From Pasteurella canis (lineage in GTDB: Bacteria > Pseudomonadota > Gammaproteobacteria > Enterobacterales > Pasteurellaceae): a stretch of 64,000 nucleotides of DNA. The stretch covers positions 1,178,001 to 1,242,000 of the forward strand of contig NZ_UGTV01000015.1 of assembly GCF_900454865.1 (NCBI RefSeq). Direction: 5' to 3'. Under the pieces are notes generated by a model that did not search any database, was not told where the DNA came from, and saw only the letters and a program-made list of their open reading frames with translations. How positions within the stretch are numbered: the first letter of the stretch is position 1; each line of letters begins with the position of its first letter. Below, in pieces: positions 1 through 64,000 of the stretch. Position numbers and translations under genes: made by a program.

Positions 1-441
1 TTTTTCCTTCAAGTTCCACGCATTTTTGACCGCACTTTGCTGATCGAGAATCACTTGGCTACGAGTATTGCTTTTTTTCCCTTTTTCAGCACTACTTTTG
101 ACAAAACTGCCTGTCCCAAATACAACATCGTCTGCATTAATAATCGTCGTTGTTTGATATTTTTCTGCATTCAATTGTGCTGCCTTAATGGCCTCCATCA
201 ATGGTTCATTTTTTTCTTTTACACTACTACGCCCTGCAAAATGGTGCAAAATACGCACTTTACCAGCTAAATTTTTAGAATACCAAGGCTGATAACTGAT
301 TTTTTCTCCTTGTAGTACTAATTCACCATCAGTCGCCACATTTACGGCAGGTAAATATGTATTCAATTGAATATTGTGTGCCAAAACATGTGGCGCGAAT
401 AACATTGTAGCAAGTGTTAAAGCCAAGGTTATTTTTTTCAT
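1..441 (-). CDS. ytfJ: YtfJ family periplasmic protein, 5' part only
   Basis: The frame read from the ATG at 441 down to the window edge encodes 147 residues and is open throughout. It begins with a signal peptide (MKKITLALTLATMLFAPHVLA), followed by segments close to E. coli YtfJ: GELVLQGEKISYQPW, GKVRILHHFAGRSSVKEKN and YQTTTIINADD. YtfJ is a conserved periplasmic protein with a thioredoxin-like fold and no firmly established function. An AAGGAAA ribosome site sits just upstream of the ATG. The rest of the gene lies outside the window. A Haemophilus-type uptake core at 29-37 reads as QSAVK in this frame. Confidence 0.85.
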   Translation of the reverse strand, partial: MKKITLALTLATMLFAPHVLAHNIQLNTYLPAVNVATDGELVLQGEKISYQPWYSKNLAGKVRILHHFAGRSSVKEKNEPLMEAIKAAQLNAEKYQTTTIINADDVVFGTGSFVKSSAEKGKKSNTRSQVILDQQSAVKNAWNLKEK

Positions 442-523
442 TTTAGTTTCCTTTTTTGTGATAAATCTAGTGATTCTACGGGAAAAATAATTTTCAACAA
501 ATCAGAGTTGTTAATGTAGATTT

Positions 524-552
524 TTGGTAGAATTTCGCTTTTTTGCTATACT
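524..552 (+). promoter_or_regulatory. Promoter of phnA
   Basis: The -35 TTGGTA (524-529) and -10 TATACT (547-552) are separated by 17 bp and lie 33 bp before the phnA ATG. The match is by eye against sigma-70 consensus. Confidence 0.65.
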
Positions 553-584
553 TTCGCATCATTTTATTGAAGAAGGAAAAAAGA

Positions 585-917
585 ATGGAACACATGCCAA
601 ATTGTCCAAAATGCCAAAGCGAGTATGTTTATCATGATTCAATCAATTTTGTTTGCCCTGACTGTAGTCACGAATGGTCTGGCAACGATGTCGTGGAAAG
701 CGATGAAAGAGTTGTTAAAGACAGTAATGGCAATATTTTACAAGATGGCGATTCTGTCATTTTAATTAAAGATTTAAAAGTGAAAGGTTCTTCAATTGTA
801 CTGAAGAAAGGCACTAAAGCGAAAAATATTCGTTTAGTCGATGCCGATCATGATGTCGATTGTAAAATTGATGGACAAAGCTTTTCGTTAAAATCTGAAT
901 TCTTGAAAAAGGCTTAA
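585..917 (+). CDS. yjdM: PhnA/YjdM family zinc-ribbon protein
   Basis: 110 residues matching E. coli YjdM (formerly PhnA) along its whole length. An N-terminal zinc ribbon (CPKC at residues 6-9, CPDC about 18 residues later) is followed by the family segments [25 protein letters not shown] and [15 protein letters not shown]. The family was named for phosphonate metabolism, but a phosphonate-hydrolase role is not established and the function is uncertain. The frame stays open upstream to 543, but that would overlap the -10 box. The ATG at 585 has AGAAGGAAAA just upstream and matches the family start. Single gene, ended by a strong hairpin. Confidence 0.9.
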
Positions 918-922
918 TATGC

Positions 923-960
923 AAAATGTGCTATTAAAACATCAGTTAATAGCACATTTT
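923..960. terminator. Bidirectional terminator between phnA and the Excalibur gene
   Basis: A 15-bp perfect stem, AAAATGTGCTATTAA with its complement, closes an 8-nt loop. A/T runs on both sides suit the convergent genes phnA (+) and the small secreted protein (-). Confidence 0.8.
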
Positions 961-963
961 TTA

Positions 964-1176
964 TTATTTGCGACATTTCGAAGAACCATAGCTACTCCCA
1001 CCAGGTAAACATTCACAAGCCTCACCATCACCATCGGCATCTAAATGATATGCTGCATATCTTTCCATATAAGCTTGTGCTTGTGCCTGTGTTTTAAAAT
1101 TCTTGCAGCTCATCCGTTTTGCTACAGCATTATAAGAAATACTTAAAATAAGTAATCCAAGCAAAATGTGTTTCAT
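964..1176 (-). CDS. Small secreted Excalibur-domain protein
   Basis: 70 residues: a signal peptide (about 1-19, ending NAVA) and then a single Excalibur calcium-binding domain. Its hallmark DADGDGEACE (DxDxDGxxCE) appears at about residues 47-56, with paired cysteines (MSCKNF, CECLP, SKCRK). The Excalibur domain is an EF-hand-like calcium-binding module found in exported bacterial proteins. The protein is probably periplasmic or secreted, and its specific role is unknown. It converges on phnA and shares its terminator. Confidence 0.8.
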   Translation of the reverse strand: MKHILLGLLILSISYNAVAKRMSCKNFKTQAQAQAYMERYAAYHLDADGDGEACECLPGGSSYGSSKCRK

Positions 1177-1255
1177 TTTATCTCCCCTTCATTATGTTGT
1201 AACCAACAATTGGAGTTATTTTAAACACACATAATGTAGACATAAAGCGAAATAG

Positions 1256-1271
1256 TTTGATCTACTTCACA
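1256..1271 (+). promoter_or_regulatory. CRP-like site upstream of the rbs promoter
   Basis: TTTGA-TCTACT-TCACA matches TGTGA-N6-TCACA at 9 of 10 positions. It is centred about 60 bp upstream of the expected transcription start, the class I CRP spacing. The rbs operon of E. coli is subject to catabolite control, so the position is plausible. Confidence 0.6.
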
Positions 1272-1288
1272 GATCGAACAAAACTCTT

Positions 1289-1316
1289 TTGCACTTTTTT
1301 TATTTATCCTTACACT
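1289..1316 (+). promoter_or_regulatory. Promoter of the rbs operon
   Basis: The -35 TTGCAC (1289-1294) and -10 TACACT (1311-1316) are 16 bp apart. The RbsR palindrome starts 10 bp after the -10 box, so a bound repressor would cover the start site. Confidence 0.6.
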
Positions 1317-1326
1317 GATTACAACC

Positions 1327-1346
1327 TCATCGAAACGTTTCGATGA
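1327..1346. promoter_or_regulatory. RbsR operator palindrome
   Basis: A perfect 20-bp palindrome, TCATCGAAAC followed by its inverse, with central CGAAACGTTTCG. This is the LacI/RbsR operator type, close to the known E. coli rbs operator core CGAAACGTTTCG. It lies between the -10 box and rbsD, and its likely ligand protein RbsR is encoded at the end of the same operon. Confidence 0.85.
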
Positions 1347-1373
1347 AAATAAAAAACTAAGTTGAGGTATCTA

Positions 1374-1793
1374 ATGAAAAAAACAACTGTACTCAATGCA
1401 CAATTATCCCAAGTCATAGCCACTTTGGGGCATACTGATAGTTTGACTATCTGTGATGCAGGGCTACCTATTCCAACGCAAGTTGAGCGCATTGATTTAG
1501 CACTCAGTGCAGGGGTTCCCAGCTTTTTACAAACGTTTAATGCCGTAGTCTCAGAAATGTTTGTTGAACGTGTCGTCATCGCACAAGAAATAAAAGAAAA
1601 AAATCCGAAAATATTGACCGCACTGTTAAACAGCCTCTCTCAACTTGAACAACAGCAAGGTAATCACATTGATGTGGAATATGTTAGCCATGAAACATTC
1701 AAGGCTTATACACATCATAGCAAGGCCATTGTACGCAGTGGCGAATGTTCACCTTATGCTAATGTAATTTTATATTCAGGCGTACCATTTTAA
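1374..1793 (+). CDS. rbsD: D-ribose pyranase
   Basis: 139 residues, the same length as E. coli RbsD. RbsD interconverts the pyranose and furanose forms of ribose in the cytoplasm so that furanose is available to ribokinase. Conserved segments are visible: [16 protein letters not shown] with the catalytic-region aspartate, [12 protein letters not shown], and the C-terminal [16 protein letters not shown]. The start at 1374 is chosen because TGAGGT lies 8 nt upstream and the protein then begins MKKTTVLN like the family. First gene of rbsDACBKR, directly behind the operator. Confidence 0.95.
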
Positions 1794-1805
1794 GGGTTAT
1801 TCAAT

Positions 1806-3302
1806 ATGCAACATCAACCTTTACTCAAAATTAGCGGTATTGATAAATCCTTCCCAGGTGTCAAAGCATTAAGCAATGCCTGCTTATCTGTTTATGCAGG
1901 GCGTGCCATGGCATTAATGGGTGAAAATGGAGCAGGTAAATCAACTCTAATGAAAGTATTAACGGGTATTTACAGCAAAGATGCAGGCACCATTGAATAT
2001 TTAGGTCAACAAGTCACATTCAAAGGTCCTAAAGACTCTCAAGAAGCAGGGATCAGCATTATTCACCAAGAATTGAACTTAGTCAGTAACTTAACTATCG
2101 CTGAAAATATTTTCTTAGGTCGTGAATTTACTACCCCATGGGGGGGAATTGATTGGAAAAAAATGCACCAAGAGGCCGATAAATTGCTCAAGCGTCTTGG
2201 TGTACCACACAGCAGCCACCAACTTTGTGCAGAATTATCCATCGGTGAGCAACAAATGGTAGAAATTGCCAAAGCTCTCAGTTTTGAATCTCAAGTTATC
2301 ATTATGGATGAGCCAACCGATGCGTTAACTGATACTGAAACTGAAGCTTTATTTAAAGTCATTCGTGAACTAAAAGCGGAAAAACGTGGCATTGTCTATA
2401 TTTCACACCGTATCAAAGAAATTTTTGAAATTTGCGATGATGTTACCGTACTGCGGGACGGGCAATTCATTGGCGAAGCGGCTGTCATCGATCTTGACGA
2501 GGATCGCTTAATTGAAATGATGGTTGGGCGTCGCCTCGATGAACAATATCCTCATTTAGATCAAGCACCAGGCGAAGTGTTACTTAAAGTAGAAAGTCTC
2601 ACAGGCAGCGGAGTGTATGATGTGAATTTTCAGTTACACCGTGGTGAAATTCTCGGTATTTCGGGCCTAATGGGTGCAGGTCGCACAGAATTAATGAAAG
2701 TTATCTATGGTGCACTACCACGTAGCAGCGGAAAAATACGCCTCAATGAGAAAGAAATCCACAATACCTGTCCACAAGATGGCTTAAATAATGGCATTGT
2801 CTATATCTCGGAAGATCGTAAAGGTGATGGCTTAATTCTTGGTATGTCAGTCAAAGAAAATATGTCGTTAACTGCCTTAGAATATTTTTCCAAAGCCATT
2901 CAAATTGATCACAGTGCAGAAAAATTGGCCGTAGGCGATTTTATCACGATGTTCAATATAAAAACCCCAAGCCAAGATCAACAAATTGGCTTACTGTCGG
3001 GGGGGAATCAACAAAAAGTAGCTATCGCAAAAGGATTAATGACTCGCCCTAAAGTCTTGATTTTAGACGAGCCAACTCGAGGCGTTGATGTTGGTGCCAA
3101 AAAAGAAATTTATCAACTGATCAACGAATTTAAAAAAGATGGTTTAAGTATCATCATCGTGTCCTCTGAAATGCCTGAAGTACTTGGCATGAGCGATCGC
3201 ATTTTAGTGATGCATGAAGGACGTATTAGCGCAGAATTCCAACGTGGTGAAGCCACTCAAGAGAAATTATTAGCCGCCGCTATCGGTAAAAGTGCGGTCT
3301 AA
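1806..3302 (+). CDS. rbsA: Ribose ABC transporter, ATP-binding protein
   Basis: 498 residues (E. coli RbsA 501), made of two fused ABC modules. The first has Walker [10 protein letters not shown] (39-47), signature LSIGEQQ and Walker [13 protein letters not shown]. The second has a degenerate P-loop ([10 protein letters not shown]), as is usual for sugar importers of this class, plus signature LSGGNQQ and [12 protein letters not shown]. It powers ribose import with RbsC and RbsB on the inner face of the membrane. It follows rbsD by 12 bp. A Haemophilus-type uptake core at 3290-3298 encodes the last residues KSAV. Confidence 0.95.
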
Positions 3303-3318
3303 ATTTTAAGGATTTATT

Positions 3319-4287
3319 ATGACGACTCAAGCAAAACCCTTTCAATTAGGTAAATTTTTAATTGAACAACGCTCAGTTATTGCTCTATTAGTATTGATTG
3401 CAATTGTTTCTATAATCAATCCTGATTTTTTCAGCATTGATAATATTCTGAATATTCTACGTCAAACCTCTGTTAATGCGATTATTGCTGTCGGTATGAC
3501 CTTTGTGATTCTGATTGCTGGTATCGATCTCTCTGTTGGTTCAGTGTTAGCATTAACGGGAGCTATTGCAGCATCAATGGTTGGTGCAGAACTTCCTATT
3601 TTATTCGTTATTCCAGCCACGCTACTTATTGGTACTTTACTTGGTGGTGTCAGTGGTGTCATCGTCGCTAAAGGTAAAGTACAGGCATTTATTGCAACAC
3701 TAGTAACCATGACATTATTACGTGGCGTAACAATGGTCTATACTGATGGTCGCCCAATTAGCACAGGTTTTTCTGAAGGTGCTGATGCCTTTGCTTTCTT
3801 AGGTACAGGTTATGTGCTCGGTATTCCTGTCCCTATTTGGATTATGGCATTTGTTTTTGCTGCATCTTGGTATGTCCTAAAACACACGCGTATTGGTCGT
3901 TATATCTACGCTTTAGGCGGTAATGAATCAGCTACGCAACTATCGGGGATAAACGTCAATAAAATCAAGATTTTTGTCTTTGCAGTCAGTGGTTTCTTAT
4001 CTGCACTGGCAGGCTTAATCGTCACCTCGCGTCTTTCTTCTGCACAACCTACTGCTGGTGTCTCTTATGAGTTGGATGCTATCGCTGCAGTTGTTGTCGG
4101 TGGAACCAGCTTAATGGGTGGTAAAGGACGTGTTATGGGGACATTAATTGGTGCATTAATTATTGGTTTCCTAAACAATGCACTCAACCTATTAGATATT
4201 TCATCTTATTACCAGATGATTGCGAAAGCCTTAGTCATTTTGGTCGCTGTTTTAGCCGATAATTACTTAGGAACGAAAAAAGTTTAA
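3319..4287 (+). CDS. rbsC: Ribose ABC transporter, permease
   Basis: 322 residues (E. coli RbsC 321), almost entirely hydrophobic with about eight to ten predicted membrane segments. The BPD_transp_2 family signatures GMTFVILIAGIDLSVGSVLALTG (start of the loop region, residues about 57-78) and GGTSLMGGKGRVMGTLIGA are present. It forms the inner-membrane pore of the ribose importer. It sits 16 bp after rbsA with an AAGGAT ribosome site and 28 bp before rbsB. Confidence 0.95.
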   Translation: MTTQAKPFQLGKFLIEQRSVIALLVLIAIVSIINPDFFSIDNILNILRQTSVNAIIAVGMTFVILIAGIDLSVGSVLALTGAIAASMVGAELPILFVIPATLLIGTLLGGVSGVIVAKGKVQAFIATLVTMTLLRGVTMVYTDGRPISTGFSEGADAFAFLGTGYVLGIPVPIWIMAFVFAASWYVLKHTRIGRYIYALGGNESATQLSGINVNKIKIFVFAVSGFLSALAGLIVTSRLSSAQPTAGVSYELDAIAAVVVGGTSLMGGKGRVMGTLIGALIIGFLNNALNLLDISSYYQMIAKALVILVAVLADNYLGTKKV

Positions 4288-4315
4288 CCCACTCACTCTG
4301 TAAGGAGAACTGATT

Positions 4316-5203
4316 ATGAAAAAACTTCAAAAATTAACTACTTTGGCGTCAGCATTAATGCTCAGCCTCGCTGTAAGCGGTACTGCGCTAGCTAAAGAAA
4401 CTATCGCATTAGCCGTATCAACTTTAGATAACCCATTCTTTGTCACATTAAAAGACGGTGCGCAAAAAAAAGCAGATGAGCTTGGTTATAAACTCGTTGT
4501 ACTTGACTCGCAAAACGATCCTGCGAAAGAGCTAGCTAATGTTGAAGATTTAACTGTACGTGGTGTGAAAGTGCTTTTGATTAACCCAACAGACTCAGAA
4601 GCAGTCGTTAATGCAGTGAAGATGGCAAACCGCAATAAAATCCCTGTGATCACTTTAGACCGCGGTGCGGTTGCAGGTGATGTTGTCAGTCACATTGCTT
4701 CAGATAATGTTGCAGGTGGTAAAATGGCAGGTGATTTTATCGCGCAAAAATTAGGTTCTGGTGCAAAAGTGATTCAATTAGAAGGTATTGCAGGGACATC
4801 TGCGGCACGTGAACGTGGCGAAGGTTTCAAACAAGCGATTGATGCACATAAATTTGATGTATTGGCGAGTCAACCTGCTGATTTCGACCGTACTAAAGGT
4901 TTAAATGTCATGGAAAACTTACTTGCCAGTAAAGGGGATGTCAAAGCTGTCTTTGCACAAAATGATGAAATGGCGTTAGGTGCCTTACGTGCGATTAAAG
5001 CAGCAAATAAAGATGTTTTAGTGGTCGGATTTGATGGTACTGATGATGGTGTCAAAGCCGTTGAAACAGGTAAAATGGCAGCAACTATTGCACAACAACC
5101 TGATTTAATTGGTGCTCTTGGTGTCGTGACTGCTGATAAATTATTGAAAGGTGAAAAAGTCGACGCTAAAATTCCTGTGGATTTAAAAGTCATTAGTCAA
5201 TAA
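4316..5203 (+). CDS. rbsB: Ribose-binding periplasmic protein
   Basis: 295 residues (E. coli RbsB 296). A signal peptide of about 25 residues ends SGTALAKE, and the rest is a peripla_BP_4 sugar-binding fold. Recognisable family segments are [48 protein letters not shown] and GFDGTDDG. It captures ribose in the periplasm and delivers it to RbsAC. A strong ribosome site, TAAGGAGA, precedes the ATG. The following gene is separated by a short stable hairpin that may protect this part of the mRNA. Confidence 0.95.
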
Positions 5204-5228
5204 TACATCATCTCTATGATGCCTCGTT

Positions 5229-5250
5229 GGGCAGATCATCAAATCTGCCC
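5229..5250 (+). other. Intercistronic hairpin between rbsB and rbsK
   Basis: GGGCAGAT, a 6-nt loop CATCAA and ATCTGCCC form a perfect 8-bp stem with no T-run. It is more likely an mRNA-stability or partial attenuation element behind the abundant binding protein than a full terminator. Confidence 0.6.
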
Positions 5251-5276
5251 ACAGTTCAACGCAGTAAAACACAAAG

Positions 5277-6215
5277 ATGAGCGAAAAGAAAATGAAAAAA
5301 TTAACCGTTCTTGGCAGTGTAAATGCCGATCATGTGATTTCCGTACCGCATTTTGCTAAACCTGGTGAAACCTTAACAGGTAGCAATTATCATATTGCTT
5401 ATGGTGGTAAAGGGGCCAATCAAGCAGTCGCAGCGGCACGCTTAGGGGCTAATATTGATTTTATTGCCTGTATTGGTGACGATGATATTGGTCAAGCAAT
5501 GAAAAAAGCATTCGCACAAGATGGTATGAATACAGACGCTGTTGTTGAAATCAAAAATAAAATGACAGGCATTGCAATGATTCAAGTCTCTGCTAGTGGT
5601 GAAAATAGTATTGTGATCTCCGCTGGTGCAAATGCTTATTTAAATGAAGATATTATTGATACTTTTGCTGATAAAATCATACAAGCTGATGCGTTATTAA
5701 TGCAGCTTGAAACGCCATTAAGTGCGGTGATTTCTGCTGCCAAATTAGCAAAATCATCCCATACTCAAGTTATTTTAAACCCTGCTCCTGCTCAAGCATT
5801 GCCAGATGAACTTCTCACGCTACTAGATATGATCACGCCTAATGAAACAGAAACAGAAATTTTAACAGGAGTAAAAGTAGTAGATGAACAAAGTGCACAA
5901 CAAGCCGCCCAAGTTTTCCATCAAAAAGGTATAAAAACGGTACTAATTACGCTGGGCTCAAAAGGTGTTTATGTTAGCCAACAAGGACAAACAAGTGAAA
6001 TTGTCGCGGGTTTTCGCGTTGAAGCAAAAGATACAACCGCTGCTGGCGATACATTTAATGGTGCCTTAATGACAGCATTATTAGAAGATAAACCACTTGC
6101 TGAAGCTATCCGCTTTGCTCACGCAGCGGCAGCCATCAGCGTGACGAGACAGGGGGCTCAGCCTTCCATCCCAACAAGAGAAGAAACGCTTAATTTTCTC
6201 AAAAATAATACATAA
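5277..6215 (+). CDS. rbsK: Ribokinase
   Basis: 312 residues (E. coli RbsK 309), a PfkB-family sugar kinase that phosphorylates ribose to ribose-5-phosphate. The N-terminal signature GGKGANQAVAAARLG and the C-terminal ATP/anion-hole motif DTTAAGDTFNG are intact, with the catalytic aspartate at about residue 258. LNPAPA and TPNETETEILTG are also typical. Neither possible ATG has a strong ribosome site: 5277 gives MSEKKMKKLTVLG and 5292 gives MKKLTVLG. The longer one is listed. A Haemophilus-type uptake core at 5720-5728 encodes SAV. Confidence 0.93.
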   Translation: MSEKKMKKLTVLGSVNADHVISVPHFAKPGETLTGSNYHIAYGGKGANQAVAAARLGANIDFIACIGDDDIGQAMKKAFAQDGMNTDAVVEIKNKMTGIAMIQVSASGENSIVISAGANAYLNEDIIDTFADKIIQADALLMQLETPLSAVISAAKLAKSSHTQVILNPAPAQALPDELLTLLDMITPNETETEILTGVKVVDEQSAQQAAQVFHQKGIKTVLITLGSKGVYVSQQGQTSEIVAGFRVEAKDTTAAGDTFNGALMTALLEDKPLAEAIRFAHAAAAISVTRQGAQPSIPTREETLNFLKNNT

Positions 6216-6226
6216 TTAACTATTTC

Positions 6227-6306
6227 CCCGTATAAACCACTTGAGTATCAGATCACTTTTAGTTAAAAAATATTCATTAAAAGTGAAATGGTAGGTTAAT
6301 CGGGGA
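6227..6306 (+). other. Nested hairpin between rbsK and rbsR
   Basis: An outer stem CCCCG (6227-6231) with CGGGG (6302-6306) can be extended by AACC/GGTT. It encloses a perfect inner stem CACTTTTA (6255-6262) with TAAAAGTG (6279-6286). AGCTTTTC follows. It could act as an attenuator or processing site that lowers rbsR expression relative to the transport genes. Function is inferred only. Confidence 0.45.
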
Positions 6307-6372
6307 GCTTTTCTTTGCTGATGTGATACAAGTAAAGAAAACGAGATACTTCAAGAACAAGGAAACGATCTT

Positions 6373-7368
6373 ATGGCCACAATGAAAGACATCGCTAGGA
6401 TAGCACAAGTATCGACATCTACCGTATCCCATGTGATTAATAATTCACGTTTTGTCAGCGATGAAATTCGTACCAAAGTATTAAATGTTGTTCAAGAACT
6501 AAATTACACCCCCTCTGCTGTTGCACGCAGCCTGAAAGTAAAAGAAACGAAAACTATTGGCTTACTGGTCACGGCAACGAATAACCCATTTTTTACTGAA
6601 GTAGTCAGTGGTGTTGAACAATATTGCAATCAGCATAATTACAATCTGATTTTATCTAATACGGAGGGTAATACCGAACGATTACGTAACAATCTGCAAA
6701 CCTTAATTCAAAAGCAAGTAGATGGTTTGCTGTTAATGTGTTCTGACTCACGTATCCAAATCGGTAAAGATCTTAATGTAAACTTACCTTTTGTCATTAT
6801 GGACTGGTGGCCAACTGAAGAAAGTGCAGATAAAATCTTTGAAAATTCAGAATATGGTGGCTATTTAGCAACAAAAGCGCTCATTGATAAGGGACATAGA
6901 CACATTGCCATTATCACAGGTAATCTTAAGAAATCACTCGCGCATAATCGACTTAATGGCTATAAAAGAGCACTTGCTGAAGCTAATATTCCATTACGAT
7001 CTGAACTGATTATAGAAAGTCATTTTGACTTTGAGGGTGGTATGGTTGGAATGGAAAAAGTACTCGCTATCACTCCTCGCCCAACTGCAGTTTTTGCTTG
7101 TAGTGATAGTATTGCTTTTGGCGCCTACCAAACTATCTGGCGACAAGGATTGACCATTCCTCAAGATATTTCAATTATTGGTTATGACAATATTACTTTG
7201 GCTCAATATATGTCCCCACCTCTCAGCACTATCAACCAACCTAAAGCAGAATTAGGAAAACTAGCAGTGGAAACACTACTACAACGTATTAAAAATCCTT
7301 CAGAAATACACCGCACTTTATTACTCCAGCCTGAACTTATCCTACGTGAATCTATCCAAGCTTTATAA
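6373..7368 (+). CDS. rbsR: Ribose operon repressor, LacI family
   Basis: 331 residues (E. coli RbsR 330). The N-terminal LacI helix-turn-helix reads [20 protein letters not shown] with hinge helix [12 protein letters not shown]. It is followed by a ribose-binding-protein-like sensor domain ([39 protein letters not shown]). It is expected to bind the 1327-1346 palindrome and release it in the presence of ribose. It ends the rbs operon as in E. coli, with an AAGGAAA ribosome site. An uptake core at 7310-7318 lies near the 3' end. Confidence 0.93.
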
Positions 7369-7668
7369 AGAATATGTTAACAAATTTTAATTTGACTATT
7401 ATAAGCACAATTCATAAAAATATTCTTAACCATAAAAACTAGTGAAAATAAAAGCTTTAATAAAAAGTAATTATTTAATAATAATCTTATAAAATGTTAC
7501 TTAATTAATATAAATGGATTAAAAAATTACTTAAAATATAATAAATATACAAATTTAGATCTAATTATCAACAATTAGAATACTTATATTATTAAAAAAT
7601 TGATGACGTATTTTAATTGAACTAAGATAAAAACCACATCTATATAAAACATCATAAAAGAATTTATC
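7369..7668. other. Very AT-rich intergenic stretch
   Basis: 300 bp of strongly AT-rich sequence between rbsR and the protease gene. I see no convincing ORF, no GC-rich terminator after rbsR and no tRNA. Short inverted repeats occur (for example CTAATT/AATTAG near 7560-7580), but they are expected by chance in such composition. It presumably holds the protease promoter, and H-NS-type silencing would be plausible. Confidence 0.5.
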
Positions 7669-9132
7669 ATGCAACAAAAATATCAAAAATTGATTATTCC
7701 TACTTTATCTCTCTTTTTTGCCTCCTGTGGCGGTGGCGGAGGTAGTGAAAATGCGACACCACCGATTAATCAACCTAATACATCAAGAAATAACCATACG
7801 TTGTTACCTGAAATAATACAGCTAGATAATGATGAGTCGAGTACAATATCAAATTCAGACTCAGAAAATTCAACTAACATAAATGTTGAACCCCTACCTA
7901 ATTTAGAGGCTTCATCTAATTTAGATGAAGATAAGGTATCTAATTCAAGTATCGTAATTAAATCTAATTCAAATTCTATTTCTGATCTTCATACAAATAT
8001 ATTATCTAAAACGAATACGAATTTACCAATCCATACACCTTACAATGTTCAAAATAATCAACACACTCCTATTACTGATAAAGAAAAACCTCATACTAAA
8101 AACTTAACGCCTACTCTAGAGGTAACTGAAACATCCGAAAATAAATTACAAACATCACGATTAACAACAAATAATAAACATGACTCACTCAATAATCCTA
8201 CTCATGATATAAATGCATCAGAAGTATTCTCTTTATTACCTAAACATACACAGTATATTGATGATGAAAATACAATCAAAGATGTTGCGATCATAGATAC
8301 AGCTTATTATCTTAGTGACAGTTTTAAAGACAAAAATGGTCAACTCAGACTACAACTACATAATCAACATAGCGCATTAACACCTACAATATCTTCCCAT
8401 GGTACGATGGTCGCCGCAGTAATTAATCGATATAACTCAACAGCAACCATGTACGCATACAATACTCACCATAATACCAGTCAAATCTTTCTAGTAAGAA
8501 ATACTGACTATGACATTGCTCACAGCAAAGGAGTGAGAATTTTTAACAACTCTTACGGTTCTGATGCAATAGACTCTGAATATGCTATTTCATTGGGAAA
8601 CAATATAGAAAAATATGCAAAGGAAGACAGTATATTTATCTGGTCTGCCGGAAATGAAAATAAAAACCATGCCTCACCCGATTCATTACATCCGACAATA
8701 AATGATGATACAAGAAATGGCTGGATAAGCGTTGCCGAGGCGGATTACAGCAATGGTATTTATAGAACGACTGAACGAAAAATCTATGACTATGATCATT
8801 TGAATCAACTTAAAGCGTCTAATTATATAGGAGAAAGTGCCAAAACTTGGGGAATCGCTACACAAGGCACATATTGGTTACCTTTAAAAGACAAAGATGG
8901 AAAAGCAAACTATACATTTGCTTCAGGGACCTCTTTTTCAGCACCTCGAGTAACTGCTGCTGCGGCTAATGTTTGGACTAAATTCCCATGGATGGATAAT
9001 CACCTTGTTGTCGTTAGCCTATTATCCACAGCAGATAAACCAGGCACCTTTTTAAAAGGACAAAACTGGGGGAGAAGTTGCACTCTATTCAGATTCAACT
9101 TCCTTTATTGCTTAAACCTCTTTATGTACTAA
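7669..9132 (+). CDS. Truncated NalP/AspA-type S8 serine protease lipoprotein
   Basis: 487 residues. The lipoprotein signal ends FFASC followed by GGGGGS, as in NalP-like autotransporters. A long Asn/Ser/Thr-rich low-complexity linker runs to about residue 190. The subtilisin domain follows with all three catalytic motifs: Asp in VAIIDTAY, His in SSHGTMVAAV and Ser in SGTSFSAPRVTAAA. The protein stops about 50 residues after the Ser motif, just where the family continues from GWG into passenger and beta-barrel. After NWGR the frame runs into SCTLFRFNFLYCL, unlike the family, next to a run of five G. The translocator is therefore missing, and this looks like an autotransporter remnant. A short secreted S8 protease is the alternative. 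AT-rich, probably acquired. An ATG without a strong ribosome site (AAAGAAT) starts it. Confidence 0.7.
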   Translation: MQQKYQKLIIPTLSLFFASCGGGGGSENATPPINQPNTSRNNHTLLPEIIQLDNDESSTISNSDSENSTNINVEPLPNLEASSNLDEDKVSNSSIVIKSNSNSISDLHTNILSKTNTNLPIHTPYNVQNNQHTPITDKEKPHTKNLTPTLEVTETSENKLQTSRLTTNNKHDSLNNPTHDINASEVFSLLPKHTQYIDDENTIKDVAIIDTAYYLSDSFKDKNGQLRLQLHNQHSALTPTISSHGTMVAAVINRYNSTATMYAYNTHHNTSQIFLVRNTDYDIAHSKGVRIFNNSYGSDAIDSEYAISLGNNIEKYAKEDSIFIWSAGNENKNHASPDSLHPTINDDTRNGWISVAEADYSNGIYRTTERKIYDYDHLNQLKASNYIGESAKTWGIATQGTYWLPLKDKDGKANYTFASGTSFSAPRVTAAAANVWTKFPWMDNHLVVVSLLSTADKPGTFLKGQNWGRSCTLFRFNFLYCLNLFMY

Positions 9133-9158
9133 AAAACCATCCAACAAAAATAAGTTTT

Positions 9159-10322
9159 CTATGCTTCAAGTTCAACTGGCTTAATAATTTCACTTGGATA
9201 GCAGCCCAATACTTTTAGATAGTGACTAGATTGTTTAAGTTCTTCAAGTGCTTGTTGTGTTTCAGGATTATGAATATTAGCTTCAATTTCTAAATAAAAC
9301 ATTTCTTCCCAAGGTTTGCCATAAATCGGACGGGATTCTAATTTAGTCATATTGATTTGGAACTTTTTAAACACTAATAACGCATCCACTAATGCTCCTG
9401 CTTTCTGTGCAGTGCTCATCAGCAGTAACGTTTTGGTATGAATTTGTGGTGAAACGTTTAAAGGTTTTTTAGCCACTACAATAAAACGCGTAATATTATT
9501 TGCTTGATTCGCAATATCTGTTTTTAACACCTTTAAACCATACAAAAGCCCACCATCTTCATTACCTAATGCAGCAATATTCGGTTTATTTAAACTCGCA
9601 ACCAATTGCATTGCATGTGAACTACTTTCACAGTATTCAATATGAACACGACCTAGACTTTTAATAAATTGGCTACACTGCTGAATAACTTGTGGATGGC
9701 TATATAATGTATCTATTTGACCTAAATCTTCTTGTCCATTAACTAATACACAATGACGGATAGGATAAGCAAGTTCTCCTACTAAGGATAAATCCGTATG
9801 CTGCAATAAATCATAGACTTCATTAATTGCACCAGAAGTCGTATTCTCCAAAGGCAATATACCATAGTCAGCTTCCCTCTGACTCACCTTAGCAAAAATC
9901 TCATCAAAAGTACTACAGCTTAACTCCACTAGCTGTTCCTGATAACGTGTAGCATAATTACGTGCTGCTAAATGTGAATAAGAACCTCGCTTACCTAAAA
10001 AAGCGACATGAATATTCTGCTCACGTTGCTCATTTAATTTTTTCTGCAAATAGACTTGTTGTGTAGCAACAGAATCTTCAATGATCCGTTGAAAGACTTG
10101 GGTAATATATTGTGCTTCAAGCTGATAATTTTGTGTTTCTGCAAATTGGATTAACTCTTGTAATAGCTGTTGTTCTCGCTCTAAATCACGTAATGGCTTT
10201 TGGCTGACCTCTTTACTGCGAGCAACATCAAAAGCCAAACGGTGGCGTTCTGATAATAATTTCAACAAATTACGATCGATTTGCGTAATTTGCTGACGAA
10301 TTTCACTCAAATCAAAAGACAT
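9159..10322 (-). CDS. pheA: Chorismate mutase / prephenate dehydratase (P-protein)
   Basis: 387 residues (E. coli PheA 386). It converts chorismate through prephenate to phenylpyruvate in phenylalanine synthesis. Three parts are visible: an AroQ-type chorismate mutase helix bundle (about 1-90, [20 protein letters not shown]), the prephenate dehydratase domain (about 100-275) with the [15 protein letters not shown] motif, and a C-terminal ACT domain with the phenylalanine-feedback motif KLESRP. The ATG at 10322 is chosen because GGAAAG stands 5 nt upstream; the frame could start six codons earlier only at a TTG. It lies next to the lpxC end of the cell wall cluster, separated from it by yqhD. 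An uptake core lies at 10362-10370. Confidence 0.95.
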
Positions 10323-10380
10323 ATGACTTTCCTGTATCAAATTAAAACTCGGGAAAAACTAACCGCACTTTTGTTAAATA

Positions 10381-11535
10381 TTACAATGCGGCATATAAGA
10401 TTTCCTTGATCGCCTGACGATCTAAGTTTTTATGTTCACCTAAATTATTACCTTGATGTTTAATTAATTTATCTAAAATAACAGAAAATTGGCTGTCATC
10501 AATAGCATAATCACGAAAACGTGTTTTAACTCCCATTTGTTCAAAGAAATCGCGAGTTTTATCAATAGCAACTTGTACCGCTTCATCTTGATCCTGACCT
10601 TGATAGTCCCATACACGTTGTGCGAATTGAATTAATTTTTCACGTTTATTTGTTTTTTGGTGAGTCATTAATGCAGGTACAATTAACGCTAATGTTTGAG
10701 CATGATCTAGACCATATTGTGCGGTTAGTTCGTGTCCAATTGCATGGGATGCCCAATCTTGTGGTACACCAACACCCAAAATATTATTTAATGCCATCGT
10801 TGCCGACCACATAATATTGGCTCTAGCCTCATAATCTGTTGGATTTGCTAGCGCTTTAGGCCCTTCTTCAATTAAAGTTTGAAATACCCCTTCGGAAAAA
10901 CGATCTTGAATTTTGGCATTAACTGGATAAGTCATATATTGCTCAAAAGTATGTACAAACGCATCTACTACACCATTGGCAGTTTGTCTCTCGGGTAAAG
11001 AATAAGTAGTCGTTGGATCGAGTACTGCAAATTGTGGGCGTACTAAAGGCGAGGCAAAAGATAGTTTTTCAGCGGTTTGTTTACGGCTAATCACTGCATA
11101 ACTATTCATTTCTGAGCCTGTTGCAGGTAATGTCATAATCGTACCAATTGGCAGGGCATGCTCAATGCGTGCGTGCTTTGCTAAAATGTCCCAGGGCTCC
11201 CCATTAAAATACACTGCACTCGCAATAAACTTACTTCCATCTAATACAGATCCACCTCCTACAGCAAGAATAAAATCTAAACGCTCTTGTTTCACTAATG
11301 CAACTGCTTTCATTAGAGTCTCATAAGTTGGATTCGGTTCAATACCTGAAAACTCGATCCAGTAAAAACCATCTAATGCTTGCTCAACTTGTGCAAATAC
11401 ACCATTTTTCTTCACGCTACCGCCACCTGTTGTAACGAGAATACGTGCATCTGGTGGAATATAGTTATTAATAGCCTGAATCTGTCCTTTACCAAACATG
11501 GCTAATGTGGGTAATTGGAATGTAAAATTAAACAT
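10381..11535 (-). CDS. yqhD: Iron-containing NADP-dependent alcohol dehydrogenase / aldehyde reductase, YqhD-like
   Basis: 384 residues (E. coli YqhD 387) and similar throughout. Conserved segments: GGGSVKKNGV, FSGIEPNPTYETLMKAV, the nucleotide-binding VGGGSVLDGSKFIA, and the metal-site motifs NGVVDAFVHTFEQY and HAIGHELTAQYGLDHAQTLA. YqhD reduces a broad range of toxic short-chain aldehydes with NADPH in the cytoplasm. A clear TAGGAGAA ribosome site precedes the ATG. About 245 bp separate it from lpxC; no neighbouring yqhC-type regulator is present, so control is unknown. Confidence 0.88.
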   Translation of the reverse strand: MFNFTFQLPTLAMFGKGQIQAINNYIPPDARILVTTGGGSVKKNGVFAQVEQALDGFYWIEFSGIEPNPTYETLMKAVALVKQERLDFILAVGGGSVLDGSKFIASAVYFNGEPWDILAKHARIEHALPIGTIMTLPATGSEMNSYAVISRKQTAEKLSFASPLVRPQFAVLDPTTTYSLPERQTANGVVDAFVHTFEQYMTYPVNAKIQDRFSEGVFQTLIEEGPKALANPTDYEARANIMWSATMALNNILGVGVPQDWASHAIGHELTAQYGLDHAQTLALIVPALMTHQKTNKREKLIQFAQRVWDYQGQDQDEAVQVAIDKTRDFFEQMGVKTRFRDYAIDDSQFSVILDKLIKHQGNNLGEHKNLDRQAIKEILYAAL

Positions 11536-11731
11536 AATTATTCTCCTATTTACAAAATAGTATTCACATGATGCTCAATGTGCAGTAATTTCTTCAATTT
11601 TCATATGATATTACTACACCATCGATTATGTTTAGGCTTTAGTTAAATAGATAATTAAACATATTAATAAAACACTCTATAGTAAGCGAAGTTTCAATCT
11701 CACTTGATTGTTCAGTATGTTAGATAAATAA

Positions 11732-11764
11732 AAAAAGCTATACTCAGCAAAAGTATAGCTTTTT
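11732..11764. terminator. Terminator after lpxC
   Basis: AAAAAGCTATACT, a 7-nt loop and AGTATAGCTTTTT form a 13-bp stem. On the minus strand it closes with a T-run 17 bp after the lpxC stop, marking the end of the dcw transcript. Confidence 0.85.
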
Positions 11765-11780
11765 TATTCAAATAAGCGAA

Positions 11781-12698
11781 CTAAATCAAGACTTGAGTTG
11801 GTATCGCATAACCTTGTGGTACAGCTTGTTTATCTTCAAAGGTTACAAACTCCCAAGCATCTTGATTATCCAACACAGCTCTTAATAATTTATTATTCAA
11901 ACCATGTCCTGATTTATAGGCTTTGAAATCACCAATAATGTTGTAACCTGCCATATACAAATCACCAATCGCATCTAACATTTTATGACGCACTAACTCA
12001 TCTTTAAAACGTAAACCATCTTCATTTAAAATACGATAGTCATCTAACACGATTGCATTATCCAAGCTACCACCTAAAGCAAGGCCTTGAGACTGAAGAT
12101 ATTCAATATCTTTCATAAAACCAAAAGTTCTGGCACGGCTAATTTGTTGAACAAAAGCTTGTGCTGAAAAATCCATAACGTAATTACGCACATCTTTACC
12201 AATTGCTGGATGTTCAAAATCAATTGTAAAATCTAAGCGGAAACCATTATATGGTGTAAATTCTGCCCATTTATCGCCGTCTTCTACACGTACTTTCTGT
12301 TTTACACGAATAAATTTTTTAGCCGCATTTTGTTCTTCAATACCAGCATCAAGTAACAAATAGATAAATGGACTAGCACTGCCATCCATAATTGGAATTT
12401 CAGGTGCATCGACTTCAATAATCACGTTATCGATCCCTAAACCAGCCAATGCTGCATTTAAGTGTTCAACAGTTGAAATTCGTGCGCCCTCTTCATTTAC
12501 TAAACAAGTACAAAGCATCGTATCACGCACAGCATTCGCATTTGCTGAAAAAGTGACTGGCGGATTTAAATCCGTACGACAATAAATAACACCCGTATTT
12601 GGCATTGCTGGGCGTAAAGTTAATGTGACTTTATTGCCACTATGCAACCCCACACCAGTGACTTTAATGCTTTGCTTTAATGTTCTTTGTTTAATCAT
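11781..12698 (-). CDS. lpxC: UDP-3-O-acyl-N-acetylglucosamine deacetylase
   Basis: 305 residues, the same length as E. coli LpxC. This zinc enzyme commits UDP-acyl-GlcNAc to lipid A synthesis in the cytoplasm. The first zinc ligand His79 is in [12 protein letters not shown], and the second cluster is [15 protein letters not shown]. The N-terminus [21 protein letters not shown] is typical. It is the last gene of the dcw cluster, 45 bp after ftsZ, as in other gammaproteobacteria, and is followed by a terminator. Confidence 0.97.
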
Positions 12699-12743
12699 AT
12701 TCTTCTCTTAACTTATTGTGTGTACAACAAGATTAATTGCAAA

Positions 12744-14051
12744 TTATTTATCTGTATTACGGATGAAATTCTGTACATTAAACAAATTTTCATCTTTTTG
12801 CAAGTTATTCGTTGGACGCGCAGTAATTGGCGTATCTAAAATACTTGTTTTAGTTAAATCCGTTGGTCTTGGAGGAATATGGCTTGGTTGTGCGCCATAT
12901 CCCTGTGTAGCAGTTGGGTTACCACTTAAATTTGTAGGCTGTAACGGTCTAGCCGATCCAGCTGTATGAGTATGTTGAATAGGTTGTTGACGATGCATTG
13001 CTGGCATTTCAGGCGGCTCAATATCGCCAATACCTGTTGCAACAATAGTTACACGAATCTCATCAACCATTTCTGGTACTAATGTTGTACCAATAACAAC
13101 CGTTGCTTCTTCTGATGCAAACTCAGCAACAGTCTGACCAACAACATTAAACTCATCTAAACCAAGATCCATACCAGAAGTAATATTAACTAATACTCCT
13201 TTCGCCCCAGAAAGATCGACACGCTCTAATAAATCGCTTTTTACTGCAATACGAGTAGCATCTTCTGCACGCCCTTCACCCGCTGGACCTTTACAAGAAC
13301 CAAAACCAATCATCGCCTGCCCCATTTCTGACATAACCGTACGCACATCAGCAAAGTCGACGTTGATTAAGCCTGGTGAGGTGATCATATCGGAAATACC
13401 TGTGACGGAGTTACGTAACACATCATTAGCAGCAGAGAATGCTTGAAGCAATGTTGCGTTTTTAGGTAACGCTTTAGCTAATTGCTCGTTAGGAATAATA
13501 ATGAGAGAATCGACGTGTTTAGAAAGCTCTTTAATCCCCATCTCAGCAAATAACATACGTTTTTTACCTTCGAAGGAGAAAGGTTTAGTAACGACAGCAA
13601 CTGTCAAAATACCAAGTTCTTTTGCAATCTGCGCAACAATTGGTGCAGCACCAGTTCCAGTACCCCCCCCCATACCTGCTGCAATAAAGACCATATCAGC
13701 GCCTTCAAGCATTGCGCGAATTGCTTCTTGATCATCTTCTGCCGCTTTACGTCCAACATTTGGGTTGGCACCAGCACCTAAGCCTTTTGTTGTTGAACCA
13801 CCAATTTGTACAGTTTGTTGAACTTGGCTTTTACGTAATGCTTGAGCATCAGTGTTCACTGCATAAAAAATAATTTTTCCGTGTTCATCTGAATTCATTA
13901 CAGCTTCATCTAATAGTGTAGCACCGGCATCATTTTTAAGCATGCTGGCTACCATATGGTTTACGGCATTACCGCCACCACCACCGACGCCCACAACTTT
14001 GATGAGAGCTCCGTCCATTTCACCAAGATCGTAATCTACTGGTTCAAACAT
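12744..14051 (-). CDS. ftsZ: Cell division GTPase FtsZ
   Basis: 435 residues, longer than E. coli FtsZ (383) mainly because of the C-terminal linker. The tubulin-like GTPase polymerises into the Z ring at midcell. The glycine-rich GTP motif GGGTGTGAAP and the catalytic T7 loop NVDFADVRTVMSEMG are intact. The linker (about 325-420) is rich in Pro, Thr and Gln. The C-terminal peptide reads FNVQNFIRNTDK, which departs from the usual DIPAFLRKQ core that binds FtsA and ZipA. A GGAGAA ribosome site precedes the ATG. It lies between ftsA and lpxC. Confidence 0.97.
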   Translation of the reverse strand: MFEPVDYDLGEMDGALIKVVGVGGGGGNAVNHMVASMLKNDAGATLLDEAVMNSDEHGKIIFYAVNTDAQALRKSQVQQTVQIGGSTTKGLGAGANPNVGRKAAEDDQEAIRAMLEGADMVFIAAGMGGGTGTGAAPIVAQIAKELGILTVAVVTKPFSFEGKKRMLFAEMGIKELSKHVDSLIIIPNEQLAKALPKNATLLQAFSAANDVLRNSVTGISDMITSPGLINVDFADVRTVMSEMGQAMIGFGSCKGPAGEGRAEDATRIAVKSDLLERVDLSGAKGVLVNITSGMDLGLDEFNVVGQTVAEFASEEATVVIGTTLVPEMVDEIRVTIVATGIGDIEPPEMPAMHRQQPIQHTHTAGSARPLQPTNLSGNPTATQGYGAQPSHIPPRPTDLTKTSILDTPITARPTNNLQKDENLFNVQNFIRNTDK

Positions 14052-14135
14052 ATTTATTCTCCGTCAATGCTAATTCTCTGCTAGCACATTATTAAAACCT
14101 AAATATTTCTTATTGTAGATGAAAAATAGGAATTC

Positions 14136-15416
14136 TCAAAACTCTGAACCCACTTTCCTTGCAAATTTTTTCATTCCTGACCATAAAGAACCAAAAAATC
14201 CGCTTTCACTACTATAAGCATCATTTATCGGACTTTCATCATTACTGCTATATTCATATTGTAATAAACCAAGTACAGTAGAATATTGCGGTTTTTTCTC
14301 AACAAGATGAGTCACACCTGTAATATTTAATGGATTACCAATACGTACATGCAAACCAAATACTTCCGTTGCACATTCTTTTAAATCTTTAATTTGTGCT
14401 CCACCACCAGTAATCACAATACCAGCAATAAGCTCAAATTTCATTTGTTTACTTTCTAAGTCATATTTAAGCTGGATAAGCTCTTCTTTAACTAACTCTA
14501 GAATTTCTCGATAACGCCCTGCAGTTACCATAGATAAGCGTGCTTTTGAACAGCGTTCAATCACACTACCATCTATGCTCATCACATCAAATTGTTCATC
14601 TGGGTTTTGTCTAGGTGGACTGACGGCACTACCATATTTCACTTTAATATTTTCTGCTTCCACTCGGGAAGTTGTTAAATCATAAGCAATATCATCAGTA
14701 ACACGATTACCTGCATAAGGAATCACTTTACTAAAACGCAAAGAGCCATTGGTATACACCATGACTTCCATTGTACCTGCACCAAAATCAATCAAACAAA
14801 CACCTAAATCTTTTTCATCTTCTGTTAATACAGAATGGCTTGTTGCAATACCTGAAAAAATGACTTTATCAATTTTCAGCTTACAACGTTCTACTGCTTG
14901 ACGTAAATTATTTAACCAATCTTGATGACAAGCAATTAAATGTACATTTGAGGTTAAACGACCGCCTTGGAAGCCTAGTGGATTTTTAATATTTTTTTGC
15001 TGATCAACTGCATATTCTTGTGGCAAACGATGTAAAACAGCTAAACCTTCTGGCATTTTAATAGAACTAGCTGTATGCAAAGCTGCATCAATATCTTCTT
15101 GAGTGACTTCTCCATCTGCAATTGGGGCCGCTCCACTATCATTCCAACTCTGAATATGTTGTCCTGTAATAGCCAATGTCACACTAATAATTTCACAATC
15201 CGCTACTGACTCTGCGAGTTCAATAGCACGTTGCACTGAAGTAACAACAGCATTTAAATCTGTGATATTGCCTTTATCAATACCTTTTGCAGGGCAACTT
15301 CCTACGCCTAAAATATTTACTACACCATCGGGTAAAAGTTCACCGACTAACGCAACTACTTTGGACGTACCCACTTCCAATCCAACAATAATTTTTGATT
15401 CCACAATCTTTGCCAT
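14136..15416 (-). CDS. ftsA: Cell division protein FtsA
   Basis: 426 residues (E. coli 420), an actin-like ATPase that tethers FtsZ to the membrane. Visible motifs: [16 protein letters not shown] (phosphate 1), [18 protein letters not shown] (phosphate 2) and [14 protein letters not shown] (adenosine). The C-terminal amphipathic membrane helix is [17 protein letters not shown]. The ATG at 15416 gives [16 protein letters not shown] three codons earlier would give MIKMAKIV and cannot be excluded. It follows ftsQ by 24 bp. Confidence 0.95.
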
Positions 15417-15440
15417 TTTTATCACTTCATATCATCTAAA

Positions 15441-16217
15441 CTAATTCGTGGTAGTTTCTGAAAAACCGACCGCAGCACCAACACGATATCTTAAATCAAC
15501 ATAAGATAATTTCTTATTCTCGGGGACTTCAATTTGTGGATAAATTGTGACAAAACGATCAAGTTTTGCTTTCCACTCACCTCTGCCTAATTTTAATACA
15601 AGATCGTTATCAAGTACAATTTGCCATGCGCCACGATCATCAATTGAAACAGCTTTGAGAACCAAACCTTTTTCTTTTAAATTAACATATACTTGATTCC
15701 ACGCATCTAACACTTTAGCACTTTGATAATCAGGTCCAGATAAATGAGGTAGGTTCTTATCCTTTAATTTTTCAAATGGCAGCTGAAATATCGCACCATC
15801 ACTAGACAAAAACTCACCCTCATTCCAAATCGCGATTGGGGTATATTCAGCGAGAGCTATACTTAACTTATCAGGCCATATCTTACGTACTACAGCTCCT
15901 TTTATCCAAGGCATAGTTTCAATTTGCTCACGTACAACTTCAATGTCTTGCCCAAAAAAACCTTTTAACTCACCCATTTTCAATACAACATCACGTATAT
16001 CATCATAGGTAGTAAAACTAGGGTTACCTGTGAGAATGAAGGCACTAATCGGCTTATCATCTAACTTTTCCATTAATTTTTGCCAATTAGAATAGGCATA
16101 AAAAAACACCGCAGTAAAAAACAGTAAACCAATTAGCGTTACATTCTTCATTAGAAGCGTTTTCGATTCACTTGTTTTTTTAATACCTTGGGCTGTTTTA
16201 CGTTTTAAGCCTTTCAT
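15441..16217 (-). CDS. ftsQ: Cell division protein FtsQ
   Basis: 258 residues (E. coli 276). A basic cytoplasmic N-terminus ([14 protein letters not shown]) is followed by one membrane segment (about 24-44, [18 protein letters not shown]), a POTRA domain ([18 protein letters not shown] to the [18 protein letters not shown] motif) and the periplasmic FtsQ domain. It links early and late division proteins through FtsB and FtsL. The start overlaps the ddlB stop by 4 nt (ATGA), implying coupled translation. Confidence 0.95.
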
Positions 16218-17155
16218 TCAGCACTCAACTCCAAAATTCTGACTACTAATTGTTCGAAAGAATAACCTACTGTTGCCGCTGATTTAGGAAATAAACTATG
16301 ACTTGTCATGCCTGGGTTAGTATTTACTTCTACTAAACGAAATTGGCCTTGGCTATCTAACATGACATCAATACGACTCCAACCTCGGCAACCAACCACA
16401 TCATAAGCACGTTTAACGAGTTTTTTTAATTCCTCTTCTCGTTCGTCAGTAAGACCCGACGGGCAAAAATATTGTGTATTATCAGAAATATATTTTGCAT
16501 CGTAATCATAAAACTCGCCTTCAGGTACAATACGAATTGATGGTAGTACTTCATTATCTAACACAGGGACTGTTAATTCAGCACCAGATAACCATTCTTC
16601 AATTAGAACTGTTTCATCATATTGAAGTGCAAAATCCACCGCACTTTTCAATTCTTCAACAACATTAACTTTTGTCAGTCCAACACTTGATCCTTCTAAA
16701 GAAGGTTTAACCATGAGAGGCAAGCCTAATTTTTCGACAACTGCGCTTGGATTAAGTTCTGACACATTATTTTTTGTCACAATTTCCATTTCTGCAACAG
16801 GTAAACCAAAGGCTTTCCACAACATTTTTGTACGCATTTTATCCATCGTCAAAGCAGATGCCATAACGCCACAACCTGTATAAGGAAGACCAATTTGCTC
16901 TAATAATCCTTGCATAGTACCGTCTTCACCGCCTCGTCCATGCAATATATTAAATACACGATCAAAACCATGTTCTTTTAAGGTCGCAACTGGAAATTCC
17001 GTTGGATCGATTGGGTGGGCATCGAACCCCTGACTCAATAGAGCATTTAATACAGCTTGACCAGAATTTAATGATACTTCACGCTCCGCTGATGAGCCCC
17101 CCAATAACACAGCAATTTTTTGTTCTTTTAATTTTTTTTTCATATTGTTATCCAT
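16214..17155 (-). CDS. ddlB: D-alanine--D-alanine ligase
   Basis: 313 residues (E. coli DdlB 306), ATP-grasp fold. It joins two D-alanines for the peptidoglycan stem peptide. Motifs: [46 protein letters not shown] and the metal-binding [13 protein letters not shown]. The ATG at 17155 follows the murC stop directly. [16 protein letters not shown] from 17143 is a possible shorter start. An uptake core at 16638-16646 reads SAV in this gene. Confidence 0.95.
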
Positions 17156-18604
17156 TTAAGCTTTGCTCCAATTCTCCGCTAATTGGCGTGCAATTTTACT
17201 TACATTGCCAGCTCCTTGTGCCAAAATTAAATCGCCATCTTGTAATACTTGATCGAGAATCTCACCCAATTGATTATGATCAGATACAAAAATTGGATCG
17301 ACTTTACCTAAATTACGAATAGAACGACACAATGAACGGCTATCTGCGCCAGCAATTGGTGATTCACCAGCTGCATATACATCAAGCATAATTAATATAT
17401 CAACTTGTGACAGTACTTGAACAAAATCATCAAATAAATCGCGTGTTCTTGAATAACGATGAGGTTGAAAAATCATCACAATACGCTTATTTTCCCAACC
17501 TTGGCGAGCGGCTTGTACTGTTACCCCCACTTCTGTTGGATGATGGCCATAATCGTCCACTAACATGACTTTACCATTTGGACGAATAAATTGTCCTAAT
17601 TGGTCAAAACGGCGACCTGCTCCTTGGAAATCAGCTAATGCTGCAAGAATAGCATCATTGCTAATGCCCTCTTCTTTTGCTACTACTAAAGCCGCTGTAG
17701 CATTTAGAGCATTATGTCTCCCAGGCACATTTAGTAAAACATCAATTCGTTCACCTGTCGGCGTAATCACTGTATAGTGACCTTGAAAGCCTGTTTGTTG
17801 ATAATCTTCAATACGATAATCCGCTTTTTCAGCAAACCCATAAGTAATCACTTGACGCCCTACTTTCGGGGTTAGCTCAGTAAGCACATCATCATCAGCA
17901 CAAAGAACAGCTAAACCATAGAAAGGCAAGTTATGGAGAAAATTTACATAAGTCTGTTTCATTTCTTCAAAAGAACCATGATAGGTTTCCATATGATCTG
18001 GTTCAATATTCGTCACAACAGACACCATGGGTTGCAAATGTAAAAAAGAGGCATCACTTTCATCTGCTTCAGCAATTAAATAACGACTACAACCTAAATG
18101 TGCATTAGCTCCTGCTGATTTAACTAGGCCACCATTAACAAAAGTCGGATCTAATCCCGCCTGCGCATAAATCATTGAAATCATGGCTGTTGTTGTAGTC
18201 TTTCCATGTGTTCCTGCAATCGCAATACCATGACGAAAACGCATAATTTCAGCGAGCATTTGTGCACGTTGAATCACAGGAATACGTTTCTCCTGAGCAG
18301 CAAGGACTTCAAGATTATCTGGTTTAATTGCACTTGAAACGACAACAACACTTGCTCCATCAATGTTTTCTGCCGAATGAGAAAAATGAATTTTAGCGCC
18401 CAATAAAATTAGGCGATTTGTCACCGCACTTTCCATAATGTCAGAGCCTGTCACAAAATACCCTTCATTCAGTAAAACCTCAGCAATTCCGCCCATACCT
18501 GCACCACCAATTCCTACAAAATGAATTTGACGCACTCGACGCATTTCAGGAATTACATCACGTACTCTTTGCTGAAATTCTTTGCCACATTTTGATGTCA
18601 TCAT
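17156..18604 (-). CDS. murC: UDP-N-acetylmuramate--L-alanine ligase
   Basis: 482 residues (E. coli 491). It adds the first amino acid, L-alanine, to UDP-MurNAc. The Mur-ligase order is clear: the UDP-binding domain starts [19 protein letters not shown], the ATP loop is [14 protein letters not shown], and the central domain has [14 protein letters not shown] and [10 protein letters not shown]. The C-terminal domain includes [17 protein letters not shown] precedes two adjacent ATGs, and the first is used. An uptake core lies at 18425-18433 (SAV). Confidence 0.97.
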
Positions 18605-18620
18605 ATTTCTGTCCTACTTG

Positions 18621-19679
18621 TTAATTCGCTTCCTCAATGATCACTTCAGCTACACGTTGCGCGGCAAGAGGTCTTGCCATTGCTTTAGCTTTATTTGCCA
18701 TGATACGTAATTTTTCGCGATCAAATTGACTCACTAAATCGACTAATGTCTGAGTACTCAACTCTTTTTGCTGGATAATTTCAGCTGCACCAACATCTGC
18801 CAAATATTTTGCATTTAAATATTGTTGCTGATCTTTATGTTGAAAGGGTACAAAGATCGCAGCTGTACCAACTGCTGCTAATTCACAAACCGTTAATGCA
18901 CCAGAACGGCAAATAACAAGATCTGCCCATGCATAAGCTTCCGCCATATCATCAATAAACTCCGTTACACTCACAGTAGCATGAGAAGAATATAATCCTT
19001 GAACTTCCTCTACAGCACCTTTCCCTACTTGATGCCGTACTTCAAGCTTATCTCTCAATTGCTCAACAACTTGTGGTAAAGTATGGTTTAATACTCTCGC
19101 CCCTTGGCTTCCCCCAACAACTAAAACACGTAATTTACCTTCACGCCCAGCAAAACGTTGATCTGGTGTAGGTTGTAAAAATAAATCTTGGCGAACAGGA
19201 TTACCGACAACTTCAGCAGTTGGAAAAGCAGTTGGAAAAGCTTGTAACACACGTCTTGCAATTTTAGCTAACCAACTATTTGTTAATCCCGCTACAGCAT
19301 TTTGTTCATGTAAAATTACAGGCACGCCACAAAGTTTTGCTGCAATTCCACCTGGCCCAGAAACATATCCACCCATGCCTAATACAGCATGAGGCTGATA
19401 GGTTTTAATAATTTGTCGAGCTTGTAATACTGCACGAAAAATAGCAAAAGGTGCTGCAAGTAATGCTTTAATACCTTTACCACGTAACCCTGAGATTTGA
19501 ATAAATCGGATTGGAATCCCATGTTTTGGAACGAGTTGAGCCTCCATACGATCTTTTGTGCCTAACCAACAGATTTCCCAACCTTGTTTTTGTAAACATT
19601 GTGCAACAGCAATTGCAGGGAACACATGTCCTCCTGTTCCACCTGCCATCACTAACAATCTTTTATTTTGCTCTGCCAC
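18621..19679 (-). CDS. murG: UDP-GlcNAc:lipid I GlcNAc transferase
   Basis: 352 residues (E. coli 355), a GT-B glycosyltransferase on the inner face of the membrane that makes lipid II from lipid I. The N-terminal glycine-rich loop is [17 protein letters not shown], followed by [15 protein letters not shown], the second loop [12 protein letters not shown] and the UDP-GlcNAc site [23 protein letters not shown]. The start is GTG at 19679, fixed by AAGGAAAA 8 nt upstream; there is no suitable ATG. It lies 17 bp before murC. Confidence 0.96.
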
Positions 19680-19735
19680 GTTTTTTTCCTTTTTATCTTA
19701 TTCACGGTTTACTCATTGATATCCACTTTTGACAA

Positions 19736-19744
19736 AAGTGCGGT
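19736..19744 (+). repeat. Haemophilus-type uptake core with adjoining small hairpin
   Basis: An exact AAGTGCGGT whose first bases pair with CACTTTT just upstream (19724-19740: CACTTTT-GAC-AAAAGTG). It sits in the gap between ftsW and murG. Confidence 0.7.
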
Positions 19745-19760
19745 CAATTTTTGACACCTT

Positions 19761-20951
19761 CTAATCATCACGCAAACGCGCTTGGCCAATTTGCATTAAA
19801 CGGTTTTCATGATCGATACGAAGTAGTAAGCCAACTGTCATCGACATAATAATCAAACTTGAGCCACCATAACTGATCAAAGGAAAAGTAAGTCCTTTGG
19901 TCGGTAATAAGCCTAGTGACATACCTAAATTGACAAAACCTTGAAAGAAAATCCAAAAACTAATACCAAACGCTAAAAAACCTCTGAAACGTTGCTCTAA
20001 TAATAAGGATTCACGCCCAATTTTCATCGCACGTAAAATTAATAAACCCAGTAAAATAACAATGACCACAATACCGAAAAAACCGAACTCTTCACCAACG
20101 ACAGCCATAACAAAGTCAGTATGTGCTTCTGGCAAATACTCTAATTTTTGAATCGAATTGCCCAATCCTTCGCCACCCCATTCACCACGACCAAATGCCA
20201 TAAGTGAATTAGACAACTGAAAACCTGTACCATAAGGATCTTTAAATGGATCTAAAAAACCCGTAAAACGTTTTAGACGATAAGCAGAGGAAAGTACAAG
20301 CCAAACAAATAAAAGACCACCAAACGCAGCTAACCCTATAAACTGCCAAAAATTCGCGCCAACAATGAATAACAAACCAAAAGTAATCACAAAAAGAACA
20401 ACAGTACTACCTAAGTCAGGTTGTAGAAGTAAAAATGCTCCCATGATACCCATCAATGCAAAAGGCTTAAAAGCACTTAATTTACGACTGCGAACCTCAT
20501 CATATTTACGAGTAAAGTAGCTAGCCAGAAAACAAGTGAGTGCTAACTTAGCAAATTCTGCTGGCTGAAAATTAAATAATATCATTGGAATCCAACGTCG
20601 AGCACCATTAACAGACAAGCCGATACCAGGGATTAAAACAATGACTAATAAAAATAGCGCTAAAGCAAAGAGACGTACATGCCATTTTTCCCATTTTTCG
20701 ATTGGAATCTGTACGCATAAATAGCAAGTCACACAAGACAGGAAAACATAAATCGCATCCCGTTTAGCAAAATGAAATGGATCTTTAAATAGGCGTGTAC
20801 CAACAGGAATAGACGCCGAAGAAACTGCTAATAATCCGATTAAAAGTAATACAATAAATAACCAAAGTAAGGCTCTATCGTACAACAAGTTAGTCGGAGT
20901 AATACGCACCCAACGGTCATATTGCTGTTTTACCTCTTCTAGAAATTGCAT
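19761..20951 (-). CDS. ftsW: Lipid II polymerase FtsW (SEDS family)
   Basis: 396 residues (E. coli 414) with about ten membrane segments. It polymerises septal glycan with FtsI. SEDS hallmarks are visible: the conserved LQPDLGSTVVLFVITFGLLF and GGEGLGNSIQKLEYLPEAHTDFVMAVVGEEFG, and near the end GLTFPLISYGGSSLI. It lies 9 bp after murD and about 81 bp before murG. Confidence 0.96.
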   Translation of the reverse strand: MQFLEEVKQQYDRWVRITPTNLLYDRALLWLFIVLLLIGLLAVSSASIPVGTRLFKDPFHFAKRDAIYVFLSCVTCYLCVQIPIEKWEKWHVRLFALALFLLVIVLIPGIGLSVNGARRWIPMILFNFQPAEFAKLALTCFLASYFTRKYDEVRSRKLSAFKPFALMGIMGAFLLLQPDLGSTVVLFVITFGLLFIVGANFWQFIGLAAFGGLLFVWLVLSSAYRLKRFTGFLDPFKDPYGTGFQLSNSLMAFGRGEWGGEGLGNSIQKLEYLPEAHTDFVMAVVGEEFGFFGIVVIVILLGLLILRAMKIGRESLLLEQRFRGFLAFGISFWIFFQGFVNLGMSLGLLPTKGLTFPLISYGGSSLIIMSMTVGLLLRIDHENRLMQIGQARLRDD

Positions 20952-20960
20952 TGCGACGAC

Positions 20961-22265
20961 CTAACTTAATTGAGCTAAATGAGTAAATACTTCACCACGT
21001 TTTTCAAAACTTGGAAACTGATCTAAACTCGCACAGGCAGGCGACAGTAGCACTATATCGCCTGGCGTTAAATTCAAGCGTAAGTGAGTAATAGCTTGCT
21101 CCATAGTGTTAAAAAGTTGGCTTTGCTCTGATAATTTGGCTAATTTCGGACCATCTTGTCCAAAACAATAACAGTAGATATGTGGCTGATTGATTAACTG
21201 TGCTAATTCTGAAAAATCAGCACCTTTACCATCCCCTCCTAAGAGCAAATGTAAATTCCCCTCTACTTGTAAACCTGTTAATGCGGCAACAGTACTTCCC
21301 ACATTTGTTGCTTTAGAGTCATTAATCCAACGCACTCCATGAGCCATATGGGCTAATTGAAAACGATGAGCTAACCCCGCAAAACTACGTAATGCACTAC
21401 GAATACCGCCTAAATCGATATTAGCTGCTTGTGCCAAAGCTACCGAAGCTAACGCATTCATGTAATTATGGCGACCAACTAATTTCATTTCATCACAAGA
21501 CAAAATTATTTGCTCTTTTGCCATTAAATATTGCTGACCATTTTCAGTTTTTAACCAATAATCAGCATGCTTTTCACCAAAACTGACAACATTTTTTAAG
21601 TATTCCGTTGTCGTTAAAGGATCTTCTATATTAATGATTGCTGTTTTTGTATTGTGATAAATTTTTAGCTTAGCCTGACGATAATCTTCCAAATCAACAT
21701 AGCGATTCATGTGATCTTCACTCACATTTAATACTGTTGCTGATGTTGCTTGTAAGCTATAAGTCGTTTCTAGTTGAAAGCTAGAGAGCTCTAGGACATA
21801 AATATCGTAAACTTCATCTAATAAAGAAAGAGCAGGAATACCAATATTACCTCCCATTCCGACTTTCAGGCCCGCTGCTTTTGCCATTTCTGCAACTAAT
21901 GAAGTTACGGTACTTTTTCCATTAGATCCTGTAATTGCGATTATTGGTTTATCTGCTTCACGACAAAATAATTCAATATCACCAACGACTTCTATCCCAG
22001 CTGCAAGTGCGGTCTGAATTTCAGCTGTTTTAACTGCCAGTCCTGGACTAATCACTATCAAATCACTTTCTAGTAACCATGTCTGATTTAAACTTCCAGT
22101 ATGTAGTGGTATATATTTTGGTAATTGTTCTGCGCCAGCTGGTTGTTGCCGTGTATCAATAACACGTACATCAGCTTCTTTTGTCACCAAAAAATCAACA
22201 CAAGATAAACCAGTTTTACCCAATCCAATAACACAGACTTTTTTATTTTTATAAGAAGTTTGCAT
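20961..22265 (-). CDS. murD: UDP-MurNAc-L-Ala--D-glutamate ligase
   Basis: 434 residues (E. coli 438). It adds D-glutamate to UDP-MurNAc-L-Ala. Motifs: VCVIGLGKTGLSCVDFL (UDP-binding domain), ITGSNGKSTVTSLV (ATP loop), LSSFQLETTYSL, and ATNVGSTVAALTGL with LLGGDGKGADF in the C-terminal domain. The frame is open a further 38 codons upstream into mraY, but that part does not resemble the family. ATG 22265 has AAGAGAAAAACC before it and gives MQTSYKNKKVCVIG. An uptake core lies at 22005-22013 (TAL frame). Confidence 0.96.
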   Translation of the reverse strand: MQTSYKNKKVCVIGLGKTGLSCVDFLVTKEADVRVIDTRQQPAGAEQLPKYIPLHTGSLNQTWLLESDLIVISPGLAVKTAEIQTALAAGIEVVGDIELFCREADKPIIAITGSNGKSTVTSLVAEMAKAAGLKVGMGGNIGIPALSLLDEVYDIYVLELSSFQLETTYSLQATSATVLNVSEDHMNRYVDLEDYRQAKLKIYHNTKTAIINIEDPLTTTEYLKNVVSFGEKHADYWLKTENGQQYLMAKEQIILSCDEMKLVGRHNYMNALASVALAQAANIDLGGIRSALRSFAGLAHRFQLAHMAHGVRWINDSKATNVGSTVAALTGLQVEGNLHLLLGGDGKGADFSELAQLINQPHIYCYCFGQDGPKLAKLSEQSQLFNTMEQAITHLRLNLTPGDIVLLSPACASLDQFPSFEKRGEVFTHLAQLS

Positions 22266-22291
22266 GGTTTTTCTCTTATCATTTTCTATCA

Positions 22292-23374
22292 TTAACGCAG
22301 TTTTAAAGTTACTAAACCAATTAAAACAAGCATTAAAGAAATAATCCAAAAGCGTACAATGACACGAGGCTCTGGCCATCCTTTTAACTCAAAATGATGG
22401 TGAATAGGTGCCATACGAAAAATACGTTGTTTACGTAATTTATAAGAGCCGACTTGTAAAATCACCGATAATGTTTCAACGACAAAAACACCACCCATAA
22501 TCACTAATAAAAACTCTTGACGTACTAATACTGCAACAACACCTAATGCACCACCAAGCGCAAGAGACCCAACATCGCCCATAAACACTTGAGCTGGATA
22601 TGTATTAAACCACAGAAAACCTAGCCCAGCCCCGACAATAGCAGTACAAAATACAACTAATTCAGCGCTAAATTTAATATAAGGAATATGCAAATACTCA
22701 GCAAAATTAATGTTACCTGTTGCCCATGCAATTAGCGCAAATGCACCTGCGACAAAAACTGTTGGCATAATCGCTAAGCCGTCTAAACCATCGGTTAAAT
22801 TCACAGCATTACTCGTACCAACAATCACAAAATAAGCTAGTACAATATAGAATAAACCTAATTGAGGCATAACTTCTTTAAAAAACGGTACGACCAAACG
22901 TGTTGCATCAGTATCTTTACCTAAGGCGTACATGCCAAAAATAGCCACTAGCGCAATGGCAGATAACCAAAAATATTTCCAACGCGCAATCAAACCATCG
23001 GTATTTTTACGTGTAATTTTACGATAATCATCGACAAAACCTACTGCACCATACCCCAGTAACACAAACAAACTAAACCAAATATAAGGATTGGCTAAGT
23101 TTGCCCATAAAATAGTACTCACCCCAATAGAAAATAAAATCATCACACCACCCATTGTTGGCGTGCCGCGCTTACTAAAATGACTTTCTGGACCATCATT
23201 ACGCACTTCTTGACCAAATTTTAATAGTTGTAAACGACGAATCACTTTTGGACCAATCCATAACGACAACAAAAGTGCTGTTAGTAATGCAAGAATTGCA
23301 CGTACTGTAATATAAGAAATCACATTAAATCCACTGTGATATTGCTGTAAAAACTCACCGAGCCAGACTAACAT
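22292..23374 (-). CDS. mraY: Phospho-N-acetylmuramoyl-pentapeptide transferase
   Basis: 360 residues, the same length as E. coli MraY, with about ten membrane segments. It transfers phospho-MurNAc-pentapeptide to undecaprenyl phosphate, giving lipid I. Catalytic motifs: [30 protein letters not shown] and [12 protein letters not shown], then the [22 protein letters not shown] histidine motif in the last loop. It overlaps the murF stop by 7 nt. Confidence 0.97.
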
Positions 23375-24753
23375 ACAAAATTATCCTTCAAAGTATTAAT
23401 CACATCTTCCATTTTCATTCGACGTGATCCTTTTGCTAACAATACAATTTTTTGATTTTGTTGTAATTTTTCTTTAATCAAAGTCATTAAATAAGCACAA
23501 AGTTCAGCTTTTTCAGTAAAATGTTGCCCAAAACAAGCCTGAGAAATAGATGCACTTTCTGAGCCAAAAGATAACACTAGTTCTAATTCCGCCGCTTTTG
23601 CATAATTTGCAACTTGCTGATGACAAAATTGTGTATTTTCGCCTAATTCTGCCATATCGCCAACCACTAAAATGCGAAAAGCTGAATATTTTTTTAGCAC
23701 ATTAATCGCAGATTGTAATGAGTCTACATTCGCATTATAAGTATCATCTAATAACAGTAAATTAGTGCAAGGCTGTATAGGAAATAAACGTCCTTTGACT
23801 TGTGAGCGCACTTCTAAACCTTGTTTAACCTGTTCTAAATTTGCACCGACATTCATTGTTAATGCTGTGGCTGCTAATGCATTTTTTATATTATGTTCAC
23901 CTAAATAAGGTAACTTAATTTGTATTTGCCCAGCTGGAGTGTGCAAATCAAATACTGAGCCAGACTCACTAAACCGAATGTTATCAGCATAAAAATCTGC
24001 TTCCGTATCTTGATATGCAAAATATTGTCTTTGACGCTCGCCAATCTCTGACGCCCACATCGACGCACTGTAATCATGATCTTTATTAATAATCGCAATA
24101 CCATTTGCTGGTAAACCACGAAAGATTTCTCCTTTCGCCTTTGCTACGCCGTCAAGACTGCCAAATCCTTCTAAATGTGCGGCTGCAACATTATTCACTA
24201 ACGCTACATTCGGCTGAACTAAATCGGTAGTATAAGCAATTTCACCTTGATGATTCGCGCCAAGTTCAATCACTGCGAAGCGATGTTGTTCCGTCAAGCG
24301 TAATAAAGTTAAAGGTACCCCAATGTCATTGTTAAAATTGCCTTGTGTAAACAAAACTTTGTCAAAACCGACCGCACTTTGTAAGATACTGGCTGTCATT
24401 TCTTTCACCGTAGTTTTACCTGATGAGCCTGTCATCGCAACGGTTAAAGGTGAAATAGCAGTTTTCACCCATTTTGCTAATTTTCCTAAAGCAAGACGTG
24501 TATCTTCAACAATAAGCTGCGGTACCGAAAGTTCTAAATTAACTTGTTCAACAACTAATGCACAAGCACCTTGCTCAATCGCTTGGCCTAAATAATTGTG
24601 CGCATCAAAATGCTCGCCTTTTAGTGCGAAAAAAAGACTTTCACTTACGGCTTGACGTGTATCAGTATTAATACTTTGTATTACTACATCGGGGCTACCT
24701 ACAAGTCGTGCATGTAAAATGTCAGCCAATTGGTTTGTTGTTAGTTTAAGCAT
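23368..24753 (-). CDS. murF: UDP-MurNAc-tripeptide--D-Ala-D-Ala ligase
   Basis: 461 residues (E. coli 452). It adds D-Ala-D-Ala, completing the cytoplasmic pentapeptide precursor. Motifs: [21 protein letters not shown] (N-terminal domain), [18 protein letters not shown] (ATP loop), [21 protein letters not shown] and [18 protein letters not shown]. The start overlaps the murE stop by 8 nt. An uptake core at 24371-24379 encodes QSAV. Confidence 0.96.
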
Positions 24754-26230
24754 CTTGATAACTCATATTAAAATATTTTCTAACGGTTTCTTGATCAGAA
24801 AAATGCTGCTTTTGTTTTCCGATAATTTGATAATCTTCATGCCCCTTGCCTGCGATCAAAATCACATCATCTTTTGCTGCATGTTGAATAGCAAAAGCAA
24901 TCGCTTTTTCACGATCATTAATGACATCTACAATATTTGGTGCAATAAAACCAGCTAAAATATCCTTAATAATCTGAGTAGGTGACTCAGTACGAGGATT
25001 ATCATCCGTCACAATGACATTATCTGCGAATTGTTCAGCAATTTTTGCCATTAAAGGGCGTTTACCACGATCACGATCGCCACCACAGCCAAATACACAC
25101 CACAACTGACCATGACAATGTAAACGAGCCGCTTGTAATGCCTTCTCCAAGGCATCTGGCGTATGAGCATAGTCTACAATCGCAGTGGCACATTGTTCTG
25201 TATTTAACATTTCCATACGTCCACAAACGCCTGTTAATTGCGAGACTGAACTCACTAATTGTGACATCTCATAACCTAATGAAAGTAAGGTGGCCAAAAC
25301 AAGTAATAAATTACTCACATTAAATTCACCAATCAAATGGCTTTGTAACTTACCACTACCCCAGCTTGACTCAAACTGAATCACTGCACCTTGATGTGTA
25401 AAATCAACATGTGTTGCTTTTAGCCATTTTGCTTGGTTAGTTTGAAAATCGGGAAAACGACTTACTGCCACGGCATCTGGTAACTCTTTCAACCAAGTAA
25501 TGCCCATTTCATCATCTGCATTAATAACTTGATATTTTGGCTTTAATTCAGTAAATAAACGTTTTTTTGCTAATGCGTAATTTTCCATCGTATGATGGTA
25601 GTCAAGATGGTCACGGCTCAAATTTGTAAAAATTGCAACATCAAAATCAAGTGCCTCAACACGATGTTGTACGAGTCCATGCGAAGACACTTCAATTGCA
25701 GCAAAATCAGCACCTTGCTTTACAAATTGAGCTAATGAAGATTGAATTTCAACAGCAGATCCTGTCGTATTAGCAGCTTCTTTTACTTGCCCCCAAAGCC
25801 CATTTCCAATAGTTCCCATAACAGCACTTTTATGCCCAAGCAATGTTGTCCACTGAGCTAAAAGTTGTGAGATTGTGGTTTTACCATTCGTTCCCGTCAC
25901 GCCAACTAAAGTTAGTCCTTGTGAAGGATGGTTGTAAAAAAGATTAGCTAACTGTGATAAATGCTGACTCAGTTGATAAAAAGAAATGATAGGAACATCT
26001 TGTTCAAAACGAACTTGCAAATGTTGTGTTGGTATATCAGCTTCAGATAATACAGCACGTGCACCATTTTCAATCGCTTGTGCAATGTAGTAACGACCAT
26101 CTACTTGATGCCCTTTTAGAGCAACAAAAAGACAGCCTTGCTGTACAGCTCGACTGTCTAAAATCATTTCCGTAAGTTCAATGTTTGGGGCAAGTTCAAC
26201 TTGCCCCAAAAGTGCGGTCAATTTTCGCAT
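24746..26230 (-). CDS. murE: UDP-MurNAc-L-Ala-D-Glu--meso-diaminopimelate ligase
   Basis: 494 residues (E. coli 495). It adds the third amino acid of the stem peptide. The DNPR motif in [13 protein letters not shown] is the known specificity signature for meso-diaminopimelate rather than lysine. The ATP loop is [15 protein letters not shown], and VCGRMEM and [15 protein letters not shown] are also typical. It lies 9 bp after ftsI. An uptake core at 26210-26218 overlaps codons 5-7 and reads TAL in MRKLTALLG. Confidence 0.96.
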
Positions 26231-26239
26231 AATTTTTTC

Positions 26240-28054
26240 TTAATTAGTTTTTGTTCCATTATCACTATTCAAACGTACAACACGTCTTGCTGTTTTCTCT
26301 TGTGGCATTGCATCAGGTGGAATATTATTGGTTCTCAAAGCATAACCCATAATATTTGAGAACACTGGTGCTGAAATTGCGCCACCGTAATATTGACCTG
26401 CTTTGGGATCATTAATTAACACAATCAAAGCATAACGAGGATCTGAAATAGGCGCGACGCCTGCAGTATAAGCAATATATTTATCTACATAGCGACCATT
26501 CTCAAGTTTTTTTGCCGTTCCTGTTTTAATCCCAACACGGTATCCTTCTACCATTGCTTTTTTATTTTTAATCGCTACTTTTTCCATCATATTCACTACT
26601 TCACGTGTAATTTTTTCAGAATACACACGCTGACCAATAACTGGAGGATCAACTTTAGTGATAGAAAGTGGACGATAAATACCAAAGCTGCCTAACGTCA
26701 CATAAGCTCGTGCGATTTGTAATGGTGTAGCGTTGATACCATAACCATAAGCAACGTTAGCACGTTCAATATCAGACCAACGTTTACGGTTTGCATTTAG
26801 TAAGCCTGATTGCTCACCGATTAGACCTAGATCCGTTGGTTTCCCTAAGCCCGCATTCATATAAGTTTCCATTAATGCATTTGGCGGCATACGCAACGCT
26901 AATCGACTTACACCACGGTTACTTGAATGTTCTAAAATCCCATCTAATGTCAACTGATCGCGAGGCGCAACATCTCTTATTTCATGTCCATTCAGAACTA
27001 AAGGACCCGTATTAATAATCTCATTACGCTTTGCTGCCCCGCGCTGCAATGCAGCAAGTACGACAAAAGGTTTTACTGTCGAGCCAGGTTCAAAAGTATC
27101 CGTAATTGCACGGTTACGCATTAAATCAGCCTTCACACCAACACGATTATTTGGGTTATAAGAAGGCGCATTTGCCATGGCTAATACTTCACCCGTACGA
27201 ACATCGACTAATACAGCTGTACCAGATTCTGCTTTATTTTCTGCAACTGCTTTTTTAATCTCACGATAGACCATGGATTGTAATTTTTCATCAATACTTA
27301 AAGTAACATCTTGAGCATCATATTTTTTAACATCAGCAATATTCTCAACAATATTGCCAAATTTATCTTTACGATAAGTCCGAGAGCCCGATCTTCCGAT
27401 CAACAATGAATTAAAACTCTTTTCAATTCCTTCAATCCCTTCACCATCAATATTGGTGTAGCCAATCAAATGAGCGACTTCCTCAACACGTGGGTAAAAA
27501 CGACGAGCTTCATTTTTCAACACAATGCCTTTTAATTTCAATTCTCTAACATAATCAGCAACGGTTGGTGACACTTGGCGTGAAAGATAGACAAAACGTG
27601 ATTTTGGATTTTTTTCAATACGCTTAATAATTTCACTATAAGAAACCCCTAAAGCCTCAGCTAAAGCTTTCCAACGCTCTTTATCTACTAAAGAATTTTT
27701 CTCAAAAATATCTTTAGGATCAGCAACAATAGAATACATTGGTACACTAACTGAGAGTAATTGTCCGTGACGATCTAAAATTGAACCTCTTACAGACTGA
27801 ATTTCTTGTGTGCGTAAAGAACGTTTATCCGCTTCATCTGCTAACGAATCAGCATTAATAATTTGTACATTTGCTGCTTTACCAATTAACACGACTAAGC
27901 AGCTCATAATTACTGCTAACGAGAAAAAATAACGCCATTTCAAAAAACTGTTTTCATAAACGACTTTCGGTTTATTCAGTTTAATCGCATCATTTTTTGC
28001 AATTTTTACACTCTTTGCTCGTTTGATTTTCTTTGTCGTATTAAATTTAACCAT
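26240..28054 (-). CDS. ftsI: Septal transpeptidase FtsI (PBP3)
   Basis: 604 residues (E. coli 588). A basic cytoplasmic start and one membrane anchor (about 43-60) precede the PBP dimerisation domain with [15 protein letters not shown]. The transpeptidase domain follows with SxxK at Ser325 (GSTVKP), SSN ([10 protein letters not shown]) and KTG at Lys510 (GIKTGTAKK). It crosslinks septal peptidoglycan with FtsW and is a target of beta-lactams. It lies between ftsL (17 bp) and murE. Confidence 0.96.
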
Positions 28055-28071
28055 ACTGTTATCCTCAAATA

Positions 28072-28389
28072 TTACTCTAGGATCAACACTTCTTGTTCTG
28101 GTTGAACTCGCTTCATACCTAATTGACTCGCAATCGCCTCAATACGCGTATTATCACTTTGCGTTGCTTCTTCTAATTTTAAATTCAAATATTCATTTTC
28201 AAGAGCTTGATGTTCTAAGACTAACTGCCCTTTTTCAGCAACTAAAATACGTGTCTGGTGTGTCATCCAAATCGTCGCTAATGCTGTAATCACAATCAAT
28301 AACAATAAAGCCATAATCGTTTTATTTGCATGAAATAAATCTTCTAAAATAATATTTTGTAGCGGATAGCGATCATTATTTTCTAGCAT
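28072..28389 (-). CDS. ftsL: Cell division protein FtsL
   Basis: 105 residues (E. coli 121). A short cytoplasmic N-terminus, one membrane segment (about 24-43, [19 protein letters not shown]) and a periplasmic coiled coil with heptad-like leucines ([24 protein letters not shown]). It forms a complex with FtsQ and FtsB. Sequence conservation in this family is weak, so the call also relies on position between rsmH and ftsI. The start overlaps the rsmH stop by 1 nt. Confidence 0.93.
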
Positions 28390-29354
28390 TAAATCTTCTC
28401 CGCGATACGTAATACGGCACTTCTTGAACGAGGATTGTAAGCTTGTTCTTGTTCACTTGGCATAATTGCTTTACCAATAGTCTTTAACGTTTGTGTACGT
28501 TTAATTTGGTCATCGCGTAATGGTAAACCTTTTGGTAGATTCTCACCTTTACTTTGCTTGCGCATGAAGTGTTTCACCATGCGATCTTCGAGTGAGTGAA
28601 AGCTGATGATAGATAGACGGCCTTTTTTTGCTAATACTGCTAATGCTGATTGCAGTACACTTTCTAACTCATCTAATTCAGAATTAATAAAAATACGAAT
28701 AGCCTGAAAAGTTCGCGTAGCAGGGTGTTTATGCTTATCTTTAAAAGGCACAGTATTAGCAATAAGCTCTGCTAGCTGTAATGTTCGAGTCAAAGGTTCA
28801 GTACCATTTTGTAACGCACTTTTGTTGTAGCTAACGACAGCATGAGCAATACGCTTAGCAAAACGCTCTTCACCAAAAGTTTTTAGTACCCAAGCCAAAT
28901 CCTGCTCTGAGACTTGCTGTAACCACTGAGCTGCAGATTGACCCTGTGTCGTATCCATTCGCATATCTAATGGACCATCCTTCATAAAACTAAAACCACG
29001 TTCAGCCTCATCAAGTTGTGGAGAAGATACGCCCAGATCTAATAAAATACCGTCTATCTTGCCTACTAGCCCTAATCTTTCACAAATTGCTGGAATCGCA
29101 GAAAAACTGTTATGTTCAATATGAAAACGTGGATCTTCAATTTTATTTGCTTCAACAATAGCTCGTGGGTCACGATCAATCGCAATTAAACGACCATCAT
29201 CTGCAAGCTGAGAAAGGATTAAACGAGAATGCCCACCTCGTCCGAATGTACCATCAATATAAATACCTTTTTCTTTCAATGCCAAACCATCAACCGCCTC
29301 ATGCAATAAAACGGTGATATGTTCAGATGATGAAAAAGTATTTTGCGTATTCAT
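28389..29354 (-). CDS. rsmH: 16S rRNA C1402 N4-methyltransferase
   Basis: 321 residues (E. coli RsmH 313), formerly MraW. It methylates N4 of C1402 in the ribosomal P site using S-adenosylmethionine. Motifs: [13 protein letters not shown], the SAM site [13 protein letters not shown] and [29 protein letters not shown], and [18 protein letters not shown]. The start ATG 29354 gives [16 protein letters not shown], as in Haemophilus. The frame could begin four codons earlier only at TTG. Confidence 0.95.
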
Positions 29355-29400
29355 AACAATTACCAATGGTACAAAAATAAAAAGGATAAATATTTAAGGT

Positions 29401-29432
29401 AAGATAATGCGGTGCTAAGCACCGCTTATCTT
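29401..29432. other. Strong hairpin between mraZ and rsmH
   Basis: AAGATAA-T-GCGGTGC, loop TAA, GCACCGC-TTATCTT: a 14-bp stem with one bulged base. On the transcribed minus strand no T-run follows, so it is not a classical terminator. It may be an mRNA processing or stability element separating mraZ from the rest of the cluster. Confidence 0.6.
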
Positions 29433-29473
29433 TTGCTAGTGCTGCTGTTCTATTGTGAGAAAAATATCTTTCT

Positions 29474-29935
29474 TTATAATGACAGCATTTTTAATTCTTC
29501 AGATAGTGCAAATTGGCCACTTGCACCTAACGCCATATCTTTTTCAATTTGAGCTTGCCATTCTGCATCGCTCCAAATTTCAAATTTATTTAATTGCCCA
29601 ACAAGCATGAGGCTTTTTTCTAATTTAGCGTGATGGCGTAATGGACCACTAATTAAAATACGTCCAGCACTATCTAACTCACATTCGGTGGCATAACCTA
29701 ACATGACGCGTTGTAAACTACGTTGATTTGGATCGAAATTTGATAGTGCTAAAAGTTTTTGCTCGACTAATTCCCATTCTTTTAATGGATAAAGTAACAA
29801 ACAAGGTTGGCGAATATCCACAGTGCAGACCATTTGACCAGCATTCTGTTCTAGGATTTCAGCACGATAACGGGTCGGGATCGCAATACGACCTTTCGAA
29901 TCTAAGTTAACTGCTGACGCGCCACGAAACATCAT
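29474..29935 (-). CDS. mraZ: MraZ transcriptional regulator
   Basis: 153 residues (E. coli 152). Two AbrB/SpoVT-like repeats each carry a DSxGR motif: [15 protein letters not shown] near the N-terminus and [15 protein letters not shown] in the second half. MraZ binds repeats upstream of its own gene and represses the dcw cluster in E. coli. Two ATGs are adjacent; the first is listed, with AGGGAA upstream. It is first in the cluster and preceded by four 10-bp-spaced TGG repeats. Confidence 0.95.
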
Positions 29936-29981
29936 TGTTTCCCTTTTGTGATTGTTACAAGATGAAATTTAGGAATTTTTG

Positions 29982-30014
29982 CCAACTTTTACCACAAAAC
30001 TCCACTTATTACCA
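29982..30014 (-). promoter_or_regulatory. MraZ-box-like repeats
   Basis: On the minus strand four TGG units begin exactly 10 bp apart (plus-strand CCA at 29982, 29992, 30002 and 30012), the first three in the context GTGG. MraZ of E. coli binds TGGGN repeats separated by 5 bp, which gives the same period. They lie between the predicted promoter and mraZ. Confidence 0.7.
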
Positions 30015-30023
30015 CTTTTATTA

Positions 30024-30052
30024 AGTTTATTATTAGTTTGCTTAACTTGCAA
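30024..30052 (-). promoter_or_regulatory. Promoter of mraZ / dcw cluster
   Basis: On the minus strand, -35 TTGCAA (30047-30052) and -10 TAAACT (30024-30029) with a 17-bp spacer, directly upstream of the MraZ-box-like repeats. Confidence 0.5.
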
Positions 30053-30161
30053 GCAATTTAATAATTTCAGGCGTAAAGTTTTGTATATTTTTCATTAGTT
30101 CCAAAAGGAAGCAATACAATATCCCGCAATGAAAAAACTCATAAGAAAAAACAATAAAAAA

Positions 30162-30193
30162 ACACCCTATCATCAATATAGATGATAGGGTGT
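30162..30193 (-). terminator. Terminator of cstA-like gene
   Basis: A 13-bp perfect stem ACACCCTATCATC with its complement and a 6-nt loop. On the minus strand it is followed by a run of six T, 24 bp after the transporter stop codon. Confidence 0.88.
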
Positions 30194-30216
30194 GGTAAAT
30201 ACTTAAAGTAAATTGA

Positions 30217-31761
30217 TTATTGTTTAACTAAATCATCTACCAATGCGTCTGGATCACCTTTGGCAATTGGTTTCAATACAGTAAAGAATAAGATGCTACA
30301 AAATACAGTTAAACCTAAACCAATATAAACTGAAAGTTGATAATCTAAGTTGAAACCAATTTTGTTGTAAGCTAAATATGTGAAACATACTGTGCTGATA
30401 AACATCGCAGGTAAAGTACATACCCAATGGAATTTACCATAACGGAATAAGTAAGCAGCAGCAGTCCATAACATAACCATTGCAGTTGTTTGGTTTGCCC
30501 AGCTGAAATAACGCCATAATACGCTAAAGTCAATTTTCGATACGATAAAACCTAAGACGAATAATGGGACAGCAATCACCAAACGTTTAACCAATGTTTT
30601 TTGTTCAAATTTGAAGAACTCAGCAATAATCAAACGTGCCGCACGGAAAGCAGTATCACCAGACGTAATTGGTAACACAACAACACCTAAAATTGCAAAC
30701 ACACCACCGACAGCACCTAAAAAGTAAATTGAAGAATCATAAACAACTTTTGATGGTGAACCTGCTGCAATAGCGGCTTGTAATTCTGTTGGATCTTGGT
30801 AGAAACTTAAACCTACTGCACACCATACCAAGGCAATCACACCCTCTGCAATCATTGCGCCATAAAAAATGAAACGCCCTTCTTTTTCATTTTGAGCACA
30901 ACGTGCCATCAATGGTGTTTGTGTAGCATGGAAACCTGATAAAGCACCACAAGAAATAGTTAAGAATAATAATGGCCAGATTGGTAAATCACCTTTTGGT
31001 TGTAGATTTTGGAAGAATTTCTCAAAATCTAAGCCACCGACTGTGCGGAAAAACTCGATTGGTTCTGCAGAGTTTAAATGGCTACTGACCAAACCATACA
31101 TCATACCAAATGTCATAAAGAGTAATAATGCACCAAATAGAGGATAAATACGACCAATGATTTTATCAATTGGTAATAATGTCGCAACGATATAATAAAC
31201 AAAGATGATTGTCGTCCAGATCACTAAGACTGTCGCAGCGTCATAACCAAATACAGTTGCTGCTGCACCTGCACTTTCAACAACACCTAAATTGTCCATA
31301 GTAATGGTACTTAATAATTTTGCAGGACTCGCAACAAATACCACACCAACTAAAAGTAATAACACTACTGCAAGTAAATTAATAAATGCTTTTACTGGTG
31401 CACCTAAATAGCGACCAGCTAATGTTGGCATAGACGCACCACCATTACGAACACTCAACATACCACAGAAATAATCATGTACAGCACCTGCAAAAATACA
31501 ACCAATCACAATCCACAACATAGCGACAGGCCCATATAGTGCCCCTAGGATTGGACCAAAAATAGGCCCCGTACCAGCAATATTTAATAATTGAATTAAC
31601 CAAATTTTCTTAGTTGACATTGGCATATAGTCAACACCATCATTCATGCTGTAAGCTGGTGTTGTCTTTTTCGGATTGATCACAAAGACCTTTTCAATAA
31701 ATTTTCCGTATACAAAATAACCAAGCAGCAAGATTGCAACACAAAAGAAGAACCATAACAT
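30217..31761 (-). CDS. CstA-family carbon starvation / pyruvate transporter
   Basis: 514 residues with about 13-16 hydrophobic segments. Family hallmarks near the N-terminus: MLWFFFCVAILLLGYFVYGKFI, then LNIAGTGPIFGPILGALYGP and AGAVHDYFCGMLSVRNGG. It is shorter than E. coli CstA (701), as are many CstA-family proteins that lack the C-terminal extension. CstA and BtsT of E. coli import peptides or pyruvate, so pyruvate uptake is a reasonable guess but the substrate is not shown. A CRP-like site lies about 130 bp upstream. Confidence 0.85.
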   Translation of the reverse strand: MLWFFFCVAILLLGYFVYGKFIEKVFVINPKKTTPAYSMNDGVDYMPMSTKKIWLIQLLNIAGTGPIFGPILGALYGPVAMLWIVIGCIFAGAVHDYFCGMLSVRNGGASMPTLAGRYLGAPVKAFINLLAVVLLLLVGVVFVASPAKLLSTITMDNLGVVESAGAAATVFGYDAATVLVIWTTIIFVYYIVATLLPIDKIIGRIYPLFGALLLFMTFGMMYGLVSSHLNSAEPIEFFRTVGGLDFEKFFQNLQPKGDLPIWPLLFLTISCGALSGFHATQTPLMARCAQNEKEGRFIFYGAMIAEGVIALVWCAVGLSFYQDPTELQAAIAAGSPSKVVYDSSIYFLGAVGGVFAILGVVVLPITSGDTAFRAARLIIAEFFKFEQKTLVKRLVIAVPLFVLGFIVSKIDFSVLWRYFSWANQTTAMVMLWTAAAYLFRYGKFHWVCTLPAMFISTVCFTYLAYNKIGFNLDYQLSVYIGLGLTVFCSILFFTVLKPIAKGDPDALVDDLVKQ

Positions 31762-31892
31762 AATGAAGTACCTATTTTAATAGATTAAATATTTGAACAA
31801 CTTTTCTTATAAAAAGCCCTGTGTATTTTATTTCACTTGTTACAAGCAAGTAAACTGTATAATAAATTAGCATCACAAAATATTTACAACTT

Positions 31893-31908
31893 TGTGACAC
31901 CTATCACG
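31893..31908. promoter_or_regulatory. CRP-like site upstream of the cstA-like gene
   Basis: TGTGA-CACCTA-TCACG matches the CRP consensus at 9 of 10 half-site positions. E. coli cstA is known to be cAMP-CRP dependent, which fits. The surrounding 31762-32051 region otherwise holds only the two divergent promoters and an uptake core at 31991-31999. Confidence 0.6.
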
Positions 31909-32051
31909 ATTTAAACACTTATCTATTTCCTTTAATATAAGATCGATTGCTTTAACTAGGCTATTTTTGTTTAAAATTTGTAAAAAAATAACCGCACTTT
32001 TCATAGTGCTATGATAGGATTTGAAGAAAAAAATAATAAAGAGAGGAAAAA

Positions 32052-32282
32052 ATGGCTTTACATCGTTGTCCTGAATGTCGACACAAAGTGAGTGATAGTG
32101 CAGTAAGTTGCCCTAATTGTGGTTTTTCATTTAAGGAAGAGGACTTAGCTCTTTATCGACAAAAATTAGAAGAACGACGTCTACATAACGAAGAAATAAA
32201 TAAACAAAGTGCTAAACTACATATAGTGTGGTTCATCATTTTTGCGTTAGTTATTAGTATTGCAAGCTGGATTGTAAATTAA
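32052..32282 (+). CDS. Small zinc-ribbon membrane protein
   Basis: 76 residues. The N-terminal zinc ribbon has two CxxC pairs (CPEC at about 6-9 and CPNC at about 20-23), then a charged helix (EEDLALYRQKLEERRLHNEEIN). A single C-terminal membrane segment (about 55-74, IVWFIIFALVISIASWIV) follows. GAGAGGAAAAAA gives a strong ribosome site. Function unknown; the architecture suggests a membrane-anchored small regulator or scaffold. Confidence 0.75.
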   Translation: MALHRCPECRHKVSDSAVSCPNCGFSFKEEDLALYRQKLEERRLHNEEINKQSAKLHIVWFIIFALVISIASWIVN

Positions 32283-32300
32283 CTGCCTATTTATCAATAA

Positions 32301-32330
32301 AAAAGCGAATTTTAAACAAAATTCGCTTTT
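32301..32330. terminator. Bidirectional terminator between zinc-ribbon gene and artM
   Basis: AAAAGCGAATTTT, loop AAAC, AAAATTCGCTTTT: a 13-bp stem with T-runs on both strands. Confidence 0.88.
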
Positions 32331-32358
32331 TTCCTACTGTTCGTCTCTCTCCGCTCAG

Positions 32359-33042
32359 TTATGCTTTTTCAGCCTCTAAACGTTCAAATGCAAGTACTTT
32401 TGTTTCAAGTTTTCTTAATAACACTGTCGCAATTGCAGTAATAGCTAAATAAATTGCACCAGCAATACCATAAATAGTTAAGGCGTCATATTCCGTGCCA
32501 TAAAGTTGTCGAGCATAGCCCATAATATCCATAATAGTGATAGTAGAAGCTAATGCAGTACCTTTAAATACTAAAATAATTTCATTAGTATAAGATGGCA
32601 ATGCACGTTTTAGGGCATAAGGCATTAAAATTTTCAATGTTTCTAAACGAGTAAAGCCCAATGCAGCACAGCTCTCCCACTGCCCTTTACCAATTGCTTT
32701 GACTGCACCATGAAAAAGTTGAGTTGAATAAGCTGCACTGTTTAATGCTAATGTCAACATTGCACAAAACCATGCATCAGATAACAATGGCCATAATGCA
32801 CTATCCACTATCCATTGAAACTGCCCAGGACCTGAATAAATCAAGAAAAACTGAACTAATAATGGCGTACCTGTAAATAAAGTGAGATAAACATTAATCG
32901 CACATTTAATTAATTTATTACCAATAGATAAACCAAAAGTGAATAGCAATGCTAGTAGAAACGCAATAGCCAAAGAAACAACCGTCAACACTAAACTCGT
33001 TGGAATACCTTGAATAATCACCATAAAATATTCTTGAAACAT
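32359..33042 (-). CDS. artM: Arginine ABC transporter permease
   Basis: 227 residues (E. coli ArtM 222) with about five membrane segments. It is a His/Glu/Gln/Arg/opine-type permease with N-terminal QGIPTSLVLTVVSLAIAF and the coupling-loop region WESCAALGFTRLETLKILMPYALKRALPSYTNE. With ArtQ it forms the arginine channel. Last gene of artPIQM, overlapping artQ by 1 nt. Confidence 0.92.
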   Translation of the reverse strand: MFQEYFMVIIQGIPTSLVLTVVSLAIAFLLALLFTFGLSIGNKLIKCAINVYLTLFTGTPLLVQFFLIYSGPGQFQWIVDSALWPLLSDAWFCAMLTLALNSAAYSTQLFHGAVKAIGKGQWESCAALGFTRLETLKILMPYALKRALPSYTNEIILVFKGTALASTITIMDIMGYARQLYGTEYDALTIYGIAGAIYLAITAIATVLLRKLETKVLAFERLEAEKA

Positions 33043-33713
33043 TATTTCACCTCTCGCTCAAAATGAGTAAAACGCAGTTCCAACTTACGAATAATAAACT
33101 GACTTACTAAAGTGATCACTAAATACAATAATGCAGAGATGCCATACCAAGTAAAAGGTTGGTGCGTAACAGTATTAATTAATTCAGCTTGGCGCATTAA
33201 ATCTTCTACTCCAATTAAAGAAACAAGTGCAGTATCCTTTAATAAGACGAGCCATTGATTACTTAATCCAGGTAGTGCATGACGCCAAACTTGTGGCATC
33301 ACAATATGAATAAAAGTATAACCACGACTTAATCCTAAAGCTGCCCCAGACTCCCACTGTCCCAGAGGAATTGCTTGAATTGCACCACGTAGCGATTGAG
33401 AAGCATAAGCGGCAAAAATAATAGAAAGTGCAAATACACCACAACTAAAAGCACTAAATTGGATAAATTCACCCGTTATAAATTCAACTACTTCAGTTGA
33501 GCCAAAATAAATTAGCAATACAACAAGAATCTCAGGTAAGCCACGTAATAATGTCACTACAATAGAAGTTGGCTTACGAATCAATGTCCATTTACTTGTT
33601 TCTAACACAACGAATAGCACAGACAAAATAAGACCAACAATTAATGAACAAAGCGCTAACCCTAAGGTCATTAGGGTTGCGCTATACATCAAAGAAAGAT
33701 AATCAAAAAACAT
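33042..33713 (-). CDS. artQ: Arginine ABC transporter permease
   Basis: 223 residues (E. coli ArtQ 238) with about five membrane segments. The EAA-type coupling loop reads [31 protein letters not shown]. It pairs with ArtM. The stop overlaps the artM start by 1 nt, and the gene lies 6 bp after artI, so expression is coupled. Confidence 0.92.
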
Positions 33714-33719
33714 AATCGA

Positions 33720-34442
33720 TTATTTTGTCATCCATTTATCATAAATTTTTTGGTATTCACCATTTGCTTTAATGACCGCTAATCCTTTATTAAGATCAGC
33801 CAATAATTCTTTACTTGCTTTATTTACAGCAATACCAAAACCATTACCAAAATATTTTTGGTTCGTCACTTTATCACCAATAAAGGCAAGATTTTCTTCT
33901 TTCTGTAACATATCAACCAATACTGCCGTATCACCAAAAATGACATCAATACGACCATTTTTCAAATCAAGTATTGCATTTTGTAAACTTGCATAAGGTA
34001 CTGGTTGATATTGTTTTGCTTCAGCAACAATATATTGCTGATAAGTTGTGCCATTTTGCACACCTACTTTTTTTACTTGAGCTAAATCAGTAAACTTATC
34101 TTTTACTGTAATAAAGCTCGTTGAACTGTCGTAATAAGGCTCACTAAAACTTACTTGTTTTGCGCGAGCTTCTGTAATATCAATGGCAGAAATTGCAGCA
34201 TCAAAATGTTTAGAACGTAACCCTGTAATTAAACTATCAAACGCTTGTCCTTTAAAATGACAGGTTGCTTGGATTTCTTTACAAATTGCATTAGCAATAT
34301 CCACATCAAAACCAATAATTTCTCCCTTCTCATTAGTTAACTCAAATGGTGGATAACTTGGCTCCATTGCAAAAGTAATGTCTTTAGCTGTCGTAGCAAA
34401 TGCGGTGCTTGCTAAAAGTGCGGTTAAAAGTAATTTTTTCAT
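33720..34442 (-). CDS. artI: Arginine-binding periplasmic protein
   Basis: 240 residues (E. coli ArtI 243). A signal peptide (about 1-19, [19 protein letters not shown]) is followed by an SBP_bac_3 amino-acid-binding fold: [27 protein letters not shown], the basic-ligand contact region [22 protein letters not shown], and [13 protein letters not shown]. It delivers arginine to ArtQM. An uptake core at 34416-34424 encodes TAL inside the signal peptide. Confidence 0.92.
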
Positions 34443-34456
34443 GTTGTGTCCTTATT

Positions 34457-35188
34457 TTAGTGTGATAAATATTGTTTAAATTGCTCTGTTTTAGGGTGCT
34501 CAAAACAGCTTACATCGCCCATTTCAATAATATGTCCTTGTTCCATATAGACAACTTTCGTTGCTACTTTCTTAGCGACCGACACCTCATGAGTAACAAT
34601 AACTTGAGTAATGCCCGTCTGCTGTAATTCTTTAATAATATCCACAACTTGTGCTGTAATCTCTGGATCAAGTGCAGCAGTCGGTTCATCAAATAACAAC
34701 ACTTGTGGTTTCATCATCAAAGCTCTAGCAATTGCCACACGTTGTTGTTGTCCTCCAGATAAATGTAATGGAAAACGATCTGCAAATTGTTCCAAACGTA
34801 AACGTTTCAATAATTCTAATGCTTGTTTTCTCGCAGATTGATCATCTAACTTCAATACTTTTTTAGGTGCTTCAATTAAATTCTCAATTACGGTCAAATG
34901 TGGCCATAAATTATATTGTTGAAACACCATTCCAACATCTTGGCGTAAACGACAAATTTGATTTGGATTAGTCATAGCTACTGATAAATCAAATTTATTC
35001 TTTGCAATGACTAATTCTCCTGAAGTAGGCACTTCTAATAAATTCAATGTGCGGATTAATGTACTTTTTCCTGCACCACTTGGACCTAATAATACCACAG
35101 TATCCCCTTCCTCTGCTGTAAGGCTAATATCAAACAATGCTTGGGAAGATCCATAAAAAAAGTTTAAATTTTTAACGCTAATTGCCAT
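34457..35188 (-). CDS. artP: Arginine ABC transporter ATP-binding protein
   Basis: 243 residues (E. coli ArtP 242). Walker [10 protein letters not shown] (about 34-42), Q-loop [12 protein letters not shown], signature [15 protein letters not shown], Walker [15 protein letters not shown] and H-loop VTHEV are all intact. First gene of the arginine import operon artPIQM. ARG-box-like palindromes stand 48-88 bp upstream, so arginine repression through ArgR is expected. Confidence 0.93.
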
Positions 35189-35235
35189 TACTTAAAAATC
35201 TCTATATTTTCAATACTGAAATAATATTAATATTT

Positions 35236-35276
35236 ATTGCATAATTATGCAAATAAAATTTGTATAAAAATTTATC
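35236..35276. promoter_or_regulatory. Pair of ARG-box-like sites upstream of artP
   Basis: Site 1 (35237-35252) is the perfect palindrome TTGCATAATTATGCAA. Site 2 (35259-35276, TTTGTATAAAAATTTATC) matches the ARG-box pattern TGnATwwwwATnCA with one mismatch. Tandem boxes are usual for ArgR, and art genes of E. coli are ArgR-controlled. Confidence 0.6.
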
Positions 35277-35290
35277 ATGAATAAAAAAAT

Positions 35291-35314
35291 CCTCAACCAT
35301 ACTTATGGTTGAGG
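35291..35314 (-). terminator. Terminator after gmhA
   Basis: A 10-bp stem CCTCAACCAT with ATGGTTGAGG and a 4-nt loop, followed on the minus strand by ATTTTTTT. It lies 57 bp beyond the gmhA stop. Confidence 0.85.
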
Positions 35315-35371
35315 AACGTTTTATATAAAAAGTAAAAAATTGACCACACTTTTATGTTGTCGAAGCAAAAA

Positions 35372-35968
<597 letters not shown>

Positions 35969-35993
35969 TTAAATTTAATTTTCAAAAATCATT

Positions 35994-36533
35994 TTATTCT
36001 TCTAAAACAACATGACCAATGTAACCTAAATTACGATAACGTTGTGCATAATCAATACCATAACCTACCACAAACTCATCGGGAATAGTAAAGCCAACCC
36101 ACTCCACAGGAACCTCAACTTCACGACGAGATGGTTTATCAAGTAGAGTACAAATGGTAAGAGAAGCTGGATCGCGTAATTTCAAGATCTCACGTACTTT
36201 TTGTAAGGTATAGCCTGTATCAATAATATCTTCAACAATCAAAACATGTTCATCTCGAATATCACCATCTAAATCTTTACTGATTTTTACATCATGGTTA
36301 GTTGTCATTCCACTGCCATAGCTTGAAGTTGTCATAAATTCAATTTCAACTGGTAAATTAATTTCACGGACTAAATCCGCCATAAACATAAATGAACCAC
36401 GTAAAAGTCCAACAACGATCAATTTATCTACTGCTTTTTGTTGGTAATACTGCGTAATTTCACGACCAAGTTCTTGAATACGTGCACGAACTTTCTCTTC
36501 TGAGATTAAAATACCAACATGATGTTTTTTCAT
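35994..36533 (-). CDS. hpt: Hypoxanthine phosphoribosyltransferase
   Basis: 179 residues (E. coli Hpt 178). It salvages hypoxanthine (and guanine) to IMP/GMP using PRPP. The PRPP-binding motif is [14 protein letters not shown] (residues about 98-111), the flexible loop SSYGSGMTT, and the base-contact region [17 protein letters not shown]. It is transcribed from just beyond the terminator of the predicted sRNA and continues into gmhA. Confidence 0.94.
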
Positions 36534-36574
36534 TTTGTTTTACCTTATATAGGAATTGTAAAAATGCATTCTAC

Positions 36575-36707
36575 AAAAAAAAGGCTGAAGTTTAAACCTT
36601 CAGCCCACAAATACCCTAACGAATTTACTTTCTACTCTACCTGTTTGGAGTATGACCCTAACTGAAAACGACCTACTCTATCATTTCCAACCGAATCTCT
36701 AACAGAT
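36575..36707 (-). ncRNA. Predicted Fur-regulated small RNA (RyhB/HrrF class)
   Basis: No protein gene fits the 234-bp gap between pmbA and hpt. On the minus strand a -35/-10 pair overlapped by a Fur-box-like sequence predicts a start near 36707. The RNA would run about 130 nt to a GC-rich hairpin and eight U, the usual end of an Hfq-binding sRNA. Internally it has an imperfect duplication: TAGAGTAG occurs twice 41 nt apart (plus-strand 36632-36639 and 36673-36680), and GTTAGGGT twice 42 nt apart (36613-36620 and 36655-36662). Haemophilus influenzae has a Fur-regulated sRNA named HrrF. I cannot say whether this is its homologue. It could alternatively be an untranslated leader, but the terminator separates it from hpt. 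Confidence 0.65.
36583..36605 (-). terminator. Terminator of the predicted sRNA (and of pmbA)
   Basis: An 8-bp stem GGCTGAAG/CTTCAGCC around a 7-nt AT loop, followed on the minus strand by eight T. Confidence 0.88.
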
Positions 36708-36713
36708 GTGTGT

Positions 36714-36756
36714 ATCTTAGCAAATAATTCACTATTGTCAATAGGAATCATTCTCA
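36714..36756 (-). promoter_or_regulatory. Fur-box-like sequence over a minus-strand promoter
   Basis: Minus strand: -35 TTGACA (36736-36741), 16-bp spacer, -10 TAAGAT (36714-36719). GAGAATGATTCCTATTGAC, just upstream and overlapping the -35, matches the 19-bp Fur consensus at 12 positions by my alignment. Iron-loaded Fur would therefore repress it. Confidence 0.6.
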
Positions 36757-36767
36757 TTTTTAAAAAA

Positions 36768-38123
36768 TTAATCCCCTGATATTTTCAAACTTTCTACCAA
36801 AATTGATCCCGTTTGAATATTAGATCGATGCTCAATATCATCAGAGACAGCAATCAGATTACCTAACATTTCTTTCAATTGCCCTGCAATTGTAATTTCA
36901 GCCACAGGATATTGAATCTCACCATTTTCAATCCAAAAACCTGCGGCACCACGTGAATAGTCACCTGTCACTAAATTTACTCCCTGTCCCATTAGTTCAG
37001 TGACAAGTAACCCCGTTCCCATTTGACGTAATAAAGCTTGCAGTCCGCCCATTACATTGGGTTTCACTAGCCAATTATGGATACCACCAGCATGTCCTGT
37101 GCTTTGCATACCTAGTTTTTTACCACTATAACTGGTTAAAAGATAAGTTTGTAGAATCCCTTTTTCAATAATTTCACGACTCTGAGTACGTACCCCTTCA
37201 CTATCAAAAGGAGATGAGGCTAATTGCCCAATTAAATGTGGACGCTCACTGATCTGAAACCAATCGGGTAAGACTTGTTTGCCTAAATGATCTAATAAAA
37301 AACTGGCTTTACGATATAAACTTCCCCCACTAATTGCAGCAGCTAAATGACTAATTAAACCTGTTGCTACATCATTTATAAAGATAACGGGTACTTGTTG
37401 TGTAGCTAACTTCTGAGGTTGTAGGCGTGCTAACACTTTCTGTGCACAATTTTGTCCGACCCAATTAGCACTTTCTAAGTGGTTTATATTACGTGAAATA
37501 GTATATTCATAATCACGTTCTAATTGTTCTTCAGCACTAGCAATAACAGAACAAGAGAGGGAATAACGGCTTGATAAATAACTTTGCAACATACCATGGC
37601 TGTTACCATATACACGTACGCCACTATGTGAGTTAAATGCCGCACCTTCACTATTAACAATACGCTTATCATATTCTAAAGCGGCTTGTTCTGTTGTTAA
37701 AGCTAACTCTACCGCACGATCAACATCCATGTCTGCAGCATGGTATAAGTCTAGATTTGGTGCATCAAATGCCATTAATTCATGCGCAGCTAAACCTGCG
37801 CATTCATCAGGTGAAGTATGTTTAGCAATTGCTAATGCAGCCTCTACAGCATTTTTAATTGCATCATGGCTTAAATCAGAAGTAGAAGCATTACCTTTTT
37901 GATGCCCTAAATAGACAGAAATACCTAATGCCCCATCATTATTAAATTCAACATTTTCAATCTCTTGTAAGCGTGTTGACACAGATAAACCACTGACTTT
38001 AGTCACTGCCACTTCGGCCGTTGCGCCAGCTTTTTGTGCAATTTCGACTGCATAGCTCACAGCCTCCCTCAATTCTTGCTCTTGTTGCTGTAAAAGTGCG
38101 GTTGCTTTCTCAGTATTTTTCAT
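36768..38123 (-). CDS. pmbA: Metalloprotease PmbA/TldE
   Basis: 451 residues (E. coli 450), U62 family. With TldD it forms a heteromeric protease involved in maturation of modified peptides and CcdA degradation in E. coli. Conserved regions are [36 protein letters not shown], the [17 protein letters not shown] block and [29 protein letters not shown] near the end. TldD itself is not in the window. ATG 38123 has AAGGAATCA upstream; the frame could start six codons earlier only at TTG. An uptake core at 38094-38102 reads TALL. Confidence 0.94.
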
Positions 38124-38216
38124 ATTGATTCCTTCAAACAAATTTATGGCATTTTATCCTATTTTAGATTTTCATGCTAAAATGTTAGCTTATTTTTGTA
38201 AGAGAAAGGAAATAAA

Positions 38217-38762
38217 ATGGCAAAGCGCGGTAAAAAGAACATTGATTGGGATAACACGGATTGGGACTCTGAAGAACAAGAAGAAATTATTTGGGTGAGC
38301 AAAAGTGAAATTAAGCGTGATGCCGAAGCATTAAAAAAACTAGGCGAAAAGCTAGTCAATTTAAACAAAGCAAAATTAGATAAAATTCCGCTCGAAGAGA
38401 AGCTATTAGAAGCAATTGAATTAGCGCAGCGTTTACAAAAAGAAGCAAAGCGTCGCCAACTACAATATATTGGTAAATTGTTGCGTAACATCGACGTTGA
38501 GCCTATCCAAGAAGCATTAGACAAACTCGAAAACAAACACAATCAACAGCAAGCAATGTTGCATAAGCTCGAGACATTACGTGATACATTAATTGAAAAT
38601 GATAATGAGTTTACACAATTTTTAGACCAACACCCTGAAGCAGATCGCCAACATTTACATCATTTAATCCGTTCTGCACAAAAAGAAAGAGCACAAAATA
38701 AACCACCCAAAGCATATCGTGAAATTTTTCAATATTTGAAAGAATTAATGTTAGAAGAATAA
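38217..38762 (+). CDS. darP: Ribosome-associated protein DarP (YjgA, DUF615)
   Basis: 181 residues (E. coli YjgA 183). A highly charged helical protein; the family signature is [36 protein letters not shown], and [12 protein letters not shown] follows. YjgA/DarP associates with 50S assembly intermediates. A clear AAAGGAAAT ribosome site is present. It is divergent from pmbA, an arrangement shared with E. coli and Haemophilus, and ends at a strong terminator. Confidence 0.93.
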
Positions 38763-38780
38763 AAAAATATTCCCAAAAAC

Positions 38781-38812
38781 AAAAAGGCGTTAGTTTTAAA
38801 ACTAACGCCTTT
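38781..38812. terminator. Bidirectional terminator between darP and hflC
   Basis: A 32-bp perfect palindrome, AAAAGGCGTTAGTTTT with its complement, serving the convergent genes darP and hflC. Confidence 0.9.
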
Positions 38813-38828
38813 TTTATTGACACAATAA

Positions 38829-39716
38829 TTATTTAGTTGGCGCCTGCATGAAACGGAAAAATTCACTATCAGGCTTTAAAATCATCATATTTTCTGAATT
38901 TGCAAAGCTACTTTCATAAGCTTTCAAACTTCTCAAGAAACTATAAAATTGTGGATCTTGTGAAAAGGCATCAGAAAATACTTTAGCTGCGGTTGCATCA
39001 CCTGCACCGCGTAACTCCTGTGCAGTTCTATTAGCATTCGCCAAAATGAGCGTCACTTTACGATCAACATCTGCTTGAATAAAAGCAGCTTTCTCACGAC
39101 CTTGTGAACGATGTTCACGCGCTACTGCATCACGCTCTGCACGCATACGCTGATAAATAGATGATGATACTTCATCTGGCAAGTTAATTTGTTTCACACG
39201 CACATCAACCACTTCGATACCTAACTCAGCCGTACTATCCGCTCCTGTATTCAGTGCTTTACGAGCACCTTCCATTAATTCACCACGCGTACCAGAGACA
39301 ATATCTTTAATGGTACGTGAACCAATTTCAGAACGTAGACGGTCATTGACTTTACGGCGTAATAAATTGGAGGCTTGTGCATAATCACCACCACCCGTTG
39401 CGGTATAAAAACGACCAAAATCGCTAATACGCCATTTAACGTAAGAATCAACTAATAAGTCTTTTTTCTCTACCGTTACAAAGCGATCTGCTTGACCGTC
39501 AAGAGTACGAATACGTGCATCTAGAATTTTTATGGAATCAATAAATGGAATTTTAAAATGTAAACCAGGGTTATACACAACAACTTTATTATCTGCATCA
39601 CGGTGTACTTTACTAAAACGAAGCATAATGCCACGAGTTCCTTCTGATACAATGACAATACTAGAATACAAAATTGCCGCAATAATCAGGATAACTGGAG
39701 TTAAAAATTTACGCAT
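38829..39716 (-). CDS. hflC: FtsH modulator HflC
   Basis: 295 residues, shorter than E. coli HflC (334). An N-terminal membrane anchor (about 5-23) precedes an SPFH/prohibitin domain: SEGTRGIMLRFSKVHRD, FKIPFIDSIKILDARIRTLDG, VDSYVKWRISDFGRFY. A coiled region (RSQGREKAAFIQADVDRKVT) follows. HflKC forms a large periplasmic cage that holds and restrains the FtsH protease. It overlaps the hflK stop by 1 nt. Confidence 0.94.
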   Translation of the reverse strand: MRKFLTPVILIIAAILYSSIVIVSEGTRGIMLRFSKVHRDADNKVVVYNPGLHFKIPFIDSIKILDARIRTLDGQADRFVTVEKKDLLVDSYVKWRISDFGRFYTATGGGDYAQASNLLRRKVNDRLRSEIGSRTIKDIVSGTRGELMEGARKALNTGADSTAELGIEVVDVRVKQINLPDEVSSSIYQRMRAERDAVAREHRSQGREKAAFIQADVDRKVTLILANANRTAQELRGAGDATAAKVFSDAFSQDPQFYSFLRSLKAYESSFANSENMMILKPDSEFFRFMQAPTK

Positions 39717-40960
39717 TAGTTAAATCTCCCTTGGCGAGTATTCTCTTGTCTTGTTGACGGAACTGAATGTGAAGGCATAGCAGGTTGTGTTTCAATACGC
39801 ATCACAGGACGGTTTTGTTCTAGATTCTCTTGACCTGCTTTTGCTTTCATTGAAGTTTGCCCTTTTAAAATTTGTTCCAGAGGCAACACTGTCAAATTAT
39901 TACCACTGTTTGCATCAAGCATCACTTTAGGCGTATTTGCCATCACTTTTTCCATCGTTTGAATATACAAGCGCTCACGCAGTAATTCTGGCGCAGCTTT
40001 AAACTCAGGTAATAAGCGCTCAAAACGTTCTACTTCCCCCTTTGCATCGAGCACCACACGATCTTTGTAAGCGGTTGCCTCTTCTAAAATACGTTGTGCA
40101 TCACCACGAGCAATTGGCTCACGCTCACGTGCATAGGCTTCTGCTTCACGAATATAACGTTGCTCATCTTCTTGTGCTTTGATAGCATCATCAAATGCAT
40201 CTTTTACTTCTTCTGGCGGACGAGCAGATTGGAAGTTAACATCAACAACCTCAAGCCCCATATCATAAGACTCAATAATAGTATTCAAAGTTTTCCAAGT
40301 GTTTTCACGTACTACTGAACGACCTGTGGTTAAAATATCATCCATGGACATATGACCAATCACATAGCGTAAAGCACTATCTGTTGCTTGGTTCAAACTA
40401 TCGTCAGCGTTAGTCACGCTAAATAAATATTTCGCAGGATCATGTACACGGTATTGTACGGTCATTTCGACTTTCACCATGTTTTCATCTTGTGTAAGCA
40501 TCGCCCCTTGGGTTCTTAATTCTTTCACTTGCTCCACATTAACAGGGATCACACGATCAATAAAGGTTGGTTTCCAGTTTAAACCAGGTTGTACAATGGA
40601 ATGTAATTCGCCAAAACGCATTACAACACCACGTTCCGCTTCTTTTACTGTATAAAAACCACTTCCACCCCAAACCAGTGCAGCAACAACTGCAGCGACA
40701 GGTAATAACTTCCCTAGATTAAGTGAAGGAGACTGACTTGAATTATTACGTTTCCCACCATTACCAGTACCACCCAGTTTTTTCAGAAGATTATTAAACA
40801 TCTCCTCAATATCTGGTGGCGACTGTTCTTGATTATTTTGTTTGCCACGTGAATTATCGTTCCAATTGGATTGCCCATTCTCATTATCAGGACGATGATT
40901 TTCTGGCTTTTTCTGTCCTGGCTTACCCCAAGGATCTTGATCTGAACCGTTCAATGACAT
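39716..40960 (-). CDS. hflK: FtsH modulator HflK
   Basis: 414 residues (E. coli 419). A Gly/Asn/Pro-rich cytoplasmic tail (about 1-75, MSLNGSDQDPWGKPGQKK) is followed by one membrane segment (LLPVAAVVAALVWGGSGFY), an SPFH domain (EAERGVVMRFGELHSIVQPGLNWKPTFIDRV) and coiled-coil stretches. ATG 40960 is chosen over the one four codons upstream because GGAG stands 6 nt before it. It pairs with HflC around FtsH. Confidence 0.94.
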   Translation of the reverse strand: MSLNGSDQDPWGKPGQKKPENHRPDNENGQSNWNDNSRGKQNNQEQSPPDIEEMFNNLLKKLGGTGNGGKRNNSSQSPSLNLGKLLPVAAVVAALVWGGSGFYTVKEAERGVVMRFGELHSIVQPGLNWKPTFIDRVIPVNVEQVKELRTQGAMLTQDENMVKVEMTVQYRVHDPAKYLFSVTNADDSLNQATDSALRYVIGHMSMDDILTTGRSVVRENTWKTLNTIIESYDMGLEVVDVNFQSARPPEEVKDAFDDAIKAQEDEQRYIREAEAYAREREPIARGDAQRILEEATAYKDRVVLDAKGEVERFERLLPEFKAAPELLRERLYIQTMEKVMANTPKVMLDANSGNNLTVLPLEQILKGQTSMKAKAGQENLEQNRPVMRIETQPAMPSHSVPSTRQENTRQGRFN

Positions 40961-41169
40961 TACGTTCTCCATTTGTCAAAAAATTGTTACTTGCTTAAAC
41001 AAATTTTCACAGTCTAAACAAAATATGTGATTAAGTCTAACGAAACTCGCTAGTATATGGGGATATTTTTTACAATTTAAAGTACAACTAAAAAGTGAAT
41101 CGTAAAACGGCCTATTCATTTATATATTTGAAAATAGATTCCTGTACGGAAAAGCTTAACAACTCAACC

Positions 41170-41907
41170 TTAAATCTCATCTTCATGACTTTTATTAACC
41201 AAATAATGGTGTGTTTTAGGTAATAATCTTCTCACTAATTGCTGCCCATCCCACATAAAATAACAAAAATCGGTTTGTTGAGTATGATTAACGAAAAAAG
41301 CTAAATAAAAAGGCAATTCTTGACTAAAAATTAGCTGACCCGATGGACAATAATCACAACTAATATGGTGTAATATAGGGTCATGATTTACCTCGGATAG
41401 TTTCACAATGCCCACTCCTTGTGATTTCAATACCGCCTCACGTAAACACCAACTTAAGTAAAAAGCGGCTTCTTTATCTTGCTGTTGCTGAAACCATACT
41501 TGCTCTCGCGGAGGGGAAAAATGTGCTAATAACGCTGCAAAATCCCTTTGTTTGTTTGGATATTCAATATCAATTCCTACCGCACTTTTCCCTTGAGATG
41601 TGATCTGTAAAATAACTGCCACCCAATCACCAGAATGACTAATATTGAAATCAATGTCATCAACAGGTAACTGTGGGCGGCCGCTTTCAGTATAGTCAAT
41701 ATACTTTAAAAGTGCGGTTGGTTTTTGCGAAATTTTAAGTAATTTCCATAGTAAAAAATGTGCGACCCAACGACAGCGATGACGTGTTTTTACGCGTTGA
41801 TTATGGTTTTTTAATGGTTGGCGAAGCTTCTCACTTAACAATTCAGAAGGAATAGTCTCTAGAGGATAGGATTGGTTGATGTTAGCGTAAGCAATAAACG
41901 TGCTCAT
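41170..41907 (-). CDS. 4'-phosphopantetheinyl transferase superfamily protein
   Basis: 245 residues. The Sfp/AcpT-type motifs are present: [23 protein letters not shown], the magnesium site GIDIEYP, and the helix [16 protein letters not shown] (W/KxEAxxK-like). It transfers phosphopantetheine from CoA to carrier proteins. A non-acpS transferase of this type next to hflK is also found in Haemophilus. The carrier it serves is not identifiable here. Two uptake cores lie inside (41579-41587 and 41710-41718), reading SAV and TALL. Confidence 0.85.
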
Positions 41908-42026
41908 TTAAAATCTCTTTTCCGTCTTCTTTCATTCAGCATCATTTGAACTAGCTTACGAGGTAATAAGTATCCATCACTGAAGACAACATTTCCCCTC
42001 TTTGATAAAAAGAGGGGAAATCACTT

Positions 42027-43301
42027 TTATTTCAATAAATACGCTCTCAATGCAGCAAAATCATTTTCCATTACATCGGATAATAATGGCAATTTTGCAT
42101 GTTTTGCTAACGCTTCAGGTAAATCTAATTCAAGTTGTAAAATACGTTCTACACTTTCTTTAAATTTTGCAGGATGTGCAGTACAAAGGAACAGTCCTGT
42201 TTCTCCAGACTGGAGATCCTGTTTCAATACTCGATATGCTACTGCACCATGTGGCTCACACAAATAACCTTTCTCGTGCATTTGTTGTAAAGTCTGCTCT
42301 GTCTCATTATCGTTTACGGCATCAGAATGCAAGTCAGATAATGCCCAACCATTACGTTTAAATAATTCTTCTACGCGAGGCCAATTATTTGGACGACTTA
42401 CATCCATTGCATTAGACAAAGTTGCTACAGTATCATTTGGTTGCCAATCACCACTACGTAAATAACGCGGTACAGTATCATTCACATTCGTTGAAGCCAC
42501 AAAACGTTTGATTGGGAGCCCTAATGATTTTGCAATTAATCCTGCTGTTAAATTACCAAAGTTACCACTTGGTACTGAAACCACAACATTATCACGCACT
42601 TCTTTTGGCAATTGTGCTAATGCTTCAAAATAGTAACAGACTTGTGCTAACAAACGACTAATATTAATTGAATTAGCTGAATTTAAACCTATCGCCTGAC
42701 GCAATTCAACATCATCAAAGGCTTGTTTTACTAAAGCTTGGCAATCATCAAAATCACCTTGAATGGCTACAGTACGAATATTGCCACCTAATGTGCAAAA
42801 TAATTTCTCTTGTAGCGGGCTGATTTTGCCTTGTGGATATAAAATCACTACATCAATATTTTTTAGCCCATAAAATGCATGAGCAACAGCAGCCCCCGTA
42901 TCCCCCGAAGTGGCCGTTAAAATTGTAATTTTTCCATCACCACGTACTGTTGCTAAGGCTTGTGCCATAAAACGGCCGCCAAAATCTTTAAACGCTAATG
43001 TTGGTCCATGAAATAATTCTAAGGCATACACCCCCTCTTCAACTTTCACTACAGGAGCAGGAAAAGTAAACGCATTTTGTACCATGTGTGCCAATTGTTG
43101 TTCAGTGATTTCTGTGCCAATTAATGCACCAAGAATTTTTTGACTACGTTCCACTAATGGCAATGCTAATAATGCTTCAATATCATCAAAGTGCGGTATA
43201 TTCTCGGGAAAAAATAACCCCTGATTTTTGCCAAGACCTTGACGTACAGCTTGTGCAAAGTTTACTTGTTCTTCTGGGTGTTTGATGTTGTATAAATTCA
43301 T
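42027..43301 (-). CDS. thrC: Threonine synthase
   Basis: 424 residues (E. coli ThrC 428). A PLP enzyme converting O-phosphohomoserine to threonine, the last step of the pathway. The PLP lysine lies in LAFKDFGGRFMAQAL, and phosphate-binding regions include SVPSGNFGNLTAGLIAKSLGLP and TATSGDTGAAVAHAFYG. N-terminal MNLYNIKHPEEQVNFAQAV is typical. Third gene of thrABC, 32 bp after thrB. An uptake core lies at 43189-43197. Confidence 0.96.
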   Translation of the reverse strand: MNLYNIKHPEEQVNFAQAVRQGLGKNQGLFFPENIPHFDDIEALLALPLVERSQKILGALIGTEITEQQLAHMVQNAFTFPAPVVKVEEGVYALELFHGPTLAFKDFGGRFMAQALATVRGDGKITILTATSGDTGAAVAHAFYGLKNIDVVILYPQGKISPLQEKLFCTLGGNIRTVAIQGDFDDCQALVKQAFDDVELRQAIGLNSANSINISRLLAQVCYYFEALAQLPKEVRDNVVVSVPSGNFGNLTAGLIAKSLGLPIKRFVASTNVNDTVPRYLRSGDWQPNDTVATLSNAMDVSRPNNWPRVEELFKRNGWALSDLHSDAVNDNETEQTLQQMHEKGYLCEPHGAVAYRVLKQDLQSGETGLFLCTAHPAKFKESVERILQLELDLPEALAKHAKLPLLSDVMENDFAALRAYLLK

Positions 43302-43333
43302 ATAACTTTCCGTTTTCTCAATTAACCTAATGC

Positions 43334-44278
43334 TTAACCTAGTGCTCTTGCACCCTCGTTATCGACTTTACAAATATGCACAAAGCCTTCGTTGTTTTGT
43401 AAATAATGATGTTCTAAATAGGTCGATAATTTCATAGCTGTCGTTAAATCAGGCGCAATAGCAAATATTGTTGGTCCAGATCCTGAAATACCTGTTGATA
43501 ATGCACCTAGATCTCGGGTAGCTTGTTTTACCTCAGCAAAATGCGGTAATAACGCTTCACGATAAGGTTCCGCGATGACATCTTTCATCATTAATGCTGC
43601 AAGCTGTGCTTGTTTAGTATGGCAAGCATGCACAAAACTTCCTAAATGGCGCGCTTGTGCGATCACATCTTGACGTGTATAACTCTTTGGTAAGATAGCA
43701 CGTGCTTCTGCAGTCGACACCTCAATTCCAGGATACGCTAACACCCAATACCAATCATCAAAAAATGGTAGTCTCTGACAAATATTTCCTAAAGACTGCA
43801 CCATTAACTGCACACCACCTAAATAGCAAGGGGCGACATTATCATAATGAATTGATCCCGAAATACGTCCTTCTAGCTCACCCATCATTTCTAACAGTTC
43901 CATCTTAGAGAAAGGCTCATGATGAAATTGGTTTAACGCAACTAATGCTGCCACAATTGAACAAGCACTCGAACCAAGACCAGACCCAATTGGCATATTT
44001 TTTTCGAGCGTTAACCGCAATGGGCGAACTGAAGAACCACGCAATTTTAAACGTTCACTGAATAAAACATAAGCTTGGTAGACAATATTTTTTTGTGGTT
44101 CTTTGGGCAATTTACGTACAAAATAACCCGCACTTTCTAGCTCAAATCCAGCAGTGATTGCTTCAACTTGCACCACGTCACCTAGTAATGAACCATCAAT
44201 AGGAGACACCGCCGCACCCAAGGTATCAAATCCCACACTTAAATTTGCACTTGATGCAGGTGCATAAATTCTAAGCAT
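43334..44278 (-). CDS. thrB: Homoserine kinase
   Basis: 314 residues (E. coli ThrB 310), GHMP kinase. It phosphorylates homoserine. Motifs: [20 protein letters not shown], the ATP loop [21 protein letters not shown] and [14 protein letters not shown]. The start at 44278 ([12 protein letters not shown]) matches the family and has GGGA upstream. The frame extends eight codons further only to a TTG. It lies 24 bp after thrA. Confidence 0.95.
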
Positions 44279-44302
44279 ATTTTTTCCCATGTATTTATCC
44301 AA

Positions 44303-46750
44303 TTAAGATTGTAGTGTTCTTAAAATATCAGCAAAAATACCCGCCGCTGTGACTGCATTACCCGCACCATAGCCGCGTAAGAGTAATGGCGCTGGTTGAT
44401 AATAACGTGTATAGAAAGCCAAGGCATTTTCCCCATTTTTTACTTTAAATAATGGGTCATCTGCATCCACTTCTACAATAGAAACTTTACATTTGCCGTT
44501 TTCAATTTGCCCAACATAACGTAAGACTTTACCTACTGATTTAGCTTTTTCAACTCGTGCAGCAAATTCACTATCTAATTCAGGTAACATCGCCATAAAC
44601 TCAGCCGTAGTTTTTCCTTCTGCAAAACCAGCTGGTAAAACACTTTCTACTTCGACATCCGTTAACTCTAGCTGTAACCCCGTTTCACGAGCCAAAATAA
44701 GGAGCTTACGTGCCACATCTTGCCCCGATAAATCTTCTCTTGGATCTGGCTCAGTGAAACCTTTCTCCCTGGCAAGTGCCGTCGCTGCGGATAACGAAAG
44801 CCCATTTTCTAACTCACCAAAAATAAACGACAATGATCCCGATAAAATACCGTTAAACTTTATTACCTCATCACCTGCCGCTAATAAGTTCTGCAAATTT
44901 TCAATCACAGGTAAACCCGCACCGACGTTAGTATCATATAAGAACTTTCGTTGATTACTCCGCGCATTCTCACGTAATGCATTATAATAGGCTAATTCAC
45001 GAGTATTGGCCTTTTTATTTGGTGTCACAACATGAAATCCCTCGCTTAAAGCTCTGGCATATAACCCCGATACAGATTCTGCCGAAGTACAGTCAACGAA
45101 GACAGGATTAACAACATGATGTAACTTAATAAATGAAAGCAATACATCAAAATCAGAGGGCTGAGTTGCATTCTCCAATTCAGCCTGCCAGTTTTCTAAA
45201 CATAATCCATCCGCTTTCAGCAACATTTTATTTGAATTAGCAATCGCACAAACTCGAACTTCTATATCTTTTTTTGCTAAATACTCTTTTTGATTTTTAA
45301 TTTGTTCGATTAATTCACTACCAACGCCACCAACACCAACTAAAAAGACATCCACTACTTTCTTATTATTAAATAAGGCTTGATGTGTCACTTTCACTGC
45401 TTCAATCGCTTTGTTTAACGAAACAACTGCAGAGATTGAACGCTCAGATGAGCCTTGTGCAATAGCCACAATACTGATATTAGCTTGGGCAAGTGCAGAG
45501 AAGAAACGTGCAGCAATCCCTTTCGCTTGTTTCATTCCATCACCTACAACTGAAATAATAGAGAGATCTTTAATCACATCAACTGGCTCAAGCGCATTTG
45601 CTTTCAACTCTTGCTCAAATTCTTTTTCCAACGCCAGTTTTGCAACTTCTACTGATTTAGCAGGTACGCAAAAACTGATACTGTATTCAGAAGAAGACTG
45701 AGTAATTAAAATAACTGACACACCAGCATTTGACATTGCAGAGAAAACACGTGCAGCCATGCCCACCATCCCTTGCATACCTGGACCAGAAACATTAAAC
45801 ATAGCTACATTATCTAAATTGGTAATCCCTTTGACTTGTAGCTGCTCAGATTTCACATTGCCATCAATGATTGAGCCAGGCGCAGTTGGGTTACCTGTAT
45901 TTTTAATTAAACAAGGGATATTACTTTGTACTAAAGGACCAATCGTACGCGGATGAATCACTTTTGCACCAAAATAAGACAACTCCATCGCTTCGCGATA
46001 AGATAAACTTGGTAATAAACGCGCATCAGGGACTAAACGAGGATCACAAGTAAATACCCCATCTACATCAGTCCAAATCTCACAAGCACTCGCGCCTAAA
46101 CATGCGGCTAAACAAGCTGCCGAATAATCAGAACCATTACGACCTAATAAAACTAATTCGCCCTTTTCATTACCCGCGGTAAACCCTGCCATTAAAACCA
46201 CATTTTTGGTTGGAATAGATTTTGCATCTACACGTTTAGTCGATTCTTCAATATCAACGGAAGACTCTAAATAACTGCCATGCGCTAATAATTTCTCCAC
46301 AGGATTGATGAGAGTAACTTCATAACCGCGTGCTTCAAACCATGCCTTCATCATCGCAATGGATAATTTTTCACCACGACAATCAATCGTAGCTTTCACC
46401 GCATCTGAAACAAAGCCTTGTTGACGAATGTCGTCCAAAGCGGCTTTAATCTGTGCAAACTCTTCATCAATGAGGGCTTTCATCCCTACAAGATCAAATT
46501 TATTATTTTCTGCGTGTAATCCATGAATAATGCGATAAAAAATCTCTAAGGCTTCATCAAAATGCGTATCGGTAGGTTGGTTTAAACTGGCTTTTTCAGA
46601 AAGGGCAACAAGATGGTTGGTAATTTTAGCAGGTGCGGATAAAACTCCTGCGGCTTGTTCTTCAAAATGTGCTTTTTCAATAAGTTGTGCTGCCTGAGAA
46701 AAACGTTCTGGATTGGCTAAGGAAGTGCCTCCGAATTTTAATACACGCAT
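44303..46750 (-). CDS. thrA: Bifunctional aspartokinase I / homoserine dehydrogenase I
   Basis: 815 residues (E. coli ThrA 820). An N-terminal aspartokinase ([41 protein letters not shown]) is followed by two ACT-like regulatory repeats (about 315-460) and a C-terminal homoserine dehydrogenase ([71 protein letters not shown]). It catalyses the first and third steps from aspartate. The ATG at 46750 has AGGAG 8 nt upstream. It is controlled by the leader and attenuator at 46804-46936. Confidence 0.97.
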
Positions 46751-46803
46751 AATCAAATCTCCTAGATGTTGTGAATTTTAAAATATTATAAAAATTTGAT
46801 AAA

Positions 46804-46835
46804 AAAACCCGCACTTTTTACTGAGTACGGGTTTT
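46804..46835 (-). terminator. Attenuator terminator of the thr operon
   Basis: Minus strand: AAAACCCGTACT, 8-nt loop, AGTGCGGGTTTT and further T. The 12-bp stem has one G-U pair and lies between the leader peptide and thrA. Confidence 0.8.
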
Positions 46836-46861
46836 GTCGAATTCGATCTTTTTGCTACGCA

Positions 46862-46936
46862 CTAACCCGCACTATTCATCATAATAATAGTGGTGGTCAT
46901 CATAATCATCGTTACTGAAGTGCGTTTATTCATCAT
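46862..46936 (-). CDS. thrL: thr operon leader peptide
   Basis: A 24-codon frame upstream of thrA reading MMNKRTSVTMIMMTTTIIMM then NSAG, with five threonine and three isoleucine codons, six of them clustered. This is the classical thr leader, in which ribosome stalling at Thr/Ile codons prevents the downstream terminator from forming. It is followed 26 bp later by the attenuator hairpin. The ribosome site is weak (AAG). Too short for ordinary gene finders. Confidence 0.85.
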   Translation of the reverse strand: MMNKRTSVTMIMMTTTIIMMNSAG

Positions 46937-46965
46937 CTTAGTTAAAAATAAAAAAGAATGTGTAA

Positions 46966-46994
46966 GAAATACCTAAATTTACTGGGGTTGTCAA
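46966..46994 (-). promoter_or_regulatory. Promoter of the thr operon
   Basis: Minus strand: perfect -35 TTGACA (46989-46994), 17-bp spacer, weak -10 TATTTC (46966-46971), about 30 bp before thrL. Confidence 0.5.
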
Positions 46995-47109
46995 ACGGAA
47001 AATGCAAAAATATTATAAATTTTTAAAATCCAACAAGTTCTTGTAATATAGCTAATATTTTTTCATTCAATGACAATCGCAAACGATTTCCGCATAGGAT
47101 ACTCTCTGT

Positions 47110-47811
47110 ATGACAATCCAACAAAATATTACGCAAATTCAAACTCAAATAAATCACTATTTAACCCAAGCTAATCGCCCACAAAGTGCGGTCAAATTAT
47201 TAGCTGTTTCGAAAACAAAAACTGTCGAAGATATCTATCAAGCCTATCAAGCGGGTCAAACCGCATTTGGCGAGAATTACGTACAAGAAGGTATTGATAA
47301 AATCGCTTATTTTCAACAGCAAAATATCGAGTTGGAATGGCATTTTATTGGTCCATTACAATCGAATAAAACACGTTTAGTCGCAGAACACTTTGACTGG
47401 ATGCAAACACTCGATCGTATAAAAATCGCTGATCGGCTAAACGAACAACGTCCTTATTACAAAGCACCATTAAATGTTTTAATTCAAATTAATATTAGCG
47501 ATGAAAACAGCAAATCAGGTATTACACCAAACGACATGCTGGTGTTAGCAAAGCACATCCAAAACTTACCGCACTTACGCTTACGAGGTTTAATGGCAAT
47601 TCCAGCACCAACAGATGATCCTCAACAACAAGAACACGCCTTTAATGCAATGAAAAGCTTATTTATAGCGTTACAACAAGCACTACCAGAGGCTCAAATT
47701 GACACTCTTTCGATGGGCATGACCGATGATATGGCTAGTGCAATTAAATGTGGTTCGACAATGGTGCGAATTGGTACCGCTATTTTTGGCGCACGAGAGT
47801 ACCACAAATAA
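47110..47811 (+). CDS. yggS: PLP homeostasis protein YggS
   Basis: 233 residues (E. coli 234), single-domain type III PLP-binding barrel. The PLP lysine lies in LLAVSKTKT (about residue 36), with FGENYVQE, WHFIGPLQSNK and SMGMTDDMASAIKCGSTMVRIGTAIFG. YggS/PLPBP maintains PLP and amino acid balance and has no known catalysis. It is divergent from thrABC, as in Haemophilus. Uptake cores lie at 47184-47192 (QSAVK) and 47578-47586. Confidence 0.94.
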   Translation: MTIQQNITQIQTQINHYLTQANRPQSAVKLLAVSKTKTVEDIYQAYQAGQTAFGENYVQEGIDKIAYFQQQNIELEWHFIGPLQSNKTRLVAEHFDWMQTLDRIKIADRLNEQRPYYKAPLNVLIQINISDENSKSGITPNDMLVLAKHIQNLPHLRLRGLMAIPAPTDDPQQQEHAFNAMKSLFIALQQALPEAQIDTLSMGMTDDMASAIKCGSTMVRIGTAIFGAREYHK

Positions 47812-47858
47812 CCTTATTTTGGTTTCATCTCATTCTGATATAAAACAAAAGATAAAAT

Positions 47859-47887
47859 TTGACAGCGTTATAGTGGCTTTTTATTAT
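47859..47887 (+). promoter_or_regulatory. Promoter of metH
   Basis: -35 TTGACA (47859-47864), 17-bp spacer, -10 TATTAT (47882-47887). The predicted start near 47894 leaves only about 20 nt of leader, so no cobalamin riboswitch can fit between it and metH. Confidence 0.75.
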
Positions 47888-47913
47888 TCATTTCATTGAT
47901 AAAACTCTCAAAA

Positions 47914-50900
47914 ATGGACACTATACTTTTGAAAAATCAAACACAACAACTTAAAGATCTGCTCGCACAACGAATCCTCATTCTAGACGGCGCGATGGGG
48001 ACGATGATCCAAAAATATAAACTCACTGAAGCAGATTTTCGTGGTGAGCGTTTTAAAAATAGCCTAATTGATTTGCGTGGCAATAACGATTTATTAACTC
48101 TAACCCAACCGTTGTTGATTAAAGCCATTCACGAGAAATATTTGGCGGCTGGAGCTGATATTATTGAAACCAATACCTTCAGCTCAACCACTATTGCCCA
48201 AGCCGATTATGAATTACAATCCATTGCTTATGAACTCAATTTTGCAGGGGCGAAATTGGCTCGTTTGGCAGCAGATAAATACAGTACCCCAGAAAAGCCT
48301 CGTTTTGTGGCAGGGATTTTAGGCCCAACCAACCGCACAGCGTCTATTTCACCGAATGTAAACGATCCTGGTTTTCGTAACGTCACCTTTATGGAATTGG
48401 TAGATGCCTATGCGGAAGCCACTCGAGGTTTAATTGAAGGCGGTTCGGATCTCATTATGATCGAAACCATTTTCGATACCTTAAACGCTAAAGCGGCTGC
48501 CTTTGCTATTGACCAAGTGTTTGAAGAATTGGGCGTAATCTTACCAATTATGATTTCAGGTACCATTACCGATGCCTCTGGGCGAACCCTTTCGGGACAA
48601 ACCACCGAAGCTTTCTACAATTCTCTCCGCCACGTTAAACCGCTTACCTTTGGCTTGAACTGTGCCTTAGGCCCGAAAGAGCTTCGTCAATATGTAGAAG
48701 CTATGTCGAAAATCAGCGAAACCTATGTGTCTGTTCACCCTAACGCAGGCTTGCCAAATGCCTTTGGTGGCTATGATTTAGGGGCGGAAGAAATGGCGAC
48801 ACATTTAAAAGAATGGGCGGAACAAGGTTTTGTGAATATTGTCGGCGGTTGCTGTGGGACAACACCTGAACACATTAAAGCCTTTAGTGAAGCGATGGAA
48901 GGCATCAAACCACGTCAGCTCCCAGAAATTAAAACCGCTATGCGTTTATCTGGGCTTGAGCCATTAACCGTTGATGAAGATAGCCTGTTCGTCAATGTGG
49001 GAGAACGTAATAACGTAACGGGTTCGGCTAAATTTAAGAAATTAATCAAAGAAGAAAAATTTGCCGAAGCCATTGAAATTGCCATTCAGCAGGTGGAAAA
49101 CGGCGCACAGGTGATCGATGTCAATATGGACGAAGCCTTACTCGATTCGGAAAAATGTATGGTGCGTTTCCTAAACATTATGGCGACGGAACCTGATGCA
49201 GCAAAAGTACCAGTAATGATTGACTCGTCCAAATGGGAAGTGATTGAAGCAGGCTTGCAAGTGGTGCAAGGCAAGGCAATCGTGAACTCGATTTCCTTAA
49301 AAGAAGGGGAAGAAAAATTTATTCAACAAGCCAAGCTCGTTCGCCGTTATGGTGCGGCTGTGGTGGTGATGGCGTTTGATGAAGTGGGGCAAGCAGATAC
49401 AGAAGATCGCAAAGTAGAAATCTGTACCAGAGCCTACCGCATTTTAGTGGATGAAGTGGGCTTTCCGCCTGAAGATATTATTTTTGACCCAAACATTTTC
49501 GCTATCGGTACAGGAATTGAAGAACACAACAACTACGGTGTGGATTTCATCAATGCCGTAGGGCGAATTAAACAGAGCCTACCGCACGCCAAAATTTCGG
49601 GCGGTGTGTCTAACGTCTCTTTCTCATTCCGAGGCAATAATGTGATGCGTGAAGCAATTCACGCCGTTTTCCTTTATCACGCCATTAAGCAAGGCATGGA
49701 TATGGGGATCGTCAATGCTGGGCAGTTGGCGATTTATGATGATCTCGATCCTGAAATGCGTAACATCATTGAAGATGCGGTGCTAAACCGTCACCCAGAT
49801 GCTACCGAGCAGCTTATCGAACTTGCAGAAAAATACCGAAATTCGACCGCTCGTCAGGAAGATAACAGTGTGGCCGAGTGGCGAACTTGGAACGTAGAAG
49901 AACGCTTGAAACATGCTTTAGTCAAAGGGATCACCAATCATATTATTGAAGACACCGAAGAAGCTCGCTTGAAATTTAGCTCGCCATTGGAAGTGATCGA
50001 AGGGCCGTTAATGGACGGTATGGATGTGGTCGGCGAGCTGTTTGGTGATGGTAAAATGTTCCTACCGCAAGTGGTAAAATCTGCTCGAGTGATGAAGCAA
50101 TCAGTGGCTTACTTAGAGCCATTTATCAACGCCACCAAACAGAAAGGCTCGTCGGCAGGCAAAGTGGTAATTGCAACGGTGAAAGGCGATGTGCATGACA
50201 TCGGTAAAAATATTGTCAGCGTGGTGATGCAATGTAACAACTTTGAAGTGATTGACTTAGGCGTGATGGTGCCTGCGGATAAAATTATCGACACCGCCAT
50301 TCGAGAAAAAGCCGATGTGATTGCTTTAAGTGGTTTGATTACCCCGTCTTTAGATGAAATGGAATATTTCTTAGGCGAAATGACCCGTTTAGGCTTAAAT
50401 CTGCCGGTGATGATTGGCGGAGCGACCACGTCAAAAGAACATACAGCGATTAAACTCTATCCAAAATATAAGCACGAAGTGGTTTACACCACCAACGCTT
50501 CTCGTGCGGTAACCGTTTGTGCTGCCTTGATGAACCCAGACACCAAAGCGGAATTGTGGGAGCGAATGAAAAAGGAATATGAACAAATTCAGCATGCCTT
50601 TGCCAACAAAAAAGCCCCACGCAAACAGTTACCGATTGAAGAGGCAAGAGCCAATCGCTTTGATGCCTTTGCGGGCGAATGGGCGAATTATAAAGTGCCG
50701 CAACCAAAACAAACGGGTATTATCGAATATAAAAACGTGCCTATTGCCACCTTACGCAAATTTATCGACTGGTCGCCATTCTTTATGTTATGGGGCTTAA
50801 TGGGTGGTTACCCTGATGCCTTTGATTATCCTGAAGGGGGAGAAGAAGCTCGCCGAGTATGGAATGATGCCCAAAAAGTGTTAGACGAATTAGAGCAAAA

Positions 50901-51612
50901 TGGCAAACTCAACCCAAGTGGTGTAATGGGGATTTTCCCAGCTTGTCGAGCTGGCGATGATATTGAAATTTTTGCAAATTCCGACCGCACTTCGCCAGTG
51001 GGCAAAGTCTATAACCTACGCCAACAAACCGAACGGGGCAAAAACAGCAAAAGTCCATATAACCTTTGCTTGAGCGACTTTATCGCCGATAAAGAGAGCG
51101 GACAGCAAGACTGGTTCGGTATGTTCGCCGTTTGTGCAGGGATTGAAGAACACAACTTAGTGGAAGGCTACAAAGCCGCAGGGGACGACTACAACGCCAT
51201 CTTACTGCAAGCGGTCGGCGACCGTTTAGCCGAAGCCATGGCGGAATACCTTCACTTTGAACTTCGCACCAAAGTCTGGGGCTATTCAAACGAAACCATG
51301 GATAACGAGCGTTTAATTCGTGAAGAATACATCGGCATCCGCCCCGCCCCCGGCTACCCAAGCTGCCCAGAACACACCGAAAAACAGATCATTTGGGATT
51401 TATTGGAAGTAGAACAACGCATCGGTATGAAACTCACCGAAAGCTACGCTATGTGGCCCGCTGCCTCCGTCTGCGGCTGGTACTTCTCCCACCCAGCGAG
51501 TAACTATTTTACCTTAGGACGCATTGATGAAGATCAAGCGGTGGATTATGCCAAGCGGAAAGGTTGGGATGAGAAGACGATGTTGAAATGGCTGAGTGTG
51601 GCGATGAAGTGA
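47914..51612 (+). CDS. metH: Cobalamin-dependent methionine synthase
   Basis: 1232 residues (E. coli MetH 1227). It methylates homocysteine from methyltetrahydrofolate through methylcobalamin. Four modules are complete. The homocysteine domain has the zinc motif GGCCGTTP (Cys313-Cys314). The pterin domain begins [15 protein letters not shown]. The B12 domain has the cobalt-ligand histidine His761 in [10 protein letters not shown]. The AdoMet reactivation domain has [18 protein letters not shown] 47914 is chosen because the in-frame TTG at 47896 lies at the predicted transcription start. By eye the codon usage is GC-richer than the neighbours. It contains a Haemophilus-type core (50984-50992) and a near Actinobacillus-type core (GCAAGCGGTC, about 51208). 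No terminator is seen before the ATPase gene. Confidence 0.97.
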
Positions 51613-51654
51613 TATCATAAATATATTAAATTTTTTTATAAAAATGGAGCTATA

Positions 51655-53172
51655 ATGAACTTTCAAATTATTAAAAATAAAAAGATCCCGATTAATATAA
51701 ATAACGTAATATTTTTAACCCAAAGTGATTGGGATGATTATGGCTATAAGACTACATTTTTTTTATCTTTTATAGATAAATCAGGGAAAAATCATTCTAT
51801 TGGAAATATTAAAATTGCTTATAAAGGACAAAACAGTGGTTATACATCTAGTAAATTAAGTAATAATTTTTTCAAAAAACTACCAGACAATTTCTTTTCT
51901 TTAGGGCAGGATATTGATTTCTATAGAAATTTGTGGTCTCTAGATAGAAATGTTGGATTATTTGTTCTAGAGGGATTAAACGATATTGCTTATAATATAA
52001 GTTTATTTGAAAAATTTAGTTCTGAAAATGTTTTAAATACTTCTCTAATGAGAACAATTAGAGATATTACTTTAAAAGAACAATTTTCAAGAGTTTTTGC
52101 AAATAAATCTCCATTAACTGAATATAATTTCTATTTTGTTAGAAAGTCTCAACAAAATGTAGGCAAAATTATATTATCATTTTTAGTCGATCCTGAGAAA
52201 AAACCAGCAACAAATATTCATGCTATTATTGGTAGAAATGGCGTTGGCAAAACGACTATATTAAATGGAATGATTAACTCATTCATCACTAAAGATAAAA
52301 GTGATAATGGAGATTTCTGTTGTTCGAGCCCTTATCAAATATCTGATAAAGATGAAAAATATCAAAAAATTTCGAATGACTACTTTAGTTATTTGATAGC
52401 CGTATCATTTAGCATTTTTGATCCATTCTTATCTGAGAGTAAACCAGATGAAAACTATTACTATATAGGGTTAAAGGATGGAGCTAATAAATTAAAGGAT
52501 ATAGATAAATATTTTCAAAATGATTTTATTGATTCATTTGAAGTGTGTTATTCCTTTGAAGAAAAGAAAGAACGTTGGATTACGGCTATTAAAAATTTAG
52601 AGTCGGATGATAACTTTGCTGCCATGAATTTATGTGCTCTAATTGATGAACCATGGAATGAAGATAAAATTATTAGCACTATAAAAAATATGAGTTCTGG
52701 ACATGCATCTATATTATTAATAATTACTCAATTAGTAGCAAAAGTTGAAGAGAAAACCCTCGTTTTACTTGATGAGCCAGAAAGTCATTTACATCCTCCT
52801 TTATTATCAGCTTTTATTAGAGCATTATCTAATTTACTTGATAATAGAAATGGTGTTGCAATTATCGCAACTCATTCTCCTATTGTTTTACAGGAAGTAC
52901 CTAGCTCTTGTGTATGGAAAATAGAACGTACAGGAAAAGCAACTAATGCTTTTAGACCAGCTATCGAAACGTTTGGAGAAAATGTTGGAATACTAACAAG
53001 AGAAGTATTTGGATTAGAGGTTACTAACTCTGGCTTTCATAGATTAATAGCTAGCTCAGTAAATAAAGGAGAAAGCTATGATAGTATTATGCAAAGTTAC
53101 AACAATCAATTGGGTTCAGAAGGGAAAATATTATTAAAAACATTAATTAGACTTAGAGAATCAAAAGGATAA
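51655..53172 (+). CDS. ptuA: Septu-like defence ATPase (PtuA)
   Basis: 505 residues, an ABC/SMC-like AAA ATPase. Walker A GRNGVGKTT is at 193-201, the signature-like MSSGHASIL at about 340-348, Walker B LVLLDEPESHLHPP with Asp373-Glu374, and H-loop His407 in ATHSPIVLQEVP. The C-terminal stretch ETFGENVGILTREVFGLEVTNSGFH is typical of the ATPase partner of HNH nucleases in Septu (PtuAB) systems, which act against phages. A GGAG ribosome site precedes the ATG, and the HNH gene follows after 5 bp. The coding sequence is very AT-rich compared with metH, indicating separate acquisition. No reverse transcriptase is nearby, so it is not a retron effector here. An OLD-type nuclease is unlikely because no Toprim domain follows. 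Confidence 0.72.
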   Translation: MNFQIIKNKKIPININNVIFLTQSDWDDYGYKTTFFLSFIDKSGKNHSIGNIKIAYKGQNSGYTSSKLSNNFFKKLPDNFFSLGQDIDFYRNLWSLDRNVGLFVLEGLNDIAYNISLFEKFSSENVLNTSLMRTIRDITLKEQFSRVFANKSPLTEYNFYFVRKSQQNVGKIILSFLVDPEKKPATNIHAIIGRNGVGKTTILNGMINSFITKDKSDNGDFCCSSPYQISDKDEKYQKISNDYFSYLIAVSFSIFDPFLSESKPDENYYYIGLKDGANKLKDIDKYFQNDFIDSFEVCYSFEEKKERWITAIKNLESDDNFAAMNLCALIDEPWNEDKIISTIKNMSSGHASILLIITQLVAKVEEKTLVLLDEPESHLHPPLLSAFIRALSNLLDNRNGVAIIATHSPIVLQEVPSSCVWKIERTGKATNAFRPAIETFGENVGILTREVFGLEVTNSGFHRLIASSVNKGESYDSIMQSYNNQLGSEGKILLKTLIRLRESKG

Positions 53173-53177
53173 ATAAA

Positions 53178-54080
53178 ATGATAAAATTAAATTTATCTCA
53201 AGATTTTCATTATTCTAAAATAATTGATTCTTGTTATGATTCTATGAAATCTACCTCTCCTTTGAAATTGAAAGTTTTAGCAAATAAAGACGCTTTGTTA
53301 AGAGTTGCTGATTTTTATGAAAAGTATGCTAAAACAAATAATCTATTTAAGCATAACTTATTTTTTCTAAATAATAACGACTTTATAAAAATAGCAGGCA
53401 ATACAGCAAAAGACTTATTAACCAACTATGATATGAGAGAGCTTTATGATTATTTTAGAGATAGAAGATGTGGTGGTTTTTATGATGAACTTATAAATAA
53501 TGCTAAAAACCCTAAAATAAAATGCCCTTACTGTGGGGGGATAGGTATGCCAATGGAATTAGATCATTTTTTACCTAAATCAAAATTAGGGTATTATTCT
53601 ATACTACCCTACAACCTAATCCCTTCATGCAAGGATTGTAATCAAAGCTATAAATCTACATTCATTCCAGAAAATAAAAATGAACAACTAATCCATCCTT
53701 ATTTAGATGATAATTGTTTTTTTGAAGAACAATGGTTATTTGCTCAATGCCATTTAGATAATGATAATGTGATACACATAAATTACTATGTTTCACCTCC
53801 TAATAATTGGCGGGAAGATAAAAAATCTAAAGTTAAATTCCATTTTGATAAATTTAAGTTAGATAAAAGATTTTCAATTGAAGCTTCTAATAATTTAAGC
53901 GAAATAACCAATGAGCTTAAACATCATAAAAAAAAGAATAAGCCTATATCAGAGTTTATTAGCGATAATTTAGATATTAAGTTAGAAACTTATTCTCATA
54001 GAAAAAATCATTGGGCATTAGCATTATATCAAGCAATAAAAAACGATATTAATATTCTTTTTAATAACCTTAAAATATAA
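53178..54080 (+). CDS. ptuB: Septu-like HNH endonuclease (PtuB)
   Basis: 300 residues. A central HNH zinc-finger nuclease motif: CPYC at 116-119, LDHFLPKSKLG with catalytic His130, YNLIPSCKDCNQ with Asn146, the second zinc pair Cys151/Cys154, and Asn155. The flanking N- and C-terminal parts are helical and unrecognised. In Septu, PtuB is the DNA-cutting effector bound to PtuA. AAAGGATAA precedes the ATG 5 bp after the ATPase stop, implying one transcript. It is as AT-rich as its partner. Followed by a hairpin at 54129-54157. Confidence 0.72.
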   Translation: MIKLNLSQDFHYSKIIDSCYDSMKSTSPLKLKVLANKDALLRVADFYEKYAKTNNLFKHNLFFLNNNDFIKIAGNTAKDLLTNYDMRELYDYFRDRRCGGFYDELINNAKNPKIKCPYCGGIGMPMELDHFLPKSKLGYYSILPYNLIPSCKDCNQSYKSTFIPENKNEQLIHPYLDDNCFFEEQWLFAQCHLDNDNVIHINYYVSPPNNWREDKKSKVKFHFDKFKLDKRFSIEASNNLSEITNELKHHKKKNKPISEFISDNLDIKLETYSHRKNHWALALYQAIKNDINILFNNLKI

Positions 54081-54128
54081 CCTTCATTTATCAATTAAGG
54101 ATATCATAGTTTTTTCCTGTTAATCCCC

Positions 54129-54157
54129 GATAGCGTTCGTCTATGGCGAACGCTATC
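54129..54157. other. Hairpin behind the defence operon
   Basis: GATAGCGTTCG, loop TCTATGG, CGAACGCTATC: an 11-bp perfect stem followed by TGTTCTTATT. It is probably the terminator of the two-gene operon, though the T-run is broken. The rest of 54081-54377 holds no convincing gene and shows A. pleuropneumoniae-type uptake sequences. Confidence 0.55.
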
Positions 54158-54336
54158 TGTTCTTATTTATACAACCAAAATTCCCACATTTCCCACAGCA
54201 CTTTTATCCCCAAATTTGCAAATTTTTCTCCAAAATTGACCGCTTACCTTTTATTCCGTCTTTTCTTCTCATCTAAAAGATTAAGCATTTTGCGATCTCT
54301 GTCGAAAATCTCATATTTCCATTCGACAAAATCACA

Positions 54337-54345
54337 ACAAGCGGT
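54337..54345 (+). repeat. Actinobacillus-type DNA uptake core
   Basis: An exact ACAAGCGGT followed by TAAATTT, the core-plus-AT-tract form of the Apl dialect. A near match in opposite orientation (TTGACCGCTTAC) lies about 100 bp upstream. Confidence 0.7.
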
Positions 54346-54377
54346 TAAATTTACTTAAAATTTTGCAACGGTATTTA

Positions 54378-55400
54378 ATGATGACCAAACTTATCCGTAA
54401 CAGCACCGCTGAATTTTTGATTTTCACTCATCAAACTGGCGATCAAAGTATTGAAGTTCGTTATGAAAATGGCGAAATTTGGCTGACACAAAAACGTATA
54501 GCTGAGCTTTTTGAAGTATCATTGCCTACAATTAATGAACATCTAAAACATATTTTTGCTAGTGAAGAACTTAACGAACTTTCAGTTATTCGGAATTTCC
54601 GAATAACTGCCTCAGACGGCAAAAATTACAACACTAAACACTATAATTTAGATGCCGTAATTTCTGTTGGCTATCGGGTTAATTCCTTGCGGGCAACACA
54701 GTTTCGTCAATGGGCAACGCAGATTTTGCGTGAGTTTTCGATGAAAGGTTATGTGTTAGATCGAGAGCGAATGGAAAATGGAACTTTCTTGGGGGAAGAT
54801 TACTTTGAACGTTTATTGGAAGAAATACGTGAAATTCGCTTATCGGAACGCCGTTTTTATCAGAAGATTACGGATATTTATGCCACAGCGGTGGATTACA
54901 ACAAAGATGCTCCCACAACCAAGCAGTTTTTTGCTACTGTGCAAAACAAACTGCATTACACTATTCATCAACATACTGCAGCGGAATTGATTCGGGAACG
55001 AGCAGACAGCAATAAGCCGAATATGGGATTGAGCACTTGGGCGAAATCGCCCGATGGAAAAATCTTAAAAAGCGATGTGTCGGTAGCAAAGAACTACTTG
55101 AATAATGAAGAGTTAAAAGACTTGGGGGCTATCGTCAATGCGTTTTTAGACCTTGCCGAACGTCGTGCTAGACGACAAATTCCAATGACAATGGAAGATT
55201 GGGCAAAACGGTTGGATATTTTCTTAAATGCGGATGATTTACCGATTTTAGACAACAAAGGTAAAATCAGTTTTGATGAAGCAAAACTTTATGCCGAAAC
55301 GGAGTTTGAAAAATACCGTGTTATTCAAGATCGCAAATTTGAAAGTGATTTTGACCGCTTGTTGAAAAGTCAAAAAGGCGCTTTAGAATCCAATGAATAG
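54378..55400 (+). CDS. rhuM: RhuM family protein
   Basis: 340 residues, matching the RhuM family (named after a Salmonella SPI-3 gene). The N-terminal region LIRNSTAEFLIFTHQTGDQSIEVRYENGEIWLTQKRIAELFEVS contains a probable helix-turn-helix. A central NYNTKHYNLDAVISVGYRVNSLRATQFRQWAT is the family hallmark. RhuM genes often sit in accessory or defence loci, and their biochemical role is not established. Two adjacent ATGs (54378, 54381) are possible; the in-frame TTG at 54363 is less likely. It overlaps the DUF72 gene by 8 nt. An Actinobacillus-type uptake core lies at 55354-55362. Confidence 0.82.
   Translation: MMTKLIRNSTAEFLIFTHQTGDQSIEVRYENGEIWLTQKRIAELFEVSLPTINEHLKHIFASEELNELSVIRNFRITASDGKNYNTKHYNLDAVISVGYRVNSLRATQFRQWATQILREFSMKGYVLDRERMENGTFLGEDYFERLLEEIREIRLSERRFYQKITDIYATAVDYNKDAPTTKQFFATVQNKLHYTIHQHTAAELIRERADSNKPNMGLSTWAKSPDGKILKSDVSVAKNYLNNEELKDLGAIVNAFLDLAERRARRQIPMTMEDWAKRLDIFLNADDLPILDNKGKISFDEAKLYAETEFEKYRVIQDRKFESDFDRLLKSQKGALESNE
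55354..55362 (-). repeat. Actinobacillus-type DNA uptake core
   Basis: An exact ACCGCTTGT (reverse complement of ACAAGCGGT) inside the 3' end of rhuM. Confidence 0.7.
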
Positions 55401-56244
55401 TAAAATACAAACACCCCACATCTACCTCGGCACAGGCGGTTATAGCGATACGGATTTAATCGGTACACTTTATCCATTTCGTACAGATAAATCGGATTTT
55501 TTGACGATTTATAGCCAGCACTATGATGCCATTGAAATCAATAGCACGTTTCACGCACCAATTGGGGCGAAGGCATTGCAGGGTATGGTGGAAAAGGCAA
55601 AAGAGCGGTTGAAATTTTCGGTGAAATTGCATCAGGATTTTAGCCATAAACGCACCGCACTTAAACAACAGGCGGAAGCCTTTTTAAATGCGTTACAGCC
55701 GTTGGTAGAACAAGAGTGTTTAGCGAATTTGTTTATCCAGTTTCCCTCGAGTTTTGAACGCACTCAAGCCAATCGTTATTATCTTGCAGAATTGGTGTCT
55801 TGGTTTGAGGGCTATCCCTTAGCCATTGAATTTCGCCATGCCAGTTGGCATATCCAATCTGTACTGGATTATTTTCAAGGTAAACAAAATTTGATTTGGT
55901 GTAATGTGGATTATCCCCAGAATATCGGCTTGCCCGCTTTTCAATTTTACGCTAATCAACGCACTGCTTATTTACGCCTACATGGTCGTAATCCAAATTG
56001 GTGGAAAGCGCAATCAGCGGCAGAACGCCACGACTACCGTTATAGTGAAAGCGAATTACAATATTTAGCCAAGTTACTTCATCAACGCAGAGATGCATTC
56101 GACCAACTCTATCTCTATTTCCAAAACACCACCAAAAGCCATTCTTTCTACAATATTGAGAGCTTAAAAGGCTATTTATCCGAATACGGGTTTTCAATCA
56201 AAGCTAAACCTGAGTTTTTAATTGGGCAACAGAGTTTGTTTTAG
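55393..56244 (+). CDS. DUF72 family protein (YecE-like)
   Basis: 283 residues, a TIM-barrel DUF72 protein similar to E. coli YecE. Conserved segments: YLGTGGYSDTDLIGTLYP, YDAIEINSTFHAP, FSVKLHQDFSHKR, FIQFPSSFERT, AIEFRHASWH and TAYLRLHGRNPNWW. The function of the family is unknown. The start overlaps the rhuM stop by 8 nt, suggesting coupled translation, and the stop overlaps the convergent btuD stop by 4 nt. A Haemophilus-type uptake core lies at 55664-55672. Confidence 0.85.
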   Translation: MNSKIQTPHIYLGTGGYSDTDLIGTLYPFRTDKSDFLTIYSQHYDAIEINSTFHAPIGAKALQGMVEKAKERLKFSVKLHQDFSHKRTALKQQAEAFLNALQPLVEQECLANLFIQFPSSFERTQANRYYLAELVSWFEGYPLAIEFRHASWHIQSVLDYFQGKQNLIWCNVDYPQNIGLPAFQFYANQRTAYLRLHGRNPNWWKAQSAAERHDYRYSESELQYLAKLLHQRRDAFDQLYLYFQNTTKSHSFYNIESLKGYLSEYGFSIKAKPEFLIGQQSLF

Positions 56245-56996
56245 CACTCAATTTTTAATTTATCTATGCCTAAAATTTCTTTTCTTTCCCTATCCACTTC
56301 TGCCCTAATCCCAAACCCTTTTGCGAGATTTTGTGGATTTAACACCGCTTGCGTTTCGCCTGCCGCAATGATTTCGCCGTTTTTAAGTAAGATCACTTCA
56401 TCACAAAAACGATAAGCTAGAGATAAATGATGGATAACCACTACGCATGTTTGTTCAGGAGTGAGAGCTTTGAGCTGTTGCATAATGTCGATTTGATAAT
56501 AAGGATCGAGCGAAGCAATGGGTTCATCGGCCAGTAAAATGAGGCTGTTTTTAATGCAACAACGAGCCAGTTGAACTCTGGTTTTTTCACCACCTGAAAG
56601 CTGTTGGAAAGGTTTGTCGAGCAGATGTTCAACAGAAAACTTTTGTGAAATTGACCGCACTTTTTGCTGCTCATCACTTTTTTTCAGTGGGGACGATAAG
56701 CCGAGAGCAATGACATCATAGACAGATAAATCCCAATAAATGGCGGTATTTTGAGCGAGATAGGCGATCTGCTGGCTTTTTTGTGAGGCGGACATTGAGC
56801 TTAATTTGCAAGAATTTAGCCAAATTTGACCGCTTGTTTGCTTCGCGGATAAGGGCAAAATCCCCGCGATGGCTTTTAATAGTGTAGATTTTCCCGCGCC
56901 ATTTGCTCCCATAATGCCAACAAGTTTGCCTTGTGGAATGTGGCAAGTTACATTCTTTAAACCATAGGGTAAGCTCAGATTTTCAACGTTAATCAT
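56241..56996 (-). CDS. btuD: ABC transporter ATP-binding protein, probable cobalamin import (BtuD-like)
   Basis: 251 residues. Walker A GANGAGKST (about 33-41), Q-loop LAQNT, signature LSGGEKTRVQLARC, Walker B LILLADEPIASLDPYYQ and H-loop VVIHHLSLAY. It belongs to the FecE/FhuC/BtuD class that energises vitamin B12, haem or siderophore import. It overlaps btuC by 8 nt in a btuB-F-C-D order. The cobalamin assignment rests on the receptor and on metH nearby; a siderophore is the alternative. It carries both an Actinobacillus-type core (56829-56837) and a Haemophilus-type core (56654-56662). Confidence 0.75.
   Translation of the reverse strand: MINVENLSLPYGLKNVTCHIPQGKLVGIMGANGAGKSTLLKAIAGILPLSAKQTSGQIWLNSCKLSSMSASQKSQQIAYLAQNTAIYWDLSVYDVIALGLSSPLKKSDEQQKVRSISQKFSVEHLLDKPFQQLSGGEKTRVQLARCCIKNSLILLADEPIASLDPYYQIDIMQQLKALTPEQTCVVVIHHLSLAYRFCDEVILLKNGEIIAAGETQAVLNPQNLAKGFGIRAEVDRERKEILGIDKLKIEC
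56829..56837 (-). repeat. Actinobacillus-type DNA uptake core
   Basis: An exact ACCGCTTGT preceded by CAAATTTG, inside btuD. Confidence 0.7.
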
Positions 56997-57966
56997 AAAG
57001 CCTCTGCTGTTGCGTGAGCAAAATCCAAATCAACACTGGTGCTCCAATAATGGCGGTAAGCGTGCCGATGTAGATATGCGAGAAAAATGGCAGATATAAA
57101 ATGCCGAGATCGGCGATTAACAGTAATAACGCACCAATAAGGCTACTGGTGAGATAAAGCTGTGAAGGGCGTTTTTTAAGCAAGATACGAGCAAAGTGCG
57201 GTGCAATTAAGCCGATAAATCCGATAGTACCCGTTTGGGGAATGGTTGCCCCCACTAACAACGCTACACCGAAAGTGGTAATAAAAAAGCTACGCTTTAG
57301 GTTTATGCCCATTGTGCTAGCCGTTTCTTCGCCGAAGGTGAGTAAATCAACATAACGGCGTTGGCTGTAAATGCAAGCGATGCCGAGCGCCACAATGGGT
57401 AAGGAAATCAACAAGGTATCTAATTTTGCCCAGATTAACGAGCCTTGTAACCAACGGTAAAGTTCCGCTAATGCCCAAGGGCTTTGGGCGTTGGAAAGTA
57501 GTAAGGCAATCGTCGAACCCAGTAACATATTGACCGCTACCCCACTTAAAATCATCATGGTTGAACCGTAATTTCGGGCGATGAAATAGACGATGAGAAA
57601 GCTCAATAATGCACCTAAAATGCCGCCAAATAGCAGTATCGTAAAAGGAGCTGAGAAGTAATAGAGGATAAAAACGCTAGCAGTGGTTGCACCATTGGCA
57701 CTGCCTAATAATCCGGGGCTTGCCAGCGGATTTTGGAAAATCCCTTGCATCACATTACCAGCCAGAGCAAGGCTTGCTCCTGTGAGTACCGCTAATAAAA
57801 TACGTGGTAGGCGAATATCCGACAACACTAGCGAACGCATATCAGTCAAAATACCTTCTGCGTTAGCCAGTGCGGTAAATTGACTAAGCTGATAGCCACA
57901 GGCAAACGAAATTAAGGCGAGCAATGTTAGCAATAAAATGAGGTTTAGGGTTTTAGGTTGTATCAT
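56989..57966 (-). CDS. btuC: ABC transporter permease, probable cobalamin import (BtuC-like)
   Basis: 325 residues with about ten membrane segments, FecCD/BtuC family. Hallmarks: RLPRILLAVLTGASLALAGNVMQGIFQNPLASPGLLG near the N-terminus and GTIGFIGLIAPHFARILL in the last third. It pairs with the ATPase (8-nt overlap) and the binding protein (4-nt overlap). An uptake core lies at 57194-57202. Confidence 0.78.
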   Translation of the reverse strand: MIQPKTLNLILLLTLLALISFACGYQLSQFTALANAEGILTDMRSLVLSDIRLPRILLAVLTGASLALAGNVMQGIFQNPLASPGLLGSANGATTASVFILYYFSAPFTILLFGGILGALLSFLIVYFIARNYGSTMMILSGVAVNMLLGSTIALLLSNAQSPWALAELYRWLQGSLIWAKLDTLLISLPIVALGIACIYSQRRYVDLLTFGEETASTMGINLKRSFFITTFGVALLVGATIPQTGTIGFIGLIAPHFARILLKKRPSQLYLTSSLIGALLLLIADLGILYLPFFSHIYIGTLTAIIGAPVLIWILLTQQQRLYD

Positions 57967-58763
57967 TTTTTGTCGTTTATTTTATTCAGTTGCTGATAAA
58001 TTTGTTCCACTCCTAGCCATAGTCCATGATCAAAACAGTAGCTATATTTAAGTGGAATTGTGGCAAGCGGTCGATTTTGGAAGATTTTTTGCAAAATGGG
58101 ATGATTAACCAGTTCTGCTTGTTCATTGTAACCTTGTTTATCTGTAAGACGGATAAGTACATTGGGCTGACTGAGTAATAATTTTTCCAAGGAAAAATTT
58201 TGTTGGGTTAAGCCTGTCTCAAGTGGTAATAGCCCGAGTAAATCAAGTAAAGTGCGGTAGGGTTGAAACTGACTTTCTACAATGCCTGTATCCGATAGCA
58301 TCAGAGTTTGTGTAAATGGTAGTTTTAACTGAAAATGTTGCAATTTAAGCTGTTTAACTAACTGTTCTGCTTTGCGTTGGTTATCAGTGAGTTTGCCTAG
58401 GCGTAAAATTAGCGCAAACAGCTGTTCTGGCGTTTGTGGATCTACGATATTTTCTACTTTTACGCCTAAAGATCGTAATTTTTCCACTAATTGCGGATAA
58501 AACTGTTCGTTAATCAACAAGGTTTTATCTAAATAAGGTAATAAATCGATTAATTTTGTTTCAATTTGCGGTTTATCAACATTGACTTTATCTAGCATCA
58601 TCAGCGAGTTAGCTGAATAATTCGACATTGCAGCAATTTGTTCAGTACGAGCAAGTTCGATCAATAAGCGATCTGCACAAAGATTAAGCGATACAAACTG
58701 TGCTGCTTGTGCTGTGCTGATAGTCAATAAAAGTGCGGTAACTATTTTCAGAATTTTGAACAT
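57963..58763 (-). CDS. btuF: Periplasmic substrate-binding protein, probable cobalamin import (BtuF-like)
   Basis: 266 residues. A signal peptide (about 1-20, MFKILKIVTALLLTISTAQA) is followed by a COG0614-type two-lobed binding fold beginning FVSLNLCADRLLIELARTEQIAAMS, with a long linker helix around residues 115-140. ATG 58763 gives a proper signal peptide; an in-frame GTG seven codons upstream would lie inside the intercistronic hairpin. The ligand is not readable from sequence, and B12 is inferred from context. An uptake core at 58731-58739 reads TALL inside the signal peptide. Confidence 0.72.
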   Translation of the reverse strand: MFKILKIVTALLLTISTAQAAQFVSLNLCADRLLIELARTEQIAAMSNYSANSLMMLDKVNVDKPQIETKLIDLLPYLDKTLLINEQFYPQLVEKLRSLGVKVENIVDPQTPEQLFALILRLGKLTDNQRKAEQLVKQLKLQHFQLKLPFTQTLMLSDTGIVESQFQPYRTLLDLLGLLPLETGLTQQNFSLEKLLLSQPNVLIRLTDKQGYNEQAELVNHPILQKIFQNRPLATIPLKYSYCFDHGLWLGVEQIYQQLNKINDKK

Positions 58764-58770
58764 AACAAAA

Positions 58771-58788
58771 GGGCGTGTTCCCACGCCC
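58771..58788 (-). terminator. Intercistronic hairpin between btuB and btuF
   Basis: GGGCGTG/CACGCCC with a 4-nt loop, followed on the minus strand by TTTTGTT, ending 7 nt before the btuF ATG. It is a weak terminator or translational control element that would lower btuFCD relative to the receptor. Confidence 0.6.
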
Positions 58789-58795
58789 GTTCAGG

Positions 58796-60736
58796 TTAGA
58801 ATGATCCTTTTAAGCCAACATAAACATTGCGACCATCTTGCCCATAGCCAAGAATATTTTCATATTTTTTATCAAAAACGTTATTTACGTTTACATAAAC
58901 CGTCACGTTTTTAGCAAACTGATAATTCGCACCTAAATTCACTAAAGTATAAGAAGGTAATTTAGTTGCTTGAGGATAAGTATCCAAACGTTTACCTACA
59001 TAGGAAATATTAAAATCGCTACTGAGTGCTGGTGTCATTTGATAAGTGAAGCCAGCATTCGCTAAATGTTTCGGACGACGAGGCAATTCAACATTTTGAC
59101 TGTCTTTTGTTTGGGTGAATGTGTAATTTGCATAAGCTGTCAAAAGCTCCATTAACTTGCCGCTATACACGACCTCTACCCCTTTTACTTTAGTTGTACC
59201 ATCAAGATTAATTGATGAAGTATAAGTACGGTTATTAGCGATAAAATCTTTCACATTACGCGCAAAATAAGTGATATCTAAACTCTGGCGTTTATCATGA
59301 CTTTCCATTAATAAGCCAACATCTCCACCCAAACTTTTAGCAGGCTTTAAATTAGGATTACCGCGATAATTACCAAAATAACCATAATAATCAATTAGAG
59401 TGGGATTTTGAATAGCACTTCCGAAACTAGCATGGGCACGGAAATTTGGCGATAGGCGGTACGCACCTGCAATGCGCCCAGTAGAGGCATTTTGATAAGG
59501 TGTATTATCTGTAAAACGTCCACTTAAGGCTAAGCTATGATCAGTTTCCGTTAACAAACGATATTCCGCGGCAATACTTTTCTCGATTAATGTTTTCTTA
59601 CCATTCGCGTAATGACTCGAATCATAACTTGAATGTTGATACTCAGCTAAAACGCTGACCGCTTGCGTTACCGCACCTTCACGATCAAAATTGACATCTA
59701 ATTGATAACTCGCTGCCATTTTTTTCGCATCGTAAGCACTTTTACTTGGCACCGTACCTATTTTGGCATAGGTAGTAGGATCATAAAGATTTTCTGTTGT
59801 AAAGGTATCGCTATCCGTTTTCAAGTTACTCAAGATGACTTTTTGCTTAAATAATTCTTGCTCATTTCCAACATAACCACTCAACTTAAATAAAGTTTCA
59901 CGTGTGCGAGTCTGATCATCGTAAAATGTTTCTGAACGATCATAAGTTTCATCAAAATGCACCGTTTGTGAAGAATGGGATGCGAAAAACTCAATGCCTT
60001 TATGATTATCATCATAACCAATACGAAAGGCACCATTATCACGTTGGAATTTATCTTTTTCTACTGCACCACCTGTTGAAAACGCATTACCCGTTTTTGA
60101 AGTATAAGAGAATTTGTTCGTACTTAATGCAGAAATCCCTTTAGTATAATGGCTAGCACCATGTAGTGCGTAATACAATCCTTGTTTGTAACCAGAAAGT
60201 GTCGCTGAAGCATCAAATGTCCCATGGGACCCCATACCGAGATCAACATCAAGATGGAAAGGTTTTTCTTGATAAAGCCCGCTCTTTGTTGTGATATAAA
60301 TGACACCCCCCATAGCATCACTGCCCCAAAGAGCCGATTGTTCACCGCGTAAAATTTCAATACGTTCAATATTACTCAAGCTTAAGCCACCGAAATCAAA
60401 GCCCAAATTAGAAGCAGGCTTCATTTTTACGCCATCAATAATTACCGCTGTTTGATTTGAATTTGCTCCACGTAGAAACAGGCTGGTCAATGTACCACGT
60501 CCACCACTCATCCCTAATGCAACGCTAGGGACCGTTTTTAATACATCACTCACATAAGTTGCATTACGTGCTGAAAATTCTTTCTCTGTTAAAACTGTCA
60601 CAGACGAAGCTGTTTTATCTTGGCTGACTGGTACAGCATAAGCAGAATAAACATTGATCGGTTGAAGCTCAGTTTGAGCAAAAACGAAACTCGGTAAAGC
60701 AAATAAAAGAGAGGCTGTGATAAGATTTTTTTTCAT
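58796..60736 (-). CDS. btuB: TonB-dependent outer membrane receptor, BtuB-like
   Basis: 646 residues. A signal peptide (about 1-20, ending FVFA) is followed by a TonB-box-like INVYSA at about 28-33. The plug domain has SSVTVLTEKEF, LFLRGANSNQTAVIIDGVKM, and IERIEILRGEQSALWGSDAMGGVIYI. The 22-strand barrel ends VYVGLKGSF with the C-terminal Phe. The plug aligns well with E. coli BtuB (IRG..VLVLIDGV, YIRGPRSAVYGSDAIGGV). It is most likely a vitamin B12 receptor; haem or siderophore receptors of similar size are the alternative. A GCAGGGA ribosome site is present. Confidence 0.78.
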   Translation of the reverse strand: MKKNLITASLLFALPSFVFAQTELQPINVYSAYAVPVSQDKTASSVTVLTEKEFSARNATYVSDVLKTVPSVALGMSGGRGTLTSLFLRGANSNQTAVIIDGVKMKPASNLGFDFGGLSLSNIERIEILRGEQSALWGSDAMGGVIYITTKSGLYQEKPFHLDVDLGMGSHGTFDASATLSGYKQGLYYALHGASHYTKGISALSTNKFSYTSKTGNAFSTGGAVEKDKFQRDNGAFRIGYDDNHKGIEFFASHSSQTVHFDETYDRSETFYDDQTRTRETLFKLSGYVGNEQELFKQKVILSNLKTDSDTFTTENLYDPTTYAKIGTVPSKSAYDAKKMAASYQLDVNFDREGAVTQAVSVLAEYQHSSYDSSHYANGKKTLIEKSIAAEYRLLTETDHSLALSGRFTDNTPYQNASTGRIAGAYRLSPNFRAHASFGSAIQNPTLIDYYGYFGNYRGNPNLKPAKSLGGDVGLLMESHDKRQSLDITYFARNVKDFIANNRTYTSSINLDGTTKVKGVEVVYSGKLMELLTAYANYTFTQTKDSQNVELPRRPKHLANAGFTYQMTPALSSDFNISYVGKRLDTYPQATKLPSYTLVNLGANYQFAKNVTVYVNVNNVFDKKYENILGYGQDGRNVYVGLKGSF

Positions 60737-60776
60737 TTTTTCCCTGCATTTTTTAACATCATTGAAAAGTACGTAT

Positions 60777-60822
60777 TTTATACGATAAAAAATTTATGTA
60801 TATCAATTCTACTCATATACAT
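60777..60822 (-). promoter_or_regulatory. Promoter and possible operator of btuB
   Basis: Minus strand: -35 TTGATA (60801-60806), 18-bp spacer, -10 TATAAA (60777-60782). An inverted repeat ATGTATAT (60796-60803) and ATATACAT (60815-60822) overlaps the -35. No B12-box or cobalamin riboswitch fold is recognisable in the leader. Confidence 0.45.
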
Positions 60823-60945
60823 GAATTTAGGCACAACACTAATTACTTACATTTATTAATGCATAAAAAATTTAGATATGTTTAAGCTCATAGCGACAAA
60901 CTATCTCGCTTAAATAACAAAAGTACGGTCAATTTCTATAACGTT

Positions 60946-61410
60946 TTACTCTGGCTGATAACCTGTATCTGCTAAAGTCGGATTTTCCGCACCAGCTTTG
61001 GCTAACTGATCGCAAATTTCATTTTCAATATGCCCAGAGTGCCCTTTAACCCATTGCCAATTGATCGTATGAGGCTGGATAGCTTGATCTAATTTTATCC
61101 ACAAATCTTGGTTTTTTACTGGTTTACCCGTACTTGCCCGCCAATTATTTTTCTTCCAGTTAAAAATCCATTTTGTGATCCCATTTTTCATATACTGACT
61201 ATCACTGTGTAAAGTCACTATACAAGGTTCTTTTAAGCTGTTTAACGCCTCAATCACAGCCAATAATTCCATCCGATTATTTGTTGTTAAAAAATAGCCT
61301 TTTGAAATCTGTTTTTCATGTTGTTTATAACGCAATAATATCCCAATCCCACCTGCGCCAGGATTGCCTAAACAAGAACCATCTGTAAAAATTTCAATTT
61401 GTTTTTGCAT
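60946..61410 (-). CDS. rnhA: Ribonuclease HI
   Basis: 154 residues (E. coli 155). It removes RNA from RNA-DNA hybrids. The catalytic carboxylates are in place: Asp10 ([13 protein letters not shown]), Glu48 ([12 protein letters not shown]), Asp70 (LHSDSQY) and the late Asp in [10 protein letters not shown], with WVKGHSGH. It is divergent from dnaQ with 70 bp between them, the arrangement also known in E. coli and Haemophilus. Confidence 0.96.
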
Positions 61411-61480
61411 AATCTTTGTTACAATTCGGAATTAAACCAGAATCATAACTGAAATTAAGCCAAATATATAGATAAGAAAA

Positions 61481-62242
61481 ATGAGTGTATCAATCAATCC
61501 AACTCGCCAAATTGTACTGGATACCGAAACTACAGGTATGAACCAGTTTGGCGCACATTACGAAGGTCATTGCATCATCGAAATAGGGGCCGTCGAAATG
61601 ATTAACCGACGTCTCACAGGTAATAACTTTCACTTATATATCAAGCCAGATCGCCCTGTGGATCCAGAAGCCGTCAAAGTCCATGGGATTACAGATGAAA
61701 TGTTAGCAGACAAGCCAAGTTTCAATGAAATTGCGCAACAATTCATTGATTACATTCAAGGAGCAGAATTACTGATACATAATGCTCCCTTCGATGTGGG
61801 CTTCATGGATTATGAATTTAAAAAGCTCAATTTAAATATCAACACTGACAATATTTGTTTAGTCACAGATACCTTACAAATGGCACGCCAAATGTACCCA
61901 GGTAAACGCAATAGCTTAGATGCTCTTTGTGATCGACTCGGTATTGATAACAGTAAACGAACGTTACACGGCGCATTACTGGATGCAGAGATTCTAGCCG
62001 ATGTTTACTTAACAATGACGGGTGGACAAACCAGTTTATTTGATGAAAACGAGCCTGAAGTGATTATCGCAGCCAAGCAAGAACAGATACAAAGTGCGGT
62101 CAATTTTGCACAAAATTTAACATGCTTACAGCCAAATGAAGACGAATTACAAGCACACCTTGATTACATTCAATTATTACATAAAAAAAGTAAAGGAAAT
62201 TGCTTATGGCAAAAGCGACTCGAAGAACAAAATAACCATTAA
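61481..62242 (+). CDS. dnaQ: DNA polymerase III epsilon subunit (proofreading exonuclease)
   Basis: 253 residues (E. coli 243). DEDDh 3'-5' exonuclease: Exo I QIVLDTETTGMN (Asp14, Glu16), Exo II LIHNAPFDVGFMDYEF, and Exo III RTLHGALLDAEILADVY with the catalytic His. The C-terminal tail binds the polymerase subunit. An uptake core at 62092-62100 encodes QSAV. Divergent from rnhA, followed by tRNA-Asp genes. Confidence 0.96.
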   Translation: MSVSINPTRQIVLDTETTGMNQFGAHYEGHCIIEIGAVEMINRRLTGNNFHLYIKPDRPVDPEAVKVHGITDEMLADKPSFNEIAQQFIDYIQGAELLIHNAPFDVGFMDYEFKKLNLNINTDNICLVTDTLQMARQMYPGKRNSLDALCDRLGIDNSKRTLHGALLDAEILADVYLTMTGGQTSLFDENEPEVIIAAKQEQIQSAVNFAQNLTCLQPNEDELQAHLDYIQLLHKKSKGNCLWQKRLEEQNNH

Positions 62243-62291
62243 CAAGATCGTTCATTGATTAATCAGGTGACGATAAATATGCAAAAAAAAG

Positions 62292-62320
62292 TTGACGAAG
62301 CACTTGTTCGTCATTAATAT
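62292..62320 (+). promoter_or_regulatory. Promoter of the tRNA-Asp genes
   Basis: -35 TTGACG (62292-62297), 17-bp spacer, -10 TAATAT (62315-62320), followed by a C-rich stretch, 15 bp before the first tRNA. Confidence 0.7.
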
Positions 62321-62335
62321 ACCCCTCACCTGTGC

Positions 62336-62412
62336 GGAGTGGTAGTTCAGCTGGTTAGAATACCTGCCTGTCACGCAGGGGGTCGCGGGTTCGAGTCCCG
62401 TCCATTCCGCCA
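62336..62412 (+). tRNA. tRNA-Asp (GTC)
   Basis: 77 nt with encoded CCA. Nearly identical to E. coli tRNA-Asp, anticodon GTC at 62370-62372, T-arm GGTTCGAGTCC. The acceptor stem GGAGTGG/CCATTCC has one G-U pair, unlike the second copy. Confidence 0.98.
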
Positions 62413-62427
62413 ATTTTATTCTACTAC

Positions 62428-62504
62428 GGAGCGGTAGTTCAGCTGGTTAGAATACCTGCCTGTCACGCAGGGGGTCGCGGGTTCGAGTCCCGTCCGTTCC
62501 GCCA
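62428..62504 (+). tRNA. tRNA-Asp (GTC), second copy
   Basis: 77 nt with encoded CCA, anticodon GTC at 62462-62464. It differs from the first copy only in the acceptor stem (GGAGCGG/CCGTTCC). 15 bp separate the two, so they share one transcript. Confidence 0.98.
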
Positions 62505-62520
62505 ATGAATTCTTAAAGAG

Positions 62521-62545
62521 AGCCACTTTTTAAAGTGGCTTTTTG
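62521..62545 (+). terminator. Terminator of the tRNA-Asp operon
   Basis: AGCCACTTT, TT, AAAGTGGCT: a 9-bp stem with a T-run. Confidence 0.85.
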
Positions 62546-62616
62546 TTTTTCAAAATCAATATTTTCCCTTTATCTGACCATTCTTTGTTCGTGTGAAAAA
62601 TAATTACAAATTCACT

Positions 62617-62645
62617 TTGCATATTGTGTCCGCATTTCATACAAT
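62617..62645 (+). promoter_or_regulatory. Promoter of yedE-like gene
   Basis: -35 TTGCAT (62617-62622), 17-bp spacer, -10 TACAAT (62640-62645), about 70 bp before the ATG. Confidence 0.6.
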
Positions 62646-62714
62646 CTATTCGTTTTTAATTAATTAAAAACATTCACAATTTAATTCAACTTCAGATATC
62701 ACAAAGGTCTAATT

Positions 62715-63776
62715 ATGAAAATTATTTCTTGGCCTGTGGTTGCAGGTGCTGCACTTGGTATCGTTGCTCCACTTCTAACCTATAATGGCAATCCTGGTAA
62801 TATGGGCTTTTGCGCAGCTTGTTTCTTACGTGACACTGCTGGTGCTGTTGGCCTACATCAAGCTACTCCACTACAATATATTCGCCCAGAAATCATTGGG
62901 TTGATTTTAGGTGCTTTAATCAGCGCATTATTTAGCAAAGAGTTTCGTCCTCGTGGTGGCTCAAGCCCTTTCATTCGCATGATTCTAGGCTTTTTTTCTA
63001 TGCTTGGTGCATTAACCTTTTTAGGTTGCCCCTGGCGTGCATATCTCCGCTTAGGTGGTGGTGATTTAACAAGCATTGCTGGTATTGCTGGTTTATTCGT
63101 TGGTGTATTAGGTGGAATCTTTTTTGCAAAGCGTGATTTTTCTTTAGGAAAAGCAATTGAACAAAATAAATACACGAGCTTTATAGCAATCGCAGTGAGC
63201 ATAATTTTGCTCGTTTTCTTGATTACTCGATTTAGTTTCGGGGAAGGTTTACCCATTTTCTTCTCAGAAAAAGGCCCTGGTTCACAACATGCAAATATTT
63301 GGTTATCACTTGCTTCGGGGGGGCTTATTGGTGTATTAATGCAACGTTCTCGCTTCTGCTCTATCGGCGCGTTCCGTAACTTTATTTTGTTCCGAGATAA
63401 CTCATTATTAAATGGCGTCATTGCAATTGTTCTGTTTTCGATGATCACCAATGCATTATTAGGTCAATTCAATTTAGGTTTTGAAAAACAACCTATCGCA
63501 CATAACCAATACTTATGGAATTTCTTGGGAATGTCATTATGTGGATTATGCTTCTCTTTAGGTGGTGGCTGCCCAGGTAAACAATTAGTTCACGTTGGGG
63601 AAGGGAATAATGACGCGACATTCTTTATCATCGGAATGTTGCTTGGTGCAGCTACAGCACACAATCTCACTCTAGCAGCATCTGGCGCGGGCATTTCAAA
63701 TTACACGCCTTATGCACTGCTTGCTGGATTTATTTTCTGTATTTATATTGGTTTTACACGTAAATCAACCATTTAA
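62715..63776 (+). CDS. yedE: YeeE/YedE family membrane transporter
   Basis: 353 residues with about nine to ten membrane segments. YeeE/YedE repeats with conserved cysteines: GNMGFCAACFLRD, FLGCPWRAYLRLGGGD, QRSRFCSIGAFRNF and LGGGCPGKQLVHVGEGNNDA. The family includes thiosulfate (TsuA) and putative selenium transporters. The N-terminal GFCAACFLRDTAG form resembles the selenium-metabolism YedE subgroup, but no yedF or sel gene is in view, so the substrate is open. Confidence 0.83.
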   Translation: MKIISWPVVAGAALGIVAPLLTYNGNPGNMGFCAACFLRDTAGAVGLHQATPLQYIRPEIIGLILGALISALFSKEFRPRGGSSPFIRMILGFFSMLGALTFLGCPWRAYLRLGGGDLTSIAGIAGLFVGVLGGIFFAKRDFSLGKAIEQNKYTSFIAIAVSIILLVFLITRFSFGEGLPIFFSEKGPGSQHANIWLSLASGGLIGVLMQRSRFCSIGAFRNFILFRDNSLLNGVIAIVLFSMITNALLGQFNLGFEKQPIAHNQYLWNFLGMSLCGLCFSLGGGCPGKQLVHVGEGNNDATFFIIGMLLGAATAHNLTLAASGAGISNYTPYALLAGFIFCIYIGFTRKSTI

Positions 63777-63794
63777 ATACATTCCTTTCAAGAT

Positions 63795-63823
63795 AAAAGT
63801 GCGGTTAAAAAATCGCACTTTTT
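63795..63823. terminator. Terminator built from an inverted uptake-sequence pair
   Basis: AAAAGTGCG, a 10-nt loop, CGCACTTTTT. The left arm is the start of an exact AAGTGCGGT (63797-63805). Inverted uptake cores as terminators are common in Pasteurellaceae. Confidence 0.8.
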
Positions 63824-63896
63824 ATTATTTGATCGCTTTATTCTCAAGTATTCTAAAATTATTTCCCTATAATCCCATCTGCCCCTACTTGTCCAT

Positions 63897-63925
63897 TTCT
63901 CATCTTTCACAGAATCCGCTATAAT
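63897..63925 (+). promoter_or_regulatory. Promoter of the last gene
   Basis: A perfect -10 TATAAT (63920-63925) with a weak -35 TTCTCA 17 bp upstream. The leader is about 55 nt. Confidence 0.55.
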
Positions 63926-63984
63926 AGTTTGATTTTTAACTGCGCTATGAATCCATAGGCAGAAATTCTGAATAAGAGGTTTTT

Positions 63985-64000
63985 ATGACAACGCCTGTAG
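63985..64000 (+). CDS. der: Start of a gene cut by the window edge, probably der GTPase
   Basis: ATG at 63985 with AAGAGG upstream. Only MTTPV is visible. Der (EngA) proteins of Pasteurellaceae begin M(A/T)TPVVALVG, and der lies near dnaQ and rnhA in Haemophilus. Five residues cannot prove it. Confidence 0.45.

Follow-up and report, generated by a model that had tools for sequence, protein, structure and literature searches.

A long-form hrrF gene between pmbA and hpt of Pasteurella canis, whose predicted hairpin loop is identical to the first bases of the conserved core

The RNA encoded between a pmbA-like and an hpt-like open reading frame (ORF) of Pasteurella canis is HrrF, as identified by covariance model, genomic position and core sequence. 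We analyzed a 64,000-nt stretch of contig NZ_UGTV01000015.1 (the window, within which all coordinates are counted), where the Rfam model RF02728 (HrrF) matched over its entire length (model positions 1-116 of 116) with 89.4 bits, against a curated cut-off of 77 bits (Table 1). With high confidence we therefore assign the locus to hrrF, which in Pasteurellaceae encodes a Fur-repressed small RNA, here of the long type of ∼133 nt. A first-pass annotation made from the sequence alone had proposed an HrrF-type small RNA between pmbA and hpt and had suggested comparing it with HrrF by covariance model; the full-length match, the position and the core all agree with that proposal, and the family-wide search returned matches in 97 of 140 genomes. 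The RNA family is already known and the Pasteurella version adds one member to it. The gene is settled as HrrF, and the picture of the family is sharpened. By analogy with its relatives, the window copy is presumably transcribed and controlled by iron.

When the whole window was scanned with cmscan, HrrF and two tRNAs reached the cut-off and no other family did; the RyhB model of Rfam gave no match at cut-off. The RF02728 search placed a single copy of hrrF in the P. canis genome. The window also contains two tandem tRNA-Asp genes, at 62336-62412 and 62428-62504. The RNA fits the pmbA-hpt position of HrrF, and its terminator lies 42 bases before the hpt-like ORF on the same strand. As for the earlier description of some 130 nt devoid of any ORF, no ORF of at least 40 codons starts inside the predicted RNA on the minus strand. 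A 41-codon ORF (36757-36632, minus) has its start ahead of the predicted 5' end of the RNA, and on the opposite strand an ORF of 48 codons (36519-36665) overlaps it.

Table 1. Features of the hrrF locus in the window.
Feature	Position	Strand	Basis or remark
pmbA-like ORF, upstream of hrrF	36768..38141 (start codon provisional)	minus	name from synteny and first-pass annotation
Fur-box-like block GAGAATGATTCCTATTGAC, overlaps -35	36737..36755	minus	12/19 to E. coli consensus
-35 hexamer TTGACA	36736..36741	minus	promoter scan
-10 hexamer TAAGAT, TG before it	36714..36719	minus	promoter scan
HrrF small RNA, long form	36577..36709	minus	RF02728 match; predicted 5' end 36709 or 36707, 3' end ∼36575
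Helix P1, 5' arm AUCUGUU	36701..36707	minus	predicted fold
Hairpin P2 of long form, lineage-variable, 11 pairs	36662..36690	minus	predicted fold
P2 loop AGAGUAG, identical to first seven core bases	36673..36679	minus	5/6 Pasteurella genomes
Helix P1, 3' arm AACAGGU	36639..36645	minus	predicted fold
Conserved core AGAGUAGAAAGUAAAUUCGUUAGGGUA	36612..36638	minus	within 7 edits in 95/97 Rfam-positive genomes
Intrinsic terminator	36575..36606	minus	stem-loop 36606-36582 (9 pairs) and eight T/U 36582-36575
hpt-like ORF, downstream of hrrF	35994..36533	minus	name from synteny and first-pass annotation

The matches in the 97 family genomes were counted at E <= 0.001, and 62 of them were above the cut-off. 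The matched locus was read in all 97, and the two matches in which the core was not found within 7 edits (L077 and L086) are probably false. An Hpt homologue could be placed in 138 of the 140 family genomes, and the hpt-upstream regions of Rfam-negative genomes yielded the core in 1 of 13 cases (L107). Our own model, built from 22 sequences, found 98 of the 140 genomes. Among its weakest matches, the one in G083 is doubtful and that in G097, which carries the 11-base AGAGTAGAAAG, perhaps so. For the counts given below, 111 sequences (110 loci and the window) were scanned for the core, and the 15 without it within 7 edits (the Rfam-positive L077 and L086, the 10-base filler L097 and 12 hpt-upstream regions) were dropped. 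The remaining 96 loci were used for the loop survey, the Fur scoring, the block count and the 8-mer repeat count.

Among 295 genomes of the order, 10 RF02728 matches were above the cut-off, all in Pasteurellaceae. Four of the weaker matches outside the family were read (G343, G385, G171 and G376), and none had a core within 7 edits. In one of these genomes (G385, locus L299) the weak Rfam match precedes a terminator and includes a 9-edit core match that keeps TAAATTCGTT; weak Rfam matches also occur in G211 and G269, which belong to the genus of G385. A search with the core pattern gave 76 stretches, some of them titled as coming from outside Pasteurellaceae, and by our own estimate some are expected by chance. 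One record titled Pseudomonas stutzeri NCTC11607 holds HrrF, and its title looks wrong when L132 is compared with L024, G128 and the Pasteurellaceae set.

We also considered whether the RNA could be a leader or attenuator of hpt instead of a free RNA. It lies on the same strand, with its terminator close ahead of hpt, as such an element would. However, four genomes (L128 and L182, both Actinobacillus, G054, G071) have the core directly after an ORF that by eye resembles pmbA, with hpt located elsewhere, and H. influenzae HrrF is described as a discrete ∼97-nt RNA in the text of PMC4144887. In the four genomes read, HrrF keeps its place next to pmbA even though hpt is not its neighbour. We regard the leader reading as extremely improbable. 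The Actinobacillus orthologue of HrrF (L128:2702-2719, L182:6592-6609, L036-L043), found behind pmbA, differs from the others in its core sequence and in its 5' domain. The eight Actinobacillus members scored 33.8 to 40.9 bits with Rfam and 77.1 to 83.8 with our own model, which was built with three of them; the Rfam cut-off of 77 is far above the scores of these members. Two further arrangements were seen. In G131 (L092; L305) the ORFs flanking an HrrF-like core resemble, by eye, Dps and PhnA, and the 3.3 kb read around it contained no pmbA-like ORF. In G064 (probably H. aegyptius NCTC8502) hpt is split into two pieces that overlap, of which one has an internal stop, ∼1 kb from hrrF.

The minus-strand promoter named in the first-pass annotation was found in place, with 10 of 12 consensus matches and a spacing of 16 (TTGACA-16-TAAGAT). 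Since the 701-base region contained 4 promoter-like sites versus 2.6 per shuffle, the promoter match is weak when taken alone. The GC-rich hairpin followed by eight U was likewise recovered, and here 1 terminator-like site was observed versus 0.2 per shuffle. The proposed Fur-box-like sequence was scored against the E. coli 19-mer consensus and reached 12/19 on the minus and 13/19 on the plus strand; such scores are attained at many places in the AT-rich window, so that the window box by itself is at chance level. The best Fur score upstream of the core was at least 12 in 94 of 96 loci versus 311 of 960 mononucleotide shuffles, and the block GAnAATnATTnnYATTGAC was found upstream of hrrF in 83 of the 96 loci, the other 13 being without the block as written.

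The predicted fold of the window RNA had a z-score of -2.70, with 2 of 200 shuffles equally stable. In the 29 selected sequences (alignment A1, all of other than Actinobacillus type), 100% of P1 cells were paired and 25 columns of the core were invariant; in 7 of the 29, a C-G pair of P1 is replaced by U-A. The window core, 27 bases long, is 1 edit from that of H. influenzae (L001), and behind P1 it is predicted to be unpaired save for a four-pair mini-hairpin that is itself absent from the centroid. Compared with Haemophilus, the long form has additional bases, which make up the predicted hairpin P2; 81.7% of P2 cells were paired on the 29-sequence alignment. The terminator reached 63.5% paired cells, as some rows of A1 are misaligned there; one sequence, L059, is cut inside the terminator, which bears on A1, the loop survey, the covariation test and the per-genus loop test. 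A further alignment, A3, comprised 22 sequences. The covariation evidence for the structure as a whole is mixed. None of 500 shuffles reached the observed share of paired cells or the covariation score. Two-sided changes, however, were seen in 11 pairs versus a shuffled mean of 9.8, and sliding the structure by +1 gave an identical covariation score, 0.160.

The first-pass annotation had noted two sequences that each occur twice, 41-42 nt apart, and had read the RNA body as two diverged copies of one unit. The repeats themselves are real. TAGAGTAG occurs at 36673-36680 and 36632-36639 (spacing 41) and GTTAGGGT at 36655-36662 and 36613-36620 (spacing 42). When the first 100 nt were shuffled 5000 times with dinucleotide composition kept, two 8-mer repeats with spacings within 2 of each other arose in 0.04%, by a criterion set post hoc, so the pattern in the window is unlikely to be due to chance; a single 8-mer repeat arose in 9.9% of the same number of shuffles. 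If the 5' domain were a segmental duplication of the core, the RNA would carry two equivalent target-pairing units, and aligning the 5' insert and the core locally did give p = 0.03 in the window and in P. oralis (uncorrected, 46 loci). Yet these were also the only two of the 96 loci in which both repeats occurred together, and in the other four Pasteurella genomes the alignment gave p = 0.10 to 0.60 (uncorrected). In addition, the second repeat lies partly inside helices, and the long forms of other genera have a hairpin without the repeats. The alignment used 46 of the 96 loci, and as the 5' end was set automatically, the inserts of L037, L056, L066, L068, L095 and L096 reach upstream of the RNA. 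Given repeats in 2 of 96 loci and weak insert-core alignments, we did not accept an old duplication, which we consider highly unlikely, and as a feature of the family it was rejected; the extra segment is a predicted hairpin.

What the hairpin does share with the core is its loop. AGAGUAG, the start of the core, forms the loop in five of six Pasteurella genomes, G106 being without it. Actinobacillus has a different hairpin at the 5' end, with the loop UUAGGGU in five of eight genomes, UUAGGG in two and UAGGG in one. The core of this genus reads UUAGGGUAAAAG where others read UAGAGUAGAAAG, and each Actinobacillus loop is contained in the same genome's own core. The loop UUAGGGU was also found in g21, a single genome. 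Taking one representative of each of 25 genera, we obtained 15 loops of at least 6 nt, from 14 genera, and found 3 full matches to the core (the window's genus, Actinobacillus and g21) versus 0.048 expected; leaving out the window's genus gave P = 0.044. The loops of Actinobacillus and g21 share one motif, so they may represent one event. Partial matches, of the GGUAG kind in some Aggregatibacter, G030 and Mesocricetibacter and GGGUA in Necropsobacter, were not significant.

The loop-core match hints at a second contact site, although it is suggestive only. A loop copy of the core motif might be selected as a second place of contact with target mRNAs or a protein, as the loop is identical among the five Pasteurella genomes while the stem varies, and as the Actinobacillus loops all lie within a core that is different from that of Pasteurella. 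On the other hand, the criterion of a full match of at least 6 nt was chosen after the fact, the shared motif of Actinobacillus and g21 perhaps counts once, and G106 lacks the loop. Moreover, 22 of 25 genera are without such a match or such a loop, and Aggregatibacter loops vary within the genus. We therefore hold a selected second contact site to be doubtful. Equally doubtful is the broader picture of a two-site regulator, in which the loop copy of long-form HrrF would follow changes in the core (AGAGUAG in Pasteurella, UUAGGGU in Actinobacillus), be kept in step by selection and either grip mRNAs at two places or bind one protein twice. More probably, the hairpin is variable and serves structure alone, for instance stability, and the match arose by chance or drift. 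The frequency of single 8-mer repeats in shuffles of the RNA body and the lack of a full loop-core match in most genera are consistent with this, whereas the persistence of the loop in Pasteurella and the parallel case in Actinobacillus are not readily explained by it. If the match were functional, it would offer a testable reason for the longer forms of HrrF. The sections and titles of the HrrF literature that we covered contain no mention of it.

We looked for pairing of the core with the starts of genes affected by HrrF in H. influenzae. There was no conserved pairing with the start of modA (20 genomes; z -1.84 to +2.03), asnC (19 genomes; some starts were picked automatically, and those of L295 and L297 look wrong) or asnA (20 genomes). 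For H. influenzae asnA, a reported target, no core pairing was seen (z = 0.01), and H. parainfluenzae and Rodentibacter likewise had z near 0. Overall the asnA results were mixed, as in Pasteurella the asnA duplex gave z -1.28 to -2.33 in five of six genomes and 0.06 in the sixth. The pairing site of P. canis itself is at -47; the other four of these five cover the start codon, and as the protein is conserved, coding constraint may explain them. One case was found in Mesocricetibacter (L286), upstream of one of two asnA copies, with 16 consecutive pairs to the core, two of them G-U, by hand count. This duplex had an energy of -25.9 kcal/mol, with a mean of -15.0 in shuffles (z = -3.77), and is one case among 59 tests. 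A -10-like sequence immediately precedes the 16-base complement.

For two motifs of the core, exact complements of 9 nt occurred 6 and 5 times in the P. canis genome, one of each being hrrF itself, versus 16 and 35 for the reversed patterns; composition may explain why the true complements are fewer. Two of the 9-mer sites shortly precede ORFs that by eye resemble xseB and lpxH, and shorter forms were found in two of six Pasteurella genomes each, P. canis and P. oralis. None of the asnA, modA, asnC, xseB-like or lpxH-like candidates was taken as a target.

HrrF was described in H. influenzae, in the pmbA-hpt gap, by Santana et al. 2014. According to the text of that paper (PMC4144887), it is Fur-repressed and raised by iron chelation, Hfq is dispensable for its stability, and it lowers modABC and raises asnA, asnC and nrdB; orthologues outside Haemophilus are ∼126 nt long, and the conserved core is placed at nt 29-64. 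In A. actinomycetemcomitans, the text of PMC5156373 reports that the homologue is up under iron restriction and that its promoter is bound by Fur, as a member of the direct Fur regulon. Fur control, the iron response and the effects on six genes have thus been shown by others, in relatives of P. canis. The first-pass annotation had expected an iron-sparing RNA that silences mRNAs of iron proteins, which does not match the six H. influenzae genes modABC, asnA, asnC and nrdB.

Family membership, position, a conserved control region, a predicted structure and a conserved core are what we found in the window. Together with the work on relatives, they are consistent with a model in which iron-loaded Fur, sitting on the box over the -35 hexamer, would block transcription of hrrF. 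As iron falls, HrrF would be made and would end at the intrinsic terminator. P1 would close the 5' domain and leave the core largely single-stranded, and the core may then act by base-pairing with mRNAs. The extra hairpin would be an arm that varies among lineages and that, in Pasteurella, carries the first core bases once more in its loop.

RyhB, PrrF and NrrF resemble HrrF in outline as Fur-repressed small RNAs made under iron shortage, but the text of PMC4144887 reports no sequence similarity between them and HrrF. H. influenzae HrrF and the window RNA are alike in pmbA-hpt position, -35 and -10 hexamers, Fur-box-like block, P1, core and intrinsic terminator, and differ in that the window RNA has a longer P2 with the loop AGAGUAG and is correspondingly ∼133 instead of ∼97 nt long; the core ends in GGGUA in the window and GGGUU in H. 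influenzae. The A. actinomycetemcomitans loci L022, L027 and L028 are long-form HrrF, like the window, although their loop is AUGGUAG or GGUA and has only GGUA(G) in common with the core. The A. actinomycetemcomitans strain studied in PMC5156373, whose homologue is iron-induced and Fur-bound according to that text, presumably carries the long form too.
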